Assembly: GCA_002709305.1 (NCBI GenBank)
Contig: PAQM01000006.1
Location: 248,001 to 312,000 of the forward strand
DNA: 64,000 bases
Direction: 5' to 3'
DNA from: Crocinitomicaceae bacterium
Lineage (GTDB): Bacteria > Bacteroidota > Bacteroidia > Flavobacteriales_D > Crocinitomicaceae
A program made the translations under genes and the position numbers. The notes beneath the pieces were generated by a model. That model saw only the letters and a list, made by a program, of their open reading frames with translations. It had not been told where the DNA came from and did not search any database. Positions 1 through 64,000 of the stretch are shown here, in pieces (within the stretch, counting starts at the first letter, position 1; each line of letters starts with the position of its first letter).

Positions 1-1517
1 ATTGTTTTAACAATAGTTTTGCCTTGAGAATAAGATAAAGTCATACCAACACTTGGTTTAGATTTACCAATGTATTCTATTTTTAGTCCTAAAGGGAAAA
101 ATATTTCACTATAATTTGGGATTTTTGTACCATCAATATAGTCTGCATAAAATTGTTCAATACCCCCACCTAATATTTTTTTCAATTCTTGTTTGAATTC
201 TTTTTCAGAAAAACCTCGTTTTTTCTTCATATAATAATTACTATAAAGATCTTGCATGAAATTATCTAAAGATTTTTTTCCATTGTACTTCTTAATAATT
301 TCAACATCAAAAATCATCGCGATTATTGAACCTCTTGAATAATATGACATTGTAGTATTATGACTGTTTTCATTAGGTCTATATGCTTTAATCCAAGCAT
401 CAAAACTTGCGTGAGAAACAGGTTGAACTCTTGAACCTAAAGAACCTTCTACATAATTTAAAGTACTAAACATACTGTTTAAAAAATCAATCTTAGAGTA
501 ATAACCAGCACGATATAAAATCAATTTTTCATAATATGAAGTAAATCCTTCCATAACCCAAAGAAGTGAAGTGAAGTTTTCTTGATCATAATTAAAGGGA
601 CCTAATTCTATTGGACGAATTCGTTTTACATTCCATAAATGAAAATATTCATGAGCTACTAATTTTAAAAACTTTAAATATTCTTCACCTTCATATGTCC
701 AACGATTAACACTTAACACAGTTGAATTCTTATGTTCCAAACCACCCTGCGCATTTACAACATTATGAATAATAAATGTATATTCTTTATTTGGATTATA
801 CCCAAAAACAGCTGTAGCAGATTCAACAATATTTGCCATATCCTTTTGTAGTTTACCAATACTATAATTTCCAAAACCATACATTGCGACTTTATGATTA
901 ACACCCGCTGCTTCAAAGGAAAATAAAAGTTGATTACCAATTTCAATTGGACAGTCAACTAGATGATCATAATTATTAAATTTATAACATCTTGATCCAT
1001 CTATAGCTTTCCAAAGTGTTTCTTCATTAAGCGCTGTTGTAATTTCTTTAAAGGATTTATGAGGAATAATTTCAAGTAGACCCGACTTATTCTTTAAACC
1101 TTCAACATACATAAACACCCCAGAACCGCTAACAAAACCATGAGTCAAATCAAGAAAGCTAGTTCTTACAGAGAGTTCAAAAGCATATACCTCATATTTA
1201 ATAACAACTCTATCTCCTTTAAAACCATTTATTTTCCAAGTATTTTTATCAATTTTTTTTACGCTAACATTATTGCCTTCAAAATCAAAAGCTTTCACTA
1301 AATTCACATTTTTAGCAAACTCTCTTGCCAAATAAGAACCCGGTGCCCAAATAGGCATTTTTAAATTAAATTCAGACTTTTTTAAATCAGAAAGTTCTAT
1401 TTCAACCTGATAATAATGATTTTGAGGTTGATTCATACCCAATTTATACTTAATATTCTGACCAAAAGAAAAAATAACAATGAACAAAAAAAGTATAGAT
1501 AATAATTGTTTAATCAT
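1..1517 (-). CDS. M61 family (glycyl aminopeptidase-like) exported metallopeptidase, C-terminus beyond the window
   Basis: The frame stays open from the ATG at 1517 to the window edge, giving about 505 residues with the C-terminus missing. It starts with a signal peptide (basic MIK, a hydrophobic stretch to about residue 18, ending FGQ), so the product is exported to the periplasm or outer membrane. The zinc motif HEYFH is at residues 289-293, followed by LWNVKRIRP, the hallmark of peptidase family M61. The N-terminal half has the M61 beta-domain pattern (PIWAPGSY). The visible end (about IEYIGKSKP) looks like the start of the PDZ domain that closes these proteins. A second M61 gene without a signal peptide lies at 29882-31591. 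The family removes N-terminal residues, classically Gly or Ala; the substrate here is unknown. It is divergent from 1659-2231. Confidence 0.88.
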   Translation of the reverse strand, partial: MIKQLLSILFLFIVIFSFGQNIKYKLGMNQPQNHYYQVEIELSDLKKSEFNLKMPIWAPGSYLAREFAKNVNLVKAFDFEGNNVSVKKIDKNTWKINGFKGDRVVIKYEVYAFELSVRTSFLDLTHGFVSGSGVFMYVEGLKNKSGLLEIIPHKSFKEITTALNEETLWKAIDGSRCYKFNNYDHLVDCPIEIGNQLLFSFEAAGVNHKVAMYGFGNYSIGKLQKDMANIVESATAVFGYNPNKEYTFIIHNVVNAQGGLEHKNSTVLSVNRWTYEGEEYLKFLKLVAHEYFHLWNVKRIRPIELGPFNYDQENFTSLLWVMEGFTSYYEKLILYRAGYYSKIDFLNSMFSTLNYVEGSLGSRVQPVSHASFDAWIKAYRPNENSHNTTMSYYSRGSIIAMIFDVEIIKKYNGKKSLDNFMQDLYSNYYMKKKRGFSEKEFKQELKKILGGGIEQFYADYIDGTKIPNYSEIFFPLGLKIEYIGKSKPSVGMTLSYSQGKTIVKT

Positions 1518-1658
1518 AATAATATTTTTATCAAATTTAATAATTACAAAATAGATTTACTCTAGTATTTTTTTCTCTTTTTATTTTACGAAAAAAGAAA
1601 TTAATTTAGTGATATTATATTTAATAATAATTAGCCTATTAAATATACTTAATCATTT

Positions 1659-2231
1659 ATGAAAGAATTAAATCCAAATAAATTTCAAAGCCCAATACCA
1701 ATAATTTTCAAATTAAAAAATATTCTTTTGGGAAAGTCAAAGCCTGATATTTATACACAAATAAATTTTACAATAAACCTTGTAATTTGTATGATATTTA
1801 TGTTTTGGAATATTATGAGTTACTTCATAATTAAACTACGTACATTAATTTTTGAATATAAAGGAATACAGATAGAAAAAATCATTAAAAAAAGAGGTTT
1901 AGAATTAGGGTTTGAATCAATTGATTTCTTACCAAGGTTAATAACATTTCATTCAATTGGAATTATTTGCTGGACATTAGTTTTTTTCGGGCTAATAATA
2001 TTATATCGTAAAAAGAAAAATTTCTCATTATTTATTTTAGGGGGTATAACTTTTTATATTGGGATGAGCATATTCTACTTAAATTGGAATTACTTTATCA
2101 AAGACACTACTGCTTTTGATAAAATTGCTTTGTTAGTATTAATAACTAGTACAATAATACATGTCTTTTTAACAAAACATGAAAGATTGGGGAATTCAAT
2201 TAATTTTTTTGGTGAAAATCTAGAAGATTAA
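1659..2231 (+). CDS. Hypothetical multi-pass membrane protein
   Basis: This 190-residue protein is not recognised. It is very rich in Ile, Leu and Phe, with four likely membrane helices near residues 40-60, 93-115, 122-145 and 153-172. A basic loop (RKKKN) sits between the second and third helices. No catalytic motif is visible. It stands alone on the plus strand between the divergent M61 gene and the convergent aroK, and its last 32 bases overlap the 3' end of aroK on the other strand. The ATG at 1659 follows an AT-rich leader with no Shine-Dalgarno site. Similar small membrane proteins of unknown role are common in Flavobacteriales. Confidence 0.6.
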   Translation: MKELNPNKFQSPIPIIFKLKNILLGKSKPDIYTQINFTINLVICMIFMFWNIMSYFIIKLRTLIFEYKGIQIEKIIKKRGLELGFESIDFLPRLITFHSIGIICWTLVFFGLIILYRKKKNFSLFILGGITFYIGMSIFYLNWNYFIKDTTAFDKIALLVLITSTIIHVFLTKHERLGNSINFFGENLED

Positions 2232-2721
2232 TTAGCGATATAATATTATTTGGGGTTTGATCTTTTCGATTTAAAATCAATTGAGATTTTTTATAATATT
2301 CATCTCTTATTTTCATTTCTTTTTTAATAAAACTAATTAATTCATCATTATTTAAATCTTTAATTAACGGTCTTTTTTTTGAATTATGCAGTCTATGAGC
2401 TAACTCTTTAACAGAACGGTTCAAATAACAAGTGATCCCTAATTCATTAAGAAAGGAGATGTTATTTTTATAACAAGGGGTTCCACCACCGGTAGATAAA
2501 ACAAAATTTGATTTATTAATTAAACTCCTAATATAATTAAACTCCATATTACGAAATTTAACTTCACCAAAATCATGAAAGATTTTTTCAATAGACAAAT
2601 TATATTTTTTTTCTATTTCAGAATCTGAATCAATAAATGGAATATTTAATTTTCTAGCAATCTTTTTACCAATTGTTGTTTTTCCAGAACCCATGAAACC
2701 TACAATAATAATTCTACACAT
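2200..2721 (-). CDS. aroK: Shikimate kinase
   Basis: Phosphorylates shikimate to shikimate 3-phosphate with ATP, the fifth step from DAHP to chorismate, in the cytoplasm. The 173-residue length is normal. The Walker A motif GFMGSGKTT is at residues 8-16, the shikimate-binding acidic DSDSE at 31-35, an Arg in the KFRNME segment at position 56 (the usual shikimate-contact Arg), and the GGG triplet at 77-79. A lid-type segment (KKRPL) follows near residue 115. The chorismate made is also the substrate of the menF product encoded at 50516. Starts with ATG; converges on and overlaps the membrane-protein gene 1659-2231. Confidence 0.95.
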   Translation of the reverse strand: MCRIIIVGFMGSGKTTIGKKIARKLNIPFIDSDSEIEKKYNLSIEKIFHDFGEVKFRNMEFNYIRSLINKSNFVLSTGGGTPCYKNNISFLNELGITCYLNRSVKELAHRLHNSKKRPLIKDLNNDELISFIKKEMKIRDEYYKKSQLILNRKDQTPNNIISLINLLDFHQKN

Positions 2722-2795
2722 GATTAATATAAAAAGTAATGATAAAATTATTGAAAATAAATTTTAATATATGATAACTCTAAATTGAAAAACAG

Positions 2796-2825
2796 TTGAA
2801 AAAATGAAAAATACATGTATATTTG
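2796..2825 (+). promoter_or_regulatory. Bacteroidota promoter of tRNA-Lys
   Basis: TTG at 2796-2798, a 19-base spacer, then TATATTTG at 2818-2825, an exact match to the Bacteroidota TTG/TAnnTTTG sigma-A promoter. The tRNA starts 20 bases after the -7 box, which suits a short leader removed by RNase P. Confidence 0.8.
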
Positions 2826-2844
2826 CATCCGCATAAAGTATACC

Positions 2845-2917
2845 GATCTGGTAGCTCAGCTGGTAGAGCAACGCCCTTTTAAGGCGTGGGTCCTGGGTTC
2901 GAACCCCAGCCAGATCA
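2845..2917 (+). tRNA. tRNA-Lys (anticodon TTT)
   Basis: A complete 73-base cloverleaf. The acceptor stem GATCTGG pairs with CCAGATC (2910-2916), with discriminator A at 2917. The D arm is GCTC...GAGC. The anticodon stem ACGCC/GGCGT encloses the loop CTTTTAA, giving anticodon TTT. The T arm carries GGTTCGAACCC. The 3' CCA is not encoded (the genome continues CAA). It is a single-gene unit with its own promoter (2796-2825) and terminator (2919-2949). Confidence 0.97.
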
Positions 2918-2918
2918 C

Positions 2919-2949
2919 AAAAAGGAAGCTTAAATAAGCTTCCTTTTTT
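2919..2949 (+). terminator. Intrinsic terminator after tRNA-Lys, probably bidirectional
   Basis: A 13-base-pair stem (2920-2932 with 2935-2947, core GGAAGCTTA/TAAGCTTCC) with a two-base loop runs into a T tract. The A tract on the left makes it a T tract on the minus strand, so it can also end the pseudouridine synthase transcript arriving from 2971. Confidence 0.85.
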
Positions 2950-2970
2950 AATTTTCCAAAAAAACTTAAT

Positions 2971-3684
2971 TTAAAAAGAAATATTTTCTTTAAAATGTTT
3001 CCATAAAGTGTCATTGGGAACTGGTGCAATAATGCTAATTATTTCTTTTTTAGTAGGGTGCTCAAATATAAGTTTTCTAGCATGTAAATGAATAGAATAA
3101 TCACTATTAGCTCTCCTGGCACCATATTTCACATCTCCTTTTATTATACAACCAATCTGAGCTAATTGACAACGAATCTGATGATGTCTTCCTGTTTCTA
3201 ATGTAATCTCTAATAAATGATAATTATCTGAAGATGCTAACCAATTATAATTTAATATTGCCTCTTTTGATCCATTAACATGTTTATCAAAAGCATAAGA
3301 TTTATTTTGTTTTATATTCTTCTTTAAATAATGTCTCAGTTTAGCGGATTTTTGATTTGGTTTTTTTTCAACAACTGCCCAATATACTTTATTAATTGAC
3401 CTATTACGAAACTGTTGATTTAACCTTGATAAAGCTTTGGAAGTACGAGCAAAAACTATTGCCCCACTTGTTGGACGATCTAATCTATGTACCAAACCAC
3501 AAAAAACATTTCCTGGTTTATTATATTTTTCTTTAATATAATCCTTTATAAATTCTATAATTGGTTTATCACCAGTCTTGTCACTTTGAACAATTTCTGA
3601 AGATTTTTTATTAATAACTATAATATGATTATCCTCATAAAGAATAAAACTTTTTTGAAAATCATAAGCTAAAAAACTTTTCAA
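2971..3684 (-). CDS. RluA-family 23S rRNA/tRNA pseudouridine synthase without S4 domain
   Basis: Isomerises specific uridines in rRNA or tRNA to pseudouridine. The catalytic motif HRLDRPTSG has the nucleophilic Asp at residue 69. ETGRHHQIRCQLA and the KYGARR segment are the usual RluA-family substrate and fold motifs. At 237 residues it lacks the N-terminal S4 domain, like RluA/TruC-type members, so the exact target base cannot be assigned. The reading frame has no early ATG: TTG at 3684 is the best start, with ATT codons just upstream as alternatives. It follows panB by about 20 bases on the same strand and is probably co-transcribed with it. Confidence 0.85.
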   Translation of the reverse strand: MKSFLAYDFQKSFILYEDNHIIVINKKSSEIVQSDKTGDKPIIEFIKDYIKEKYNKPGNVFCGLVHRLDRPTSGAIVFARTSKALSRLNQQFRNRSINKVYWAVVEKKPNQKSAKLRHYLKKNIKQNKSYAFDKHVNGSKEAILNYNWLASSDNYHLLEITLETGRHHQIRCQLAQIGCIIKGDVKYGARRANSDYSIHLHARKLIFEHPTKKEIISIIAPVPNDTLWKHFKENISF

Positions 3685-3704
3685 AATAAAAAGAAATATG
3701 ATAT

Positions 3705-4520
3705 TTAATATTGTTCAGATTCATTAGGAAAATCATTAGATTTAACATCATTTATATATCTTTGAAAAGATTCTTTCATTTCCTTATGTAAATTATTATA
3801 CTTTCTTAAAAATCTTGGGTTAAACTCGTTATTTATACCCAACATATCATGAACAACTAAAACCTGTCCATCAACCTTATTTCCAGCTCCAATTCCAATA
3901 ATTGGAATAGTTAATTCCTTAGCAACACGGGAAGCTAAATCTGAAGGTATTTTTTCAAGAACTATAGCAAAACAACCTGCTTTTTCTAAAGCTTTAGCAT
4001 CATTAATTAATCTATCTGCCTCCTCTTTTTCTTTCGCTCTAACTACATATGTGCCAAATTTGTATATTGACTGAGGCGTTAAGCCTAAATGTCCCATTAC
4101 AGGTATACCAGCTGTCAAAATACGTTCAACTGATTCTAATATCTCTTTACCTCCCTCCATTTTCACAGCGTGACCTCCAGATTCTTTCATTATTTTAATA
4201 GCACTAAATAACGCTTCCTTCGAATTACCTTGATAAGAACCAAAAGGCATATCTACAACAACAAGAGCTCTTTCCACTCCTCGAACTACAGAAGAAGCAT
4301 GATAAATCATCTGATCTAAAGTTATGGGAAGTGTAGTTTCATGACCTGCCATTATATTAGAAGCTGAATCGCCGACGAGTATCACATCAATTCCTGAATC
4401 ATCAATAATTTTAGCCATAGTATAATCATAAGCTGTTAGCATTGAAATTTTTTCACACTCATTTTTCATTGTTTGAAGTACATGAGTTGTTACTTTTTTA
4501 ACATTTTTATGAACTGACAT
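3705..4520 (-). CDS. panB: 3-methyl-2-oxobutanoate hydroxymethyltransferase
   Basis: Transfers a hydroxymethyl group from 5,10-methylene-tetrahydrofolate to 2-oxoisovalerate to make ketopantoate, the first committed step of pantothenate and CoA synthesis. The 271-residue length is right. Family segments in order are [10 protein letters not shown] near residue 28, ILVGDSASN with the metal-binding Asp near 50, VDMPFGSYQ near 90, VKMEGG near 118, [14 protein letters not shown] near 138 and [14 protein letters not shown] near 207. No panC or panD lies nearby. The pseudouridine synthase gene follows on the same strand. A -7 box (4540-4547) lies 20 bases upstream of the ATG. Confidence 0.96.
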
Positions 4521-4539
4521 ATTTCTATAAAATTTTAAA

Positions 4540-4547
4540 CAAATTTA
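4540..4547 (-). promoter_or_regulatory. Candidate -7 box for panB
   Basis: TAAATTTG on the minus strand matches TAnnTTTG exactly and ends 20 bases before the panB ATG. No TTG lies at the 19-base spacing, so only half the promoter is convincing. Confidence 0.45.
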
Positions 4548-4644
4548 AATATTTAATATTTCGGAAATACCTTTGATTAATCTTTATTTATAATAAAATG
4601 AGAAATAAAAAACATTTCGTTATATACTTTATCGAAATTATTTG

Positions 4645-4652
4645 TAATTTTG
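4645..4652 (+). promoter_or_regulatory. Candidate -7 box for rplS
   Basis: TAATTTTG matches TAnnTTTG and lies 28 bases before the rplS ATG. No good -33 TTG is found 19 bases upstream, although TTTCG occurs further out. Confidence 0.5.
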
Positions 4653-4680
4653 CAGCCAATTAGTTTTATTTTACAAAGAC

Positions 4681-5034
4681 ATGAATTTTATAAAAAACCT
4701 TGAGAAAGAATTAGTCGAAGCTAATAATATACCAAAGTTTAAAAGTGGTGATACTATAACTGTTTCTTATAAAATTAGAGAAGGTTCTAAAGAACGTATA
4801 CAACAATTTCAAGGTGTTGTATTACAACGTAAAGGATCAGGAATTACAGAAACTTTTACTATTCGAAAAATGTCAGGTAATGTTGGTGTTGAAAGAATTT
4901 TCCCAATTTCTTCTCCTTTCATAGATAAAATTGTAGTCAATAAGAAAGGTGTTGTTCGTAGAGCCCGAATATTTTATTTCAGAGAAAGAACAGGTAAATC
5001 TGCAAGAATTAAAGAAAAGAGAGTTTTTAAATAA
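4681..5034 (+). CDS. rplS: 50S ribosomal protein L19
   Basis: A structural protein of the large subunit at the 30S-50S interface. The 117-residue protein has the whole L19 pattern: [16 protein letters not shown] near residue 20, [16 protein letters not shown] near 39, [18 protein letters not shown] near 59 and a basic C-terminus. It is a single-gene unit, with its own -7 box (4645-4652) and a strong hairpin terminator (5070-5100). It is not linked to rpsP/trmD, as is usual in Bacteroidota. Starts with ATG at 4681. Confidence 0.97.
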
Positions 5035-5069
5035 TCTGACTCTTTTTTATAATATAAATGTTATACAAT

Positions 5070-5100
5070 AGCCTTTTATCATATGATAAAAGGCTTTTTT
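5070..5100 (+). terminator. Intrinsic terminator of rplS
   Basis: The near-perfect palindrome AGCCTTTTATC/GATAAAAGGCT (5070-5095, 11-pair arms) is followed directly by a T tract. It lies between rplS and the GH25 gene, whose ATG is only 11 bases further on. Confidence 0.9.
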
Positions 5101-5110
5101 ATTTTAATCT

Positions 5111-5818
5111 ATGTTTAAAACTAAAAAAATAAATTTGCAGATTTTATTTACTTCCTTTCTTATCATCGGATTATTGATAATATACAAAAACATTAAAATA
5201 AATAATAATGATAATATTAAATTAAAAGAAATACCAAACTCTTTTAAAGTATATGGTATTGACGTATCACATTATCAAAAAAAAATAAATTGGGACTTTT
5301 TTAAAAAGAATGACTCATTAATAAAATTCGTTTATTGCAAAGCAACAGAAGGAATTAACTTCATTGATCCACAATGGAAAAACAATAGATTAAAGCTTAT
5401 AGAATTAAATATAAAAAATGGTGCATATCACTTCTTTAATCCAAAATTAGATCCAATAAAACAAGCAAATCATTTTCTAGCTAATTATACATATAAAAAA
5501 AATGACCTTCCTCCTGTTTTAGATTCTGAAATAGAAATTGAACCTACTGAGAAATTGATTAAAAACATTAAGTTATGGCTAATACATATAGAAAAGACAA
5601 CTAATCAAAGACCAATTATTTATACATCTTATTATCTATATAAAAAAATACTTAAAAAACATTTTAAAGAATATAAATTTTGGATTGCAAATTATTCAAA
5701 AACCCCCAATAGAGTAATTGATAAAAACATCATTTTTTGGCAATATTCTGATGAAGGTAAAATTGCCGGAATTTCTGGCAATGTTGACCTAAATATTTCA
5801 AAAATAGATTTTAATTGA
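5111..5818 (+). CDS. GH25 family lysozyme (N,O-diacetylmuramidase), membrane-anchored or secreted
   Basis: Predicted to cleave the MurNAc-GlcNAc bond of peptidoglycan. After a short basic start, a hydrophobic segment at about residues 10-25 acts as a signal anchor or uncleaved signal. The GH25 domain fills residues 46-233: GIDVSHYQ with the conserved Asp at 51, FVYCKATEG near 73, GAYHFF near 104, the catalytic DSE pair (D138, E140), PIIYTS near 167 and FWQYS near 213, all diagnostic. The length is that of a single-domain member with no wall-binding repeats. The role may be cell-wall remodelling or attack on other cells; sequence alone does not decide. It converges on the methyltransferase gene. 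Confidence 0.9.
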   Translation: MFKTKKINLQILFTSFLIIGLLIIYKNIKINNNDNIKLKEIPNSFKVYGIDVSHYQKKINWDFFKKNDSLIKFVYCKATEGINFIDPQWKNNRLKLIELNIKNGAYHFFNPKLDPIKQANHFLANYTYKKNDLPPVLDSEIEIEPTEKLIKNIKLWLIHIEKTTNQRPIIYTSYYLYKKILKKHFKEYKFWIANYSKTPNRVIDKNIIFWQYSDEGKIAGISGNVDLNISKIDFN

Positions 5819-5842
5819 AACTAATATTAATAATTCAAAAAA

Positions 5843-6460
5843 CTATTTTTTTTGAAAATTACAAAAAACAAAATCTTGTACTGTATTAAATGGAGTAATA
5901 TGCTCTACATTACAAGATGACAAAATTGATAACTTATTGAATAATGTCTTTAAATCATTTTCAGAGTATTGTCTAATTGGAATACCACTACATTTTAAAG
6001 GACCAAATTTAGAAAAAGTACCAACTGTAAAGTATCCATTAATATTTAAAGAATTAGAAACTAAATCAATATATCTTTCAATATTTTTTTTATTAATTAT
6101 AAAATGGAATAAAGCTCGATCATGCCAAAAATCATATTTTTCCTTTGGATAAAAATCATTAATGTCTTTAATTATCCAATTAACTTTAGTAGCATTTTTC
6201 CCTAACCTTGATTTAGCTCTATCTATTGCAATCTTTGATATATCTAATACAGTAATTTTTTCATATCCTTGCTGTAATAAATAATCAACAAATAAAGAAT
6301 TCCCACCACCAACATCGATAATAGAAGACTCTTTACTCAAATTAGCGATTTTAAATAATGAAATAGAAGTTGATGGAGTTTCTTGAAACCAACTCATTTC
6401 ATTATTCTGTTTTGAAAAATAAATATTTTCCCAATGTTTTTTTAAATCAAAATTTGACAT
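5843..6460 (-). CDS. Class I SAM-dependent methyltransferase
   Basis: A 205-residue Rossmann-type methyltransferase. Motif I is IIDVGGGNSLFVD at residues 47-59, a second acidic strand end (VLDIS) at about 72-76 should bind the SAM ribose, and the DFWHDRALFHF segment near 108 is typical of the small-molecule methyltransferase group that includes tellurite- and thiopurine-type enzymes. The N-terminal KKHWENIYFSK and MSWFQ are also typical of it. The substrate is unknown. The ATG is one base after the stop of the PorE-like gene, so the two are almost certainly one transcript. Confidence 0.8.
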   Translation of the reverse strand: MSNFDLKKHWENIYFSKQNNEMSWFQETPSTSISLFKIANLSKESSIIDVGGGNSLFVDYLLQQGYEKITVLDISKIAIDRAKSRLGKNATKVNWIIKDINDFYPKEKYDFWHDRALFHFIINKKNIERYIDLVSNSLNINGYFTVGTFSKFGPLKCSGIPIRQYSENDLKTLFNKLSILSSCNVEHITPFNTVQDFVFCNFQKK

Positions 6461-6461
6461 T

Positions 6462-8483
6462 TTACATTTCTAAAATTACAAAATCAGTTCGTCTATTTTT
6501 TGCTCTATTTATAAACGAATTATTTTCAAATTTAGGTTTAGATTCACCAAAACCTTTAGCTAGCAAACGTTCTTCCTTTATTCCTAAAAAAATCAAATAA
6601 TCTTTAACTATTCTAGCCCGATCATTGGATAAAGTAAGATTATTATCATAATCACCTATATCATCTGTATGACCTTGAACCGATACTTTTATAGTAGGAT
6701 TTTCGTCTAAAAACCTTTTAAATCCTTTTAAAATAAATTTAGAAAGATTATTTAGTTCAAATGAATTTGTTTCAAAAAGAATGTCATTAATAGTATATGA
6801 TTCATTTAATTTTATTTTTTTTAAACTAAGATTTTTATCCCGAAAAACAACATCGTTTTTTTCAAATTCTGATCTATTTATAACTCTAGAATCAAATGAA
6901 TAACCACTTTTCTTAACAGTAATCATGATGTCTTCTTTTTTATTTTTTTTAACTATTGCTGCATATTTACCATCACTACCATTAACCTTGATTTGATTTA
7001 AATCACCTGATTCTTCATAAGCAATTTCAATAATTGCATCTTTAACAGAAGCTCCATATTCGTCTTTTAATTCTCCCTTTATAACTGCAACAGGTTTTGG
7101 TCTTGCATCTTCATATAACTCAAATGAGTAAATATCCCAATTACCCGACTGACGAGAAGAAAAATAAGCAGTCTGACCGTCAATTGAAACAAACAAACCT
7201 AATTCATCTGATCTTGAATTAATTGGATATCCAATATTTTTTGGAGTACTCCAAATACCATTTTCACATCTAGTATAAAAAATATCTAAACCACCTAACC
7301 CTGGCCTATTTTTTGAACATTCAGAAACAAAATAAAGAGTTTCACTATCTTGGTGTAAGAAAGGACTTTTATCTTTTCCATCTGTATTTATTTCATTAAA
7401 TGGTCTTGCATCTCCCCAATCACCATTTTCTTCTCTTCTAACTATATAAATATCATTATCCCTAGAATCTGGGCGATTTACAACATAAAATAATGTATTT
7501 CCATCAGATGATAATGATGGTTGTCCTTCCCAACCATTTGGAGTATTAATTTTATCTCCCATATTTTTAAGTTCCGACCATTTGAATTTATTATTTTCAG
7601 ATTCAGAAATCTCAAAAGTAGTTGTATATAAATCACAATTCATATAATCTTGACCATAAATTTCTTCTTTTTTACAAGCGCAAATAATCATTTCTTTATT
7701 ATCAACAGAAAGTGTAGCAGCTCCATAACTATTAACAGAGCCATTATTAAAAGGTTCAGTTAATGGCTTTCCACTATCAAAATATGAATTAATTGACTCT
7801 CGTTTAGAAAAAGTTATTTCCTCTACAATATTTGATCTAATACTACCTAGATCACTTCGATCTAATTGACGGGTATAAAACATTAACTCATTATCAGGAG
7901 ATATCATTGGGAAATACTCATTATTAGATGTACTAACATTATCAACAAGTTTTGGATTATATGGAACGACTTTTGATTTGATTAGAATGTTGTTTTCTAA
8001 TTCAACTAACACATCATCAACTTGACTAAGTTTATTAATATAATCATCTGGATATTTATCTGGATTAGAATGGTTAAACTCTTTAAACTCCTTAAACCAT
8101 TTAATAGCATCTGTATACTCTCCTTGTGAATAATTAATAACCCCTAAATAAAATGAAATATTTGCATGAAAATCATTACATAAATCTCTCGATTTAGTTA
8201 ACATATCCTTAGACTTTTGAATATTTTCAACTGAGTTTTGATTATTTATCAAACTCAAATTATAAACATACATTCCATATTCATAATAAACTCTTGCATT
8301 ATCACTCCCTTTATTCAATGCATCATCAAATAATTGAATTGAAATCCTATTATCCTTAGAGTTTAATGCTTTATCGATCAATTTTAACACTTTTTTTGAT
8401 GGATTATTACATTGGCAATATGACTGAGAAAAAGAACATATTGACAAAATCAAAAAAATAATAAAAGATAGATGCCTATTCAT
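6462..8483 (-). CDS. PorE-like OmpA-family protein: TPR, PD40 propeller, CarboxypepD_reg and OmpA domains
   Basis: A 673-residue exported protein with a signal peptide to about residue 22. In order: TPR-like helices (about 30-155), a WD40/PD40-type propeller (about 170-460, repeats such as YFPMISPDNELMFYTRQ and PSLSSDGNTLFYV), a CarboxypepD_reg domain (about 468-545) and an OmpA C-terminal domain (about 555-673; VQGHTDDIGDYDNN and the NDRARIV segment with the Asp/Arg pair that binds diaminopimelate). The same domain order is known from Porphyromonas PorE, which links the type IX secretion machine to peptidoglycan; other Bacteroidota OmpA proteins share it, so the T9SS role is inferred. A Cys near the cleavage site could make it a lipoprotein, but no clear lipobox is seen. 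Confidence 0.85.
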   Translation of the reverse strand: MNRHLSFIIFLILSICSFSQSYCQCNNPSKKVLKLIDKALNSKDNRISIQLFDDALNKGSDNARVYYEYGMYVYNLSLINNQNSVENIQKSKDMLTKSRDLCNDFHANISFYLGVINYSQGEYTDAIKWFKEFKEFNHSNPDKYPDDYINKLSQVDDVLVELENNILIKSKVVPYNPKLVDNVSTSNNEYFPMISPDNELMFYTRQLDRSDLGSIRSNIVEEITFSKRESINSYFDSGKPLTEPFNNGSVNSYGAATLSVDNKEMIICACKKEEIYGQDYMNCDLYTTTFEISESENNKFKWSELKNMGDKINTPNGWEGQPSLSSDGNTLFYVVNRPDSRDNDIYIVRREENGDWGDARPFNEINTDGKDKSPFLHQDSETLYFVSECSKNRPGLGGLDIFYTRCENGIWSTPKNIGYPINSRSDELGLFVSIDGQTAYFSSRQSGNWDIYSFELYEDARPKPVAVIKGELKDEYGASVKDAIIEIAYEESGDLNQIKVNGSDGKYAAIVKKNKKEDIMITVKKSGYSFDSRVINRSEFEKNDVVFRDKNLSLKKIKLNESYTINDILFETNSFELNNLSKFILKGFKRFLDENPTIKVSVQGHTDDIGDYDNNLTLSNDRARIVKDYLIFLGIKEERLLAKGFGESKPKFENNSFINRAKNRRTDFVILEM

Positions 8484-8599
8484 ATAAATAACACATAATT
8501 ATAGAATTATAAAAATAGTGAATCAACTATAATTATTTATAATTAAATTATTACATTTTTTATTTAATTTCGCTCTTTAAATCTTAAAATAAATTTATT

Positions 8600-11500
8600 A
8601 TGAAAAAATTAAATCTTTTATTTTTTATAGTTTTTATAATATTTACTTCACATACTCAAAACACAAAATCTAATAATTCTGATTTAATTGATAAAAAAAT
8701 TGTTTCTGGATTAAAGTTTAGACTATTAGGTCCAGCTTTAACTTCAGGAAGAATTGCTGATATTGCTATACATAATAAAAATAAGGATACTTGGTATATT
8801 GCTGCTGCTTCAGGTGGAGTTTGGAAAACAACAAATCATGGGACAACATTTAATCCTATTTTTGATAACTATGGTTCATATTCAATTGGTTGCATTACTA
8901 TAGCTCCAACAAACAAAAACACAATATGGGTAGGCACTGGTGAAAACAACAATCAACGTTCAGTGGGATACGGCGATGGAATATATAAGTCTACAGATGG
9001 AGGGAAATCATTTAAAAATATGGGACTTAAAGCATCTGAGCATATTGGAAAAATCATAATACATCCAAATAATGAAAACATTATTTGGGTAGCTGCATAT
9101 GGTCCTTTATGGAGTAAAGGTGGAGAACGTGGTGTATACAAATCAATAGATGGTGGGGAAAAATGGGTAAAAACTCTTGAAATATCTGAAAATACAGGGA
9201 TTTCTGAAATAGCAATTGATCCAAATAATCCAAATATTTTATATGCAACTTCGCATCAAAGAAGAAGAAGAGAATGGACATATATAGGAGGTGGTCCTGA
9301 ATCTAGTATTTATAAATCTACTGATGGTGGCGAAAATTGGAGGGAAATAAACTCAGGATTACCGGTTGGAGAAATGGGAAGAATTGGGATAGCAATATCT
9401 CCCGTAAATTCTGACTATATATATGCTATTGTAGAAGCAAAATATAATAAATCTGGATTTTTTAGGTCTACTAATAGAGGAGAATCATGGACAAAAATGT
9501 CAGATTATAATACTAGTGGAAATTACTATCAAGAAATTATTTGTGATCCTGAAGATGTCAACAAAGTGTTTTCAATGAATACTTGGCTTCATCACACAGA
9601 AAATGGTGGTAAATCTTTTAAAAAGACAGGTGAAAAAAATAAACATGTAGATAATCATTGTATATGGATAGATCCTAACAATAACAATCATTGGATAGTT
9701 GGATGTGACGGAGGTATATACGAAACATATAATAATGCAAAAGATTGGAAGTATTATAATAATATTCCAATTACTCAATTTTATAAAGTAGCAACAGATA
9801 ATAGTAAACCATTTTATAATATATATGGTGGAACTCAAGATAATAATTCAATGGGAGGACCATCGGCATCAATAAATAATACAGGTGTTTTAAATTCAGA
9901 TTGGTATATAACTAATGGTGGTGATGGATTTGAATCTGCTATTGATCCTGAAAACCCAAATATCGTTTATGCTCAGGCGCAATATGGCTGGTTAGTTCGA
10001 TACGATAAAAATTCTGGAGAACGAACACCTATTCAACCTATGCCAGGAAAAAATGAACCAGGATATCGATGGAATTGGGATGCCCCATTATTAATTTCTC
10101 CTCACGATAATAAAACAATATATTTTTGTTCAAATAAAGTGTTTAAAAGTACTAATCGTGGTGATGATTGGACAACAATTAGCCCAGATCTTTCTCAACA
10201 AATTGATAGAAATAAATTACCTGTAATGGATCAGGTATGGTCTATTGATGCAGTAATGAAAAATAAATCCACTACAATTTATGGTAATATTGTAGCTTTC
10301 GATGAATCACCAATTACCAAGGGATTATTATATGCCGGAACAGACGATGGTATAATACAAATATCTAATGATGATGGGATAACTTGGAACAAGATTGAAT
10401 CATTTCCAAACATTCCAAAAAATACAAGGATTAATATGATTACTGCAAGTCTTCATGATGAAAATGTTTTGTTCGCAGCTCTAAATAATCATAGGTCTGG
10501 AGATTTCAAACCATACATTTTAAAGAGTAATGATAAAGGAAAAACATGGAAATCTATATCAAGTAATCTTCCTGAAAATGGTTCTGCATTTGCAATTAAA
10601 CAAGATCATATTAATCCCGAATTACTTTTTGTTGGTACAGAATTTGGATGTTATTTCTCTATTGATAGCGGTAATAATTGGACAAAATTATCAGGACTTC
10701 CCACTATTCCTGTAATGGATATTGACATTCAAAAAAGAGAAAATGATTTAGTAATTGCGACATTCGGACGAGGTTTTTACATATTAGATAACTACAGCCC
10801 TTTAAGGTTGATTTCAAAAAGCATTTTAAACAAGGAAGCGCACCTCTTCCCTGTAAAAGACGCATTACTTTTCATACCTTCTTCCCCACTTGGTTTAAGA
10901 GGTGTTGGATCACAAGGAGCAAATATGTGGTTCGCTAAAAATCCTGATTTTGGTGCAACCTTTACATTGTATTTAAAAAAAATAAAAAAAACATTATTAT
11001 CAACTAGAAAAGAAAAAGAGAAAGAACAAGAAAAAAATAAAGAGCCTATTTCATACCCAAGTTTTGAAGAATTAAGAGCAGAAAAAAATGAATCTGAATC
11101 GGAATTAATTTGGATAATAAAAAATCAAAAAGGAGAAGAAATTAGAAGAATAATATCTAAACCTTATGAAGGAATTTCTAGAATATCATGGGATTTAAGA
11201 AAAGAGACAACATCACCTATTAAAATTAATAAACCTAAACCAGGAAGATATTCAAGCCCTGACGTTGGATTTTATGTGACACCAGGAAATTATTATGTGG
11301 AGGTAATTTATATAAAAGACAAAATTCAGAAAAAAATTATAGATTCTTTAAAATTCAATGTTATTGGACTAAATAATCAAACATTAATTGCAAATAATTT
11401 TGAAGAATTAAATGAGTTTAGATCTGAAATTGCTGAAATAAAACGTCAAATAAATGGAGCTGGAAAATTAATGAATGAAGTAGAAGAAAAACTAAAACTT

Positions 11501-11869
11501 TATGAATACGCAATAAAAATATATCCTAATATCGATATTAATTTACTTTATGAAACAAGTGAAATTGATTCTTTAATAGAAAAATCTAAGATTTTACTTT
11601 GGGGTGATTTTTTAAAATCTAATTATGAATTTGAAATAGAACCAAGTATATATAATAGAATTGGAATAATAGAATATCAACTATCAATTAATACATCTGG
11701 TGTAACAAATACTCAAAGAAAAAATAAAAAAATTGTTGAGGAATCATATCTTAATTTTAGAGAGCTATTAGACAGTGCAATAATTAAATTAAAGAAAATA
11801 GAAACTCTTCTTTCCGAACATAATATTCCTTATATTAAAGGAAAAGATAATAGCTGGAAAAAAGAATAA
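8600..11869 (+). CDS. Large secreted Asp-box (BNR/sortilin-type) propeller protein
   Basis: An exported 1089-residue protein with a signal peptide to about residue 20. Residues 35-750 carry WD40/BNR-like blades with at least eight Asp-box or near Asp-box motifs, such as KSTDGGKSF, KSIDGGEKW, KSTDGGENW, STNRGDDW, SNDDGITW and SIDSGNNW. This is the architecture annotated as VPS10/sortilin-type or glycosyl hydrolase of the sialidase fold. After about residue 800 comes a Lys/Glu-rich helical segment, then a beta-rich domain (about 835-930) and a helical tail. No C-terminal type IX sorting signal is seen. No sialidase active site can be identified, so enzymatic activity is doubtful; protein or glycan binding is equally likely. 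It ends 12 bases from the convergent lon stop. Confidence 0.78.
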   Translation: MKKLNLLFFIVFIIFTSHTQNTKSNNSDLIDKKIVSGLKFRLLGPALTSGRIADIAIHNKNKDTWYIAAASGGVWKTTNHGTTFNPIFDNYGSYSIGCITIAPTNKNTIWVGTGENNNQRSVGYGDGIYKSTDGGKSFKNMGLKASEHIGKIIIHPNNENIIWVAAYGPLWSKGGERGVYKSIDGGEKWVKTLEISENTGISEIAIDPNNPNILYATSHQRRRREWTYIGGGPESSIYKSTDGGENWREINSGLPVGEMGRIGIAISPVNSDYIYAIVEAKYNKSGFFRSTNRGESWTKMSDYNTSGNYYQEIICDPEDVNKVFSMNTWLHHTENGGKSFKKTGEKNKHVDNHCIWIDPNNNNHWIVGCDGGIYETYNNAKDWKYYNNIPITQFYKVATDNSKPFYNIYGGTQDNNSMGGPSASINNTGVLNSDWYITNGGDGFESAIDPENPNIVYAQAQYGWLVRYDKNSGERTPIQPMPGKNEPGYRWNWDAPLLISPHDNKTIYFCSNKVFKSTNRGDDWTTISPDLSQQIDRNKLPVMDQVWSIDAVMKNKSTTIYGNIVAFDESPITKGLLYAGTDDGIIQISNDDGITWNKIESFPNIPKNTRINMITASLHDENVLFAALNNHRSGDFKPYILKSNDKGKTWKSISSNLPENGSAFAIKQDHINPELLFVGTEFGCYFSIDSGNNWTKLSGLPTIPVMDIDIQKRENDLVIATFGRGFYILDNYSPLRLISKSILNKEAHLFPVKDALLFIPSSPLGLRGVGSQGANMWFAKNPDFGATFTLYLKKIKKTLLSTRKEKEKEQEKNKEPISYPSFEELRAEKNESESELIWIIKNQKGEEIRRIISKPYEGISRISWDLRKETTSPIKINKPKPGRYSSPDVGFYVTPGNYYVEVIYIKDKIQKKIIDSLKFNVIGLNNQTLIANNFEELNEFRSEIAEIKRQINGAGKLMNEVEEKLKLYEYAIKIYPNIDINLLYETSEIDSLIEKSKILLWGDFLKSNYEFEIEPSIYNRIGIIEYQLSINTSGVTNTQRKNKKIVEESYLNFRELLDSAIIKLKKIETLLSEHNIPYIKGKDNSWKKE

Positions 11870-11881
11870 GAAACTATTTTA

Positions 11882-14320
11882 TTATATATTTTTCTTAGCT
11901 TTCTCAGTGGTTAAAGCTATATTCAAAACTTCCTCCATCTTAGATACATAATGAAAATCTAAGCCTTTTAAATATTCTTTTTTAATGTCTTGAATATCTT
12001 TTCTATTCTTTTCACAAAGAATTATTTCTTTTATATTCGCCCGTTTAGCAGCAAGAATCTTTTCTTTGATACCCCCTACAGGTAAAACATCACCTCTCAA
12101 AGTTATTTCACCTGTCATTGCAAGATTTTTTTTAACTTTTAATTGAGTGAAAATAGAAGCTAGAGAAGTCAACATTGTAATACCAGCACTTGGACCATCT
12201 TTTGGAGTAGCTCCTTCTGGAACATGAATATGAATATTATTATTATTAAAATCATTTTGTTTTAGACCTAATAAACTACTATGTGATTTTAAATATTCTA
12301 GAGCAATAATTGCTGATTCTTTCATGACATCACCTAAATTACCTGTCAATGTTAATTTACCTTTACCTTCAGTTATTGAAGACTCAATAAATAAAATATC
12401 TCCTCCAACACTTGTCCATGCAAGACCGGGCACAACTCCAGCAACATCATTATTATCATAAACTGTTTTTCCTCTACCAACACCAATTATATGAAATAAA
12501 TCAGATGATTCGATTTTTAGATTAAAATCTTGATTCATAGCTATTTGTCTTGCTCTATTTCGAATAAGCTTTGCAATCATTTTATCTAAACCTCTAACAC
12601 CAGATTCATTTGTATACTCTTCAACTAACTTCAATAACGTTTGTTTTGGAATAGAAATGTCTTTTTTATTTATTCCATGAGCTTCAAGTTGTTTTGGAAT
12701 TAAATGACGTTTAGCAATCTCTATTTTTTCCTGAATAGTATAACCATTAACTTCTATCAATTCCATACGATCTTTTAATGGACCTTGAATATTAGTTAAA
12801 TTATTTGCCGTAGCTATAAACATAACTTTTGATAAATCATATTCTGTCTCAATGTAATTATCATAAAATTCTGAATTTTGTTCGGGGTCTAAAACTTCTA
12901 GTAAGGCCGAAGAAGGATCACCATGATTACTTCTACCTAATTTATCAACCTCATCTAAAACAAAAACAGGATTACTTACTTCAGATTTTTTAATATTCTG
13001 TAAAATACGACCGGGCATTGCACCTATATATGTTTTTCTATGACCTCTTATTTCAGATTCATCATGTAATCCACCTAATGACATACGAACATACTTTCTA
13101 CCTAATGCTTCGGCAATTGATTTACCTAAAGAAGTTTTACCTACACCTGGAGGACCATAAAAGCAAAGAATCGGTGACTTCATATTCCCTTTCAACTTAA
13201 GAACAGCTAAATATTCTAATATTCTTTCTTTTACTTTTTCTAATCCATAATGATCTCTTTCTAAAATCTTAGCAGCACGATTTAAATCTAAAATGTCTTT
13301 AGAATATTCATTCCAAGGTAAATTTAACATAAGATCTAAATAATTCATCTGAACTGTGTATTCAGCCCCTTGCGGATTCATTCGTCTTAACTTATCTAAT
13401 TCTTTATTAAATAATTTTTCTATGCGTTTATCCCATTTCTTTTTAGAGGCACGACTACTCATCTCATTTACTTCTACATCTTGAGGATTTCCTCCTAATT
13501 CATCTTGAATGGTTCGCATTTGTTGATGTAAAAAGTATTCACGTTGTTGACGATCCATGTCTTTCCTAACTTTCGAATGAATTTCATTTTTCATTTCCAA
13601 CATTTGAACCTCTAAATTCAAATGCTCTAAAACCATTAAAACACGTTTTTTAGTGTCCATTTCAGTCAACATTTCTTGCTTTTTAGCAACATCTGCATTC
13701 ATATTTGATGAAATAAAATTGACTAAAAATGTAGGGCTATCTATATTACCAATAGCAAATGAAGCTTCTGAAGGTATATTTGGACTTTCTTGAATAATTT
13801 TCAAAGCCAATTCTTTAATTGACTTAAACATAATATCCATTTCTTTACTACTTGTATCAAATTTAGTTTCTTCTAATAACTTTATTTTTGCAGTAATATA
13901 AGGGTCCATAGAGACAGGTTCTAACATTTCAAAACGACGTTTACCTTGAATTATAACTGTAGAGCTACCATCAGGCATTTTTAGTAGTCGAATAATTTGT
14001 GCAACAGTACCAACTTTATGAAGATCATTAAATTCAGGAACTTCTTTATCTTGATTCTTTTGAGAAACAACACCAATAATTTTTGAAGCTTTATTAGCTT
14101 CTTGAATTAATTTAATAGATTTATCTCGACCAACTGTAATTGGTATAACTACACCAGGAAACAAGACATTATTCCTTAATGGCAAAATTGGAAGTTCACT
14201 CGGATATGAAGCTTTATTCATATTCTCTTCCTCCTCTGCTGTAATTAATGGTATAAACTCTGCATCAGCATCAATATTAGATGATAATTCTATAAATTTT
14301 TTATCAAAAAATTCACTCAT
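11882..14320 (-). CDS. lon: ATP-dependent protease La (Lon)
   Basis: A cytoplasmic AAA+ serine protease that degrades misfolded and regulatory proteins. The 812-residue protein has an N-terminal substrate domain from about residue 43 ([15 protein letters not shown]), a coiled segment around 230-290, the AAA+ module with Walker [10 protein letters not shown] near residue 388 and FVLDEVDK near 455, and the C-terminal protease domain with the catalytic Ser in PKDGPSAG near 709 and the catalytic Lys in KILAAKR about 43 residues later. The length is typical for Bacteroidota Lon. It is preceded by an AT-rich 124-base gap that holds a small inverted repeat (GTCAT/ATGAC, 14346-14359) but no clear -7 box. 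Confidence 0.97.
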
Positions 14321-14444
14321 ATTTTATTATTTCGTACGTCAATCTGTCATTAAAATGACTTTTAAAAAACTAATTTTAGTTTTTATTAAGCTTTCATATA
14401 TATGTCAAAGCATATGCCAAGAATGGAAAAACTGAAATTTTGTC

Positions 14445-15587
14445 TTACTTTTTATTAGAAAAACTATTTACAGAAATATGTTTTAAGATAGAAATGTCAA
14501 TTTTATCCAACTGTTTATCACGTCTTCTCATCATATTATTAGCACTTTGAATTGCTTTATCAAATTGGAAGACATCTCTCTCCATACCCCATGTAAATGA
14601 GCTAATATATTTAGGTGGAAATTGAGATCCAAATATGTTACAAGAAACACCTATTACTGTTGCTGTATTAAACATTGTATTAATGCTACACTTAGAATGA
14701 TCGCCCATAAAAATACCCATAAATTGAAGACTAGTTTGTTCAAAATCACCTTTTTCATAAGAAAAAATCTTTATTTCCCCATAATTGTTTTTAAGATTAG
14801 ATGCATTAGTATCAGCACCAATATTACACCATTCACCAATAAATGAATTTCCTATAAAACCATCGTGACCTTTATTTGAATATCCTTGAAATATTACATT
14901 ATTGACCTCTCCACCTACTTTACAATATGGTCCTAATGTTGTTCCTCCATATACTTTAGATCCTAACTTCAATACTGATTTCTCACACAACGCTAATGGA
15001 CCACGAACAATACTCCCCTCCATAATCTCAGCATCTTTTCCAATATATATTGGACCTTCTTGAGTATTTAAAATTGATGCCTCTACCTTAGCACCTTTTT
15101 CTAAAAAAATTAAATTAGGATTACCTATAATAGTATTTGTTGAAGATAACTGAACAGTATTTTTTAAATTTGTAATCAAATTAAAATCTTGAATCAAAAT
15201 CTCTGCATTTTTTTGAAACAAATCCCAACGTTCTGAAATATAGATTGGTTCTTTACCTGAATACTCTACCTTAACATCCCCTTCTCCTATTCTAGCAACC
15301 CACTCACCATTATATCTCAATTCCTCGTTAATAGATAAATGAGAAACAGCAACCGCTAATTCCTCATTAGGAATAAAACATGAATTAATACAAATAGCAT
15401 CAGAATGAGATTTAAATTTATCATTTAAATACTCTTCAGTTTGGAAAAAAATAGATGCATTTGGGAAAAACTTTTTCCATCGTTCATCATTAGTAAAAAT
15501 ACCTAAACGAATATTCCCAACAGGCCTTGTCAATGTTAAAGGAGCAAAAGTTAAATGCTTATTATTATCGTGAAGTTGAATTTTCAT
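14445..15587 (-). CDS. GlmU-like protein: degenerate nucleotidyltransferase plus left-handed beta-helix
   Basis: A 380-residue protein of the Bacteroidota GlmU-family group (putative sugar nucleotidyltransferase). The N-terminal 140 residues (APLTLTRPVGNIRLG) replace the canonical GxGTRM nucleotide-binding loop, which is absent. From about residue 150, hexapeptide-like repeats (IIGNP, PIYIGKDAEIMEGSIVRGP, GEWCNIGADTN) form a left-handed beta-helix as in acyltransferases. It may be a sugar-nucleotide acetyltransferase or a regulatory homologue; the substrate is unknown. The start overlaps the stop of the upstream symporter gene (ATGA at 15584-15587), so the two are translationally coupled. Confidence 0.75.
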   Translation of the reverse strand: MKIQLHDNNKHLTFAPLTLTRPVGNIRLGIFTNDERWKKFFPNASIFFQTEEYLNDKFKSHSDAICINSCFIPNEELAVAVSHLSINEELRYNGEWVARIGEGDVKVEYSGKEPIYISERWDLFQKNAEILIQDFNLITNLKNTVQLSSTNTIIGNPNLIFLEKGAKVEASILNTQEGPIYIGKDAEIMEGSIVRGPLALCEKSVLKLGSKVYGGTTLGPYCKVGGEVNNVIFQGYSNKGHDGFIGNSFIGEWCNIGADTNASNLKNNYGEIKIFSYEKGDFEQTSLQFMGIFMGDHSKCSINTMFNTATVIGVSCNIFGSQFPPKYISSFTWGMERDVFQFDKAIQSANNMMRRRDKQLDKIDISILKHISVNSFSNKK

Positions 15588-17095
15588 TTCAAAATATGTT
15601 CTTTTTTTCTATTTGAAAAACTAAATAATACAATAAAGGTAATTAAAGCATTTAAGATGATTAATTCAAACCCAAATTTATACGTACCAAAAATTCCTAA
15701 ATCACCATTTTGTATACCTGGAGAACCATATGAAAAATACCATAAAACAAATGTAACACCCATAGCGAAAAAACAAATAAATGGAACAAGTAGATCATTA
15801 ATATATCGTTTTGTTATAATTCCAAAGAAAAAAACACCAATTAAAGGACCGTATGTGAATCCTGCAAATTTCATCAATAAACTAATTGCTGAATCAGTGG
15901 TTTTATATTTAAGAATAATAACAGTTAATATAATAATTAAAGACATAAAAATATGGACAAACTTTCGTGTCATCTCAGAACGAGACAATGAAGATGTATT
16001 GTCTTTTTCAACAATATTTAAAAAATCTACAGAAAAAGATGTAGTCAAAGAGGTCAAAGCAGAATCTGCGCTAGAATATGCGGCAGCAATTAATCCTAAT
16101 AAAAATAATATACCTATAATTTTTCCTGCACCATCACTCAATGCAACTGCAGAAAATAATAAATCAGGATTATCAAATTTTATTTCATTTATATCTGCAT
16201 ACATATAAAGTAAAGCACCAAGTATTAGAAATATTAAATTTACTACTACCAATACTATGGCCATTGATATCATGTTTTTTTGTGAATCTTTAAGATTTCT
16301 ACAGCTCAAATTCTTCTGCATCATATCTTGATCTAATCCTGTCATTCCTATTGTAATAAAAACTCCTCCAAGAAAATGTTTCAAAAAATGATTACTACTC
16401 ATTAAATCATCGAAAAAAAATATTTGAGAATATTGACTATCTGAAACAGTGTACAACAAACCTTTTTTAGCAGATAAATCAAGTGATTCGCTAATAAAAT
16501 AAACTGTCAAAATTACACTAATCAACATAAAAAAAGTTTGCAAAGTATCCGTCCATACTATGGTTTTAATACCACCACGAAATGTATACAACCAAATTAG
16601 AATAACTGAAATAATCACAGTTAATTCAAATGGTATTCCCCATGAATCAAATAATACAAACTGAAGAACATTTGCTACTAATAATAACCTAACAGAGGCA
16701 CCTATTATTCTTGAAGATAAGAAGAAAAAAGCACCTGTCTTGTATGCCCAGAATCCAAAACGTTCTTTTAAATATTCATATATGGAAATTAAATTTAAAC
16801 GGTAATAAATTGGTAATAATACGTATGCAACAATAAAATATCCTACCAAATATCCAAAAACAGCTTGCATATAACTAAACTGATTTCCTTCATTCCCAAC
16901 CCAACCAGGCACAGAAATAAAAGTAACACCACTTAAAGAGGCTCCAATCATTCCAAAAGAAACAATGTACCAAGGTGATTTTCGTTCACCTAAAAAAAAG
17001 GAGTGATTTGTTGCTTTCTTAGTAGTTAAAAAAGATATTGTAATTAAAGTTAAAAAATATAAAATTAGAACTGTAAGTATTAATATTTTTGTCAT
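15584..17095 (-). CDS. Sodium:solute symporter (SSF/SSS family)
   Basis: A 503-residue inner-membrane transporter with about 13 hydrophobic helices. The family signatures include the N-terminal TTKKATNHSFFLGERK with SPWYIVSFGMIGASLSGVTF, RGGIKTIVWTDTLQ near residue 175, TIGMTGLDQDMMQKNLSCR near 245 and AAAYSSADSALTSLTTS near 335, where small hydroxyl residues line the sodium site. The substrate (sugar, amino acid, proline or other) cannot be told from the sequence. It is co-transcribed with the GlmU-like gene, a pairing that hints at uptake and processing of a sugar derivative, but this is inference. Divergent from 17192-17713. Confidence 0.88.
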   Translation of the reverse strand: MTKILILTVLILYFLTLITISFLTTKKATNHSFFLGERKSPWYIVSFGMIGASLSGVTFISVPGWVGNEGNQFSYMQAVFGYLVGYFIVAYVLLPIYYRLNLISIYEYLKERFGFWAYKTGAFFFLSSRIIGASVRLLLVANVLQFVLFDSWGIPFELTVIISVILIWLYTFRGGIKTIVWTDTLQTFFMLISVILTVYFISESLDLSAKKGLLYTVSDSQYSQIFFFDDLMSSNHFLKHFLGGVFITIGMTGLDQDMMQKNLSCRNLKDSQKNMISMAIVLVVVNLIFLILGALLYMYADINEIKFDNPDLLFSAVALSDGAGKIIGILFLLGLIAAAYSSADSALTSLTTSFSVDFLNIVEKDNTSSLSRSEMTRKFVHIFMSLIIILTVIILKYKTTDSAISLLMKFAGFTYGPLIGVFFFGIITKRYINDLLVPFICFFAMGVTFVLWYFSYGSPGIQNGDLGIFGTYKFGFELIILNALITFIVLFSFSNRKKEHILK

Positions 17096-17191
17096 AATTA
17101 TAAAACTAAATTATAAACTTTAATTTAGGAAAAAAAAGAATCATTTTCTTAAATTAGTAGAGAATTAGATTCTTTTACTAAAAAAATATTT

Positions 17192-17713
17192 ATGGATATT
17201 ATTTTTCAGTTATGTTTAATTCTAGTGCCTTCTGGAGCAGTTTTAATGACTGCTATTTTTTTTATGCGAAAATTTAATGAGCGTGAAATCCATTCAATTA
17301 AATTAGAACTAAAAAAAGAAAGACAAAAATTATTTTTACCAAATCAAATTGAAGCATATCAAAGAGCTGTTCTTTTAATGGAACGAATAAATCCGAACAG
17401 CTTACTTATGAGGCATAATAATCCAAAGAAAAAAGCTTCTGAAATGCAATTAATTTTATTAGAGTCTATAAGAAATGAATATGAGCATAATATGGCTCAA
17501 CAAATATTTATTTCAAAAGAATCGTGGGATATAATAAAAAAGGCGAAAGATGAAACGATTAGAATAATCAATCTTGCTGGAGAAAAAACAAAAAAAGATG
17601 CAAAATCAATTGAGTTATCATCCAACATTTTTGAAATTATTAAGGAATTGGAAGCACTTCCAACAGAGGTTGCTGTAAACATATTAAAGAAAGAAATTCA
17701 AACATTATTTTAA
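17192..17713 (+). CDS. Conserved hypothetical protein with N-terminal membrane helix
   Basis: A 173-residue protein with one N-terminal helix (about residues 3-24) followed by a soluble, mostly helical and charged domain with pieces such as LFLPNQIEAYQRAVLLMERI, LILLESIRNEYEHNMAQQIF and ISKESWDIIKKAKDE. It resembles an uncharacterised family seen next to housekeeping genes across Flavobacteriia; I cannot name a function. The charged helices suggest a small cytoplasmic-face membrane-bound scaffold. It stands alone, divergent from the symporter and convergent with meaB. Confidence 0.65.
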   Translation: MDIIFQLCLILVPSGAVLMTAIFFMRKFNEREIHSIKLELKKERQKLFLPNQIEAYQRAVLLMERINPNSLLMRHNNPKKKASEMQLILLESIRNEYEHNMAQQIFISKESWDIIKKAKDETIRIINLAGEKTKKDAKSIELSSNIFEIIKELEALPTEVAVNILKKEIQTLF

Positions 17714-17778
17714 ATTCTCCGAAATATAAACATGATCTATTTAATAGTTCATGGATTAAGAATTTTTAAATTAGAAAT

Positions 17779-18819
17779 TTAAACTCTTTTCTTATTAATA
17801 TAAACTTTATACAATTCATCAGCAGCTTGAAAAGAAGTCATGTCACCATTCATTACTTTTTCTTCTATATTCTTTAAAAGATTCATCATATTATCATCTA
17901 AGAAAAAATCATTATAAATCAACTCTTTCAAAGTCTCTGACAACCAATTTTTATCTTGATTTTTTCTATTGATTTGAAAATGTCCATTGGCAACTACATG
18001 TTGACGAAAATCTTCAATTACATCTAAAACACCTGAAATATTTAACTGTTCTAAAGCACTACAAGTAAGAACTTTGGGATTCCATTGATTTTTATTTGGA
18101 GGAAATAAATGAAGTGCATTTTTATATTCTAAAGCTGCTAATCTTGCTCGATTAATATTTTCTCCATCCGCCTTATTTATTACCAATGCATCCGCCATTT
18201 CCATAATTCCCTTTTTAATACCTTGTAATTCGTCACCAGCACCGGCAAGCATTAATAACAAAAAGAAATCTACCATAGATTTAACTATAGTCTCAGATTG
18301 ACCAACACCAACTGTTTCAATGAGAATAAAATCATAACCAGCTGCTTCGCAGAGTAAAATACTCTCTCTTGTCTTTCTAGCAACGCCGCCAAGATGTTGA
18401 TGAGAAGGAGAAGGTCGAATAAAAACTTTATCTTGAACTGATAATTTGTTCATACGTGTTTTGTCACCTAAAATACTTCCTCCTGAAATTGAACTCGAAG
18501 GATCTACTGCTAATACTGCGACTTTAAATCCACGCTCAATTAATAACATACCAAAAGATTCTATAAAAGTACTTTTACCTACACCTGGGACTCCTGTTAT
18601 ACCAATTCTAATGGAATTACCTGAATATGGCAAACACCTTTGAATCAAGTCATCTGATGCTTTTCTTTGGTTTTGATTATAACTTTCAATTAGAGTAATA
18701 CCTAAACTAAGTGAATTTAAATCACCTTTTATAATACCATTAAAAAGCAACTTAGGATCCATTTGTTTTCTATGATCCTTTTTACTTTTAATCCATTCTT
18801 TTATTTTCTTAGGTTCCAT
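17779..18819 (-). CDS. meaB: Methylmalonyl-CoA mutase-associated G3E GTPase MeaB (ArgK family)
   Basis: A P-loop GTPase that gates cofactor loading and protects methylmalonyl-CoA mutase. The P-loop GVPGVGKST is at residues 76-84 of the start chosen here, followed by VLAVDPSSSISGGSILGDKTRM near 105, FIRPSPSHQHLGGVA near 135, LIETVGVGQSE near 165 and VINKADGEN (the NKxD base-recognition motif) near 215. The frame is open up to an ATG at 18858, but the added residues are not family-like; the ATG at 18819, giving 346 aa that begin MEPKKIKEW, fits better. Its client mutAB lies 40 kb away at 58904-62346. Divergent from the carotenoid operon. Confidence 0.92.
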   Translation of the reverse strand: MEPKKIKEWIKSKKDHRKQMDPKLLFNGIIKGDLNSLSLGITLIESYNQNQRKASDDLIQRCLPYSGNSIRIGITGVPGVGKSTFIESFGMLLIERGFKVAVLAVDPSSSISGGSILGDKTRMNKLSVQDKVFIRPSPSHQHLGGVARKTRESILLCEAAGYDFILIETVGVGQSETIVKSMVDFFLLLMLAGAGDELQGIKKGIMEMADALVINKADGENINRARLAALEYKNALHLFPPNKNQWNPKVLTCSALEQLNISGVLDVIEDFRQHVVANGHFQINRKNQDKNWLSETLKELIYNDFFLDDNMMNLLKNIEEKVMNGDMTSFQAADELYKVYINKKRV

Positions 18820-18930
18820 AATAAAATACGAATATAAATATACATCAATGAATTTCATATTTAAGACATTTAAAAATAGTTTAAATATTTCGTTACATTT
18901 TATTGATTAAAATGTAATTATATTTACAAT

Positions 18931-20391
18931 ATGAAAAGTGTTGGAATTATTGGAGCAGGCTTATCAAGTCTATACTCTGCATGTTATTTAGCTAAAAAAG
19001 GTTATCAAGTAAAAGTATTTGATAACAATAGTATGGCAGGTGGAAGATCTCAAACTTTTAAAGAAAATGGTTTCACTTTTGATATGGGACCTTCTTGGTA
19101 TTGGATGCCTGATATTATTGATCGATTATTTAATGATTTAAATGAAAAAAGAGAAGATTATTTTAGTCTAAAACGTTTAGACCCTGCTTATAAAATATTT
19201 TGGAAAAAAGAAAAAACAAATATTCCTGCTAATTATTCAGCTCTAATAGAGCTGTTTAATAGTTTTGAAAAAGATGGCGGTGAGAAATTAGAAAATTTTT
19301 TAAATGAAGCAAAATTCAAATACGAAACTGCAATGTCTTCTTTTGTTGAGAATCCAGGCATTAAAATAAGTGAGTTATTTAAAATTAATATACTATTTAA
19401 GGCTCTAAGATTAGATATTTTTAAATCCGTTAAAAAAGATGTTTCAAATAGATTTCTTTCTGACAAATCAAAAGATATATTAAACTTCCCTGTATTATTT
19501 CTAGGAGAAAGACCTGATAAAATTCCAGCTATGTACACACTAATGAATTATGCTGATTTAATATTAGGCACATGGTATCCTGAAGGAGGAATGAATGCAA
19601 TTGCTAAAGCTTTAGAAGAATGTGCAAAAAAAAATGGAGTACTTTTCTCTTATAATACTCCGGTAGAAAAAATTGTTGTAAAAAATAATTTAGCCTTTGG
19701 TTTAAAAGTTGATGGTAAAACGATTAAATTCGATAGTATTATTGCGGGTGCAGATTATAATTATGTTGAACAACATCTTATTGAAAAAAAATACAGAAGA
19801 TACAGTGAAAAATATTGGAGAAAAAGAAGAATGGCACCTAGCTCTTTAATCTTTTATTTAGGATTAAATAAAGAGATTAAAAATTTAAAACATCATAATT
19901 TGTTTTTTGATGAAAGTCTTGATAATCATGGAAAAGAAATTTATGATCATCCTAAATGGCCTAGCAAGCCTCTATTCTATGTAAGCGCAACAACTAAGAC
20001 AGATTCTTCTACTGCTCCTAAAGGTCATGAGAACTTAATGATATTAATACCTATATCAACTGATTTAAATGACTCCAATGAAATGCGAGAAAAATACTTT
20101 AATATTATTATTAAGCGAATGGAATTACAATGCCAAGAAGAAATAATGAGTAGTATAGTGTATAAAAAATCATTTTGTATCAACGATTTTAAAAATACCT
20201 ATAATTCATACAAAGGAAATGCATATGGATTAGCAAATACACTTAAACAAACAGCAAATTTAAAACCTAAAATAAAATCAAAAATTAAGAACCTCTATTT
20301 CTGCGGACAACTTACTGTGCCTGGACCAGGAGTTCCACCAGCATTAATATCTGGAAAAATTGCTGCAAAACAATTGATTAGTGAATTATGA
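18931..20391 (+). CDS. crtI: Phytoene desaturase (CrtI-type)
   Basis: An FAD-dependent enzyme that introduces double bonds into phytoene to give lycopene. The 486-residue protein starts with the dinucleotide-binding fold GAGLSSLYSACYLAKKGY (from residue 7) and AGGRSQTF near 36, then FDMGPSWYWMPD near 50. The C-terminal CrtI signature is LYFCGQLTVPGPGVPPALISGK near 453. It is the first gene of a five-gene carotenoid operon; its TGA overlaps the crtB ATG (ATGA at 20388-20391). A CrtD-type relative that desaturates hydroxylated lycopene is possible by fold, but being adjacent to crtB favours CrtI. Confidence 0.92.
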   Translation: MKSVGIIGAGLSSLYSACYLAKKGYQVKVFDNNSMAGGRSQTFKENGFTFDMGPSWYWMPDIIDRLFNDLNEKREDYFSLKRLDPAYKIFWKKEKTNIPANYSALIELFNSFEKDGGEKLENFLNEAKFKYETAMSSFVENPGIKISELFKINILFKALRLDIFKSVKKDVSNRFLSDKSKDILNFPVLFLGERPDKIPAMYTLMNYADLILGTWYPEGGMNAIAKALEECAKKNGVLFSYNTPVEKIVVKNNLAFGLKVDGKTIKFDSIIAGADYNYVEQHLIEKKYRRYSEKYWRKRRMAPSSLIFYLGLNKEIKNLKHHNLFFDESLDNHGKEIYDHPKWPSKPLFYVSATTKTDSSTAPKGHENLMILIPISTDLNDSNEMREKYFNIIIKRMELQCQEEIMSSIVYKKSFCINDFKNTYNSYKGNAYGLANTLKQTANLKPKIKSKIKNLYFCGQLTVPGPGVPPALISGKIAAKQLISEL

Positions 20392-21224
20392 AATTATTAT
20401 TTGATGAATATTGTAAATCAGCTTCTAAACTAGTTACAAAATACTACAGTACATCTTTCTACGCTGGAGTTACTTGTTTAGGTAAGGAGTTGCGAGATGA
20501 TGTTCATAACATATATGGCTTCGTTAGACTAGCAGATGAAATTGTAGATTCTTTTCACAACTTTAATAAAAAAAAATTATTAAGTGAATTTAAAAAAGAA
20601 ACAAAGAGTTCTATAGAACAAGGAATTTCTTTAAATCCAATTCTAAACTCATTTCAAAACACAGTAAACAAATACAAAATAGATAGAAAACTCATAGATC
20701 AATTTCTTCACTCAATGGAAATGGATTTAAATCCAATTAAATATACAAACGAAAAGTATGAGGAATATATACTAGGTTCTGCTGAAGTAGTTGGTTTGAT
20801 GTGCCTGAAAATATTTGTCAATGGTAGCGAATCAAACTATGAGAGATTAAAACCAAGTGCAATGACTCTAGGTTCTGCTTTTCAAAAAATAAATTTTTTA
20901 AGAGATATAAAAGATGACATTAATAACTTGGGCCGTGTTTACTTTCCAAATATTGAAAAAAATCATTTTAATGACCAAAATAAAAAAGATATTGAAATTG
21001 AGATAGAAAAAGAATTTAACGCTGCATTAAAAGGTATTAAAATGCTTCCAAATTCTTCGAAATATGGTGTTTTCCTTAGTTATTCATACTACGAAAAATT
21101 ACTCCAAAAAATCAAAAGAAAATCTGCCGAAGATCTTTTAAAGGAAAGAGTTAGAATTTCAAATTTTTTAAAATTGATAATCCTAAAAAAAATATATTTA
21201 AAAAAAATATTTAAACTATTTTAA
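20388..21224 (+). CDS. crtB: Phytoene synthase
   Basis: Condenses two geranylgeranyl diphosphates head to head into phytoene. The 278-residue protein has the two Asp-rich magnesium-binding motifs, DEIVD at residues 50-54 and DIKDD at 173-177, plus the flanking YGFVRLAD and FQKINFLRD typical of phytoene/squalene synthases, and GRVYFP after the second motif. The N-terminal STSFYAG is also diagnostic. It is translationally coupled to crtI through a 4-base overlap. No crtE (GGPP synthase) lies in the window, so the substrate must come from a gene elsewhere. Confidence 0.95.
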   Translation: MKLLFDEYCKSASKLVTKYYSTSFYAGVTCLGKELRDDVHNIYGFVRLADEIVDSFHNFNKKKLLSEFKKETKSSIEQGISLNPILNSFQNTVNKYKIDRKLIDQFLHSMEMDLNPIKYTNEKYEEYILGSAEVVGLMCLKIFVNGSESNYERLKPSAMTLGSAFQKINFLRDIKDDINNLGRVYFPNIEKNHFNDQNKKDIEIEIEKEFNAALKGIKMLPNSSKYGVFLSYSYYEKLLQKIKRKSAEDLLKERVRISNFLKLIILKKIYLKKIFKLF

Positions 21225-21233
21225 AAATAAATA

Positions 21234-21845
21234 ATGAACAAAATAAATTTAAGTATACTATTATTGTTTCATATTATTGGAATATTAATATTCATATTTT
21301 ACCCTAATTATGTTTCATTATCATATATTACTTTATCTGTATGTGGTTTAAGTGTTTTTATTGCAGAAAAAAACAAATCAAAAGTCTATATCGCATACCT
21401 TTCAATATTTATCTTAGGTTTTATAATTGAATTTATTGGGGTCCACACTAACTATTTATTTGGAAATTATGTTTATGGGAATTCGCTTGGTTACAAATCA
21501 GAAGGTATACCTATAATTATTGGTGTAAATTGGATAACTATTGTAATTTCAAGTACATCATTAATAAAAGGGATTAAATTCATCAAAAACAATTTTATTA
21601 TTGCTTTAACTTCAGGCATTTTATGTACAATATTGGATTTTATTATTGAACCTGTAGCGATAAAGTTCGATTTTTGGTCATGGAAAAATAATATTATTCC
21701 AATATCTAATTATATTGACTGGTTTATTTTTAGCTTTCTTTTCTCATACATATATGCAAGGGTAAAAACACCAATAAATAAGATTGCTATTTATTTATTT
21801 TTTATTTGGATTATTTTCTTTACTTTGATTCAATGGATGGCATAA
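21234..21845 (+). CDS. Carotenoid biosynthesis membrane protein, CruF-like (PF04240 type)
   Basis: A 203-residue protein with about six membrane helices. The segments EFIGVHTNYLFGNYVYG near residue 66, a PIIIGVNWITI stretch near 87 and DFIIEPVAIKFDFWSW near 130 match the family that contains CruF, a carotenoid 1',2'-hydratase that adds water to the psi end of acyclic or monocyclic carotenoids. Function is inferred from the family and from sitting between crtB and crtZ. If it is a hydratase, the product would be a monocyclic 1'-hydroxy carotenoid (saproxanthin-like) rather than plain zeaxanthin. It overlaps the crtZ start by 13 bases. Confidence 0.78.
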   Translation: MNKINLSILLLFHIIGILIFIFYPNYVSLSYITLSVCGLSVFIAEKNKSKVYIAYLSIFILGFIIEFIGVHTNYLFGNYVYGNSLGYKSEGIPIIIGVNWITIVISSTSLIKGIKFIKNNFIIALTSGILCTILDFIIEPVAIKFDFWSWKNNIIPISNYIDWFIFSFLFSYIYARVKTPINKIAIYLFFIWIIFFTLIQWMA

Positions 21846-22279
21846 TATTTATAATTGGATTATTTACTTCATTTTTGTTAATGGAATTTATTGCTTGGTT
21901 TGCACATAAATATATAATGCATGGATTCTTATGGAAGATACATGAAGACCACCACAAACCAACTGGTCATATTTTTCAAAAAAATGATTGGTTTTTTCTC
22001 ATTTTTGCAGTTCCATCATGGCAATTCATTATGCTTGGATTCATATTTGAAAGTGTAATATCAATTGGGGTTGGTTTTGGTATTGCTCTTTATGGTATTG
22101 CCTACTTTATGATACATGAAGTTTTAATTCATCGAAGATTTAATTGGCTTGACAACATAGATAACAGATATTTTAAAGCAGTAAAAAAAGCACATCGTAC
22201 TCACCATAAAAAAACAGAAAAAGAAAATGGAGAGTGTTTTGGATTATTATATGTACCTAAAAAATATTGGAAAAAATGA
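21833..22279 (+). CDS. crtZ: Beta-carotene hydroxylase
   Basis: Hydroxylates C-3 of beta-ionone rings to give zeaxanthin-type ends. The di-iron His motifs are all present: FAHKYIMHG, HEDHHKP, HEVLIHRRF and HRTHHKK. This makes it a membrane-bound fatty acid hydroxylase superfamily member with a hydrophobic N-terminus. The frame opens further upstream at a TTG (21806), but the ATG at 21833, inside the last codons of the previous gene, gives the normal start MDGIIFIIG and 148 residues. The TGA overlaps the next ATG (22276-22279). Confidence 0.93.
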   Translation: MDGIIFIIGLFTSFLLMEFIAWFAHKYIMHGFLWKIHEDHHKPTGHIFQKNDWFFLIFAVPSWQFIMLGFIFESVISIGVGFGIALYGIAYFMIHEVLIHRRFNWLDNIDNRYFKAVKKAHRTHHKKTEKENGECFGLLYVPKKYWKK

Positions 22280-22953
22280 AAACATTATATCTAATGATTA
22301 ATTTAGGAACCTTTTTGTGTGCTTTTTTTTTAAGTTTTGACAAAAAAATAAATTATCAAAAATCTTGGAAATCATCATTTCTTTCAAGTGTTATAATCGG
22401 AATTCCTTTTATTATTTGGGATATAATCTTTACTAAAAATAAATTTTGGGGTTTTAACGAGGAATATATTACTGAAATATATATTTACAATCTTCCTATT
22501 GAAGAAATTCTCTTTTTCATATGCATTCCATTTTCATGCACATTTATATATGAAGTTTGTAAACATTATTTTAAAAAATTAAATATGAATAATTTCAATA
22601 GAGTATTTTATATATTGATAATATTATACTCCATCTTTTTAATAATATCGGAAAAAGGAATTGGCTATTACACCTTATCAGTAGTCATATCATCATCTCT
22701 TATTCTACTATGGTTAAATTTCAACAATTATTATACTTATATACCAATTGCATTTTTTATAAGTATTATCCCCTTTCTTTTAGTCAATGGTCTTCTTACA
22801 GGATTTTTTACAGAAGAGCCGATTGTCTGGTATAACGAAAATCAAAAAATTAATCAACGTATATTTACGATTCCAATAGAAGATGTATTATATAGCTTTA
22901 CGCTTATTGTATCAAACATAATTGTTTTTGAAAAATTAAAAAAACAATTTTAG
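22276..22953 (+). CDS. Lycopene beta-cyclase, fused CrtYc-CrtYd type
   Basis: Forms beta-ionone rings on lycopene. The 225-residue membrane protein has two related halves of three helices each. The first ends in WGFNEEYITEIYIYNLPIEE and the second in VWYNENQKINQRIFTIPIEDVLY; these paired IPxE motifs define the heterodimeric-type cyclase (CrtYc/CrtYd of Actinobacteria) joined in one chain, the usual form in Bacteroidota and related to the fungal and archaeal enzymes. The start is the ATG at 22276 overlapping the crtZ stop (ATGA); an in-frame TTG nine bases earlier is not needed. Confidence 0.88.
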   Translation: MKTLYLMINLGTFLCAFFLSFDKKINYQKSWKSSFLSSVIIGIPFIIWDIIFTKNKFWGFNEEYITEIYIYNLPIEEILFFICIPFSCTFIYEVCKHYFKKLNMNNFNRVFYILIILYSIFLIISEKGIGYYTLSVVISSSLILLWLNFNNYYTYIPIAFFISIIPFLLVNGLLTGFFTEEPIVWYNENQKINQRIFTIPIEDVLYSFTLIVSNIIVFEKLKKQF

Positions 22954-22955
22954 TA

Positions 22956-23453
22956 ATGAAAAACATTGGTCTAATATCTGATACACACGGATTTATTGAT
23001 CCTAAAATATATAAATACTTCAAAAATGTAGATGAAATATGGCACGCTGGAGACATAGGTACCTTAGATGTAATCGATGAATTAAGAGCTTTTAAACCAT
23101 TAAGAGGTGTATATGGAAATATCGATGGTTCAGAGATAAGAAGAGAGTTTAAAGAAATATCTAGATTCAAATGTGAAAATGTTAATGTACTTATGACTCA
23201 TATTGGTGGAAGACCAGGTAAATATTATAAAAATATAGAACGAATTCTAAAAGAAGAAAATCCTAATTTATTCATTTGTGGTCATTCACATATTCTTCTA
23301 GTTAAAATGGATCCGAAATACAATATGCTCTGGATAAATCCTGGCGCATCTGGTTATAAAGGATTTCACAAAAAAAAAACGATTATTAGATTTTCAATAA
23401 CTAAAGATAAAATTCATAATCTTGAAGTAATTGAAATGGGAAAAAGAATTTAG
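22956..23453 (+). CDS. YfcE/MJ0936-type metallophosphoesterase
   Basis: A small calcineurin-like phosphodiesterase of 165 residues with every metal motif: SDTHG at 7-11, HAGDIG near 30, GNIDGS near 51, THIGGRPG near 76 and CGHSHI near 103, then INPGASG. It hydrolyses phosphodiesters in vitro in related proteins; the physiological substrate is unknown. It begins two bases after the cyclase stop, so it is the sixth gene of the carotenoid transcript, though no biochemical link to carotenoids is known. Confidence 0.88.
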   Translation: MKNIGLISDTHGFIDPKIYKYFKNVDEIWHAGDIGTLDVIDELRAFKPLRGVYGNIDGSEIRREFKEISRFKCENVNVLMTHIGGRPGKYYKNIERILKEENPNLFICGHSHILLVKMDPKYNMLWINPGASGYKGFHKKKTIIRFSITKDKIHNLEVIEMGKRI

Positions 23454-23492
23454 TATGAAATTTTTGATTTTACTTTTCGTTAATAATTTAGC

Positions 23493-24518
23493 ATGTTAAA
23501 ATTTTTAATGATATTATTACCTTTTTCGGTTTTCTCTCAAACAGGAGGTGAAAATTCTTTTGCATTACTAAATTTAACATATAATGCTCGCTCAGCTGGT
23601 TTAGGAGGAAATTTTATATCTGTTTTTGATAAAGATATCAATATGGGGATCAGTAACCCATCATTATGTAATACCAAAATGAACAAACAAATTAGTTTTA
23701 ATTCAGGTATACTATCAGGAAATATTAATTATGGAGCTTTAGGATACGGGTATAATATTAAAAATATTGGAACTTTAGTTAGTTATATCAAATATGTTAA
23801 TTATGGTAAATTAATAAGAACAGATATAAATGGAGTCTCTGACGGCACTTTTTCTCCATTTGAAATGATTATAGGAACATCTTTTGGGAAAGAATTAAAT
23901 CCACGTATCTCGATTGGTGGTTCGGTTAATTTTTTATATTCCCAATTAGAGATTTATAATTCGTTTGGTGCATCTATTGATTTTTCAGGAACCTATCATA
24001 ATAATGACAAAAACATGCTTATTACTATACTTGCAAAAAATATCGGATATCAATTTGATCCATTTGTAAGTGGAAATAGATTTCCATTACCATTAGAAAT
24101 TCAAGCAGCAGTATCATATAAAGTTAAATATGCTCCTTTTAGATTTACATTGTTAGGCCATAACTTAAATAAATGGGATATTAGTTATAATGATCCTAAT
24201 ATTCAACCTACCATAGACCAACTAACAGGAGATACTATTCCTATCCCAAAAATAAGTTTCTTTGAAAAGTTAGGCAGACACTTTTCTTATCAATTAGAAG
24301 TTTTTGTTTCAAAAAATATTGATTTAAGAATTGGATTTGACTATCACAGGAGAAAAGAATTAGCACTTGAAAGCAGACCCGGTCTTTCTGGTTTCTCATT
24401 TGGACTAGGTCTCAATTTTGATAAATTTAGCCTAGATTACGGTTTTATGATTTATTCTAGATCAGGATTTAACAACCTAATAACACTATCCACACAGCTT
24501 GATAAGTGGCGAAAATAA
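23493..24518 (+). CDS. porQ: Type IX secretion system outer-membrane protein PorQ
   Basis: A 341-residue exported beta-barrel-like protein (signal peptide MLKFLMILLPFSVFSQ). The mature start GGENSFALLNLTYNARSAGLGGNFISV followed by NPSLCN is the PorQ/PorV family signature. PorQ works with PorU, PorV and PorZ in the attachment complex that removes C-terminal sorting signals and anchors type IX cargo to the cell surface. In many Flavobacteriia porQ lies beside cmk; here they are separated by one outer-membrane protein gene. A TTTTTG/TAATTTAG pair just upstream is a weak promoter candidate. Confidence 0.85.
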   Translation: MLKFLMILLPFSVFSQTGGENSFALLNLTYNARSAGLGGNFISVFDKDINMGISNPSLCNTKMNKQISFNSGILSGNINYGALGYGYNIKNIGTLVSYIKYVNYGKLIRTDINGVSDGTFSPFEMIIGTSFGKELNPRISIGGSVNFLYSQLEIYNSFGASIDFSGTYHNNDKNMLITILAKNIGYQFDPFVSGNRFPLPLEIQAAVSYKVKYAPFRFTLLGHNLNKWDISYNDPNIQPTIDQLTGDTIPIPKISFFEKLGRHFSYQLEVFVSKNIDLRIGFDYHRRKELALESRPGLSGFSFGLGLNFDKFSLDYGFMIYSRSGFNNLITLSTQLDKWRK

Positions 24519-24570
24519 AGAGATTGGGATACAAAATACACTTTATTAACAATTCCATGTGGATGTCTTT

Positions 24571-24604
24571 TTTGTAACCTTTTCAAAAAAACTGAGTAAA
24601 TTAG
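24571..24604 (+). promoter_or_regulatory. Candidate promoter of the outer-membrane protein gene
   Basis: TTTG (24571-24574) and TAAATTAG (24597-24604, one mismatch to TAnnTTTG) are separated by 22 bases, 32 bases before the ATG. The spacer is longer than the 19 bases seen at the best promoters here, so this is tentative. Confidence 0.35.
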
Positions 24605-24636
24605 CCCATAACTTAAAAACAAAATAATTTTTAATT

Positions 24637-25512
24637 ATGAAAAAGTCAATTTTAGCGATTGCTGTATTACTAGGTAGTACTTCTTTCGCGCAAGAAATGA
24701 AATCAGACATGGGTGAAGATTATTTACCTGCGGCTGGTGATTGGGCAATTGGTATTGATGCCACGCCTTTTTTAAACTATGTTGGTAACCTTATAGGTGG
24801 TCAAGATGGTAACACAGCTCCAAGTTGGAATGCTTTAACTACTAACCAAACAATTACTGGTAAGATGTTTAAAGAAGACAACTTAGCTTACAGAGGTTCT
24901 TTAAGAATCGGTTTTGGTTCAGCTAACACTTCTAACATGGTTTTAGAAGAAACAACTGAAACATTTACTTATCCAGAAGCTCCTCACATGGTAGAAGATA
25001 CATGGAAGCAAAGTGCTTTCAATGTTGGGATTTCTGCTGGTTTAGAAAAAAGAAGAGGTTTTGGACGTCTTCAAGGTTACTATGGAGCTGAAGTAGGAAT
25101 CGGCATTGCTACATCATCAGAATCTTATGAGTATGGTAATGCTATTATCGCTGCTAACGGAATGCCTGCAACATCAGATTGGGGTCTTGGAAACATTACT
25201 CAAGACACTTATGGTAATGTTGCGCGTGTAACTGAAAGCAAATCAGGTATGGCTTTTCAAATAGGTGCAAGAGCATTTATTGGTGCTGAGTACTTTGTTA
25301 TGCCAAGAATAGCTATCGGAGGTGAATTCGGATGGGGATTAGGATTTGCAGCATTAGGAACTAGCTCTGTGACTATCGAGTCTACAGACGGAACTACTGT
25401 TGGTACGCAAACTACTGAAACAAATAACGGTTCAGGATTTGCGTTAGATACAGATTCTAACACTGGTATGTTTGGTCCAGCTGGATCATTAAGAATGACT
25501 TTCCACTTCTAA
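24637..25512 (+). CDS. Outer-membrane beta-barrel protein, probably highly expressed
   Basis: A 291-residue protein with a clean signal peptide (MKKSILAIAVLLGSTSFAQ), alternating hydrophobic beta-strand patterns and a C-terminal Phe (LRMTFHF), the usual signal for outer-membrane barrels. Examples of likely strands are LRIGFGS, FNVGISAGLEK, GAEVGIGIA, FQIGARAFIG and IAIGGEFGWGLGFA. The family is not recognised. Codon choice is visibly different from its neighbours (many GCT, GGT, AAC and GAA codons and fewer AT-only runs), as expected for an abundant porin-like protein. It is a separate unit between porQ and cmk with a strong terminator (25533-25564). Confidence 0.75.
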   Translation: MKKSILAIAVLLGSTSFAQEMKSDMGEDYLPAAGDWAIGIDATPFLNYVGNLIGGQDGNTAPSWNALTTNQTITGKMFKEDNLAYRGSLRIGFGSANTSNMVLEETTETFTYPEAPHMVEDTWKQSAFNVGISAGLEKRRGFGRLQGYYGAEVGIGIATSSESYEYGNAIIAANGMPATSDWGLGNITQDTYGNVARVTESKSGMAFQIGARAFIGAEYFVMPRIAIGGEFGWGLGFAALGTSSVTIESTDGTTVGTQTTETNNGSGFALDTDSNTGMFGPAGSLRMTFHF

Positions 25513-25532
25513 GAAGTAGATTGATACTAAAT

Positions 25533-25564
25533 AAAAAAGGGCACCTTAATAGGTGCCCTTTTTT
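25533..25564 (+). terminator. Strong intrinsic terminator of the outer-membrane protein gene
   Basis: A 10-base-pair stem AAGGGCACCT/AGGTGCCCTT (25537-25546 with 25551-25560), loop TAAT, followed by a T tract and preceded by an A tract. It is one of the most GC-rich hairpins in the window. Confidence 0.93.
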
Positions 25565-25597
25565 AATAAATAGATATTTTATGATTATCTTTCGATA

Positions 25598-26293
25598 GTG
25601 AGTTATAAAAAAATCAAAATAGCTATAGATGGTTATTCTTCCTGTGGAAAAAGTACACTAGCAAAGGATTTAGCAAAACATTTAAATTATCTCTTTGTTG
25701 ATTCTGGATCAATGTATAGAGCTATATCTTTATTCACATTAAACAGGAATCTTATAAAAAACAATAAGATTAATAAAGAATCATTGTTAAAATCCCTACA
25801 TAATATAAATATATCCTTTAAGATAGATACTAAAACAAAATCACCTCAAATTATACTTAATGGTAAAAATGTTAATGATGAAATTAGAACACCGAAAGTT
25901 GCAGATATCGTATCAAAAGTTGCAGAAATTCCTGAGGTTAGAAAAAAACTTGTTAAAGAACAACGAAAAATTGGTAAAAATGGTGGAATAGTAATGGATG
26001 GAAGAGATATTGGATCAATTGTTTTCCCTGATTCTGAACTAAAATTATTTGTTACTGCCGACATTGATGTTAGAGTAAATAGAAGATTTAAAGATTTAAA
26101 AAGTAAAAATATAGAAATATCAAAAAAAGAAGTAAAAATGAATTTAGTAGAAAGAGATTTAAGAGATAGTAATCGTAAAACTAGCCCTTTAAAACAAACA
26201 AAGGATGCTATTCTTATTGATAATACCTTACTTAGTAGAAAAGAGCAACTTGATGTTGTTTTAAATTTAATTAAATCAAAAAAATTAATTTAA
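25598..26293 (+). CDS. cmk: Cytidylate kinase
   Basis: Phosphorylates CMP and dCMP with ATP in nucleotide recycling. The 231-residue protein has the P-loop GYSSCGKST near residue 9, DSGSMYRA near 34 (the CMP-binding pocket), the lid region with VMDGRDIGSIVFP near 132, RRFKDL near 160 and DLRDSNRKTSPL near 189. The start is GTG at 25598; no in-frame ATG fits the N-terminus. It follows the strong terminator of the preceding gene and so needs its own promoter, which I cannot place with confidence (TATCTTTC just upstream has one mismatch). Confidence 0.95.
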   Translation: MSYKKIKIAIDGYSSCGKSTLAKDLAKHLNYLFVDSGSMYRAISLFTLNRNLIKNNKINKESLLKSLHNINISFKIDTKTKSPQIILNGKNVNDEIRTPKVADIVSKVAEIPEVRKKLVKEQRKIGKNGGIVMDGRDIGSIVFPDSELKLFVTADIDVRVNRRFKDLKSKNIEISKKEVKMNLVERDLRDSNRKTSPLKQTKDAILIDNTLLSRKEQLDVVLNLIKSKKLI

Positions 26294-26303
26294 TTCACTA
26301 TTT

Positions 26304-26492
26304 CTAGTCATTAAGACATTGTTCATCAGGTTTTGCTCCACATAAACCACAATTGCCACCCTTTTCTTGTATCATAGGATTATTACTAGCACAAGTACCT
26401 GCAAACTTGCCATCTTTTTTTATCAGAATTTTTACTGCAATCCCTGCAAAAGCTATAGCTAAAAGAAATATAGAAAGTAAAATTACGTACAT
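26304..26492 (-). CDS. Small Cys-rich single-helix membrane protein
   Basis: A 62-residue protein: one membrane helix at about 2-24 (LLSIFLLAIAFAGIAVKIL), a short basic turn (KKDGKF), then a tail with four Cys, GTCASNN and NCGLCGAKPDEQC. The IKxLIKKDGKFAGTCAS pattern recurs in Bacteroidota as a small conserved membrane protein of unknown function. The Cys spacing could hold a metal ion or disulphides, depending on which side the tail faces; the basic turn after the helix argues for the cytoplasm. It lies convergent to cmk, with 10 bases between them. Confidence 0.7.
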   Translation of the reverse strand: MYVILLSIFLLAIAFAGIAVKILIKKDGKFAGTCASNNPMIQEKGGNCGLCGAKPDEQCLND

Positions 26493-26622
26493 AATAATCT
26501 TTATATAAAATTACTAATTTTTATCTATAAGTGAACCATCACACTTTTTAATGTAAGAAATAGAGTCAGGTACACCAATATAATAAGCATTATAAATATT
26601 AAATTAGCACAAATTAAATATA

Positions 26623-27402
26623 ATGGAGGATAAATTATTAGCATTCAAAAGATTACTAGATATAATGGATGATCTTAGAATTAACTGTCCATGGGATAAA
26701 AAACAAACATTAGAATCCTTAAGACATTTAACTATTGAAGAAACTTATGAGCTTACTGATGCAATCATTGATAAGAATATGAATGAATTGGAAGGAGAAA
26801 TCGGTGATTTATTTTTACATATGGTTTTTTATTGTAAAATAGGTGAAGAAAAAGGAAGTTTTGATATAAAAAGTGTATTAAATCGCATCTGTGATAAATT
26901 AATTTATCGACATCCGCATATATACAAAAATATTGAGGTAAAAACAGAAGAAGAAGTTAAATCAAATTGGGAAAAACTAAAATTAAAAGAAGGTAAAAAA
27001 TCAGTTCTTGAGGGTGTACCAAAATCACTTCCATCTATTATTAAAGCTCAGAGAATTCAAGAAAAAGCTAAAGGAATTGGATTTGAATGGGAAAATAAAA
27101 TAGATGTCTGGAAAAAAGTAAATGAAGAAATTGATGAACTAAAAAAAGAAGTAAACTCTAACAGTAAAATAGATCGAATTGAAGAAGAATTTGGTGATGT
27201 TTTATTCTCATTAATTAATTATGCGCGCTTTATAGGTATAAATGCTGAGAATGCATTAGCTAAATCAAATAAAAAATTTATAAATAGATTTACTAAAATG
27301 GAAGAATTACTTGTTTTAGATAAATTAAACATTGAAAATGTAAATCTAGAAATAATGGATAAATACTGGATAAAAGCTAAGAAAATGGAAAAACAAACAT
27401 AA
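26623..27402 (+). CDS. mazG: Nucleoside triphosphate pyrophosphohydrolase MazG
   Basis: Hydrolyses NTPs to NMP and pyrophosphate for nucleotide housekeeping. The 259-residue protein has two MazG modules. The first carries CPWDKKQTLESLRHLTIEETYE near residue 21 and EGEIGDLFLHMVFY near 55, the second KVNEEIDELKKE near 165 and EEFGDVLFSLINYARFIG near 188; the ExxE and ExxD pairs bind magnesium. Length and order match the E. coli enzyme. It is a single-gene unit before the TonB receptor gene. Confidence 0.94.
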   Translation: MEDKLLAFKRLLDIMDDLRINCPWDKKQTLESLRHLTIEETYELTDAIIDKNMNELEGEIGDLFLHMVFYCKIGEEKGSFDIKSVLNRICDKLIYRHPHIYKNIEVKTEEEVKSNWEKLKLKEGKKSVLEGVPKSLPSIIKAQRIQEKAKGIGFEWENKIDVWKKVNEEIDELKKEVNSNSKIDRIEEEFGDVLFSLINYARFIGINAENALAKSNKKFINRFTKMEELLVLDKLNIENVNLEIMDKYWIKAKKMEKQT

Positions 27403-27506
27403 ACAATCAGATTTAAGTTTTTTTTCAATTTTCTTGGCACTAAAAATTACCTTTTTTACTCCGTTTATTGTATCTTCATCGCATATTATAATAACCTATT
27501 TATTGA

Positions 27507-29870
27507 ATGAGACTGTTATTACTATTATTAATTTCAACACTTACTTTACAAGTATCTCATTCACAAGATTTTACTGTTAGAGGTTTTTTAATAAATAAAT
27601 CTGATGGTGAACCAATTCCGTTCGAAAAGATAAAACTATTAAATATAGACAGCACAACTGTAAGTGGAGCAATAACAGATGTTAATGGTTTTTATCAAAT
27701 AAGTAAACTCAAAAGAAGAAATTATATAATAAAAGCCGAAGCTTTCTCATATATTACTCAATTAAAACAAGTAAACATCTCAGATGGTAAAAAAATATAC
27801 AACATAAATTTTGAATTAGAAAAACAAAAAGATATTATAGACATAGAAGAAATGTCAGTAAATGCTGATTCTAAAAGAAAAAAAACACAAGTATTAATAT
27901 CTGAAATCAGATTAGATAAAAAAGGTCTAGAAAGAATTCCATCTGTAGGTGGAGAAAATGATATTGTAAGTGCTTTCAGTATCACTCCTGGTGTAATTAC
28001 AACTGGTGATCAAGGAGGACAAATTTATGTTAGAGGAGGAACACCAATTCAAAATAAAATTTTATTAGATGGAATGACAATCTATAATCCTTTCCATTCC
28101 ATTGGTTTCTTTTCAATTTTTGAAACTGAGTTAGTTCAAAATACAAGTATTTTTACTGGTGGTTTCGATGCTGAATATGGAGGTAGGATTTCTTCTATCA
28201 TGGACATAACATATAGAGATGGTAATAAAAAGAAATTTAGTGGAAAAGTTTCTGCATCACCTTTTATTGCTAAAGCAGTTCTAGAAGGCCCTCTAGGTTC
28301 AATAAAAAAAAATAATACTATAGGATCTTATGTTATATCGGCAAAACATAGTTTAATAGATAAAACCTCTCCTCTACTATACAAGAAAATTAATAGAGAT
28401 GATACTCTAAACAGAGGTATGCCATTTAGCTTCACTGATTTATATGGAAAATTAACACTAAAAGGAAAAGGAAGTTCAAAATTTAGTGTTTTTGGATTTC
28501 ACAATACAGACCGTGTAAATTATACACAAGCAGATATTAAATGGGATCAAAGTGGAGGAGGACTTAACTTTGTTTTAGTACCTTCAAGTTCCCCAATACT
28601 AGTGAAAGGCCATGTAAACGGCTCAAACTTTAAAACAAGGTTTAATGAACCAATTATAGGTTCTTCGGACACTATTTCTCGTTTTAGCTCAATAGGTGGT
28701 TTTGATTTAGGTTTTGATTTTTCTTTGTTTTTAAAAAATGAATCTCAATTAAACTATGGAATCAATCTAGCTGGTTTCAATACAAAATTTGAAACTTATA
28801 ACTCAGCCAAACAAAAAATTGAAGCAGAAAACTTCTCTACAGAAATTGGAGTTTACTTCAGTTATAGATTTGTATCTACAAGATTCGTAGTACAACCTAG
28901 TCTTAGAACTCAATTATATGCATCTTTAGGAACAATATCACCTGAACCAAGACTTAGAATAAAATTTAATGCTAATGAAAAATTAAGATTCAAGGTTTCT
29001 GGTGGAAGATTCTCTCAAAATTTCACATCGGCAAATTCTGATAAAGATGTTGTTAACCTATTTAATGGAATACTTTCTGCACCAACAAATATTCAAGAAA
29101 CATTTGTTACGATTTTTCAAAATGAACGAGAACCAAAGAATGGTTTACAATATGCATGGCACGCTATTGGTGGTTTTGAATATGATTTAACACAAAAACT
29201 TTCTTTGAATTTTGAAGGATATTATAAATACTTTTCTCAACTAAGTAATATTAATCAAAACAAAAAATATTCTGATACTCCAGAAAATGTTCAACAACCA
29301 GATATTTTTAAAAAAGATTTTATTTTAGAAAATGGGGAGTCATATGGAGCTGATTTATTACTAAAATACACAGGTAAAAGACTATATCTTTGGGGCGTAT
29401 ACTCATATGGATACTCAACACGTTGGGATGGAGACACTATATACTTCCCAGTTTTTGACAGAAGACATAACATAAATCTTGTCGGTACATATTTATTTGG
29501 AAAAAAGAAAAACCTAGAAGTTAGTATTCGTTGGAACTTTGGTTCTGGTCTCCCGTTTACTCCTACAGTTGGATTCTACGAAAACGAACCGTTTACAGGA
29601 GGTATAACAACAAATCCGAATATAACAAATGGAGAAAATCCAGAGATTCTACTCGGAGATTTTAACTCTTCTAGATTGCCAACATACCATAGATTAGATT
29701 TAACAATCAAAAAGAAATTTATTTTTAAAAAACAATCTGAATTAGAAATCATAGGAAGTATCACTAATCTATATGATAGAAAAAATATTTTCTATGTTAA
29801 TAGAGCTACAAACAAGACAATTTACCAATTCCCTATTCTACCTAGCCTTGGGTTAAGTTATAAATTTTAA
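27507..29870 (+). CDS. TonB-dependent outer-membrane receptor with N-terminal CarboxypepD_reg domain
   Basis: A 787-residue outer-membrane transporter with a signal peptide to about residue 19. Residues 23-105 form a CarboxypepD_reg/CNA-B-like domain (VRGFLINKSDGEPIPFEKIKL), residues about 125-235 the plug (GGQIYVRGGTPIQNKILLDGMTIYNPFH, then GGFDAEYGGRISS), and the rest the 22-strand barrel ending LPSLGLSYKF. This layout is typical of Bacteroidota receptors. No SusD partner is adjacent, so it is more like the stand-alone group that handles metal chelates or small peptides; the ligand is unknown. It converges on the M61 peptidase gene. Confidence 0.9.
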   Translation: MRLLLLLLISTLTLQVSHSQDFTVRGFLINKSDGEPIPFEKIKLLNIDSTTVSGAITDVNGFYQISKLKRRNYIIKAEAFSYITQLKQVNISDGKKIYNINFELEKQKDIIDIEEMSVNADSKRKKTQVLISEIRLDKKGLERIPSVGGENDIVSAFSITPGVITTGDQGGQIYVRGGTPIQNKILLDGMTIYNPFHSIGFFSIFETELVQNTSIFTGGFDAEYGGRISSIMDITYRDGNKKKFSGKVSASPFIAKAVLEGPLGSIKKNNTIGSYVISAKHSLIDKTSPLLYKKINRDDTLNRGMPFSFTDLYGKLTLKGKGSSKFSVFGFHNTDRVNYTQADIKWDQSGGGLNFVLVPSSSPILVKGHVNGSNFKTRFNEPIIGSSDTISRFSSIGGFDLGFDFSLFLKNESQLNYGINLAGFNTKFETYNSAKQKIEAENFSTEIGVYFSYRFVSTRFVVQPSLRTQLYASLGTISPEPRLRIKFNANEKLRFKVSGGRFSQNFTSANSDKDVVNLFNGILSAPTNIQETFVTIFQNEREPKNGLQYAWHAIGGFEYDLTQKLSLNFEGYYKYFSQLSNINQNKKYSDTPENVQQPDIFKKDFILENGESYGADLLLKYTGKRLYLWGVYSYGYSTRWDGDTIYFPVFDRRHNINLVGTYLFGKKKNLEVSIRWNFGSGLPFTPTVGFYENEPFTGGITTNPNITNGENPEILLGDFNSSRLPTYHRLDLTIKKKFIFKKQSELEIIGSITNLYDRKNIFYVNRATNKTIYQFPILPSLGLSYKF

Positions 29871-29881
29871 ATTACTATAGT

Positions 29882-31591
29882 TTATTGTTTCCACTTATTA
29901 AATGCTTGAATCTGTTCTTTATTAGCATCTTTATTTTTTTGAATAGTATACTTCATATAAAAATTACGTGAACCTTCTGGAAGAATAACATCTTTGAACT
30001 CACCATTTCTTATAAACTTGATTTTTTTCTGATCATTATCAAAATATGACAACCATTTATCTAACTTCCCATTACAAACAAATTCATTAACCGAAATTAT
30101 TTTATCACCTATATAAAGGCCTGACAACTCAGCAGGACTTCCAGGATAAATATTATTTACTATACATTCATTATCCTTATACATCACTTTAAAACCTAAC
30201 TTAGATTCCATATAAACTCTTGATGGTTCATGTTTTAGCTCTAAACCTAAATAATCTAATGATTTTGTGATAATAGATTCATAAGAAAGACAACCATTAA
30301 TGTAATTATCAAAAAAATCGTTTTGTGATACACCGGTAATATCTTCGATAAGCTCTTTATAATTCTTTTCTGACACACCCTTACCATTAATAGCATAATT
30401 AAAATATAGTCTTTTCATTACTTCATCCAGACCATATTTATTTGATGTTAATCTTCTTAAATTAATATCTGTAACAAAACCTAATATACATCCTTCGGTA
30501 TAAATAGACACTTTTCGATTAGGAACTCCAGTAACGTAACCATCTAACCAGGTATCAAAAGAAGATTCAGCAACAGAATAATTAAATCTACCATGATTAT
30601 CAAAATGTTTTTGAAATTGTACTTGCAATTCATTAAAATAATCTTGTTCATTAAATAAACCACTTTTTAATAAAAATAAATCACCTTGATATGTTGTAAC
30701 GCCTTCATATAAATAACCTAACCGAGAATAATTTTCTTTAGTAAAATCATATGGAAGCATCTCAATTGGTCGAATTGATTTAACATTCCAGGTATGATAT
30801 AATTCATGTGAACTAACACCAAGAAATTCTTTATATAAACTACCAAAAACATCGTAAGAAGGACCTATAGTAATAACTGTAGATTTATAATGCTCTACAC
30901 CATGGTATGCTTTATATGGTAAAATTTGATTTAAAAAATGATATTCTGTAACAGGAAATTCAGTGAATTTTTCAATCTGAATATCTGTGAAAGATTTGAA
31001 ATCTTTAATTAAATCATCCCAATTAGGTTTTATTTCTCCATTGAACCAAATAAAAAATTTAATATTATGCGAAATATAAGTTTTGTATTGTAATTTATTT
31101 GATGCTATGAAAGGAGAATCAAATAATTCCTCCATATCTTTACATTCCCAAAAATCACTATTTTTTATCATTGAAGTTGCCACCATCCAATTAGAAGGAA
31201 TGTTTAATCTAACTTGTACTTTATCATTAAAAGAATCTTTTATAAAAAAACAACAGTTAACCGGGTTAACATATAACTGAGAGTCATCTAAAAATGATGA
31301 ACCAGCATTAATTGTATTTGCATAAAAACAATATTTAACAATAATAAAATCTGTAGAGGATGTATCTACTCTCCATTTATCTTTAGTGACTTTTATACAA
31401 GTTCTTTTCTTTCCATTAGAATCAAAAACATTTAAATTCCTTATATATTTAGCAAAATCAGCCAATTCATATCTACCAGGTCTCCAACTAGGTAATTGTA
31501 AAAAAGTCTCCTTTTTTAATGTCTTAAATTTTGCTGATATTCGAATAAATTGACGAGAAGGCGAATCGATATCAAAATTGAATTGTGTCAT
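29882..31591 (-). CDS. M61 family metallopeptidase with C-terminal PDZ domain, no signal peptide
   Basis: A 569-residue peptidase. HELYH at residues 262-266, followed by TWNVKSIRPIEM, is the M61 zinc motif. The N-terminal beta domain contains LPSWRPGRYELADFAKY. The tail (about residues 450-535) is a PDZ domain with VNNIYPGSPAELSGLYIGDKIISVN. The N-terminus has no signal peptide, so it is predicted cytoplasmic, unlike the paralogue at 1-1517. The frame opens with a TTG at 31594, but the next codon is ATG (31591) and is the better start. It has one of the clearest promoters of the window (31608-31638). Confidence 0.9.
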   Translation of the reverse strand: MTQFNFDIDSPSRQFIRISAKFKTLKKETFLQLPSWRPGRYELADFAKYIRNLNVFDSNGKKRTCIKVTKDKWRVDTSSTDFIIVKYCFYANTINAGSSFLDDSQLYVNPVNCCFFIKDSFNDKVQVRLNIPSNWMVATSMIKNSDFWECKDMEELFDSPFIASNKLQYKTYISHNIKFFIWFNGEIKPNWDDLIKDFKSFTDIQIEKFTEFPVTEYHFLNQILPYKAYHGVEHYKSTVITIGPSYDVFGSLYKEFLGVSSHELYHTWNVKSIRPIEMLPYDFTKENYSRLGYLYEGVTTYQGDLFLLKSGLFNEQDYFNELQVQFQKHFDNHGRFNYSVAESSFDTWLDGYVTGVPNRKVSIYTEGCILGFVTDINLRRLTSNKYGLDEVMKRLYFNYAINGKGVSEKNYKELIEDITGVSQNDFFDNYINGCLSYESIITKSLDYLGLELKHEPSRVYMESKLGFKVMYKDNECIVNNIYPGSPAELSGLYIGDKIISVNEFVCNGKLDKWLSYFDNDQKKIKFIRNGEFKDVILPEGSRNFYMKYTIQKNKDANKEQIQAFNKWKQ

Positions 31592-31607
31592 CAAAAATTT
31601 ATTTTAA

Positions 31608-31638
31608 CAAAAATATAAAACCTTAACTTCGACACAAA
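31608..31638 (-). promoter_or_regulatory. Bacteroidota promoter of the M61 peptidase gene
   Basis: On the minus strand TTTG (31638-31635), 19 bases, TATTTTTG (31615-31608). The ATG is 17 bases beyond the -7 box, leaving a leader of about 10 bases. Confidence 0.78.
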
Positions 31639-31667
31639 GAATCTTATATTAAGATTAATTAATTGTT

Positions 31668-33293
<1,626 letters not shown>

Positions 33294-33309
33294 TTAAATA
33301 AATTTTGGG

Positions 33310-33340
33310 CAAAGATAATCTCATTATAGATGTTTACAAA
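33310..33340 (-). promoter_or_regulatory. Bacteroidota promoter of the ABC-F gene
   Basis: On the minus strand TTTG (33340-33337), 19 bases, TATCTTTG (33317-33310), an exact consensus match, 20 bases before the ATG. Confidence 0.78.
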
Positions 33341-33367
33341 CTTTATAATTAATATATGAAATAACCT

Positions 33368-33874
33368 TTATTTCATCCAATGCAAATTACGAGAGTATAA
33401 AAAGATAAATAGAGCAGAGAAAAGTAAATTAAAAATAATAACAAAAGAAGGGATATTTGATGGTGATATATATAAATATATTCCTATTACAGCAAGTAAC
33501 GAATATAAAGTATATAATTTAAAACCAAATTTAAATCCATGCCACATTTTAAGAGCACTATAAAGACCCAAAGAAGCAGTTAATAAACCAATCAAATGAG
33601 CCAAATAGAAATTTTCATTTAACTGATACGACATATTCCCAATCTTATCTAACATATCTACCATTAAATCAATACCTAAATCCTTCATTTCAGAAATTTG
33701 AGATGCTAAAGCTACTTTTTCTATACGCATAATTTCTTCTGATTTCGGACCAAAAAGTAGTTGAAAAATAGTACTAATAATTCCGAGACCTGTAGAGATA
33801 AAAGTTAATATACATAGAACCTTTAAGAAATTTGGTCTTTTTTCAGTTAACTGTTTGTCTGTTGTTTCATTCAT
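33368..33874 (-). CDS. Hypothetical membrane protein, four helices
   Basis: A 168-residue protein, not recognised. After a polar N-terminus (MNETTDKQLTEKRP) come a first helix at about 17-42, an amphipathic acidic stretch (SEEIMRIEKVALASQ...) that may lie outside the membrane, and three more helices from about 88 to 160. No enzyme motif. Small proteins of this layout occur in Flavobacteriales near translation genes. It lies 39 bases after hutH on the same strand and may belong to the hisS-hutH transcript. Confidence 0.6.
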   Translation of the reverse strand: MNETTDKQLTEKRPNFLKVLCILTFISTGLGIISTIFQLLFGPKSEEIMRIEKVALASQISEMKDLGIDLMVDMLDKIGNMSYQLNENFYLAHLIGLLTASLGLYSALKMWHGFKFGFKLYTLYSLLAVIGIYLYISPSNIPSFVIIFNLLFSALFIFLYSRNLHWMK

Positions 33875-33913
33875 AATTACTATTTAAAATTTAATAAATA
33901 AGACATAATTATA

Positions 33914-35395
33914 TTATAAAATATTCTTAACAAAATTTATAGATTTGTCAATAAGTGGATATATATATGTATCATCTTTAAGAAACGGTACTTCTTTTCT
34001 ATAATCCAAACGCAATTTTTCAATTTTTTCAGAACTCTTTTCTTTTCTAAAATCCATTGCTTGTGAAGCATTCATTAATTCAATGGCCTGTATTGAAAAA
34101 CAGTTTTCAACAATCTTGTATAGCTTAGTAGCAGAATTTGCACCCATACTTACATGATCTTCTTGTCCGTTACTTGAATCAATCGAATCAATGGAAGCTG
34201 GGGTACAAAGAATCTTATTTTGATTCACAATAGAAGCAGCAGTATATTGAGGTATCATAAACCCTGAATTTAAACCTGGTTTGGCAACTAAAAATGAGGG
34301 TAAATCTCTTGTGCCTGAAATTAATTTGTATATCCTTCGTTCGGAGATACTTCCGAGCTCAGCGATAGCTATAGCTAAAAAATCCATAGTAATTGCTAAA
34401 GGTTGTCCGTGAAAATTTCCGGCAGATACAACTTCATCTTCATCTACAAATACTGTAGGGTTATCAGTTACTGCATTAATTTCTCTTTCAACAATTTGAA
34501 GAGCATAATCAATAGCATCTTTAGAAGCACCGTGGACTTGAGGAATACATCTAAATGAATAAGGATCTTGAACATGTTTCTTATCTTTAGCAATCATTTC
34601 ACTCCCTTCTAAAATGTTTCTTATATTTTCAGCTACCTCAATTTGACCTTTTTGATTTCTAATTTGATTCACATTTGAATGAAAAGGATTCAAGTGACAA
34701 TCATATGCATCTATAGATAAGGAAGAAATCAAATTAAATTGACTCCATAATCTCAAACTATTAGAAATACAATAAGATGCATAAGAACTCATAAATTGTG
34801 TTCCATTTAATAATGCCAAACCTTCTTTAGACTTTAACACAATTGGGTCTAAATTTATTTGAGTTAATACATCCGACGTTTTTCTCTTTTCTCCTTTATA
34901 ATATACTTCTCCTTCGCCTATTAGAGGTAAAGACATATGTGCAAGCGGAGATAAGTCACCAGATGCACCAAGGCTTCCTTGTTGATATACAACAGGAATA
35001 ATTCCATTATTAAAAAAATATAACAACCTTTCTATAGTCAATAATTGAACACCTGATGATCCATGACTAAGTCCTAAAACTTTTAATAATAACATTCGCT
35101 TAACAATTATTGTTGGGACTTCTTCTCCTAGACCACATGCATGAGAAAGAACAAGATTTCGTTGTAAAACAGCTAATTTATCATTAGAAATAGGGGTGTT
35201 ACATAAAGAACCAAAACCAGTATTAATGCCATATATTAATTGATTATTAGTATTTAACTTATCATCAAGATACTTTCGACATTTTAAAATCCTTTTTTTA
35301 ACGCCATCACTTAAAGTAACTTTAGTATTTGAATTTAAAATACTATCTACTTGAGTTAACGAAACCCATTTGTTTTCGACTAAAAAGTTCTCCAT
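33914..35395 (-). CDS. hutH: Histidine ammonia-lyase
   Basis: Deaminates L-histidine to trans-urocanate. The MIO prosthetic group forms from Ala144-Ser145-Gly146 in SLGASGDLSPLAHM. The substrate-selectivity pair is Ser84-His85 (NLVLSHACG), which marks histidine rather than tyrosine or phenylalanine lyases. YGINTGFG near residue 55, HGQPLA near 332 and QEDHVSMGANS near 412 are further active-site segments. At 493 residues it is of normal length. No hutU, hutI or hutG is in the window. The gene starts on the last base of the hisS stop codon, so lyase and histidyl-tRNA synthetase share one transcript. Confidence 0.95.
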   Translation of the reverse strand: MENFLVENKWVSLTQVDSILNSNTKVTLSDGVKKRILKCRKYLDDKLNTNNQLIYGINTGFGSLCNTPISNDKLAVLQRNLVLSHACGLGEEVPTIIVKRMLLLKVLGLSHGSSGVQLLTIERLLYFFNNGIIPVVYQQGSLGASGDLSPLAHMSLPLIGEGEVYYKGEKRKTSDVLTQINLDPIVLKSKEGLALLNGTQFMSSYASYCISNSLRLWSQFNLISSLSIDAYDCHLNPFHSNVNQIRNQKGQIEVAENIRNILEGSEMIAKDKKHVQDPYSFRCIPQVHGASKDAIDYALQIVEREINAVTDNPTVFVDEDEVVSAGNFHGQPLAITMDFLAIAIAELGSISERRIYKLISGTRDLPSFLVAKPGLNSGFMIPQYTAASIVNQNKILCTPASIDSIDSSNGQEDHVSMGANSATKLYKIVENCFSIQAIELMNASQAMDFRKEKSSEKIEKLRLDYRKEVPFLKDDTYIYPLIDKSINFVKNIL

Positions 35396-36765
35396 TATTT
35401 TTTTAATCTTTTTATTAGTTGGTCAACAGTTATTTTTTCTTGATTTCCCGTCTCCATATTTTTAATTTGAATACAAGATTCATTAATTTCATTTTGACCA
35501 ACTATCACAATATTTTTCACACCAATATCATTTGCATATTTCATTTGCTTTTTTAATTTAGCTGATGATGGGTATAAATCACATGATATTCCTGAATTAC
35601 GAACTTTACTGACAAGCTTTAAACAATAAGATTGTTCAAGTTCACCAAAATTTAAAAATAGTAACTCTAAATTATCATCTATTTCATTTGGAAATAGATT
35701 CAACTCATTTAAAACATCATAAATACGATCCGCACCAAAAGATATACCTATGCCTGAAATATTATTCAATCCAAAAGAATTTGTTAAATCATCATATCGA
35801 CCTCCACCACAAATACTTCCCATCTTAACACCGTTTACTTTAACTTCAAATATTGCACCAGTATAATAATTTAAACCACGTGCTAATGTCATATCAAATT
35901 CTAAATTAGCTCTTTTCAATCCTAAAGTATTTATATGATCAAAAACAAACTCTAATTCTTCAACTCCTTTAATACCAATTTCACTTTCATTAAGAAAAAC
36001 CTTCATTTTTAATAAACGTGATCTTGTATCACCATCAATTCTAAATAGTGACTTTATTTTTTCAATACTATTATCAGAAATGCTATTTTCTCTTAATTCT
36101 TTAGCTACACCTTCAATACCAATTTTATCTAATTTATCCATTGCTACAGTAATTGGTATTAACTTATCAGATTCACCACATATTTCTGCAATACCAGATA
36201 AAATTTTTCTATTATTTAATTTAATTGTAAAATCAGGAATATTCAAATTTGTTAAAACTTCATCAAAAAGCATAATGAAATCAACTTCATAAATAAGAGA
36301 GCTACTTCCAACAACATCAGCATCACATTGATAGAATTCTTGGTATCGACCATATTGAGGTCTATCTGCTCTCCAGACTGGTTGAATTTGGTAACGTTTA
36401 AATGGAAAATTAATTTCATTTTGATGTTGAGCTACAAAACGAGCAAAAGGAACTGTTAAATCGTACCTAAGAGCCTTTTCAGATAAAGAATTAGAAAACT
36501 TTGATAAATCACCTTCCTCTAGAGCACGTAAATTAAGTTTCTTAACTTTTTCACCAGAATTTAAAATCTTAAAAATTAATCTATCCCCCTCATCACCGTA
36601 CTTCCCAGTTAAAGTATTTAAAAACTCAAAAGAAGGAGTCTCAATTGGAGAAAATCCGTATATCTTAAAAGAATTTTTAATTGTATCAAAAATATAATTT
36701 CTCTTTAAGACATCTTTAGGTAAAAAATCTCTAGTTCCTTTAGGTATAGATGTTTTTTGAGCCAT
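35395..36765 (-). CDS. hisS: Histidyl-tRNA synthetase
   Basis: Charges tRNA-His. The 456-residue class II synthetase has motif 1 in IKNSFKIYGFSPIETPSFE near residue 30, motif 2 with RWQ-type RYQIQPVWRADRPQYGRYQEFYQCDAD near 125, the HisA motif LARGLNYYTGAIFEV near 305 and motif 3 in GGGRYDDL with GISFGADR near 350. The C-terminal anticodon domain (about 375-456) contains the DLYPSSAKLKKQMKYA segment. It is the first gene of a transcript that continues into hutH. Confidence 0.96.
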   Translation of the reverse strand: MAQKTSIPKGTRDFLPKDVLKRNYIFDTIKNSFKIYGFSPIETPSFEFLNTLTGKYGDEGDRLIFKILNSGEKVKKLNLRALEEGDLSKFSNSLSEKALRYDLTVPFARFVAQHQNEINFPFKRYQIQPVWRADRPQYGRYQEFYQCDADVVGSSSLIYEVDFIMLFDEVLTNLNIPDFTIKLNNRKILSGIAEICGESDKLIPITVAMDKLDKIGIEGVAKELRENSISDNSIEKIKSLFRIDGDTRSRLLKMKVFLNESEIGIKGVEELEFVFDHINTLGLKRANLEFDMTLARGLNYYTGAIFEVKVNGVKMGSICGGGRYDDLTNSFGLNNISGIGISFGADRIYDVLNELNLFPNEIDDNLELLFLNFGELEQSYCLKLVSKVRNSGISCDLYPSSAKLKKQMKYANDIGVKNIVIVGQNEINESCIQIKNMETGNQEKITVDQLIKRLKK

Positions 36766-36783
36766 TTAATTTTAATTTATCTA

Positions 36784-36791
36784 CAAAGTTA
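36784..36791 (-). promoter_or_regulatory. Candidate -7 box for hisS-hutH
   Basis: TAACTTTG on the minus strand matches TAnnTTTG and lies 18 bases before the hisS ATG. No TTG is found at the 19-base position, which would fall at the end of the preceding gene. Confidence 0.45.
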
Positions 36792-36805
36792 ATAAATGCC
36801 TTTAA

Positions 36806-37846
36806 TTATATTTTAGTTTTTCCAAGCCAACGAAGCACATTATCATACCAAATCTTATCTGCCTCATCTTGTTTTAAAATATCTGCTTCTAAAGCAAAAT
36901 CAATAACACGACCAGGATAAGAATTAGCAACACCTTCCATTTCACCTAATGGATAAGGATCGTCCAAACCTGCTACTATTTGACTAGATCCAACTCTCCT
37001 TTTTAACAATTGTAAAGTATATGAATCATGTACTAATGTATCAAAAAACAAATTTTTATGTCCTAAAGAAGATCTTGGGTCAATTGCTTCTTCAAATAAA
37101 TCAGGCCTTCCGTCATATCCTTGAAGACGACGACCATAATTTGCTTGACCTAACATACAACCATGAGCAAAACATGTTCTAATATTAGGATATTTATTTA
37201 CAAACCCTTTTAGGGTATACAAATGCAATGTATCTGCAGTTTGAGCCATCATCCAAATTAAATGAAATCTCCAATAAACATCTTTTAAATTAACCATTTT
37301 TTGACCATCGTATGGATGAATCTCTAAAGCCAATTTATATTGATTTGCTAATTCAAATATTGGTAATATACTATCATCTACTACTGAAACCCATTCACCA
37401 TATTTATTCAAAAAATGAGAAGGAAGACAAAGTAAATTCATCTTTAATTGATTGACACAACGATCAATTTCCTTTAAGGAGTCCTCTAAATAAAGTGGTT
37501 GAACTACAAAACCACAAGTAAACTTATCTGGTTTTCGTTGTTGAACACTTTGATTGAAATCATTTTGCCATCTAATTGCATCATATGTATCTTTCTTGCT
37601 CCAACCATTACAGTATAATTGAGAAAGATTAAGCATGACAGCATGATCAATACTATATTTATCCATCCAAGCTAACTTTTCATCAAAAAAGAAACTTGAA
37701 TCAGTAATTGGTCTAGACCAGTCACCTTGCCTCATAAATTTTTTATCATCATCAATGAAAAATAATTTTTTATCCCTCATAAACTTTGGAATCTCATATG
37801 GTTCAGGTAATAAATGACCATGACCATTAATTTTCATTTTTTTCAT
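36806..37846 (-). CDS. ACMSD-type amidohydrolase (2-amino-3-carboxymuconate semialdehyde decarboxylase-like)
   Basis: A 346-residue TIM-barrel metal enzyme. His9 and His11 (NGHGHLLP), His177 (EIHPYDG), His228 (FAHG) and Asp295 or 296 (GLDDPYP) fit the zinc ligands and catalytic His of ACMSD; even the numbering nearly coincides with the Pseudomonas enzyme as I remember it. Arg239 lies in the GRRLQG segment, where ACMSD has its substrate-binding Arg. ACMSD decarboxylates the ring-opened product of 3-hydroxyanthranilate in tryptophan breakdown. No other kynurenine-pathway gene is in the window, so the substrate assignment is by homology; other amidohydrolase-2 decarboxylases remain possible. It lies 40 bases upstream of hisS on the same strand. 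Confidence 0.75.
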   Translation of the reverse strand: MKKMKINGHGHLLPEPYEIPKFMRDKKLFFIDDDKKFMRQGDWSRPITDSSFFFDEKLAWMDKYSIDHAVMLNLSQLYCNGWSKKDTYDAIRWQNDFNQSVQQRKPDKFTCGFVVQPLYLEDSLKEIDRCVNQLKMNLLCLPSHFLNKYGEWVSVVDDSILPIFELANQYKLALEIHPYDGQKMVNLKDVYWRFHLIWMMAQTADTLHLYTLKGFVNKYPNIRTCFAHGCMLGQANYGRRLQGYDGRPDLFEEAIDPRSSLGHKNLFFDTLVHDSYTLQLLKRRVGSSQIVAGLDDPYPLGEMEGVANSYPGRVIDFALEADILKQDEADKIWYDNVLRWLGKTKI

Positions 37847-37953
37847 GATGATAAATATTTAAATGAAATTGAATTTTAATAAATATAGAAAAGAAGGAGA
37901 TAAAACACACTAATAATAAGAATAAAAATAATCTAATATATTTTTCATCTTAT

Positions 37954-38907
37954 TTAAGCAAACAACGAATCAACAAACTCAACGCTGTTAAATGGTTGTA
38001 AATCATCTAATCCCTCTCCGACACCTATATATTTAATAGGCACTTTCATCTGATCAGAAATACCAATTACTACTCCACCTTTAGCAGAACCATCCAACTT
38101 TGTAATTGCTAAAGAATTAATATCTGTTGTAGAAGAAAATTGCTTTGCTTGTTCATAAGCATTTTGTCCTGTTGAACCATCTAAAACTAATAAAATTTCA
38201 TGTGGAGCAGATGGAATAACTTTTTCCATAACGCGTTTTATTTTTCCTAATTCATTCATTAAGTTGACCTTATTATGAAGTCGACCTGCAGTATCAATAA
38301 TAACAACGTCTGAATTTTGAGCTTTAGCAGACTTCAAGGTATCATAAGCAACAGAAGCTGGATCAGCACCCATTCCTTGATTAACAATAGGCACACCTAC
38401 TCGATTTGCCCAAACTATTAATTGGTCTACTGCTGCAGCTCTAAATGTATCTGAAGCACCAAGAATAACATTATGTCCTAATTTTTTATACTGATATGCC
38501 AATTTACCAATAGTAGTTGTTTTACCTACACCATTTACACCAACAACCATAATAACATAAGGCAAATCAGAATTCTTAGAAATTGAAAAATATTCATTAT
38601 CTAAAGAAATATTCTCTTTTAACAAGTTTACAATCTCATCTTTAAGAATAGAATTTAATTCTTCAACACCGATAACTTTATCTTTAGAAACGCGAGCTTC
38701 TATCTTATCAATAATTTTCAAAGTAGTTTCAACTCCAACATCTGAAGTTATTAAAACTTCCTCTAAATCATCTAGAACATCAGCATCAACTTTGGATTTA
38801 CCAATAACAGCACGTGTAATCTTACTTAAAAAACTCTTTTTAGTTTTTTCAAGTCCTTTATCTAACGTTTCTTTTTTTTCTTTAGAAAAAAATTTAAATA
38901 AAGCCAT
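37954..38907 (-). CDS. ftsY: Signal recognition particle receptor FtsY
   Basis: A GTPase that docks the SRP-ribosome complex at the inner membrane. Short N domain (about residues 15-90) followed by the NG GTPase: GVNGVGKTTTIGKLA near residue 125, the DTFRAAAVDQL segment near 160, IDTAGRLHNK near 205, TKLDGSAKGG near 265 and the closing GEGLDDLQPFN. It has no long acidic A domain, as in other Bacteroidota. The frame runs 11 codons further upstream to an ATG at 38940, but the ATG at 38907 (MALFKFFSKEKK) gives the usual amphipathic start and 317 residues. Last gene of rpmB-rpmG-DUF4295-ftsY. Confidence 0.95.
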   Translation of the reverse strand: MALFKFFSKEKKETLDKGLEKTKKSFLSKITRAVIGKSKVDADVLDDLEEVLITSDVGVETTLKIIDKIEARVSKDKVIGVEELNSILKDEIVNLLKENISLDNEYFSISKNSDLPYVIMVVGVNGVGKTTTIGKLAYQYKKLGHNVILGASDTFRAAAVDQLIVWANRVGVPIVNQGMGADPASVAYDTLKSAKAQNSDVVIIDTAGRLHNKVNLMNELGKIKRVMEKVIPSAPHEILLVLDGSTGQNAYEQAKQFSSTTDINSLAITKLDGSAKGGVVIGISDQMKVPIKYIGVGEGLDDLQPFNSVEFVDSLFA

Positions 38908-38979
38908 AATTAGAAAATGAGAAAAGCTCCTATTTTCCAATTAAATAGAAGCTTAAATTAAACTATATAGTATAAATGA

Positions 38980-39135
38980 TTAACCCTTTGAAAACCACTC
39001 TTTTACCTTAGTGTTATGTACAGTTTCTTCTTTAAAAGAATAAGATCCATTCTTACCTGATTTAACCATCTTAATCACTTTAGAATGCTGTCTTCCACCG
39101 CCTTTTTGTATAGATGCAACTACCTTCTTTGCCAT
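38980..39135 (-). CDS. DUF4295 family small basic protein
   Basis: A 51-residue, very basic protein (MAKKVVASIQKGGGRQHSK at the start, KVKEWFSKG at the end). In Bacteroidota this family sits between rpmG and ftsY, exactly as here, and is probably a ribosome-associated or RNA-binding protein; its function has not been established to my knowledge. The ATG at 39135 lies 8 bases after the rpmG stop. The gene is easily missed because it is so short, but frame, composition and context agree. Confidence 0.9.
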   Translation of the reverse strand: MAKKVVASIQKGGGRQHSKVIKMVKSGKNGSYSFKEETVHNTKVKEWFSKG

Positions 39136-39143
39136 AACTTAAA

Positions 39144-39326
39144 TTATTTAATTTCTTTATGAAGAGTATAACGCTTCAATATTGGATTAAATTTCTTAAT
39201 TTCCATTCTGTCAGGAGTATTTTTTCTATTCTTTGTGGTAATATAACGAGAAGTACCCGGTAAACCTGAATCTTTATGTTCTGTACATTCTAAAATTACT
39301 TGAACCCTATTTCCTTTTTTTGCCAT
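39144..39326 (-). CDS. rpmG: 50S ribosomal protein L33
   Basis: A 60-residue ribosomal protein with the L33 pattern: [14 protein letters not shown], then [23 protein letters not shown] and the [11 protein letters not shown] end. Only one Cys is present, so it is the zinc-free (C-minus) form. Between rpmB and the DUF4295 gene. Confidence 0.96.
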
Positions 39327-39383
39327 TTCTCAATCTATTATTAATCAACCATTACACACTAAAAGATAATGGATAACAGAAAT

Positions 39384-39620
39384 TTATTTTATAAAACCTT
39401 TTGAACGAGCTTCTTTTACACAAGCACTAATACCTTTCTTGTTAATTGTTCTTAATGCAGAAGTAGATATTTTCAACGTAATAAATTTGTTTTCTTCCGG
39501 AAGAAAAAACTTCTTAGTTATTAAATTCGGATAAAACTTACGCTTAGTCTTACGATTAGAATGTGAAACATTGTTCCCAACCATAACCGCCTTACCTGTG
39601 ATTTGACAAACTCTTGACAT
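39384..39620 (-). CDS. rpmB: 50S ribosomal protein L28
   Basis: A 78-residue ribosomal protein: MSRVCQITGKAVMVGNNVSHSNRKTKRKF at the start is the L28 signature, followed by LITKKFFLPEENKFITLKIS. It has a single Cys, so it is not the zinc-ribbon form. First gene of the rpmB-rpmG-DUF4295-ftsY string, preceded by a promoter at 39658-39688. Confidence 0.96.
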   Translation of the reverse strand: MSRVCQITGKAVMVGNNVSHSNRKTKRKFYPNLITKKFFLPEENKFITLKISTSALRTINKKGISACVKEARSKGFIK

Positions 39621-39657
39621 TTCTATGTATTTTAATCTTAATATTAAAAAGCGATTG

Positions 39658-39688
39658 CAAAGTAACCATAAATTGAAAGAAAATGCAA
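39658..39688 (-). promoter_or_regulatory. Promoter of the rpmB-rpmG-DUF4295-ftsY operon
   Basis: On the minus strand TTG (39688-39686), 20 bases, TTACTTTG (39665-39658, one mismatch to TAnnTTTG), 38 bases before the rpmB ATG. It lies in the 75-base gap after cinA. Confidence 0.55.
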
Positions 39689-39695
39689 GTAATAA

Positions 39696-40949
39696 TTATT
39701 TTTTTTCAGTATTTATATCTAATAATTCGCAACGTAATAAATTTAATGCAGAAAAGATAGACTTCTGTATATTCCGTTCCCTATTATCAGAAAAAAGAAA
39801 CCTTTTCACTCTAACTCTTTTAGGTCCAGCAATTCCTATCCATACCAAACCAACTGGTTTTTCTTTATTACCTCCTCTAGGACCAGCAATTCCAGATAAT
39901 GAAATACAATAATCAACTCCTAACTTTTTCCTTCCGTTAATTGCCATTTTTTTTACTACAATATCACTTACTGCGCCATAAGTATCCAAATCTAATTTTT
40001 GAATATCTAAAAGATTCATTTTAATCAAATTAGAATAACATATAATACTACCCTTAAAATATTGTGAAGAGCCAGATATTCTGACTATTTCCTTAGAAAA
40101 ACCACCACCTGTACAACTTTCAACTGCACCAATAGTATTTTTTTTATCAATCAATAAACGTCCTACAATATCACTTAAAGTATCATCATCTTCTCCAAAA
40201 AAATTAAATGGAAAACGTTTTTTTATTTTGAGAATAATACTATCAATCAATTCTTTATTTACAATATTATCTTTAGCAGATAATCTCAAGCGCACTATGC
40301 TATTGGAAGGTAAATAAGCAAAATTAATATTTTTAGCTAACATTATTTTTTCCAAATCATCTATAATATTTGCTATATAAGATTCACCAACACCTTGGAA
40401 TAAAATAGTTCTTTGAAAAAGAGATTGAAATTTAAATTTATTTTTTAATAATGGAAAAACTTGTTTTTTCATTATTTCCTTCATCTCATATGGAACACCA
40501 GGTAGACTAATAACAACTTTATCTTTAATATCAAACCACATTCCAGGAGCTGTACCAAGATCATTCATTAGAACAGTAGATCCTTTAGGAACTAATGCCT
40601 GATTAATATTAACATCTAGAATTTTTAGTTTTCGCTTATCAAAATATTCCTTTACTCTTTTTAATACATCTTTATTTATTTGTAATTCACTATTAAAATA
40701 TTCTGATAATACATTCTTAGTAATATCATCTTTGGTTGGCCCCAGGCCACCAGTTATAATAACTAGATCAGATCTATTTATAGCAACATCCAGCGAATAT
40801 ATAATATCTGCTCTAGAATCTTTTATTACAGAAGAAAAATTAACTTTCACTCCATAATTCATAAACTCAAATCCTATCCATGATACATTTGTATTTATAG
40901 TTTGACCTATCAAGAGCTCATCGCCGATACAAATAATTTCTACTTTCAT
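39696..40949 (-). CDS. cinA: CinA family protein (nicotinamide mononucleotide deamidase/ADP-ribose pyrophosphatase type)
   Basis: A 417-residue protein with two parts. The N-terminal MoaB/MogA-like domain (about 1-250) starts EIICIGDELLIGQTINTN and has VIITGGLGPTKDDIT near residue 67 and SLPGVPYEMKEIM near 148. The C-terminal CinA domain (about 260-410) carries IGAVESCTGGGFSKEI, with the Ser/Lys region of NMN deamidase, and SLSGIAGPRGG. It recycles NMN and related by-products of NAD use. The ATG overlaps the rlmD stop by four bases (40946-40949). Confidence 0.93.
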   Translation of the reverse strand: MKVEIICIGDELLIGQTINTNVSWIGFEFMNYGVKVNFSSVIKDSRADIIYSLDVAINRSDLVIITGGLGPTKDDITKNVLSEYFNSELQINKDVLKRVKEYFDKRKLKILDVNINQALVPKGSTVLMNDLGTAPGMWFDIKDKVVISLPGVPYEMKEIMKKQVFPLLKNKFKFQSLFQRTILFQGVGESYIANIIDDLEKIMLAKNINFAYLPSNSIVRLRLSAKDNIVNKELIDSIILKIKKRFPFNFFGEDDDTLSDIVGRLLIDKKNTIGAVESCTGGGFSKEIVRISGSSQYFKGSIICYSNLIKMNLLDIQKLDLDTYGAVSDIVVKKMAINGRKKLGVDYCISLSGIAGPRGGNKEKPVGLVWIGIAGPKRVRVKRFLFSDNRERNIQKSIFSALNLLRCELLDINTEKK

Positions 40950-42379
40950 TTTACCTTTTTATATTTAGCTATAGATTCAATGTGCCCTGTATGTGGAAAT
41001 TGATCCACAAATGAAATTTTTTGAAGAAGGTAACCTTCGTTTATCAAAATATTAGTATCTCTAGCTTGGGTTGAAGGGTTACAAGATATATATATAATAT
41101 TTTCAACTTGAAGAGAAATAATTTTCAAAAGTGTTTTGGGTGCTATACCTGCTCTTGGTGGATCTAAAATAACGGTTTTTATTTTACCAATATACTCTGG
41201 ATATTCCTTTAAGAACTTGCCTACATCAGAAGCATAAAATTTTATATTATTAATTTGATTGCGTTCAGCATTTCTTCTTGCATCTTTAATAGCTTCTTCT
41301 ACTATATCAACTCCTATAATTTTAACATCAGGATTTCTTACCGATAATATTTGACCAATAGTACCAGTTCCACAAAATAAATCCATTACAACATCATTTG
41401 ATTTTAATTTTTCTTCAAAAACATAATCTAATGCCTTGGCATACAAATTTTCAGCACAAATAGGATTAGTTTGGAAAAAACTTTCCATAGAAATCTCAAA
41501 ATCTAATCCAAACAAGCGTTCAACTAAAAAAGATTGACCATATAATAAAGAACATGTCCCATTTTCAATTTTTGAACGATCAGCTATATTATCATTAACT
41601 GTATGTTGTAATCCAGCTAGCCTTTCTCCTAACTTATTTTTTAAATAAAACACAAGATCATCAGTTTTAAAATAATCTAATCCAACTGATGATGTTACAA
41701 TATTTATTAATAATTTATTTTGAAAAAATGACTTTCTTACTACTATATGACGAAAAAAACCTCTTTTTTGGGGAGGATGCCATGCAGGCAAACCCGAAGA
41801 CTTTAAAAATTCTCTCACATCACTAATAATACTCTCCCATTGACTATCAAAAAGTCCACTATTCTTATTTAATGACTCAACTTTCCACCAGGTCCCTCTT
41901 CTTTTAAAACCTAAAGCAAAAGAATCATCTACATCTTTTCCTGTTACTATATCATGTTCAATTGATGAAAAACTATACTCCATTTTGTTTCTATAAAAAA
42001 AATGTTTTGGTGAGCTTATAAATTCATCAAAATATTTTTTCGGATTTTCTATATTACCTATTCTTCTAAAAATTTCAAGAGTAGATATTTTTTTTTGTTT
42101 TTCTTGTTCATTAATAGGAACATAAATATAAGGAGCACCAGAAATCTCTTGAAAATCAGAAATTTTCTCAACTGGAGATCTTTTTATAACCTCAATAAGT
42201 TTAGCTTCAGCATGTTTTTTTCTTTTTTTCACAATCCTTGCCTTTACAACCTGGCCAGGAAATGCATTATCAACTAAAACTATATAAAAACCACTTTCTG
42301 TTGGTATTTTAACAACACCTTTTCCACCGAAAGCATATTCGGAAATAGAGACATTCAAAACCTCTGATCGTTTAAACAT
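40946..42379 (-). CDS. rlmD: 23S rRNA (uracil-C5)-methyltransferase RlmD/RumA family
   Basis: Methylates C5 of a uridine in 23S rRNA using SAM. The 477-residue protein has an N-terminal TRAM domain (about 1-65, SISEYAFGGKGVV), a central part and the C-terminal methyltransferase fold: VMDLFCGTGTIGQIL near residue 325, DPPRAGIAP near 402 and the catalytic Cys in IYISCNPSTQARD near 430. The exact target (U1939 type or other) is not settled by sequence, and RlmCD or TrmA-like activity is possible. It lies 10 bases downstream of lpxA and overlaps cinA, so it belongs to the lipid A transcript. Confidence 0.88.
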   Translation of the reverse strand: MFKRSEVLNVSISEYAFGGKGVVKIPTESGFYIVLVDNAFPGQVVKARIVKKRKKHAEAKLIEVIKRSPVEKISDFQEISGAPYIYVPINEQEKQKKISTLEIFRRIGNIENPKKYFDEFISSPKHFFYRNKMEYSFSSIEHDIVTGKDVDDSFALGFKRRGTWWKVESLNKNSGLFDSQWESIISDVREFLKSSGLPAWHPPQKRGFFRHIVVRKSFFQNKLLINIVTSSVGLDYFKTDDLVFYLKNKLGERLAGLQHTVNDNIADRSKIENGTCSLLYGQSFLVERLFGLDFEISMESFFQTNPICAENLYAKALDYVFEEKLKSNDVVMDLFCGTGTIGQILSVRNPDVKIIGVDIVEEAIKDARRNAERNQINNIKFYASDVGKFLKEYPEYIGKIKTVILDPPRAGIAPKTLLKIISLQVENIIYISCNPSTQARDTNILINEGYLLQKISFVDQFPHTGHIESIAKYKKVK

Positions 42380-42389
42380 AAACGTTTAA

Positions 42390-43166
42390 TTAAATCATTC
42401 CTCGAATAACTCCGCGTTCTGAATTAGAAACAAAGTCTAATATTTCAGTTCTTAATTTTGATATCTTAATAGAATTTTCAATCATTTTTATTCCCATTGA
42501 TATATTATTATTTTGAACATATAATGCTCTATAAATATCTTCAATCTCACGAATATTTTCGTCAGAGAAACCTCTTCTTCTCAATCCAACGGAATTAACT
42601 CCTGCAAACATTAATGGTTCTCGAGCAGCTTTAACATATGGTGGTATATCTTTTCTTACCAAAGAAGCACCTCCAACAAATGAATGTGATCCAATATGAA
42701 CAAATTGTTGAGCAGCGACCTTACCCTCTAAAATAGCAAAATCATCAATAATAACATGACCAGAAAGTCCAGCATAAGCAGCTAAAACAACATTATCTCC
42801 AATCTGACAATCATGCGCAACATGAACATAAACCATTAACAGACAATTATTACCAATTTTTGTCTTCCATTTATCTTTTGTTCCTTTATGAATAGTAACA
42901 CATTCTCTAATAATAGTATTATTACCTATTTCTACATATGTTTCTTCTCCTTCAAATTTTAAATCCTGAGGTTCTAAACCAATAACAGAGCCTGGAAAAA
43001 TTTCACAGTTAGAACCTATCGTGGTTCCTGGATAGATTGTTACATTGGGATGAATTTTTGTTCCATTACCAATATTAACATTGTTATAAATTGTAGAAAA
43101 AGCTTCCACAACTACATTTTCACCCAATTTAGCAGCGCTAGAAATATTTGCAAGATTACTAATCAT
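42390..43166 (-). CDS. lpxA: UDP-N-acetylglucosamine acyltransferase
   Basis: Transfers a 3-hydroxyacyl chain from ACP to UDP-GlcNAc, the first step of lipid A synthesis. The 258-residue protein is a left-handed beta-helix of hexapeptide repeats (VVVEAFSTIYNNVNIG, TIYPGTTIGSNCEI) with TIHKGTKDKWKTKIG near residue 94, HVAHDCQIGDN near 115 (catalytic His) and the helical C-terminal tail with RRRGFSDENIREIEDIYRAL (residues about 196-215). It overlaps the lpxC-fabZ stop by four bases. Confidence 0.96.
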   Translation of the reverse strand: MISNLANISSAAKLGENVVVEAFSTIYNNVNIGNGTKIHPNVTIYPGTTIGSNCEIFPGSVIGLEPQDLKFEGEETYVEIGNNTIIRECVTIHKGTKDKWKTKIGNNCLLMVYVHVAHDCQIGDNVVLAAYAGLSGHVIIDDFAILEGKVAAQQFVHIGSHSFVGGASLVRKDIPPYVKAAREPLMFAGVNSVGLRRRGFSDENIREIEDIYRALYVQNNNISMGIKMIENSIKISKLRTEILDFVSNSERGVIRGMI

Positions 43167-44566
43167 TCTGTTTTATCCTTTATTACCTGAGCAAGCATTT
43201 CTGCCTCTACAACTGATTTACCATCAACATAACCAACACCTGACATATGAACTAAACCTCTTCTAATTGGAGATATTAATTTAAGTTCAAAAACTAATGT
43301 GTCTCCCGGAATAACTTTTTGCTTAAACTTCACCTTATCTATTTTCATAAAGTATGTAGAGAATAAATGTGGATTATCCACTTTACTTAATGCAAAAATA
43401 CCACCGACTTGTGCCATCGACTCAATTTGAAGAACTCCTGGGAAAATAGGATTTTTAGGGAAATGACCTGTAAATATAGGCTCATTCATAGTTATATTTT
43501 TAACACCAATAATTGAATCTTCAAAAAGATCTATCACTTTATCAACTAGTAAAAAAGGAAAACGATGTGGCAACATAGATTCAATATCATTGATGTTATA
43601 AACAGGTTTTTTTGTCAAATCAAAGTAACGTTCAACCGTTTTTTTAGATTTCATATACTCCTTTAAAACTTTAGCGAAACAAACATTTCCATAATGTCCT
43701 GTTCTAGCAGCTAAAACATGTGCTTTTAATGGACGACCAATTAAAGCTAAATCACCAACAATATCCAGAAGCTTGTGTCTTGCTGGTTCATTTTCAAAAT
43801 TTAAATTTGTACTATTCAATACACCTATTCCATCAATTTTAACTTCAACATCTTCTTTACCTAGTAATTTTGCTAAATCAGCTAATTCTTGTTTACTTAC
43901 TTTTTCTCTTTCTACTAGGACTATAGCATTGTCTAAATTCCCACCTTTAATTAAATTATTTTTCGCTAAAACTTCTAATTCTTTCAAAAAAACAAAAGTT
44001 CTAGATGGAGCAATTTCTTTATTGAATTCAGAAATACTATACATAGAAGCATGCTGAGTTCCAAGAACAGGTGAATTATAATCAACCATTACTGTTAGTC
44101 GATAATTAGAATCAGGTATAGCTAAAAATTCAATCCCTTTTGCTTCGTCTTCCCATTTAATATTCTCATCAAGCTCAAGGTATATCCGCTCCTTATTTTG
44201 GTTAGTATAACCAACCTTCTCTATTGAATCTACAAATAATTTTGAGCTACCATCCATAATAGGAACTTCAGGACCATTAATTTTAATTAACGCATTATCA
44301 ACTTGACAACCATATAGAGCTGCAAGTATATGCTCAGTAGTATTAACACGAACTCCGTTTTCCTCAAGAGTTGTACCACGCTCAGTTGATACCACCAAGT
44401 CGCAATCAGCTCTAACAATTGGCTGTCCCTCTATATCTGTTCGTTGAAATCTATAACCGAAATTTTCTTTTGCAGGAGATATTTCTAAATCAACTTTTTC
44501 TCCTGTATGTAAACCAACTCCAGAAAATAGAATAGATTCCTTTATCGTTCTCTGCATTTCTGACAT
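43163..44566 (-). CDS. lpxC/fabZ: Bifunctional UDP-3-O-acyl-N-acetylglucosamine deacetylase / 3-hydroxyacyl-ACP dehydratase
   Basis: A 467-residue fusion characteristic of Bacteroidota. Residues 1-305 are LpxC: QRTIKESILFSGVGLHTG at the start, the zinc ligand His in TTEHILAALYG near 77, and HKLLDIVGDLAL near 262 with the other His and Asp. Residues about 320-467 are FabZ: MLPHRFPFLLVDKVIDL near 328 with the catalytic His and GHFPKNPIFPGVLQIESMAQ near 365 with the Glu-bearing helix. It couples the committed step of lipid A synthesis with fatty acid dehydration, which compete for the same hydroxyacyl-ACP. Between lpxD and lpxA. Confidence 0.97.
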   Translation of the reverse strand: MSEMQRTIKESILFSGVGLHTGEKVDLEISPAKENFGYRFQRTDIEGQPIVRADCDLVVSTERGTTLEENGVRVNTTEHILAALYGCQVDNALIKINGPEVPIMDGSSKLFVDSIEKVGYTNQNKERIYLELDENIKWEDEAKGIEFLAIPDSNYRLTVMVDYNSPVLGTQHASMYSISEFNKEIAPSRTFVFLKELEVLAKNNLIKGGNLDNAIVLVEREKVSKQELADLAKLLGKEDVEVKIDGIGVLNSTNLNFENEPARHKLLDIVGDLALIGRPLKAHVLAARTGHYGNVCFAKVLKEYMKSKKTVERYFDLTKKPVYNINDIESMLPHRFPFLLVDKVIDLFEDSIIGVKNITMNEPIFTGHFPKNPIFPGVLQIESMAQVGGIFALSKVDNPHLFSTYFMKIDKVKFKQKVIPGDTLVFELKLISPIRRGLVHMSGVGYVDGKSVVEAEMLAQVIKDKTE

Positions 44567-44574
44567 TCGCGTAA

Positions 44575-45612
44575 TTATTTTATTAATGTTTTAATCTTAT
44601 CTTCAATAACCTGAATTCTTTCTAAAATCCTTGGCAATCTCCTGAATCCTAGATATGATTTTTTATATTCTTTATTATCAAAAGCTGGCGAACCCATAAG
44701 AATAGAACCATCTTTAATATCTCCAGAAACACCTGACTGTGCTGCAATCTTAACGTTATTTCCAACTTTCATATGTCCTGCCAATCCTACTTGACCACCT
44801 ATCATAACATTTTGACCAATTTTACATGATCCTGCAACACCTACCTGAGCTGCCATTGCTGTATTAGATCCAATATCTACATTGTGAGCAATTTGAACTA
44901 AATTATCAATTTTTACACCACTACGAATAATTGTACTACCCATAGTAGCACGATCAATAGTTGTATTAGCTCCAATATTAACACTATCCTCTAAAACAAC
45001 ATTTCCTATTTGAGGTATTTGTTGAAAATTCCCATTTTCATCTGGAGCAAAGCCAAATCCATCAGAACCAATAACAGCACCTGAATGAATAACACATTTT
45101 TCACCTAAAATAGAGCCATGATAAATTTTAACGCCAGAATATATAATAGTACCTTCTCCTATCTTAACATTATGACCAATATAAACATTAGGATAAATTG
45201 AAACATTATCACCAATAACAACATCTCTTGAAATATATGAAAAAGCACCTAAAAATAAATCTTTACCTACCTTAACTGACTTATCAATAAATGAAGGTTG
45301 CTCCACTCTAGGGTCTTCTTTATTTATTGAATCATAAAGATTTAACAACTTAGCAAAACAAGCATATGCATCTTCAACTCTAATAAGTGTTAATGTCTTA
45401 GGAATAGGTTTAATTGGTGTGAATTTTTCATTCACAATACAAATTGTTGATTTTGTATCATAAATAAAATGCTCATACTTAGGATTAGATAAAAAAGAAA
45501 GGGCACCAAAAAAACCCTCCTCAATTTTCGCTAAAGAATTAACCAAAGCAGAAGAATCACCCTCCACCTTTCCATTTAACATGCCCGCAATTTGCTCAGC
45601 TGTAAATTCCAT
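44575..45612 (-). CDS. lpxD: UDP-3-O-acylglucosamine N-acyltransferase
   Basis: Adds the second 3-hydroxyacyl chain, the third step of lipid A synthesis. The 345-residue protein has the N-terminal uridine-binding domain (about 1-100, [20 protein letters not shown]), then a long hexapeptide helix with [18 protein letters not shown] and the catalytic His region [19 protein letters not shown] near residue 232. The C-terminal helix ([18 protein letters not shown]) is typical. First gene of lpxD-lpxC/fabZ-lpxA-rlmD-cinA. Confidence 0.97.
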
Positions 45613-45617
45613 ATAAT

Positions 45618-45625
45618 CAAAAATA
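45618..45625 (-). promoter_or_regulatory. Candidate -7 box for the lpxD operon
   Basis: TATTTTTG on the minus strand matches TAnnTTTG but ends only 6 bases before the lpxD ATG, implying an almost leaderless transcript. No -33 TTG at the usual distance. Confidence 0.35.
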
Positions 45626-45675
45626 AGAAAAGAATTGTTGTAAACATAATGCGAAAAACCCTTTTATTAACAAGA

Positions 45676-46371
45676 TTAGTTTAATAAAAGAGAATCACAA
45701 TCTAACTTAAAAATAGAATCAAAAGTGATAATATTTAATTTATTTTTATACCAAATAACAGTACATCCAATTTCATTTTTATCCTTTATAAAAGTAATAT
45801 GGTGTTTAGGTTTTGGAGTTTGATTAAAATTAGTTTGACTAAAATCAATTTTACCTGAAGATTTAATTAAATCAAAAATATAATTAGTGTTTTTTAAACC
45901 AATGGATTCCTTTTGACAGTTTATATATTGATTAGAATCTATATATAGTAAATTATCATCATTGGGATAATGGATTATAGTACCGAATCCTTTTTTGGAA
46001 TTACAAATATTATCAGTTTTATCTTTCAAAAAAACCTCTGATATAAAACTCTCGTGAGGTAATGTAAAAACAAAACTAACACTATTCCTATTTATAACAT
46101 AACTCTTGGGGTGTATATCCTTACGACTATTGATAAAATCAATATCACCATCACTTAATGCTAATAAAACATCATTAACATCCACTCCCTTTTGACTCAT
46201 TAAGTCTTCTGTTTTTTCTGAAACAACAATTAGCCGATCAAGAATAGCATTTTTAACTCGATTTGAAGGCATCCATGAGCATCCTCTATTTTCAAAGAAA
46301 AAAAAGACAAAAAGTAAACCTACACCAAAACCAATTCCATAATACATTAATCTTTTAATCCAGGAATTCAT
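45676..46371 (-). CDS. Hypothetical protein with N-terminal membrane helix (DUF4258-like region)
   Basis: A 231-residue protein: a helix at about residues 8-26 (LMYYGIGFGVGLLFVFFFF), a short basic/Cys turn (ENRGCSWMPSNRVKNAI), then a soluble alpha/beta domain. The early part (about 30-100: VKNAILDRLIVVSEKTEDLM, VNDVLLALSDGDIDFINSR) resembles Bacteroidota proteins annotated with DUF4258, and the later part (about 110-230) contains strand-like pieces such as SVSFVFTLPHES and ITFIKDKNEIGCTVIWY. The function is unknown. Just upstream of the lipid A operon on the same strand and downstream of trxA after a terminator. Confidence 0.65.
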   Translation of the reverse strand: MNSWIKRLMYYGIGFGVGLLFVFFFFENRGCSWMPSNRVKNAILDRLIVVSEKTEDLMSQKGVDVNDVLLALSDGDIDFINSRKDIHPKSYVINRNSVSFVFTLPHESFISEVFLKDKTDNICNSKKGFGTIIHYPNDDNLLYIDSNQYINCQKESIGLKNTNYIFDLIKSSGKIDFSQTNFNQTPKPKHHITFIKDKNEIGCTVIWYKNKLNIITFDSIFKLDCDSLLLN

Positions 46372-46400
46372 AAATTGATTTTACTATTATAAATAATAAC

Positions 46401-46426
46401 AAAAATGCTCTTCAAATTGAAGAGCA
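46401..46426 (-). terminator. Intrinsic terminator of trxA
   Basis: The perfect palindrome TGCTCTTCAA-A-TTGAAGAGCA (46406-46426) is followed on the minus strand by a T-rich run (46405-46401). It lies 26 bases beyond the trxA stop. Confidence 0.85.
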
Positions 46427-46451
46427 ATTCTTATACAATTAATAAAATTAC

Positions 46452-46769
46452 TTAAATAATCGCATCTAATTTAGAGGCTAATTGTGCCTTAGGAACAGCA
46501 CCAACAGATTTATCTGCAACTTCACCATTTTTTATATATAAAACAGTAGGTATATTTCTAACACCAAACCTAGCCGACACTTCAGGATTATTATCTACAT
46601 TAACTTTACCTACGACCGCTTTTCCTTCATATTCTCCTGAAATTTCATCAACAAGAGGACCTATCATTCTACATGGGCCACACCATTCAGCCCAAAAATC
46701 AACCATTACTGGTTTATCTGATTTCAAAACTAATTCTTCAAAATTCGCATCTGTAATTTCTAGTGCCAT
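46452..46769 (-). CDS. trxA: Thioredoxin
   Basis: A cytoplasmic disulphide reductase. The 105-residue protein has the active site WCGPC with Cys30 and Cys33, [14 protein letters not shown], the cis-Pro region [13 protein letters not shown] near residue 71 and the KAQLASKLD end. It is an ordinary single-domain thioredoxin. Its unit is bounded by a -7 box upstream (46797-46804) and a terminator downstream (46401-46426). Confidence 0.97.
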
Positions 46770-46796
46770 AAATTTATTTTATTATTATTCGTACTT

Positions 46797-46804
46797 CAAA
46801 ATTA
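46797..46804 (-). promoter_or_regulatory. Candidate -7 box for trxA
   Basis: TAATTTTG on the minus strand, an exact TAnnTTTG match 27 bases before the trxA ATG. It is the same octamer as at rplS and murB. No -33 TTG at 19 bases. Confidence 0.45.
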
Positions 46805-46839
46805 ATGAATCATATTGAAAATTAATTTATTTTAATAAT

Positions 46840-47235
46840 TTAATTTTCAATCGTCATTTTTTTAATAATCTTTTGATTTTCTGTTTGTAGTGAATAAAAA
46901 TAATTTCCATTTGGCAAATTAGAAGAATCAAAGTTAATAATATTACCACCAACACTACATTGATCAGAAACGACCTCTAATACCTCAAACATGTTAATAT
47001 CTAATATTACAAACCTATAAGATCGTTTAATATTAGAAGTAAAATAAAATGACAATTTGCCTATTGCAGGATTCGACTCCAAACTATCTAATTTGCAATA
47101 ATCATCATGGTTAATCGATTTTCTTGAAAAGAAAACTAAAATTTTTCTATAAATAATAACAACAATAAATATTATAATGGAAACATATAGAATTCCAATA
47201 ACAATATCATATAAAGTAAGAACTTTTAAAACCAT
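46840..47235 (-). CDS. Single-helix membrane protein carrying only a type IX sorting-domain-like segment
   Basis: A 131-residue protein. Residues 11-29 form a strongly hydrophobic helix, followed by basic residues (R30, K31, R38, K39). Residues 54-131 look like a type A C-terminal sorting domain of the type IX system: NPAIGKLSFYF at 55-65, YRFVILDI near 73, GGNIINFDSSNLPNG at 96-110, NYFYSLQTEN to 120 and a KKMTIEN end. In normal cargo this domain closes a large exported protein with a cleavable signal peptide. Here there is no cargo and no cleavable signal, and the basic residues after the helix suggest the domain faces the cytoplasm. Last gene of the menaquinone-terC operon (2-base gap). 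Function unknown. Confidence 0.6.
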   Translation of the reverse strand: MVLKVLTLYDIVIGILYVSIIIFIVVIIYRKILVFFSRKSINHDDYCKLDSLESNPAIGKLSFYFTSNIKRSYRFVILDINMFEVLEVVSDQCSVGGNIINFDSSNLPNGNYFYSLQTENQKIIKKMTIEN

Positions 47236-47237
47236 AA

Positions 47238-47504
47238 TTAAAGAGATATTACACCTTTCAACTTAGATATTTGTTTATACTTTTCAATTACTATGTCCGA
47301 ATTCATCATCATTTGTTTAATAGATATGGCTATATATTTAGCTGTTTTTGAACTTGAGCTTGTAACTATAGCATCTTTATCAAAATTTTGTATCACTTTT
47401 CTAATTAAATCAGAATCATTAGGCATAATAAATTTAAACAAATAAACTGAAGGCCATACTTCTAACTTTAACTGTTGACTAAGTTTTTGATAATGATCAG
47501 ACAT
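47238..47504 (-). CDS. DUF493 family protein (YbeD-like)
   Basis: An 88-residue protein with the DUF493/YbeD pattern: LEVWPSVYLFKFIMPND near residue 14, VTSSSSKTAKYIAISI near 47 and an IKQMMMNSDIVIEKYKQISKLKGV end. These are small ferredoxin-like-fold proteins; YbeD of E. coli is linked to lipoylation or regulation, but no firm role is known. It overlaps the start region of the downstream part of the upstream gene by 8 bases (47497-47504). Confidence 0.85.
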   Translation of the reverse strand: MSDHYQKLSQQLKLEVWPSVYLFKFIMPNDSDLIRKVIQNFDKDAIVTSSSSKTAKYIAISIKQMMMNSDIVIEKYKQISKLKGVISL

Positions 47505-48078
47505 TATTCTCTTTTTTAAGCCATAAAGATAATCGATAAGCTTCTTTAAGGAGAATATTGTTAGAGTCTAATCCTTCAATATCTTTAATCGACCTCCCCC
47601 CTTTTTTCATAAACTTATCAATCTCAGCTTCTAACTCCATTAAATCAAATAAATTACTAACCTGAATATTATAATTTTCTTTAAAATTTACGTCTTTAAA
47701 AAGTAATGCAAATTGTCGTTCATTTTCAATTAACTTATTAAGTAAGAAAACAATTTCACGAAACTTATTAGAATTAAATAACAACAATTTAATACCATTC
47801 TTATTCTGATTATATTTTCTCCAAGAATCACCAATATCTTCTTTACTTAAGCATATATCAAAATTAAGTTCTAATGTTTCAACATCATTTATTTTAGACA
47901 AAAAAACATAAGCTTGATGAATCAAATTAAATTTTTTTATTTGTAATTGATAAGACCTTCTTGACGGATAAATAAATAAAATTTTATGTTTAAACTCTAA
48001 TAACTTTTGGTTATATAAATCCCCTATACATTCTTCAGTATATTCAGGAAAATACAACAAAGCATCTTCTCTAGTCAT
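47497..48078 (-). CDS. Hypothetical protein, mostly helical and charged
   Basis: A 193-residue protein, not recognised. It starts MTREDALLYFPEYTEE and continues with helical, Lys/Glu-rich segments (FNLIHQAYVFLSKIN, FREIVFLLNKLIENERQFALLF, LFDLMELEAEIDKFMKKGG). There is no signal peptide or membrane helix, so it is cytoplasmic. The ATG at 48078 shares its first base with the terC stop (TGATG); the TTG one codon earlier is not needed. It lies between terC and the DUF493 gene in the men operon. Confidence 0.6.
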   Translation of the reverse strand: MTREDALLYFPEYTEECIGDLYNQKLLEFKHKILFIYPSRRSYQLQIKKFNLIHQAYVFLSKINDVETLELNFDICLSKEDIGDSWRKYNQNKNGIKLLLFNSNKFREIVFLLNKLIENERQFALLFKDVNFKENYNIQVSNLFDLMELEAEIDKFMKKGGRSIKDIEGLDSNNILLKEAYRLSLWLKKENNV

Positions 48079-48821
48079 CAATTTCTTTTACTTTTATTTT
48101 TTCTCATCCTAATATTTAAAAACTCTACTAATAGTGAAAATAGAATAGCAAAATATAAATACCCCTTTGGAATATGTTGACCAAATGATTCAGCAATAAG
48201 AAAAACACCAATTGTCACTAAAAAACCTAAGGCTATCATTTTTATTGTTGGTCTTTGATTAATGAACTTTGATATTTTACTTGCAAAAAACAACATAACT
48301 AACATAGAAATAAGTATAGCAATATATATAATAACAATTGGATCTTCAGAATTATTACCCAAACCATTAGTCATACCAATAGCAGAAATAATAGAATCAA
48401 AACTAAAAATAATATCGATTAAAACAATCTGCATTATAACTGCTTTTAAAGTTGTTTTAGAACTTTTAGATTTTTCTTCATGACCAACAACACTATTATG
48501 CATTTCTATTATGCTTTTATAAAGCAAAAATAATCCACCAAAAAAAAGAACTAAACTTTGTGCTGAAAATTGAATATCCATAATATTGAATAATGGATCT
48601 TTCATTTGCATTATCCATGCAACAAAAGTCAACAAAACTAATCGAACTAACAATGCCATTGTTAACCCTATATTTCGAGCATATCGTTGTTGTTTTATAG
48701 GTAGTTTATCAGTAAATATTGAAATAAAAATAATATTATCAATACCTAGAATAATTTCTAATAATGATAAAATGATTAAATACAAAACCCCATCCCAAGA
48801 ACATAATATTATAAAATCCAT
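48078..48821 (-). CDS. TerC family integral membrane protein
   Basis: A 247-residue inner-membrane protein with about seven helices. The family signatures LSLLEIILGIDNIIFISIF near residue 18 and IVLIDIIFSFDSIISAIGMT near 130 contain the acidic residues placed in the membrane, typical of TerC/Alx proteins. Several members export Mn(II) and some help load metal onto secreted enzymes; the tellurite name is historical. It sits 6 bases downstream of menD, inside the menaquinone operon. Confidence 0.88.
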   Translation of the reverse strand: MDFIILCSWDGVLYLIILSLLEIILGIDNIIFISIFTDKLPIKQQRYARNIGLTMALLVRLVLLTFVAWIMQMKDPLFNIMDIQFSAQSLVLFFGGLFLLYKSIIEMHNSVVGHEEKSKSSKTTLKAVIMQIVLIDIIFSFDSIISAIGMTNGLGNNSEDPIVIIYIAILISMLVMLFFASKISKFINQRPTIKMIALGFLVTIGVFLIAESFGQHIPKGYLYFAILFSLLVEFLNIRMRKNKSKRN

Positions 48822-48827
48822 ATATAT

Positions 48828-50513
48828 TTATTTTATTGTTTCAAAAAAATTCCTCAACACAATATGATTAATATTACCAGGAGTAAAAATCTCAATTAAT
48901 TTAGGACGATTTGAATCAGTTAAATCATAAAATTCTTCCATTTGATTTTCAATCTCTTTAATATTATATGCTTGAAAGTAATTAATATCAAAAGCATCAC
49001 ATATACCTTTAGCTTTATTTTGGTGTTTTGAAACAAAAAAATCATCAAGTTGATTTGTTTTAGATGGTCCATCAATAATCTTAAAAATTCCACCACCACC
49101 ATTATTAATTAGTATAATCCTAAGATTTTGATTTAAATAACGAGACCACAGTGCATTACTATCATAAAAAAATGAAAGGTCTCCAATAATAACAATATTA
49201 CATTTATCCTTAGCAATTATAGATGCACCACAAGCTGTACTTAATGACCCATCTATTCCACTTGTACCACGATTAGAATAATAAGAAATTGATTTTATTG
49301 AATCAAACAACTGACAATAACGTACTACAGAACTATTACCCATATGAAATATTGAATCTTCGGGAAGATAATCTAAAATAATTTCATATACTGCTAAATC
49401 AGAGTACTCTATTTTTGAATAAAAATCAGATAATTTATCTTTAATTAAATAATCATTTTGTTTCCACATATTACCATAAGTAGAGTTATTAATTAACCCA
49501 TTTTTATGCATTATAGATGAAAAAAAAGTATAAGGCAAACATCTAATAGACTTATACAAATGTCTATAAGTATTCATTTCAGGAAACTCAAATCCTATTT
49601 TCCAATGAAATTTTATATTAGCTTTTCTCAAAAACTTCTTAATTCTTTTAGATACAACAGCACCACCAATAGTCACTAAAAAATCAGGTTGATAAAATTG
49701 AATTTGACCTTCATCAATTGAATTTAACATTCTATCTATACATTGAACAAAATTACTATCTACTAAATTAGATGTATTTTCAACTAGAACAACAACTGAC
49801 GTATCTTTAGCTATTTCTGATAGAAGATTCTGTAAAGGAATATTTTTACTTAATTGACCACAAAGAATCATTTTTTTCTTACTGCTAACCCATTGCTCTG
49901 AAAATAAATCTAGATCAATTTTTTCCTCATGAACCTTAAGAAAATTAAGTTTTGATTTAAAATAGTCAACTTCAATAGTATCATAAAGTGGCTCAGAAAT
50001 TGGAATATTAAAATGAATCGGACCTTTCCAAAAAGTATTACAATAATGAAAAGCAGAATTCATTTTAGACTTAATACAATCTATTTCATTGATTGAATTC
50101 ACTTTTTCTGGAACTTCCATTTCATATCTAATATGATTTTTATATACACCATTTTGAACAATTGTTTGACCATCACCATGATTAACCCATTCTTTTGGTC
50201 TATCAGCAGAAATCACTACTATTGGAACACACTGATAATAAGCTTCAGCAACTGCAGGATAATAATTAAGCATTGCTGAACCTGAAGTACAAACAACAGC
50301 AACTGGAGATTTCAACTGTTGAGCCATTCCAATTGCATAAAAACCCGCTGATCTTTCATCATTAATAATAAAGGTTTTTATTTCCGGATGTTCATCTAAA
50401 GCGATTACTATAGGTGCGTTTCTAGAACCAGGTGAACAAATAAAATGTGTCAATTTATTATTCAAACATTGCTCAACAAACAAACTAATACCAGATTTTT
50501 CTGTAGTTATCAT
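48828..50513 (-). CDS. menD: 2-succinyl-5-enolpyruvyl-6-hydroxy-3-cyclohexene-1-carboxylate synthase
   Basis: A thiamine-diphosphate enzyme that joins isochorismate and 2-oxoglutarate, the second step of menaquinone synthesis. The 561-residue protein has THFICSPGSRNAPI near residue 18, NDERSAGFYAIGMAQ near 51 with the ThDP-activating Glu, VVCTSGSAMLNYYPAVAEAYYQ near 73, SADRPKEW near 103, SNRGTSGIDGSLSTACGAS near 411 and IIGDLSFFYDSNALW near 442, the magnesium and ThDP site. Located two bases after menF and upstream of terC. Confidence 0.96.
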   Translation of the reverse strand: MITTEKSGISLFVEQCLNNKLTHFICSPGSRNAPIVIALDEHPEIKTFIINDERSAGFYAIGMAQQLKSPVAVVCTSGSAMLNYYPAVAEAYYQCVPIVVISADRPKEWVNHGDGQTIVQNGVYKNHIRYEMEVPEKVNSINEIDCIKSKMNSAFHYCNTFWKGPIHFNIPISEPLYDTIEVDYFKSKLNFLKVHEEKIDLDLFSEQWVSSKKKMILCGQLSKNIPLQNLLSEIAKDTSVVVLVENTSNLVDSNFVQCIDRMLNSIDEGQIQFYQPDFLVTIGGAVVSKRIKKFLRKANIKFHWKIGFEFPEMNTYRHLYKSIRCLPYTFFSSIMHKNGLINNSTYGNMWKQNDYLIKDKLSDFYSKIEYSDLAVYEIILDYLPEDSIFHMGNSSVVRYCQLFDSIKSISYYSNRGTSGIDGSLSTACGASIIAKDKCNIVIIGDLSFFYDSNALWSRYLNQNLRIILINNGGGGIFKIIDGPSKTNQLDDFFVSKHQNKAKGICDAFDINYFQAYNIKEIENQMEEFYDLTDSNRPKLIEIFTPGNINHIVLRNFFETIK

Positions 50514-50515
50514 AA

Positions 50516-51484
50516 TTAACCTTTTATATTATTAATAACATTTAAAAGGGTATTAGCTTTAAATTCTGTCTCATCCCACTCATTAATAATGATAGAACTT
50601 TTAGTATATCCACCACCTAAATAAAGTACAATAAATTGATCAAATACTTGAGCACATCTTAAATTGACAAAAATATCCGAATTTTGACGATTATGTAAAC
50701 CTATTAAACCAGAATAAAATTGTCTTTTATGCTTCTCTACTTTTTTAATAAGCTTAATAGACTCATTTCTTGGAAAACCTGATACAGCAGGGGTTGGATG
50801 CAATAATGAAACTAATTCTAAAATTCTATTTTGAGGTAAAAAAAAATTAAAATTAGTTTTTAAATGTTTTACTGGCCCCATAAAAAAAGTTTCCAACTCA
50901 CTTTGTTTTATTTTATCCAAACCTAAACTTGATAATTGTTTATTAATAAATTGAGTTACTATGTCTTGTTCAACAAATTCTTTTGTAGACCATTCCTGAT
51001 TTATGTTATTAGGAAGTGTTCCCGCAAGAGACATTGTTCGACCTTCATTATTTTTATAATTAATTAATAACTCAGGTGATGCTCCAATCCAGGTACCAAA
51101 AAATTTACTTGAAATTAAGTAAACAAAAGCATCTTTATATTCAATACATAATTCTTTGTAAAACTGGAGTATGTCAATACTTTGATTTATAATTTTAATT
51201 CGTGACAAAATTGCTTTATTAATACCTTTATCAATAATTTTTGATAAAAAATATTTTCCTGTATTTAAATATTCTTGTCTTGTCTGATCTTTAATTTTTT
51301 CCTTTGATGAATAAAATTTTAATTTATTGTTGTTCTTTTTTTCTTTAAAAACAAAAATATTTTTCTTCTCAAAATCTGAAACAAAAAAACCAGTCACATC
51401 TAAAATTGAATTAACCTTAATGAATTCTCCATTTAATGAAACAGATTTTTGACAAGGAATTCTATAATAAACTATATCACCCAA
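50516..51484 (-). CDS. menF: Isochorismate synthase (menaquinone-specific)
   Basis: Converts chorismate to isochorismate, the entry to menaquinone. The 322-residue protein is short compared with E. coli MenF because the N-terminal part is reduced; the chorismate-binding core is complete: SLAGTLPNN near residue 152, EFVEQDIVTQFI near 168, VSLLHPTPAVSGFPRNE near 225, GLIGLHNRQNSDIFVNLRCA near 255 and YLGGGYTKSS near 290. The start is TTG at 51484, since no ATG precedes the conserved core in this frame. Its neighbours menD and menI argue for menaquinone rather than siderophore or salicylate. Confidence 0.93.
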   Translation of the reverse strand: MGDIVYYRIPCQKSVSLNGEFIKVNSILDVTGFFVSDFEKKNIFVFKEKKNNNKLKFYSSKEKIKDQTRQEYLNTGKYFLSKIIDKGINKAILSRIKIINQSIDILQFYKELCIEYKDAFVYLISSKFFGTWIGASPELLINYKNNEGRTMSLAGTLPNNINQEWSTKEFVEQDIVTQFINKQLSSLGLDKIKQSELETFFMGPVKHLKTNFNFFLPQNRILELVSLLHPTPAVSGFPRNESIKLIKKVEKHKRQFYSGLIGLHNRQNSDIFVNLRCAQVFDQFIVLYLGGGYTKSSIIINEWDETEFKANTLLNVINNIKG

Positions 51485-51485
51485 A

Positions 51486-51908
51486 TTATTTATTATTTTT
51501 TTGAACTATCATCATAGTAAGTCTTCCACTGCATATTAATTTATTTGACAATTCATTGTAAACATTAACTGACCATACATGAGTTCTTTTGCCTAAATGA
51601 ACTAATCTTGCTTTCGCAAAAACAAAACCATCCTTTACAGAAGAAATATGATTTGCATTTACTTCTAGACCTACCGAAAACTCTTTTTCATTATCAATAA
51701 TTAAATTTGATCCAATTGAGCCAAGGCTTTCTATCAAAACTACAGATGCTCCACCATGCAATACACCAAAAGGTTGAGTTGTACGATGATCAACAGGCAT
51801 TTTACCAATTAAATAGTCATCTCCTAACTCAGTTACTGTAATACCTAAAGCTCCAATTAATGTATTTTCATTAATTAAATTAATCTTGTCTAAAGAAACT
51901 TTTCTCAT
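51486..51908 (-). CDS. menI: Hotdog-fold thioesterase, probable 1,4-dihydroxy-2-naphthoyl-CoA hydrolase
   Basis: A PaaI/4HBT-type thioesterase of 140 residues (start MRKVSLDK). The active-site region QPFGVLHGGASVVLIESLGSIGS has the HGG turn and the catalytic Glu. Its place as first gene of a menF-menD operon supports the DHNA-CoA thioesterase step of menaquinone synthesis, although PaaI-type thioesterases are hard to separate by sequence. The longer frame would start at 51938, but a full promoter -7 box (51920-51927) covers that stretch, so the start must be at 51914 or 51908; 51908 leaves a leader of a few bases. Confidence 0.8.
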   Translation of the reverse strand: MRKVSLDKINLINENTLIGALGITVTELGDDYLIGKMPVDHRTTQPFGVLHGGASVVLIESLGSIGSNLIIDNEKEFSVGLEVNANHISSVKDGFVFAKARLVHLGKRTHVWSVNVYNELSNKLICSGRLTMMIVQKNNK

Positions 51909-51919
51909 TTTCATATTTA

Positions 51920-51949
51920 CAAATTTAAGGTCATTCATTTAATTAACAA
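51920..51949 (-). promoter_or_regulatory. Bacteroidota promoter of the menI-menF-menD-terC operon
   Basis: On the minus strand TTG (51949-51947), 19 bases, TAAATTTG (51927-51920), an exact consensus match. It sits inside the longest reading frame of the thioesterase and so fixes the true start downstream. Confidence 0.8.
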
Positions 51950-51968
51950 CAATGATTCGTTGAAGTTT

Positions 51969-51986
51969 ATTTCTTTATAAAGAAAT
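51969..51986. promoter_or_regulatory. Perfect 18-base palindrome between the divergent menI and murB promoters
   Basis: ATTTCTTTATAAAGAAAT is its own reverse complement. It is centred between the menI -33 TTG (51947-51949) and the murB -7 box (52005-52012), where a repressor could act on both. In DNA this AT-rich such palindromes also arise by chance, so the operator reading is tentative. Confidence 0.35.
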
Positions 51987-52004
51987 TTAATTATGATATT
52001 CAAT

Positions 52005-52012
52005 TAATTTTG
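52005..52012 (+). promoter_or_regulatory. Candidate -7 box for murB
   Basis: TAATTTTG matches TAnnTTTG and ends 6 bases before the murB ATG, implying an almost leaderless message. No TTG at the 19-base position. Confidence 0.45.
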
Positions 52013-52017
52013 TTTTT

Positions 52018-53025
52018 ATGATTTTAAAAAATGTAGACTTAAAAAAATACAATACATTCGGAGTATCAGTTAATTCAGATAGGTTTGCTACTTTTTCATC
52101 CTTAGATGAATTGGAACAAATATTAGCAAAAAGAAATAAATCTAAGATATTAGTATTAGGAGGTGGAAGTAATATACTATTCACTAAAGACTTTAAAGGT
52201 TTTGTAATTAAAAATGAAATCAAAGGATTTGAGATAACAAATAGAAAAAACAATAATGTATATGTAAAGGTTGGAGCTGGTGAAATATGGCATGAATTTG
52301 TAATGAAATGTATAGATTTAGGATTCGCTGGAGTGGAGAATCTATCTCTAATTCCAGGAAGTGTAGGAGCTAGTCCTATGCAAAACATAGGAGCTTATGG
52401 CGTTGAGGTGAAAGATCTTTTCCTTGAACTTGAAGCATATAATATTGAATCGAGAAAATTAAAAATATTTTCAAAGGAAGAATGTGAATTTGGATATCGG
52501 GATAGTATTTTTAAAAATAAATTAAAAGACAAATACATAATATTATCAGTTACTTACAAACTAGATTTAAAACACAAAATAAATTCAAGTTATGGAGCTA
52601 TTCAAGATGAATTAAAAAAAAATGGCATTATTAATCCAACAATTAAAGACATTAGCGATGCGGTAATTAAAATACGTAGTCATAAACTACCAAATCCAAA
52701 AAAAATTGGAAATGCTGGAAGTTTTTTTAAAAATCCCATTGTAGATAAAAAAATACTGTATGATATTGAAAAAAAATATAATAAAATACCTAATTATCCT
52801 ATATCAGAAAAAAAATTCAAATTAGCTGCAGGTTGGTTAATTGAACAAGCAGGTTGGAAAGGAAAAAAAATTGAAAATTATGGAGTACATAAAAATCAAG
52901 CATTAGTTTTAGTCAATTATTCTGATGCAAAAGGTATAGATATTTTAAAACTTTCTAATCAAATAATAAATGATGTTAAAGAAAAATTTGGTGTTATTTT
53001 AGAACGTGAGGTTAATATTCTATAA
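52018..53025 (+). CDS. murB: UDP-N-acetylenolpyruvoylglucosamine reductase
   Basis: An FAD and NADPH enzyme that reduces the enolpyruvyl group to make UDP-MurNAc in peptidoglycan synthesis. The 335-residue type I protein has KKYNTFGVSV near residue 9, VLGGGSNILF near 43, GAGEIWHEFV near 84, NLSLIPGSVGASPMQNIGAYG near 105, YRDSIFK near 160 and NAGSFFKNP near 235 with the catalytic Ser. Starts with ATG; divergent from the menaquinone operon and convergent with the helicase gene. Confidence 0.96.
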   Translation: MILKNVDLKKYNTFGVSVNSDRFATFSSLDELEQILAKRNKSKILVLGGGSNILFTKDFKGFVIKNEIKGFEITNRKNNNVYVKVGAGEIWHEFVMKCIDLGFAGVENLSLIPGSVGASPMQNIGAYGVEVKDLFLELEAYNIESRKLKIFSKEECEFGYRDSIFKNKLKDKYIILSVTYKLDLKHKINSSYGAIQDELKKNGIINPTIKDISDAVIKIRSHKLPNPKKIGNAGSFFKNPIVDKKILYDIEKKYNKIPNYPISEKKFKLAAGWLIEQAGWKGKKIENYGVHKNQALVLVNYSDAKGIDILKLSNQIINDVKEKFGVILEREVNIL

Positions 53026-53032
53026 TTTATTT

Positions 53033-54253
53033 TTACCATTCTAAATTATTACCACTTTCTTGATTATATTTTTTTAGTAATTTCCTCCAATCTTCTCCAC
53101 CATACTCAGAACTATCTATAATACCAAAATAGTCGTCTTTATTAACTTTATACTCTTCAATATCCTCTCCTATATAACTTACAATGGATTCAAATAATTC
53201 TTGCTCTATTTCGCTACAAAAAGAAATTGCATGTCCTCTTCTAGTTCCACGACCAGTTCTACCACAACGATGAACATAATTATCAGGAGCATCAGGAATA
53301 TCATAATTAATTACATATTCAACATCTGGTATATCAATACCACGTGCTGAAAGATCAGTTGTAATTAAAACTTTATTTTCTCCTATTCTAAAACGATTTA
53401 AAATCAAAAATCTTTCTTCTTGTTCAATGCTACCATGTAAACATTCAGAATCAATTTTAACACGTTTAAGTGCTTGTAAAACCCTCTTTGATCTAATTTG
53501 AGTTCGAACAAAAACAATAATTTTTTTTTGAGGGTACTCTCTAATAATATTCTCCAAAAAAAACCGTTTATCATCCATTTTAACTTTAACAAAAGAATGA
53601 GTTATTGTTTTAGCAATTTTATTTTTAGGAGAAATCTGAATTCTAATTGGATTTTTAACAACATTATAAGCCAAAGACTTAATTTTCTTGGAAATAGTTG
53701 CTGAAAAAAACAAAGTCTGTCTTTTTCTAGGAATAAAATTCATGACATCATTAATATCCTTTAAAAATCCAAAATCTAACATTAGATCTGCTTCATCTAA
53801 AATCAAAAATTTGATTTTTGAAATATTAATAATATTTTGAGAAATTAAATCGAACATTCTACCAGGAGTTGTAACCAAAACATCAATCCCCTCATTCAAA
53901 TTATTAATTTGATTTATTTGATCTACACCCCCGTATAAACCAAAGACTTTAACATTAGTATCCTTTCCAATTTCAATATATACAGATTCTATTTGTTTAG
54001 CTAACTCCCTCGTCGGAACCATAACTAAACAACTTATCATATTATTATTTTTTTTGGCTTTCTGAATAACACTAATAGTAGGAATAACAAATGCTGCTGT
54101 CTTACCTGATCCAGTTGGAGATATAGCCATAATATCTTCACCATCAAGTATAGGCTTAATAACCTTAAATTGAATATCAGTAGGTCTACGATATCCAAGA
54201 AAATCTAATTGAGTTTTTATCTCCTGACTTATTTTGTAATCTGAAAACTTCAT
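53033..54253 (-). CDS. DEAD-box ATP-dependent RNA helicase
   Basis: A 406-residue core helicase. Q motif region (RRPTDIQFKVI near residue 22), motif I SPTGSGKTAAF near 45, Ia VPTRELAKQ near 77, DEAD near 153, SAT near 184, IV KIIVFVRT near 243, V DLSARGIDIPDVEYVINYD near 294 and VI HRCGRTGRGTRRG near 323. The C-terminal extension is short and slightly acidic, without a basic RNA-binding tail, so it is of the RhlE/CsdA-like minimal type. It unwinds short RNA duplexes in ribosome assembly or mRNA decay; the exact partner is unknown. It has a -7 box at 54261-54268. Confidence 0.93.
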   Translation of the reverse strand: MKFSDYKISQEIKTQLDFLGYRRPTDIQFKVIKPILDGEDIMAISPTGSGKTAAFVIPTISVIQKAKKNNNMISCLVMVPTRELAKQIESVYIEIGKDTNVKVFGLYGGVDQINQINNLNEGIDVLVTTPGRMFDLISQNIINISKIKFLILDEADLMLDFGFLKDINDVMNFIPRKRQTLFFSATISKKIKSLAYNVVKNPIRIQISPKNKIAKTITHSFVKVKMDDKRFFLENIIREYPQKKIIVFVRTQIRSKRVLQALKRVKIDSECLHGSIEQEERFLILNRFRIGENKVLITTDLSARGIDIPDVEYVINYDIPDAPDNYVHRCGRTGRGTRRGHAISFCSEIEQELFESIVSYIGEDIEEYKVNKDDYFGIIDSSEYGGEDWRKLLKKYNQESGNNLEW

Positions 54254-54260
54254 TTATAAA

Positions 54261-54268
54261 CAAATGTA
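54261..54268 (-). promoter_or_regulatory. Candidate -7 box for the DEAD-box helicase
   Basis: TACATTTG on the minus strand, an exact match, 8 bases before the ATG and just after the terminator hairpin of the preceding gene. The -33 position falls in the hairpin and has no TTG. Confidence 0.4.
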
Positions 54269-54271
54269 AAA

Positions 54272-54299
54272 AGAAAAACCGCCTTATAAAAAGGCGGTT
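54272..54299 (-). terminator. Intrinsic terminator of the zinc-ribbon gene
   Basis: Stem AACCGCCTT/AAGGCGGTT (54277-54285 with 54291-54299) with a 5-base loop, followed on the minus strand by a T-rich run. It ends the OMP-nif3-zinc-ribbon transcript. Confidence 0.88.
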
Positions 54300-54329
54300 A
54301 TAATATAATAGAAACAAATAAAAATCTTT

Positions 54330-55076
54330 TTAATCTTGATCATTAGGAACCAATATACGTCCACAATGCTCACAAACAATAATTTTCTTCTTTGCTTGAA
54401 TATCTAATTGACGTTGAGGAGGAACTTTATAAAAACATCCGCCACAAGAATTCCTTTCAACTTTAACAACAGCTAAACCATTTTTAGCGCTATTTCTTAA
54501 TCTAGTATATGCACCAGCAAACCTTTCATCCAATTTTTTAAGAGCTGAAGCAGATTTCTTCATAAGTTTTTCTTCTTGAGCTTTTGTCTCTTCTACTATT
54601 TCATCTAATTCAGTAGTTTTTATCTTTAAATCCTCTGCTCTATATTCATAACGCTCTTTTATCTCATCAAGTAATTCTTTTTTAGATGCAATCTTAAACT
54701 GACTTTCTTTAGAACGCTTATCATTTAATTTAATTTCAAGCTCTTGATATTCAATCTCCTTAGAAAGAGATTCAAATTCCCTATTGTTTCTTACATTATT
54801 CTGTTGCTCTTTATATTTTACAATTGCAGCTTCAGAATCTTTATTAGCATTTTTACGATTAGAAATATCCAACTCCAAAGCCTTTATTTCATCTTCCATT
54901 TTACCAAGGCGACTTGATAAACCTTCCAATTCATCTTCCAAGTCTTTAACCTCTAATGGTAATTCTCCTCTAACAGTTCTAATTCTATCAATTTCTGAAT
55001 CAATTAATTGTAATTTATATAAACGATCCAATTTTTCAGCAACCGTTATTTCCTTATTAGCCACAGTTTTTGCCAT
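54330..55076 (-). CDS. Coiled-coil protein with C-terminal C4 zinc ribbon
   Basis: A 248-residue protein. Residues about 10-185 are an almost continuous charged coiled coil with heptad Leu/Ile, and the end carries CGGC (about 211-214) and CEHCG (about 234-238), a four-Cys zinc ribbon. This is the conserved zf-RING_7-type family that sits next to nif3 in many Bacteroidota and other bacteria; related proteins are suggested to bind nucleic acids or act in flagellar or secretion contexts, but no role is fixed. It starts two bases after the nif3 stop; the strong terminator 54272-54299 ends the transcript. Confidence 0.85.
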   Translation of the reverse strand: MAKTVANKEITVAEKLDRLYKLQLIDSEIDRIRTVRGELPLEVKDLEDELEGLSSRLGKMEDEIKALELDISNRKNANKDSEAAIVKYKEQQNNVRNNREFESLSKEIEYQELEIKLNDKRSKESQFKIASKKELLDEIKERYEYRAEDLKIKTTELDEIVEETKAQEEKLMKKSASALKKLDERFAGAYTRLRNSAKNGLAVVKVERNSCGGCFYKVPPQRQLDIQAKKKIIVCEHCGRILVPNDQD

Positions 55077-55078
55077 TC

Positions 55079-56173
55079 TTAAAAATAATTTATTGGGTTT
55101 GTATTTATTTCACTTATAAAAAATGCAAATTTAGTGAATTTTTTCTTCAAAATACCTTTTAAAAGTATAGAAGTATATTGTTCACTTTCAAAGTGACCTA
55201 TATCAGCAATAATAATTTCACCTTCAGCATCAAAAAATTGATGATATTTAAAATCAGAAGTAATAAAAATATCAGCCCCTTCTTTCTTTGCTTTTTTCAA
55301 CAAAAAACTTCCTGAGCCACCACAAAAAGCAACCTTTAAAATTTTTTTACCTGTTGATTTTGTATATTTTATGACACCACAATTAAATGTTTTTTTAACC
55401 ATTTTCAAAAAATCAAATAATTCAACTGGCTTACTCAATAAACCTATCATCCCAGACCCTTCATTTTGATTGATATTACTAATTGGTATAATGTCATAAG
55501 CCACCTCTTCATAAGGATGAACATCTTCCATAGCCTTTATAACAGAAGGGATTTTATGGTTAGAGACCAAAACTTCTATTTTTTCTTCTTCTAGAGAAGA
55601 TAATTCGTTAATCTTTCCCTTGTATGGTTTTGCATCACTATGTGGAAGAAATGTACCAACACCAGCAGATCTAAAACTACAATTTGAATATTTACCAATA
55701 TTACCAGCACCCGAATTAAACATTGCATTTAAAACATCTTTTTGATTTTTAGTAGGACAAAAACATACTATTTTTGATAATACATTCTGTTTAGGTTCTA
55801 ATATTTGTAAATCTGATAATTTTAATAATTCACCAATCTCTTTATTTACACCTAAATGATAATTATCTAGATTTGTATGTATTGCATAAATTGCAATATC
55901 ATTTTTAATAGCTTTAATAATAGTTCTTTCAATATAATTATTACCGTTAATTTTTTTAACACCACTAAAGATTATTGGATGATGAGAAATAATAAGATTA
56001 CAACCTCTATCAATAGCTTCATCAACAATAGATTCAATACAATCTAAACAAATTAATACTTCCTTAATTTCATCATCTTCATTACCTATAATTAACCCAG
56101 AATTATCGTAAGATTCAGAGCTAGATAATGGAGCTAATGATTCTAAATACTTTATTACTTCTTTTATTTTCAT
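55079..56173 (-). CDS. Nif3-like dinuclear metal-centre protein (GTP cyclohydrolase I type 2 family)
   Basis: A 364-residue Nif3/YbgI family protein. Metal ligands are seen in YDNSGLIIGN near residue 22, NLIISHHPIIFSGVKKI near 60 (His pair), YAIHTNLDNYHLGVN near 95 with His and Asp, and IADIGHFESEQY near 325. An inserted PII-like domain (about 130-240, ALVVSNHK/HPYEEVAYDI region) is typical of the longer Bacteroidota version. The substrate is uncertain; the family forms hexameric toroids. It lies between the outer-membrane barrel gene and the zinc-ribbon gene with 2-base gaps on both sides. Confidence 0.88.
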   Translation of the reverse strand: MKIKEVIKYLESLAPLSSSESYDNSGLIIGNEDDEIKEVLICLDCIESIVDEAIDRGCNLIISHHPIIFSGVKKINGNNYIERTIIKAIKNDIAIYAIHTNLDNYHLGVNKEIGELLKLSDLQILEPKQNVLSKIVCFCPTKNQKDVLNAMFNSGAGNIGKYSNCSFRSAGVGTFLPHSDAKPYKGKINELSSLEEEKIEVLVSNHKIPSVIKAMEDVHPYEEVAYDIIPISNINQNEGSGMIGLLSKPVELFDFLKMVKKTFNCGVIKYTKSTGKKILKVAFCGGSGSFLLKKAKKEGADIFITSDFKYHQFFDAEGEIIIADIGHFESEQYTSILLKGILKKKFTKFAFFISEINTNPINYF

Positions 56174-56175
56174 AA

Positions 56176-56859
56176 TTACAATTCAAATACAAAACCAATA
56201 TGTCCACCTAAAGAATATGCTCTGTGCTTATAAGCAGCATTTCTATCTAGACTAGACATTAATTGCAACCTATATTCTGGCAGCAAAACAATAGACCAAG
56301 AATTAACTAAATTTAATTGTACTCCAAGATTACATGCGATACTTGCTACAAATGAATTATATCCAATCTTTGTTTTCAACTCCTCTCTTATAATTGTATT
56401 ATTAGAATCCTCTGATTCAATATTTTGTTTAAATCCAGTAAACATTTGTGGTACAATACCTCCACCGACTAACAACCTAAAATTATCTCCATAAGTAAAA
56501 AAAATCTTCAAAGGGACTGCAATATAACTATATTGTGATTCATACTTATATAAAGTATCCAAATCTTCATAAAAATAACTTTCTCCATTTCTCAAATAAG
56601 ATATAGCTCCTTCCCAGGCAATATTCTTATGTATTTTACTTCTAAAACCTATAGAAAAAGACCAATTACTTGATTTATTCTCATCAATACGATAACCTAA
56701 AGGCTGACCAAAAAAACCATCATTTGGTTCAAGAATCCTATAAGAAGAAGACCAAATAGAAGTGAGAAAAATAGATGTTTCGTTTTCTTTTTCCGTTCTC
56801 TGAGCATAGAAATTAAATCCTATAATAAATAGGATGATAAAAGTATTAAATAACTTCAA
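56176..56859 (-). CDS. Outer-membrane beta-barrel protein (porin-family-like)
   Basis: A 227-residue exported protein. The signal peptide MKLFNTFIILFIIGFNFYAQ is clear, followed by alternating hydrophobic strands (NWSFSIGFRSKI, SYIAVPLKIFFTY, RLLVGGGIVPQMF, ACNLGVQLNLV) and a barrel end GGHIGFVFEL. No known family is recognised. The start is TTG at 56859: an in-frame stop lies 12 bases upstream and no ATG intervenes. It leads the transcript into nif3 (2-base gap). Confidence 0.75.
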   Translation of the reverse strand: MKLFNTFIILFIIGFNFYAQRTEKENETSIFLTSIWSSSYRILEPNDGFFGQPLGYRIDENKSSNWSFSIGFRSKIHKNIAWEGAISYLRNGESYFYEDLDTLYKYESQYSYIAVPLKIFFTYGDNFRLLVGGGIVPQMFTGFKQNIESEDSNNTIIREELKTKIGYNSFVASIACNLGVQLNLVNSWSIVLLPEYRLQLMSSLDRNAAYKHRAYSLGGHIGFVFEL

Positions 56860-57072
56860 ACCAAATATTTAATAAACAAATAATAATAAATACATTTTTT
56901 TATCAAATATAATGATTCATTAATCATTTAATAAATGATTAAATAAAACTAAAAAATATAGTATTAAAATAATAAGGCATGATATTTGTGATGAATAAGT
57001 ATAAATAAATAGATAGATATAAATTTCATTCTATTGTAGACAAACAAATAGCTCTGAATAACAAGAAGAAAA
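56860..57072. promoter_or_regulatory. Divergent intergenic region with -7 box and palindrome
   Basis: This 213-base gap is the longest in the window. It holds a minus-strand TATATTTG (56911-56904) as -7 box for the outer-membrane barrel gene, and a 21-base near-perfect palindrome TAATCATTTA-A-TAAATGATTA (56921-56941) over the expected -33 region, with a further AATGATT copy at 56911-56917. This could be an operator. Nothing else is recognised. Confidence 0.35.
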
Positions 57073-57945
57073 GTGAAGAAAAAAATTAAATTTATTATTA
57101 ATCCTATTTCTGGTATTGGAAATAAGAATGACATCCCTAGACTCATTAAACAACATCTAGATTTAAATTTATTTAACTATGATATCACATACACTAAACA
57201 CAAAGAACATGCTAAACATATTGCTAAAGAATCTGCAAAAATGAAATACGATATAGTCTGTGCAGTTGGTGGAGATGGATCAGTCCATGAAGTTGGTACA
57301 GCTTTAATAGGAACAGAAACAAAACTTGCTATTTTACCAATAGGATCAGGAAATGGATTAGCAAGACACCTTAAAATACCATTAAACATTAAAGATGCAA
57401 TTAATTGTATTAACAAAAATCATACTATAAAAATGGATACAGTACTTGTAAATGACAAATCATTCCTAAATGTAGGCGGATATGGTTTTGATGCTATTAT
57501 AGCAAAAAAATTCAATAACTTCGGTAAAAGAGGAATAAGAGGTTATGCGTATCTCATTGCACGAGAATTTTTCAAATATAACCCTATTAATGTTTCTATA
57601 GACTTAGATGGAAAGATCAAAACATTACCAATAGTTTTATGTACTGTAGCTAATGCATCTCAATTTGGTAATGGCTTTACTGTATCTCCCAAATCTGATG
57701 TAACAGATGGTGAATTAGAATTATGTATACTAAAACCTTTCTCTATTTGGTCTGCCCCATCAATTATTTTCAGATTCTTCAGAAAAAATGGTCATAAAAG
57801 TCGTTTCACTGAAATAATTAGATTTAAAAAGATTACAATATTATTATCCAAAAAAATAGCTCATTACGATGGCGAACCTTTTGATGTGAAAGAAAAACTA
57901 AAAATTAGTGTGGTACCTAAAAGTCTTAATATCTTAGTGGGATAA
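57073..57945 (+). CDS. Diacylglycerol kinase/lipid kinase family protein (YegS-like)
   Basis: A 290-residue cytoplasmic lipid kinase. FIINPISGIGNKND near residue 5, AVGGDGSVHEVGTALIG near 62 (catalytic loop, Ser in place of the usual Thr) and LPIGSGNGLARHLKIP near 87 form the nucleotide site; GYGFDAIIAKKF near 140 and YDGEPF near 271 are further family motifs. It phosphorylates a lipid such as diacylglycerol or sphingoid base; the substrate cannot be assigned. The start is GTG at 57073. Confidence 0.87.
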   Translation: MKKKIKFIINPISGIGNKNDIPRLIKQHLDLNLFNYDITYTKHKEHAKHIAKESAKMKYDIVCAVGGDGSVHEVGTALIGTETKLAILPIGSGNGLARHLKIPLNIKDAINCINKNHTIKMDTVLVNDKSFLNVGGYGFDAIIAKKFNNFGKRGIRGYAYLIAREFFKYNPINVSIDLDGKIKTLPIVLCTVANASQFGNGFTVSPKSDVTDGELELCILKPFSIWSAPSIIFRFFRKNGHKSRFTEIIRFKKITILLSKKIAHYDGEPFDVKEKLKISVVPKSLNILVG

Positions 57946-57957
57946 AATATTTAATAT

Positions 57958-58119
57958 ATGGATAAACTTTTTTTATATCCTATAATACCTTCAATCATAT
58001 TAGGAGTAATTAATTGGTTATTTTGGAAAAAAAGAGGATACACATCTAAAGTTAGATTAATTATTACTGTACTCCTATTTTATGTTGGATTCTATGTGTT
58101 ATTAAAAAAAATATTATGA
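57958..58119 (+). CDS. Small hydrophobic membrane protein
   Basis: A 53-residue reading frame (MDKLFLYPIIPSIILGVINW...) with two predicted helices around a basic loop (KKRGYTSKVR at 24-33). It lies 12 bases after the lipid kinase and 26 before the EI24 gene on the same strand, in the coding direction of both, and fills an otherwise empty gap. It is not recognised. Position and composition make it a plausible small membrane protein, but chance is not excluded in such AT-rich DNA. Confidence 0.5.
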   Translation: MDKLFLYPIIPSIILGVINWLFWKKRGYTSKVRLIITVLLFYVGFYVLLKKIL

Positions 58120-58130
58120 TTTCTATTTCC

Positions 58131-58138
58131 TACATTTG
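58131..58138 (+). promoter_or_regulatory. Candidate -7 box for the EI24-mutAB transcript
   Basis: TACATTTG, an exact TAnnTTTG match, ends 8 bases before the ATG at 58146. No TTG at the 19-base position. Confidence 0.4.
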
Positions 58139-58145
58139 TTGATAT

Positions 58146-58889
58146 ATGAAAACATTCAATTATCACATTAAAGCCATAACTAATACATTTAAGGAAATAT
58201 TTCAAGGAAACTTTATTTTGTATTTCATTCCAGGAATTATATTAACAATAATATACTATTGGTTTCTACATAATGCTTCAACCATAGTAAAGGCCAATAA
58301 ATTAACTAGTGAATATTCTTGGATAAATTGGATATTTGAATACATAAACTATACATTAATTAAAATTTTCCAATTATTTCAAATAATTAGTAAACAAATT
58401 TATATTTTCTTAATACTAACTATATTTTCACCTTTCAATACATATCTAGGAGAAAAAATAGAAGAAAAATATACAAAAAAAAAAATTGAAGGAGGTCTTA
58501 GTCGTTTCATAAAAGATATTTTAAGAATGATACTTATAGTAATTCTAGCTCTTATACTAGAATTTTTTATAATAATAATTTATTGGACTATTTCATGGAT
58601 TATTGATTTAGATATATTAGACCACATTATATATTTTTGTATTACTTCATTTTTCTTTGGCTTTTCATTTTATGACTTTGCTTTAGAAAGAAATAAACTA
58701 GGGGTGTTTAATAGTATTGGATTTGCTTTTAGTAATCCATTAACAATGATTTTAACTGGGGGAATATTTTTAATTCTTTTCAATATTCCAATTATAGGTA
58801 TACCTATCGCACCTGTTTTAACATTAATGATATCAACTTTTGTATATTTATATCTAAAAAAACAAATTCCTTACCATAATAATAAATGA
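58146..58889 (+). CDS. EI24/CysZ-type membrane protein
   Basis: A 247-residue inner-membrane protein with about six helices. The pattern KEIFQGNFILYFIPGIILT near residue 16, GGLSRFIKDILRMILI near 117 and SFFFGFSFYDFALERNKLG near 175, then NIPIIGIPIAPVLTL, is that of the EI24 family (PF07264), which includes CysZ sulfate permeases. Whether it carries sulfate is unknown. It lies 14 bases before mutA and is probably co-transcribed with mutAB. Confidence 0.75.
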   Translation: MKTFNYHIKAITNTFKEIFQGNFILYFIPGIILTIIYYWFLHNASTIVKANKLTSEYSWINWIFEYINYTLIKIFQLFQIISKQIYIFLILTIFSPFNTYLGEKIEEKYTKKKIEGGLSRFIKDILRMILIVILALILEFFIIIIYWTISWIIDLDILDHIIYFCITSFFFGFSFYDFALERNKLGVFNSIGFAFSNPLTMILTGGIFLILFNIPIIGIPIAPVLTLMISTFVYLYLKKQIPYHNNK

Positions 58890-58903
58890 TATAAAAAAAG
58901 AAA

Positions 58904-60217
58904 ATGAGCTATTTCTCAGAATTCAACAAAATATCAAAATCTGAATGGGAAAAAAAAATATTTTCTGATTTAAAGGAAAAAAAATCTTCTATTAAAATAG
59001 AAGATGAAATTGAAGAATTAAATATATCAAGTTATTATCATTCAGAAGATGTTTTTAAAAATGAAATCCCAGGAAATTTCCCTTTTACTCGAGGGATGAA
59101 TAAACAAAAAAATGACTGGAAAAATGGTTCATTAATAATAGTTTCAAATGAAAAAGAATCTAATAAAAAAGCATTATTAGCATTAAATTCAGGAGCTGAC
59201 TTACTTGTATTTAAAACAAATAAAAAAAATGTAAACTGGAAAGCAGTATTCAAAAATATTAAGTTTGAATTTATATATACTCAATTTATAATTGAATCAG
59301 TGTCTGATTTTGATGTTATTTTCCAATTAATGAAAAAACATGAATTCAATATTCAATACAAGATTGATATAATAAGTAATTTTTTTAACGAAAATTTTAA
59401 TTTAATTGCTAAAAATTTTAAACATAAACAAAAAAGATTTTGTAGCGTAAATGGACACAAAATTCAGCAAATTGGTGGGAATACTTGGCAAGAAATTGCA
59501 TTTTGTTTAAATATAGGTCATGAATATTTAATAAGATTAATGAATATCGGTTTTTCAATTGATGAAGCTGCTGCTTGTATATCATTTAATCTAGGTGTAG
59601 GTTCAAACTATTTCTTTGAAACTGCAAAATTTCGTGCTCTAAGGAAGCTATGGTCAAAAATCATCAATGCATATGACCCGATACATCATTGTTCATATAA
59701 TTGTGATATCACTGCAGTAATTGGGCATATGAATAAATCCTTAAAAGATCCTTACACAAACTTATTAAGACAAACAACAGAAGTTATGTCAGCAATTAAT
59801 GGTGGATCTAATGCTATCTTAGTTGAGCCATACGATATATATTCTATGAATGGATCATCTGAAAAATCAGAAAGAATGGCATTAAACATTTCAAATATTT
59901 TAAAAGAAGAATCCTATTTCGATATAGTTATAGATCCCTTAGGAGGAAGTTACTCAATAGAAATGTTAACAGATGAAATTGCTCGAAAAGGATGGGAGAA
60001 ATTTCAAGATATTGAAGGTGTAAATAAGGGTGTGAAATCAGAATTATTTATAAATCAAATAAAAGAAAAAGCTAATATTAGAATAAATAACATCAAAAAT
60101 AATTCAATAAAATTAATTGGTATTAATGCTTTCAAAAATCCAAAAGAAATAAAAAACACTTGGAAAGAAATTGATTCATATCTCGGCCTTCCAACAATAA
60201 TTTTAGAAACAGTATGA
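58904..60217 (+). CDS. mutA: Methylmalonyl-CoA mutase small subunit
   Basis: The non-catalytic subunit of the B12-dependent mutase that interconverts methylmalonyl-CoA and succinyl-CoA. The 437-residue protein has only the TIM-barrel part: [10 protein letters not shown] near residue 59, [18 protein letters not shown] near 208, [12 protein letters not shown] near 244, [13 protein letters not shown] near 298 and [10 protein letters not shown] near 345. The C-terminal B12-binding domain of the large subunit is absent and an insertion is shortened, giving a length well below the ~600 of most MutA proteins. The ATG of mutB overlaps its stop (60214-60217). Confidence 0.92.
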
Positions 60218-62346
60218 AAAAAGTAGATTTTAAAACTGTTTCTTTTGATTCGGAAATAATAAGAAAGGAACAAAATCAATTTGATGTTATAACAACTTCA
60301 GATAAAATAATTTTAAAGAATTTTTATTGTAGTCAAGATATTGAGTCAACAGATCATATTGGTTTCGTTTCAGGTATTGCACCTAATTTAAGAGGACCCT
60401 ATAGTTCAATGTATACTACACGTCCATGGACGATACGTCAATATGCAGGATTTTCTACTGCAGAAGAATCAAATGAATTTTACAAAAAAAATCTAGCCGC
60501 AGGACAGAAAGGGCTTTCTGTTGCATTTGATTTAGCAACACATCGCGGGTATGATTCTGATCATAGACGTGTTTTTGGAGATGTTGGGAAAGCAGGGGTT
60601 GCTATTGACTCTATTTTAGACATGAAAATTTTATTTAACGATATACCCCTAGACAAAATGTCTGTGTCTATGACTATGAATGGTGCTGTACTCCCTATAA
60701 TGGCATTTTACATAGTAGCTGCAGAAGAACAAGGTATAGATAAAAAAGAATTAATAGGTACAATTCAAAATGACATATTAAAAGAATTTATGGTTAGAAA
60801 CACATACATCTATCCACCTATTTCATCAATGCAAATAATTTCTGACATATTTGAATATACATCTAAAAATATGCCTCGTTTTAATTCAATATCAATTTCT
60901 GGATATCATATGCAAGAAGCTGGAGCAAATGCTGCAATCGAATTAGCTTATACTTTAGCAAATGGTTTAGAATATCTTAAAACAGGAATAAATGCCGGGA
61001 TGAACATAGATGATTTTGCACCAAGAATAAGCTTCTTTTGGGGTATAGGAATGAATCACTATACAGAAATAGCTAAAATGAGAGCCGGAAGAATCTTATG
61101 GGCAAAAATAGTTAACAAATTCAAGCCAAAAAATCCTAAATCACTAGCTTTAAGAGCACATTGTCAGACATCAGGGTATAGTCTAACAGAACAAGACCCC
61201 TTTAATAATATTGCACGAACATGTATAGAGGCAATGGCTGCAGTACTTGGAGGCACTCAATCTTTACACACAAATGCATTAGATGAAGCAATTGCTTTAC
61301 CAACAGATTTCTCTGCGAGAATAGCTCGTAACACACAAATTTATTTACAAAATGAAACAGGTATAACTCAACATATAGATCCATTAGGCGGTTCTTATCT
61401 TGTAGAAAAATTAACAGAAGAACTAGTTCATAAAGCTTCAAAATTTATTAAAGAAATTGAAGAATTAGGTGGAATGGCAAAAGCAATCGAAACTGGAATT
61501 CCTAAAATGAAAATTGAAGAATCAGCAACGCGAAAGCAAGCTAGAATAGATTCTCAAAAAGACATAATAGTTGGTGTTAACAGGTTCCAAACTGAAAATA
61601 AAGAAAAAATAGACATTCTTGAGGTAGACAATACCGAAGTAAGAAATTCTCAAATTAAAAGACTAAAAAGTATAAAAGATAACCGAAATAAAAATAAGGT
61701 AAAACAATCACTAGAAGAATTAAAAAATGTAGCAAAAACTAAAAAAGGAAATTTATTAGATGCTGCTATCAAATGTGCACGAGCAAGAGCTACATTGGGT
61801 GAAATATCATATGCTCTTGAAGAAATCTACGGAAGATATAAAGCGAAAATAAAATCTATTAATGGTGTATATTCAACAGAATCTATGGGAGATACAGAAT
61901 TTAACGAAGCAAAAAAACTAACAAAAAAATTCAGTGAATTAGAAGGAAGACGTCCAAGAATTATGATTGCTAAAATGGGACAAGATGGGCATGATCGTGG
62001 AGCAAAAGTCATCGCAACCTCATTTGCTGACATAGGATTTGATGTGGACATTGGACCATTATTTCAGACACCTGAAGAAGTAGTCAAACAAGCAATAGAA
62101 AATGATGTTCACATTATAGGTGTATCATCTCTTGCTGCAGGACATAAAACTCTTATCCCAGAAGTAATTTATGAATTAAAAAAATTAAAACGTAAAGACA
62201 TTATTGTTATAGCAGGAGGTGTAATTCCACAGCAAGATTATAATTTCTTATACAAACATGGTGTATTTGGTATATTTGGACCTGGAACAAAAATATCAAT
62301 AGCAGCAAAAGATATATTAAGTTTATTAATACAAAGTTTTGATTAA
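60214..62346 (+). CDS. mutB: Methylmalonyl-CoA mutase large (catalytic) subunit
   Basis: A 710-residue B12 enzyme. The N-terminal barrel has [20 protein letters not shown] near residue 63 and [14 protein letters not shown] near 105 (substrate), then [10 protein letters not shown] near 390. The C-terminal B12-binding domain (about 580-705) has [12 protein letters not shown] near 590 with the axial His, and [10 protein letters not shown] near 637. It turns (R)-methylmalonyl-CoA into succinyl-CoA, which feeds propionate and odd-chain or branched-chain amino acid carbon into the TCA cycle. The helper GTPase meaB is encoded at 17779-18819. Confidence 0.97.
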
Positions 62347-62419
62347 AAAATAATTACTTTAATTTTAAATACTTTTAGGTATAAAATTTGATTATATATT
62401 TTATTAAAAAATAAAAAAT

Positions 62420-63157
62420 ATGAAAACTATATTTACAATTCTCTTTATTTATTCTGCAAAATTAATTCTTAGCCAATCACCAAACTACGATGACTTAAAA
62501 ATACTTTACGCAGACACCAAATATGAAAAACTTTCCAAAGTAGCAGCACATTATACACAAAAGGATAAAACATCTAAAGATGTATTACCATATATATGGT
62601 TATCTAAAGGTTTATATAAGATTTCATTATCTGGAAGCGATAATCCAAAATTTAAAAATGCATATAAGGATGCAATAAAATATCTCTCAAAAGGAATTAA
62701 ATATGATGTAAAATATAATAATGGTTCAACATTTGAAGATGATCATAAGGAATTTCTAGATGAATTTCAGTTCAGCTTACAAGAAATCATTGATAATGAA
62801 ATGAGCTCTAATAATGTAAAACGAGCATTTAGTTGGGCAATTAAATATCAAAAAATAACAATGAATCCGATTGGAGCAAACTATATTATGGGAGCTTGCA
62901 AATTTATGGACCAAGATAAAACAACTGCAAGAGCATACTGGCAAAAAGGTGATGCCATGATGGAAGACATTAAGACAATTAATAAGTTTAGTGAAGCAGA
63001 TAGATTAATGTTTAAAAATGGTGTTTTATCAACAGCTGAAGCAATGGTAAAAAGTAGACAAATTAAAAGTGCTAAAATATTATTAAACAAAGCTTCACAT
63101 TGGTTCGAAAAAGATGAAGATTGGAAAGAAATTTATGATGAAATACTAAATGAATAA
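62420..63157 (+). CDS. Exported helical-repeat (TPR-like) protein
   Basis: A 245-residue protein with a short signal peptide (MKTIFTILFIYSAKLILSQ) followed by a helical array with TPR-like lengths (ILYADTKYEKLSKVAAHY, YIWLSKGLYKISLSG, AYKDAIKYLSKGIKYD, AFSWAIKYQKITM, ARAYWQKGDAMMED). It is not recognised beyond that. It probably works in the periplasm as a scaffold. It lies between mutB and the FtsB-like gene on the same strand. Confidence 0.65.
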   Translation: MKTIFTILFIYSAKLILSQSPNYDDLKILYADTKYEKLSKVAAHYTQKDKTSKDVLPYIWLSKGLYKISLSGSDNPKFKNAYKDAIKYLSKGIKYDVKYNNGSTFEDDHKEFLDEFQFSLQEIIDNEMSSNNVKRAFSWAIKYQKITMNPIGANYIMGACKFMDQDKTTARAYWQKGDAMMEDIKTINKFSEADRLMFKNGVLSTAEAMVKSRQIKSAKILLNKASHWFEKDEDWKEIYDEILNE

Positions 63158-63245
63158 AATAATATTCTAATTTGTTAACATAAAGCAATTAATAAAATTG
63201 ATTAATGTTACTTATCAGTTAATTCATAATCAATATATTTAACCT

Positions 63246-63530
63246 ATGAATATTTTTTTTGGATACTTAAAAAATAAATTCCTTCTAACTACTAGTATTT
63301 TTCTTCTTTATACATTATTCTTAGATGAACAAGATATATTCTCTATATTTTCACAAAAACAAAAATTAAATAAATTATCGGTGAAAAAAGAAAGAATTAA
63401 ATCTAAATTAATTGAGACTCGCAATACTTTAAATAAATTAAATCAAATATCTGAAGTTGAAAGATATGCTCGTGAAAAAAAATATTTCAAAAAAGATAAT
63501 GAAGATATTTTTGTAATATTTTCTGAATAA
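63246..63530 (+). CDS. FtsB/DivIC-like septum formation protein
   Basis: A 94-residue bitopic protein: one helix at about residues 8-26 (YLKNKFLLTTSIFLLYTLF), then a coiled coil (SQKQKLNKLSVKKERIKSKLIETRNTLNKLNQI) and a short end with SEVERYAREKKYFKKDNEDIFV. This FtsB/DivIC layout is usual next to methylmalonyl-CoA mutase genes in Flavobacteriia. It should form the FtsB-FtsL type complex at the division site. It converges on the SpoIID-domain gene. Confidence 0.8.
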   Translation: MNIFFGYLKNKFLLTTSIFLLYTLFLDEQDIFSIFSQKQKLNKLSVKKERIKSKLIETRNTLNKLNQISEVERYAREKKYFKKDNEDIFVIFSE

Positions 63531-63583
63531 TTTTCATCTCTTCTAATAGAATTCGTCTATCTTTCACTTCACAATCCATAGGA

Positions 63584-64000
63584 TCAATGAAGTATTTTTT
63601 TTTGTTTAATGAGTCTATTTTTAAAAAAATTGATTATTCTTATATTACTATAATAATATGATGCGATCTGTTTATAATCATAACCTAAATCAGCCATTTT
63701 CATTGCTCCTTCTTGACAAAGACCAACACCATGACCAAAACCATAGCCATTTAATAATACATCATTACCATCAATTCTTGAACTAAAAAATGTTGACTTT
63801 AGCTTAAACTCTTTCCTTAAATCTCTTAGTGGAATACCGAGTGATGGATGAATATAAAACGCCTTACGATCTATTTGTCTAAAATTATAAATCAAGTCAC
63901 CATAGTCTTCTTCTAAAACACCATATTGATCACTTAAAAATGAAGACCATCTTTTTTTTGAAATCCGTTTTATCCAATTTGACTGTTTAGTATTACAACA
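63584..64000 (-). CDS. SpoIID/LytB-domain protein, N-terminus beyond the window
   Basis: The frame is open from the window edge to the stop at 63584, giving the last 138 residues. The motif GFGHGVGLCQEGAMKMADLG is the end of the SpoIID domain, a peptidoglycan lytic transglycosylase-like fold; further upstream are GIPLRDLR and SSRIDGND. The protein starts outside the window, so signal peptide and substrate cannot be judged. In Bacteroidota these are peptidoglycan-active or related enzymes of unknown detailed role. Confidence 0.85.
   Translation of the reverse strand, partial: CCNTKQSNWIKRISKKRWSSFLSDQYGVLEEDYGDLIYNFRQIDRKAFYIHPSLGIPLRDLRKEFKLKSTFFSSRIDGNDVLLNGYGFGHGVGLCQEGAMKMADLGYDYKQIASYYYSNIRIINFFKNRLIKQKKILH

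Follow-up and report, generated by a model that had tools for sequence, protein, structure and literature searches.

The carotenoid operon in the window, the whole stretch of 64,000 nucleotides analysed here, is predicted from its sequence to direct, together with a crtD gene located outside the window, the synthesis of mainly saproxanthin or a close relative of it, accompanied by zeaxanthin. We assign this reading a probability of about 0.75. The operon is an ordinary bacterial gene set for an orange one-ringed carotenoid and represents a slimmed-down example of the already known Bacteroidota monocyclic-carotenoid cluster; its host is probably a member of the Crocinitomicaceae.

Gene organization of the carotenoid locus

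Five carotenoid genes lie on the forward strand at positions 18931–22953 of the window, separated by overlaps or by gaps of at most 9 bases. The first gene, crtI (18931–20391), is predicted to encode an FAD-dependent phytoene desaturase and overlaps by 4 bases with crtB (20388–21224), encoding a putative phytoene synthase. After a 9-base gap follows a cruF-like gene of the carotenoid 1,2-hydratase family (21234–21845), which overlaps by 13 bases with a crtZ-type gene for a putative beta-ring 3-hydroxylase (21833–22279). This gene in turn overlaps by 4 bases with crtYcd (22276–22953), encoding a putative fused lycopene beta-cyclase of the heterodimer type. The likeliest starts of crtZ and crtYcd are the ATG codons at 21833 and 22276, and their reading frames could also open upstream at TTG codons at 21806 and 22267, respectively. 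These coordinates bear out the coupling of the carotenoid genes by overlaps and short gaps that had been described earlier. A gene for a YfcE-type metallophosphoesterase (22956–23453, forward strand) follows crtYcd after 2 bases. On the left, the operon is bordered by the divergent meaB on the reverse strand (17779–18858; NF006958, 461 bits), and on the right by the type IX secretion gene porQ on the forward strand (23493–24518; NF033711, 303 bits with a cut-off of 220). In profile searches, all six ORFs from crtI to yfcE scored above a Pfam family cut-off, and the same gene order was seen again in genus-mates, indicating that the operon is more than a chance arrangement. The five carotenoid genes are probably co-transcribed.

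A candidate Bacteroidota -7 promoter element, TATATTTA, is located at 18919–18926 on the forward strand, 4 bases ahead of the crtI ATG. The element resembles the consensus TAnnTTTG. By visual comparison, a -7-like element was observed directly before the crtI ATG in six of seven operons of the genus, the one in the window included. A scan for sigma-70 promoters and terminators yielded nothing in excess of shuffled sequences, and upstream of crtI lies a perfect inverted repeat of 10 bases whose sequence was not kept in the six relatives compared.

YfcE (TIGR00040, 59 bits with a cut-off of 56) is a neighbour of the operon and forms part of a yfcE-porQ neighbourhood that also occurs where the carotenoid genes are absent. 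In the genus, yfcE was followed by porQ at 25 of 29 loci, including all six without crtYcd upstream, and meaB was located upstream of yfcE at four of these six. No yfcE match was found at any of the 29 CruF loci inspected outside the genus (L120–L148), some of which stop at contig ends. YfcE was therefore rejected as a member of the pathway, and its position, which the original prediction had left as that of an unexplained passenger, is accounted for by this independent neighbourhood.

Some genus-mates (for example, G083 at locus L118 and G052 at locus L115) have fuller clusters, with meaB, crtI, crtB, cruF, crtZ, crtYcd, yfcE, and porQ at the same site. These clusters additionally contain a crtD within the operon, merR, and a NUDIX gene resembling idi, all three of which are missing from the version in the window. 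The flexixanthin gene set of Algoriphagus (PMC10784355) has the same core genes as the window operon, and in Algoriphagus sp. MSM8 (locus L306) cruF, crtZ, merR-like, sigma-like, crtI, and crtB genes are consecutive as assigned by similarity; in contrast, the operon in the window has another gene order and contains no crtW, merR, or sigma genes. The myxol cluster of Nonlabens spongiae and strain P99-3 comprises crtB, crtI, crtY, cruF, crtD, and crtZ, with crtE outside, and its crtY is described as nearer to crtYm of P99-3 than to Pantoea crtY (PMC11855829). Compared with this cluster, the window operon lacks crtA-OH, and crtD is located outside it.

Enzyme families encoded in the operon and elsewhere in the genome

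CrtI matched TIGR02734 with 377 bits (cut-off 238) and the "CrtID bifunctional" model NF058655 with 656 bits (cut-off 640). In a phylogenetic tree, it clustered with CrtI proteins of Algoriphagus and of the genus, separately from the CrtD clade, with a support of 1.0 for each clade. CrtB was assigned by PF00494 (146 bits, cut-off 26), of which it is the sole match in the genome at an E-value of 0.001, and it reached the cut-off of none of the CrtB models in NCBIfam. For CrtZ, the assignment is to the PF04116 superfamily (50 bits, cut-off 31), together with four His motifs in its translation, HKYIMH, HEDHH, HEVLIH, and HRTHH; no match was found among the NCBIfam models. CrtYcd matched PF18916 (120 bits) and TIGR03462 (94.6 bits, cut-off 39.4), each in two stretches. 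Thus, crtB, crtI, crtYcd, and crtZ of the Bacteroidota monocyclic carotenoid set (saproxanthin/flexixanthin type) were all found.

The CruF-like protein is a predicted hydratase of the carotenoid 1,2-hydratase family (PF04240, 87 bits, cut-off 25). Its scores for the three matching NCBIfam CruF models, 67, 45, and 27.5 bits, were under the cut-offs of 154.7 (TIGR03460), 300, and 400, respectively; since two of these models are archaeal by name, this bars the CruF equivalog label, not membership in the wider family. The protein retains 21 of 21 residues invariant among 45 homologues, including E66, D135, and E139, where invariance was defined on the other 45 rows of an alignment that contains no CruF from a tested organism. 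According to PMC4717167, no catalytic data on CruF had been published as of 2015. The AlphaFold2 model (pLDDT 96.8) is a seven-helix membrane protein, whose best match among the structures listed was the Insig homologue MvINS (Foldseek E-value 0.35; VIA-align Z score 8.2 over 133 residues at 3.2 Å, within the range common for helical bundles). This match was too weak, and an assignment of function from the fold was dropped. Sequence searches at an E-value of 1 found no solved relative of either CruF or CrtYcd.

The absence of crtD, crtE, rhodopsin, and dioxygenase genes noted earlier holds for the window and does not hold for the genome. A crtD gene is encoded on contig C15 (23355–24827; NF042421, 592 bits, cut-off 500), and equating its absence from the window with a lack of 3',4'-desaturation was thus rejected. 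Its product matched the solved gamma-carotene desaturase 4rep with 485 bits, compared with 208 bits for CrtI of the window, and fell into a clade with other CrtD proteins in the tree. This gene is located apart from the operon in a bshC-ppiB-crtD-dnaX arrangement common to many genus-mates, and the in-operon CrtD proteins of genus-mates share 34–39% identity with it. Apparently missing steps of a pathway can thus lie far off, as exemplified by crtD at this housekeeping site. Two PF00348 polyprenyl synthase genes were found on contigs C25 and C24, and both scored under every NCBIfam cut-off; the one on C25 scored best with short-chain models (IdsA, 273 bits with a cut-off of 468; GGPP_syn, 257 with a cut-off of 500). 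Either of them is a candidate supplier of GGPP. A rhodopsin gene and a dioxygenase (Blh) gene were also found outside the window, so that these functions, suggested to be "elsewhere or absent", are encoded elsewhere, with the GGPP synthases as candidates only.

The CruF family (PF04240) was found in 18 of the 34 genomes of the genus, and a CrtD-type gene was present in all 18 with CruF and in 6 of the 16 without it (Fisher's exact test, p = 6e-5, a value that overstates the evidence because the test ignores phylogeny). These 18 comprise clear and probable cases, since for four CrtD-type proteins encoded in the operons of genus-mates the CrtD model gave the best score, but at 364–448 bits this was under its cut-off of 500. 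The tie between C15-type CrtD and CruF is not exclusive, because six genus genomes with a completeness of 72–93% (G141, G153 partial, G156, G158, G159, and G162) have this CrtD without a PF04240 match.

Predicted product and alternative pathways

From these assignments, we infer the enzyme activities, their order, and the product as follows. A polyprenyl synthase encoded outside the window would supply GGPP, and CrtB and CrtI would lead to lycopene. The CruF-like protein would hydrate one psi end of lycopene and so block that end, CrtYcd would cyclize the opposite end to a beta ring, CrtZ would hydroxylate this ring at C-3, and CrtD from the bshC-ppiB-crtD-dnaX site would introduce the 3',4' double bond. 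Wherever CrtYcd outruns CruF, zeaxanthin would probably be formed alongside the main product. The monocyclic dihydroxy carotenoid foreseen in the original prediction from the hydratase, ring hydroxylase, and cyclase is supported, and the saproxanthin-like product is strengthened by CrtD at its separate locus and by the presence of a CrtD-type gene in every CruF-containing genome of the genus.

A ketolase, 2-hydroxylase, or glycosyltransferase encoded outside the window might convert the product further, so that flexixanthin, myxol, or a glycoside would take the place of saproxanthin. The same core is combined with crtW or crtA-OH in Algoriphagus, which makes flexixanthin, and in Nonlabens, which makes myxol (PMC10784355, PMC11855829). 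No such gene was recognized within the operon itself or in the set of off-window proteins scanned against family libraries, which is a weak argument against this tailoring. We regard this reading as rather unlikely. It overlaps with the main reading, which admits near relatives of saproxanthin.

It is less probable that CrtYcd closes both ends ahead of CruF and that zeaxanthin is the main product, with a hydratase that has little activity or contributes to a minor product. CruF, CrtY, CrtD, and CrtZ of N. spongiae were reported to be active in E. coli, where CrtY together with CruF gave mainly 1'-hydroxy-gamma-carotene and CrtY alone gave mainly beta-carotene (PMC11855829). The former result speaks for the main reading; the latter implies that zeaxanthin could dominate, and zeaxanthin was reported to range from 3 mol% in N. 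arenilitoris to 58 mol% in N. marinus (PMC11855829). In addition, the genus-mates G141, G159, and G162 carry crtI-crtB-crtZ-crtYcd without cruF. On the other hand, CruF in the window retains its position within the operon along with every residue that does not vary among its homologues, and the CrtD-type gene accompanies CruF throughout the genus, its N. spongiae counterpart using 1'-hydroxy-gamma-carotene as substrate (PMC11855829).

The least likely alternative is that CrtI of the window itself performs the 3',4'-desaturation and that CrtD on C15 has a different task: CrtI scored 16 bits above the cut-off of the bifunctional model, the six genomes mentioned above have CrtD without CruF, and two enzymes of Haloarcula japonica are reported to have dual activity (PMC11946383), but every CruF genome of the genus retains a CrtD-type gene, and CrtI of Algoriphagus, in the same clade, is predicted to act alongside a separate crtD.

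Retinal formation and the proteorhodopsin

Blh is encoded as a fusion behind a second lycopene cyclase, CrtY (PF05834), which is unrelated to CrtYcd of the window. Of 150 genomes of the family, 25 have conserved this CrtY-Blh fusion, and its gene often adjoins a rhodopsin gene. The fusion would supply retinal for the proteorhodopsin encoded in the genome outside the window and is a candidate bifunctional lycopene-to-retinal enzyme. In the open-access literature searched, the only counterpart found was the CrtI-CrtB-CrtYcd-Blh protein of Thecamonas trahens, which likewise joins a lycopene cyclase and Blh in a single polypeptide (PMC10016063); the fusion may be in print elsewhere. The Thecamonas protein is eukaryotic, with a CrtYcd-type cyclase and four domains, whereas the fusion described here has the CrtY-type cyclase and two domains.

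Gly139 of the rhodopsin occupies the site of Gly156 in xanthorhodopsin (XR) and Gly153 in Kin4B8, and in the alignment green proteorhodopsin (GPR) has a Phe at this position; for GPR, Phe at the site of GR Gly178 is reported (PMC9151804). All 32 family rhodopsins aligned have Gly at this fenestration site. The other site features, in Kin4B8 numbering, are a Tyr at 204 and a polar residue at each of 208 and 209; KR1 has Y, T, and D there (PMC12308411, table 2). Tyr191 and Thr195 of the rhodopsin match this Kin4B8-type site and Ala196 does not, as mapped through Y-M-x-x-T of KR1 and not by alignment with Kin4B8. In total, the rhodopsin appears to have three of the four site features reported for 3-hydroxy carotenoid binding, of which Tyr191 does not discriminate, because green proteorhodopsin also has Tyr there. 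The nearest solved rhodopsins are PDB entries 9jov and 9jou, for which no relevant paper was found in the open-access literature. Among 150 family genomes, CruF was present in all 36 with rhodopsin and in 85 of the 114 without it, a comparison that ignores phylogeny.

Tentatively, a single lycopene pool may feed two cyclase channels, in which CrtY-Blh would make retinal and the monocyclic 3-hydroxy carotenoid of the operon would dock in the fenestration of the organism's own proteorhodopsin as a light-harvesting antenna. This arrangement, if right, would explain the presence of CruF in every rhodopsin-bearing genome of the family. It would then provide a Bacteroidota proteorhodopsin with a natural monocyclic antenna, similar to salinixanthin in xanthorhodopsin, and the monocyclic carotenoid genes in the family would be part of a phototrophy system and not merely the source of a photoprotective pigment.

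Organization of the carotenoid gene row

Six genes lie in a row on the plus strand of the window: crtI (18931-20391), crtB (20388-21224), a PF04240 (CruF-family) gene (21234-21845), crtZ (most likely from ATG 21833 to 22279), crtYcd, encoding a fused lycopene beta-cyclase (most likely from ATG 22276 to 22953), and a YfcE-type phosphoesterase gene (22956-23453). Three of the junctions overlap, by 4, 13, and 4 bases, and the other two are spaced by 9 and 2 bases; the row is flanked by divergent meaB on one side and porQ on the other. The original observation of this row was sound, both the gene set and the short junctions being confirmed, and a single transcript is likely. A candidate Bacteroidota -7 promoter element, resembling TAnnTTTG, was found by eye just 5′ of the crtI ATG in the window; five of the six relatives examined alongside it also have one. 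The meaB-crtI gap contains a perfect 10-base inverted repeat, TTACATTTTA-N5-TAAAATGTAA (18893-18917); in the relative G126 the corresponding position is taken by an unrelated-looking repeat of 7 bases, and merR, present at this site in some relatives, is missing here.

The CruF-like protein matched PF04240 with 87 bits (cut-off, 25) and fell below the cut-offs of all three NCBIfam CruF models that it matched. In one alignment (A3), 21 columns do not vary among the remaining 45 proteins, and it keeps all 21; in a second, it keeps all 19 that do not vary among 42 others. The residues kept include E66, D135, E139, W100, W148, W150, N159, and W163. Its AlphaFold2 model is confident (pLDDT 96.8) and has seven helices. 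The best structural match of the model (mf84187921295; window 21234-21842) was the Insig homologue MvINS, with a Z score of 8.2, too low to argue for common ancestry. CruF was found in 121 of the 150 family genomes sampled. A 2015 paper describes catalytic data for CruF as absent (PMC4717167).

Pathway genes outside the window and the predicted pigment

The genes noted as missing here, for a GGPP synthase, CrtD, Blh, and a rhodopsin, are absent from the window but have counterparts or candidates elsewhere in the genome (2.3 Mb, 29 contigs, 99.7% complete; the window is C6:248001-312000). Two polyprenyl synthases, encoded on contigs C25 and C24, are candidate GGPP makers, neither exceeding any NCBIfam cut-off, and a proteorhodopsin match lies at C24:44386-45045. 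A second CrtI-family gene, on contig C15, scored 592 bits with the CrtD model NF042421 (cut-off, 500). Against the solved gamma-carotene desaturase 4rep, its product scored 485 bits and the window CrtI 208 bits. When 53 sequences, a few proteins among them entered twice, were placed in a midpoint-rooted tree, the C15 protein clustered with CrtD proteins and the window CrtI with Algoriphagus and genus CrtI, each clade with a support of 1.0.

The structure of saproxanthin is known, and the pigment occurs in marine Bacteroidota. The initial proposal of a monocyclic, dihydroxylated, saproxanthin-like product is reasonable and better founded with the C15 CrtD, and zeaxanthin is a likely co-product. 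Parallels of the window gene set are known from Algoriphagus (PMC10784355) and Nonlabens spongiae (PMC11855829); the operon is a further example of an already known cluster type. Activity of the N. spongiae enzymes CruF, CrtY, CrtD, and CrtZ was assayed in E. coli: CrtY by itself made chiefly beta-carotene, and the combination of CrtY and CruF chiefly 1′-hydroxy-gamma-carotene (PMC11855829). On the basis of these CrtY results with and without CruF, the sober prediction would be a mixture of the monocyclic pigment and zeaxanthin.

Placement of crtD and variation of the cluster

CruF was present in 18 of 34 genus genomes, all 18 of which had a CrtD-type gene: at the dispersed site only in eight, beside cruF only in nine, and at both in one. 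We read 40 CruF regions, including 11 from the genus, some of which end at contig ends. Within these 11, and subject to such truncation, merR, whose product joins a MerR domain to a B12-binding domain, was seen in five, an idi-like NUDIX gene in seven, and a crtD-type gene in seven; the window operon has none of the three. Two sorts of CrtD-type protein are encoded beside cruF. Those of G138 and G164 exceed the CrtD cut-off and share a broad clade with the dispersed CrtD. The four scored proteins of the other sort matched the CrtD model best, yet reached only 364-448 of the required 500, and they form a sister clade.

Around the dispersed crtD, where gene names were confirmed by Pfam on the source genome, ppiB and bshC adjoin the gene in all 10 other contexts read, and dnaX lies within the stretch in eight. 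The dispersed crtD is also kept in 6 of the 16 genomes of the genus that lack a PF04240 match, against a CrtD-type gene in all 18 with CruF (Fisher p = 6e-5, uncorrected for phylogeny). These genomes (G141, G153, G156, G158, G159, and G162) carry orthologues with 60-69% identity, partial in G153, and are not accounted for by the monocyclic-pigment reading.

YfcE had been regarded as an unexplained passenger, a view not borne out by 29 genus loci, in which porQ follows yfcE in 25 and a crtYcd match precedes it in 23. In all six loci without crtYcd, porQ is kept after yfcE. Upstream of yfcE, four of the six have meaB: two directly, one separated from yfcE by an ORF of unknown function, and one separated from it by idi. 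In a fifth, merR and idi stand at this place. Because the yfcE-porQ pair persists without crtYcd, yfcE is a neighbor of the site, and the carotenoid genes were gained or lost beside yfcE. Reduced content between meaB and yfcE was seen in five genome stretches, L244 (G099), L245 (G135), L191 (G138), L187 (G091), and L186 (G147), the variants being idi with a crtYcd match (29-48% identity) only, idi alone, or merR with idi; this reflects either partial loss of the cluster or a different arrangement.

Proteorhodopsin and the CrtY-Blh fusion

The proteorhodopsin, with a DTE motif, is encoded on the minus strand of a C24 stretch (L013:10366-11094). It is 78% identical to the G126 counterpart and close to PDB 9jov/9jou. 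The fenestration residue Gly139 stands where green proteorhodopsin has Phe, and Gly occupies this site in all 32 family rhodopsins aligned. By the Y-M-x-x-T pattern of KR1, Tyr191 and Thr195 stand at sites described for 3-hydroxy-carotenoid binding (PMC12308411). A fourth reported site is not matched, being Ala196 in the source genome and Thr in 26 of the 32. That paper also states that the flavobacterial proteorhodopsin KR1 binds 3-hydroxylated xanthophylls, and that Kin4B8 binds salinixanthin, which has no second ring (PMC12308411). With Gly139, Tyr191, and Thr195, the protein is a candidate carotenoid-binding pump.

CruF was found in all 36 rhodopsin-bearing family genomes of the sample (in 35 the rhodopsin match exceeds the family cut-off, and in a few it is fragmentary) versus 85 of 114 others (p = 2e-4, an association confounded by phylogeny); within 19 genus genomes, p was 0.01-0.02. 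This co-occurrence, though so confounded, and the site residues fit a possible role of the window pigment as a rhodopsin antenna.

Directly downstream of the proteorhodopsin gene, on the same strand, is a CrtY-Blh fusion gene (C24:42346-44334; L013:8344-10335; PF05834, 122 bits; PF15461, 108 bits). Blh forms the C-terminal part of the 663-residue product and a CrtY-type cyclase the N-terminal part. The fusion gene is followed after 6 bases by a minus-strand gene for a 135-aa protein without a family match (L013:7930-8337), and a 410-aa FAD amine-oxidase/desaturase-like protein is encoded nearby on the plus strand (L013:6667-7899).

Of the 150 family genomes, 25 had a match covering at least 600 of the 663 residues (three of these matches carry a stop flag), and 23 of the 25 also had a rhodopsin match. 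A longer stretch was read around 16 of the fusion genes: the rhodopsin gene is adjacent in 11 and lies elsewhere in the other five. In a phylum search of 395 genomes, a full-length, one-frame fusion was found in the source genome, in a single family member, and in three genomes from a different family, f23; the match in G286 spans the whole query but contains an internal stop, and the remaining matches listed were CrtY or Blh alone, side by side in some genomes. Across 30 ORFs of the fusion, including two truncated ones, five His residues of the Blh half (430, 483, 515, 587, and 650) were kept in every ungapped row. The CrtY-Blh fusion, together with the fenestrated rhodopsin, may be the new part of these findings, and it is this off-window pair that specialists might follow.
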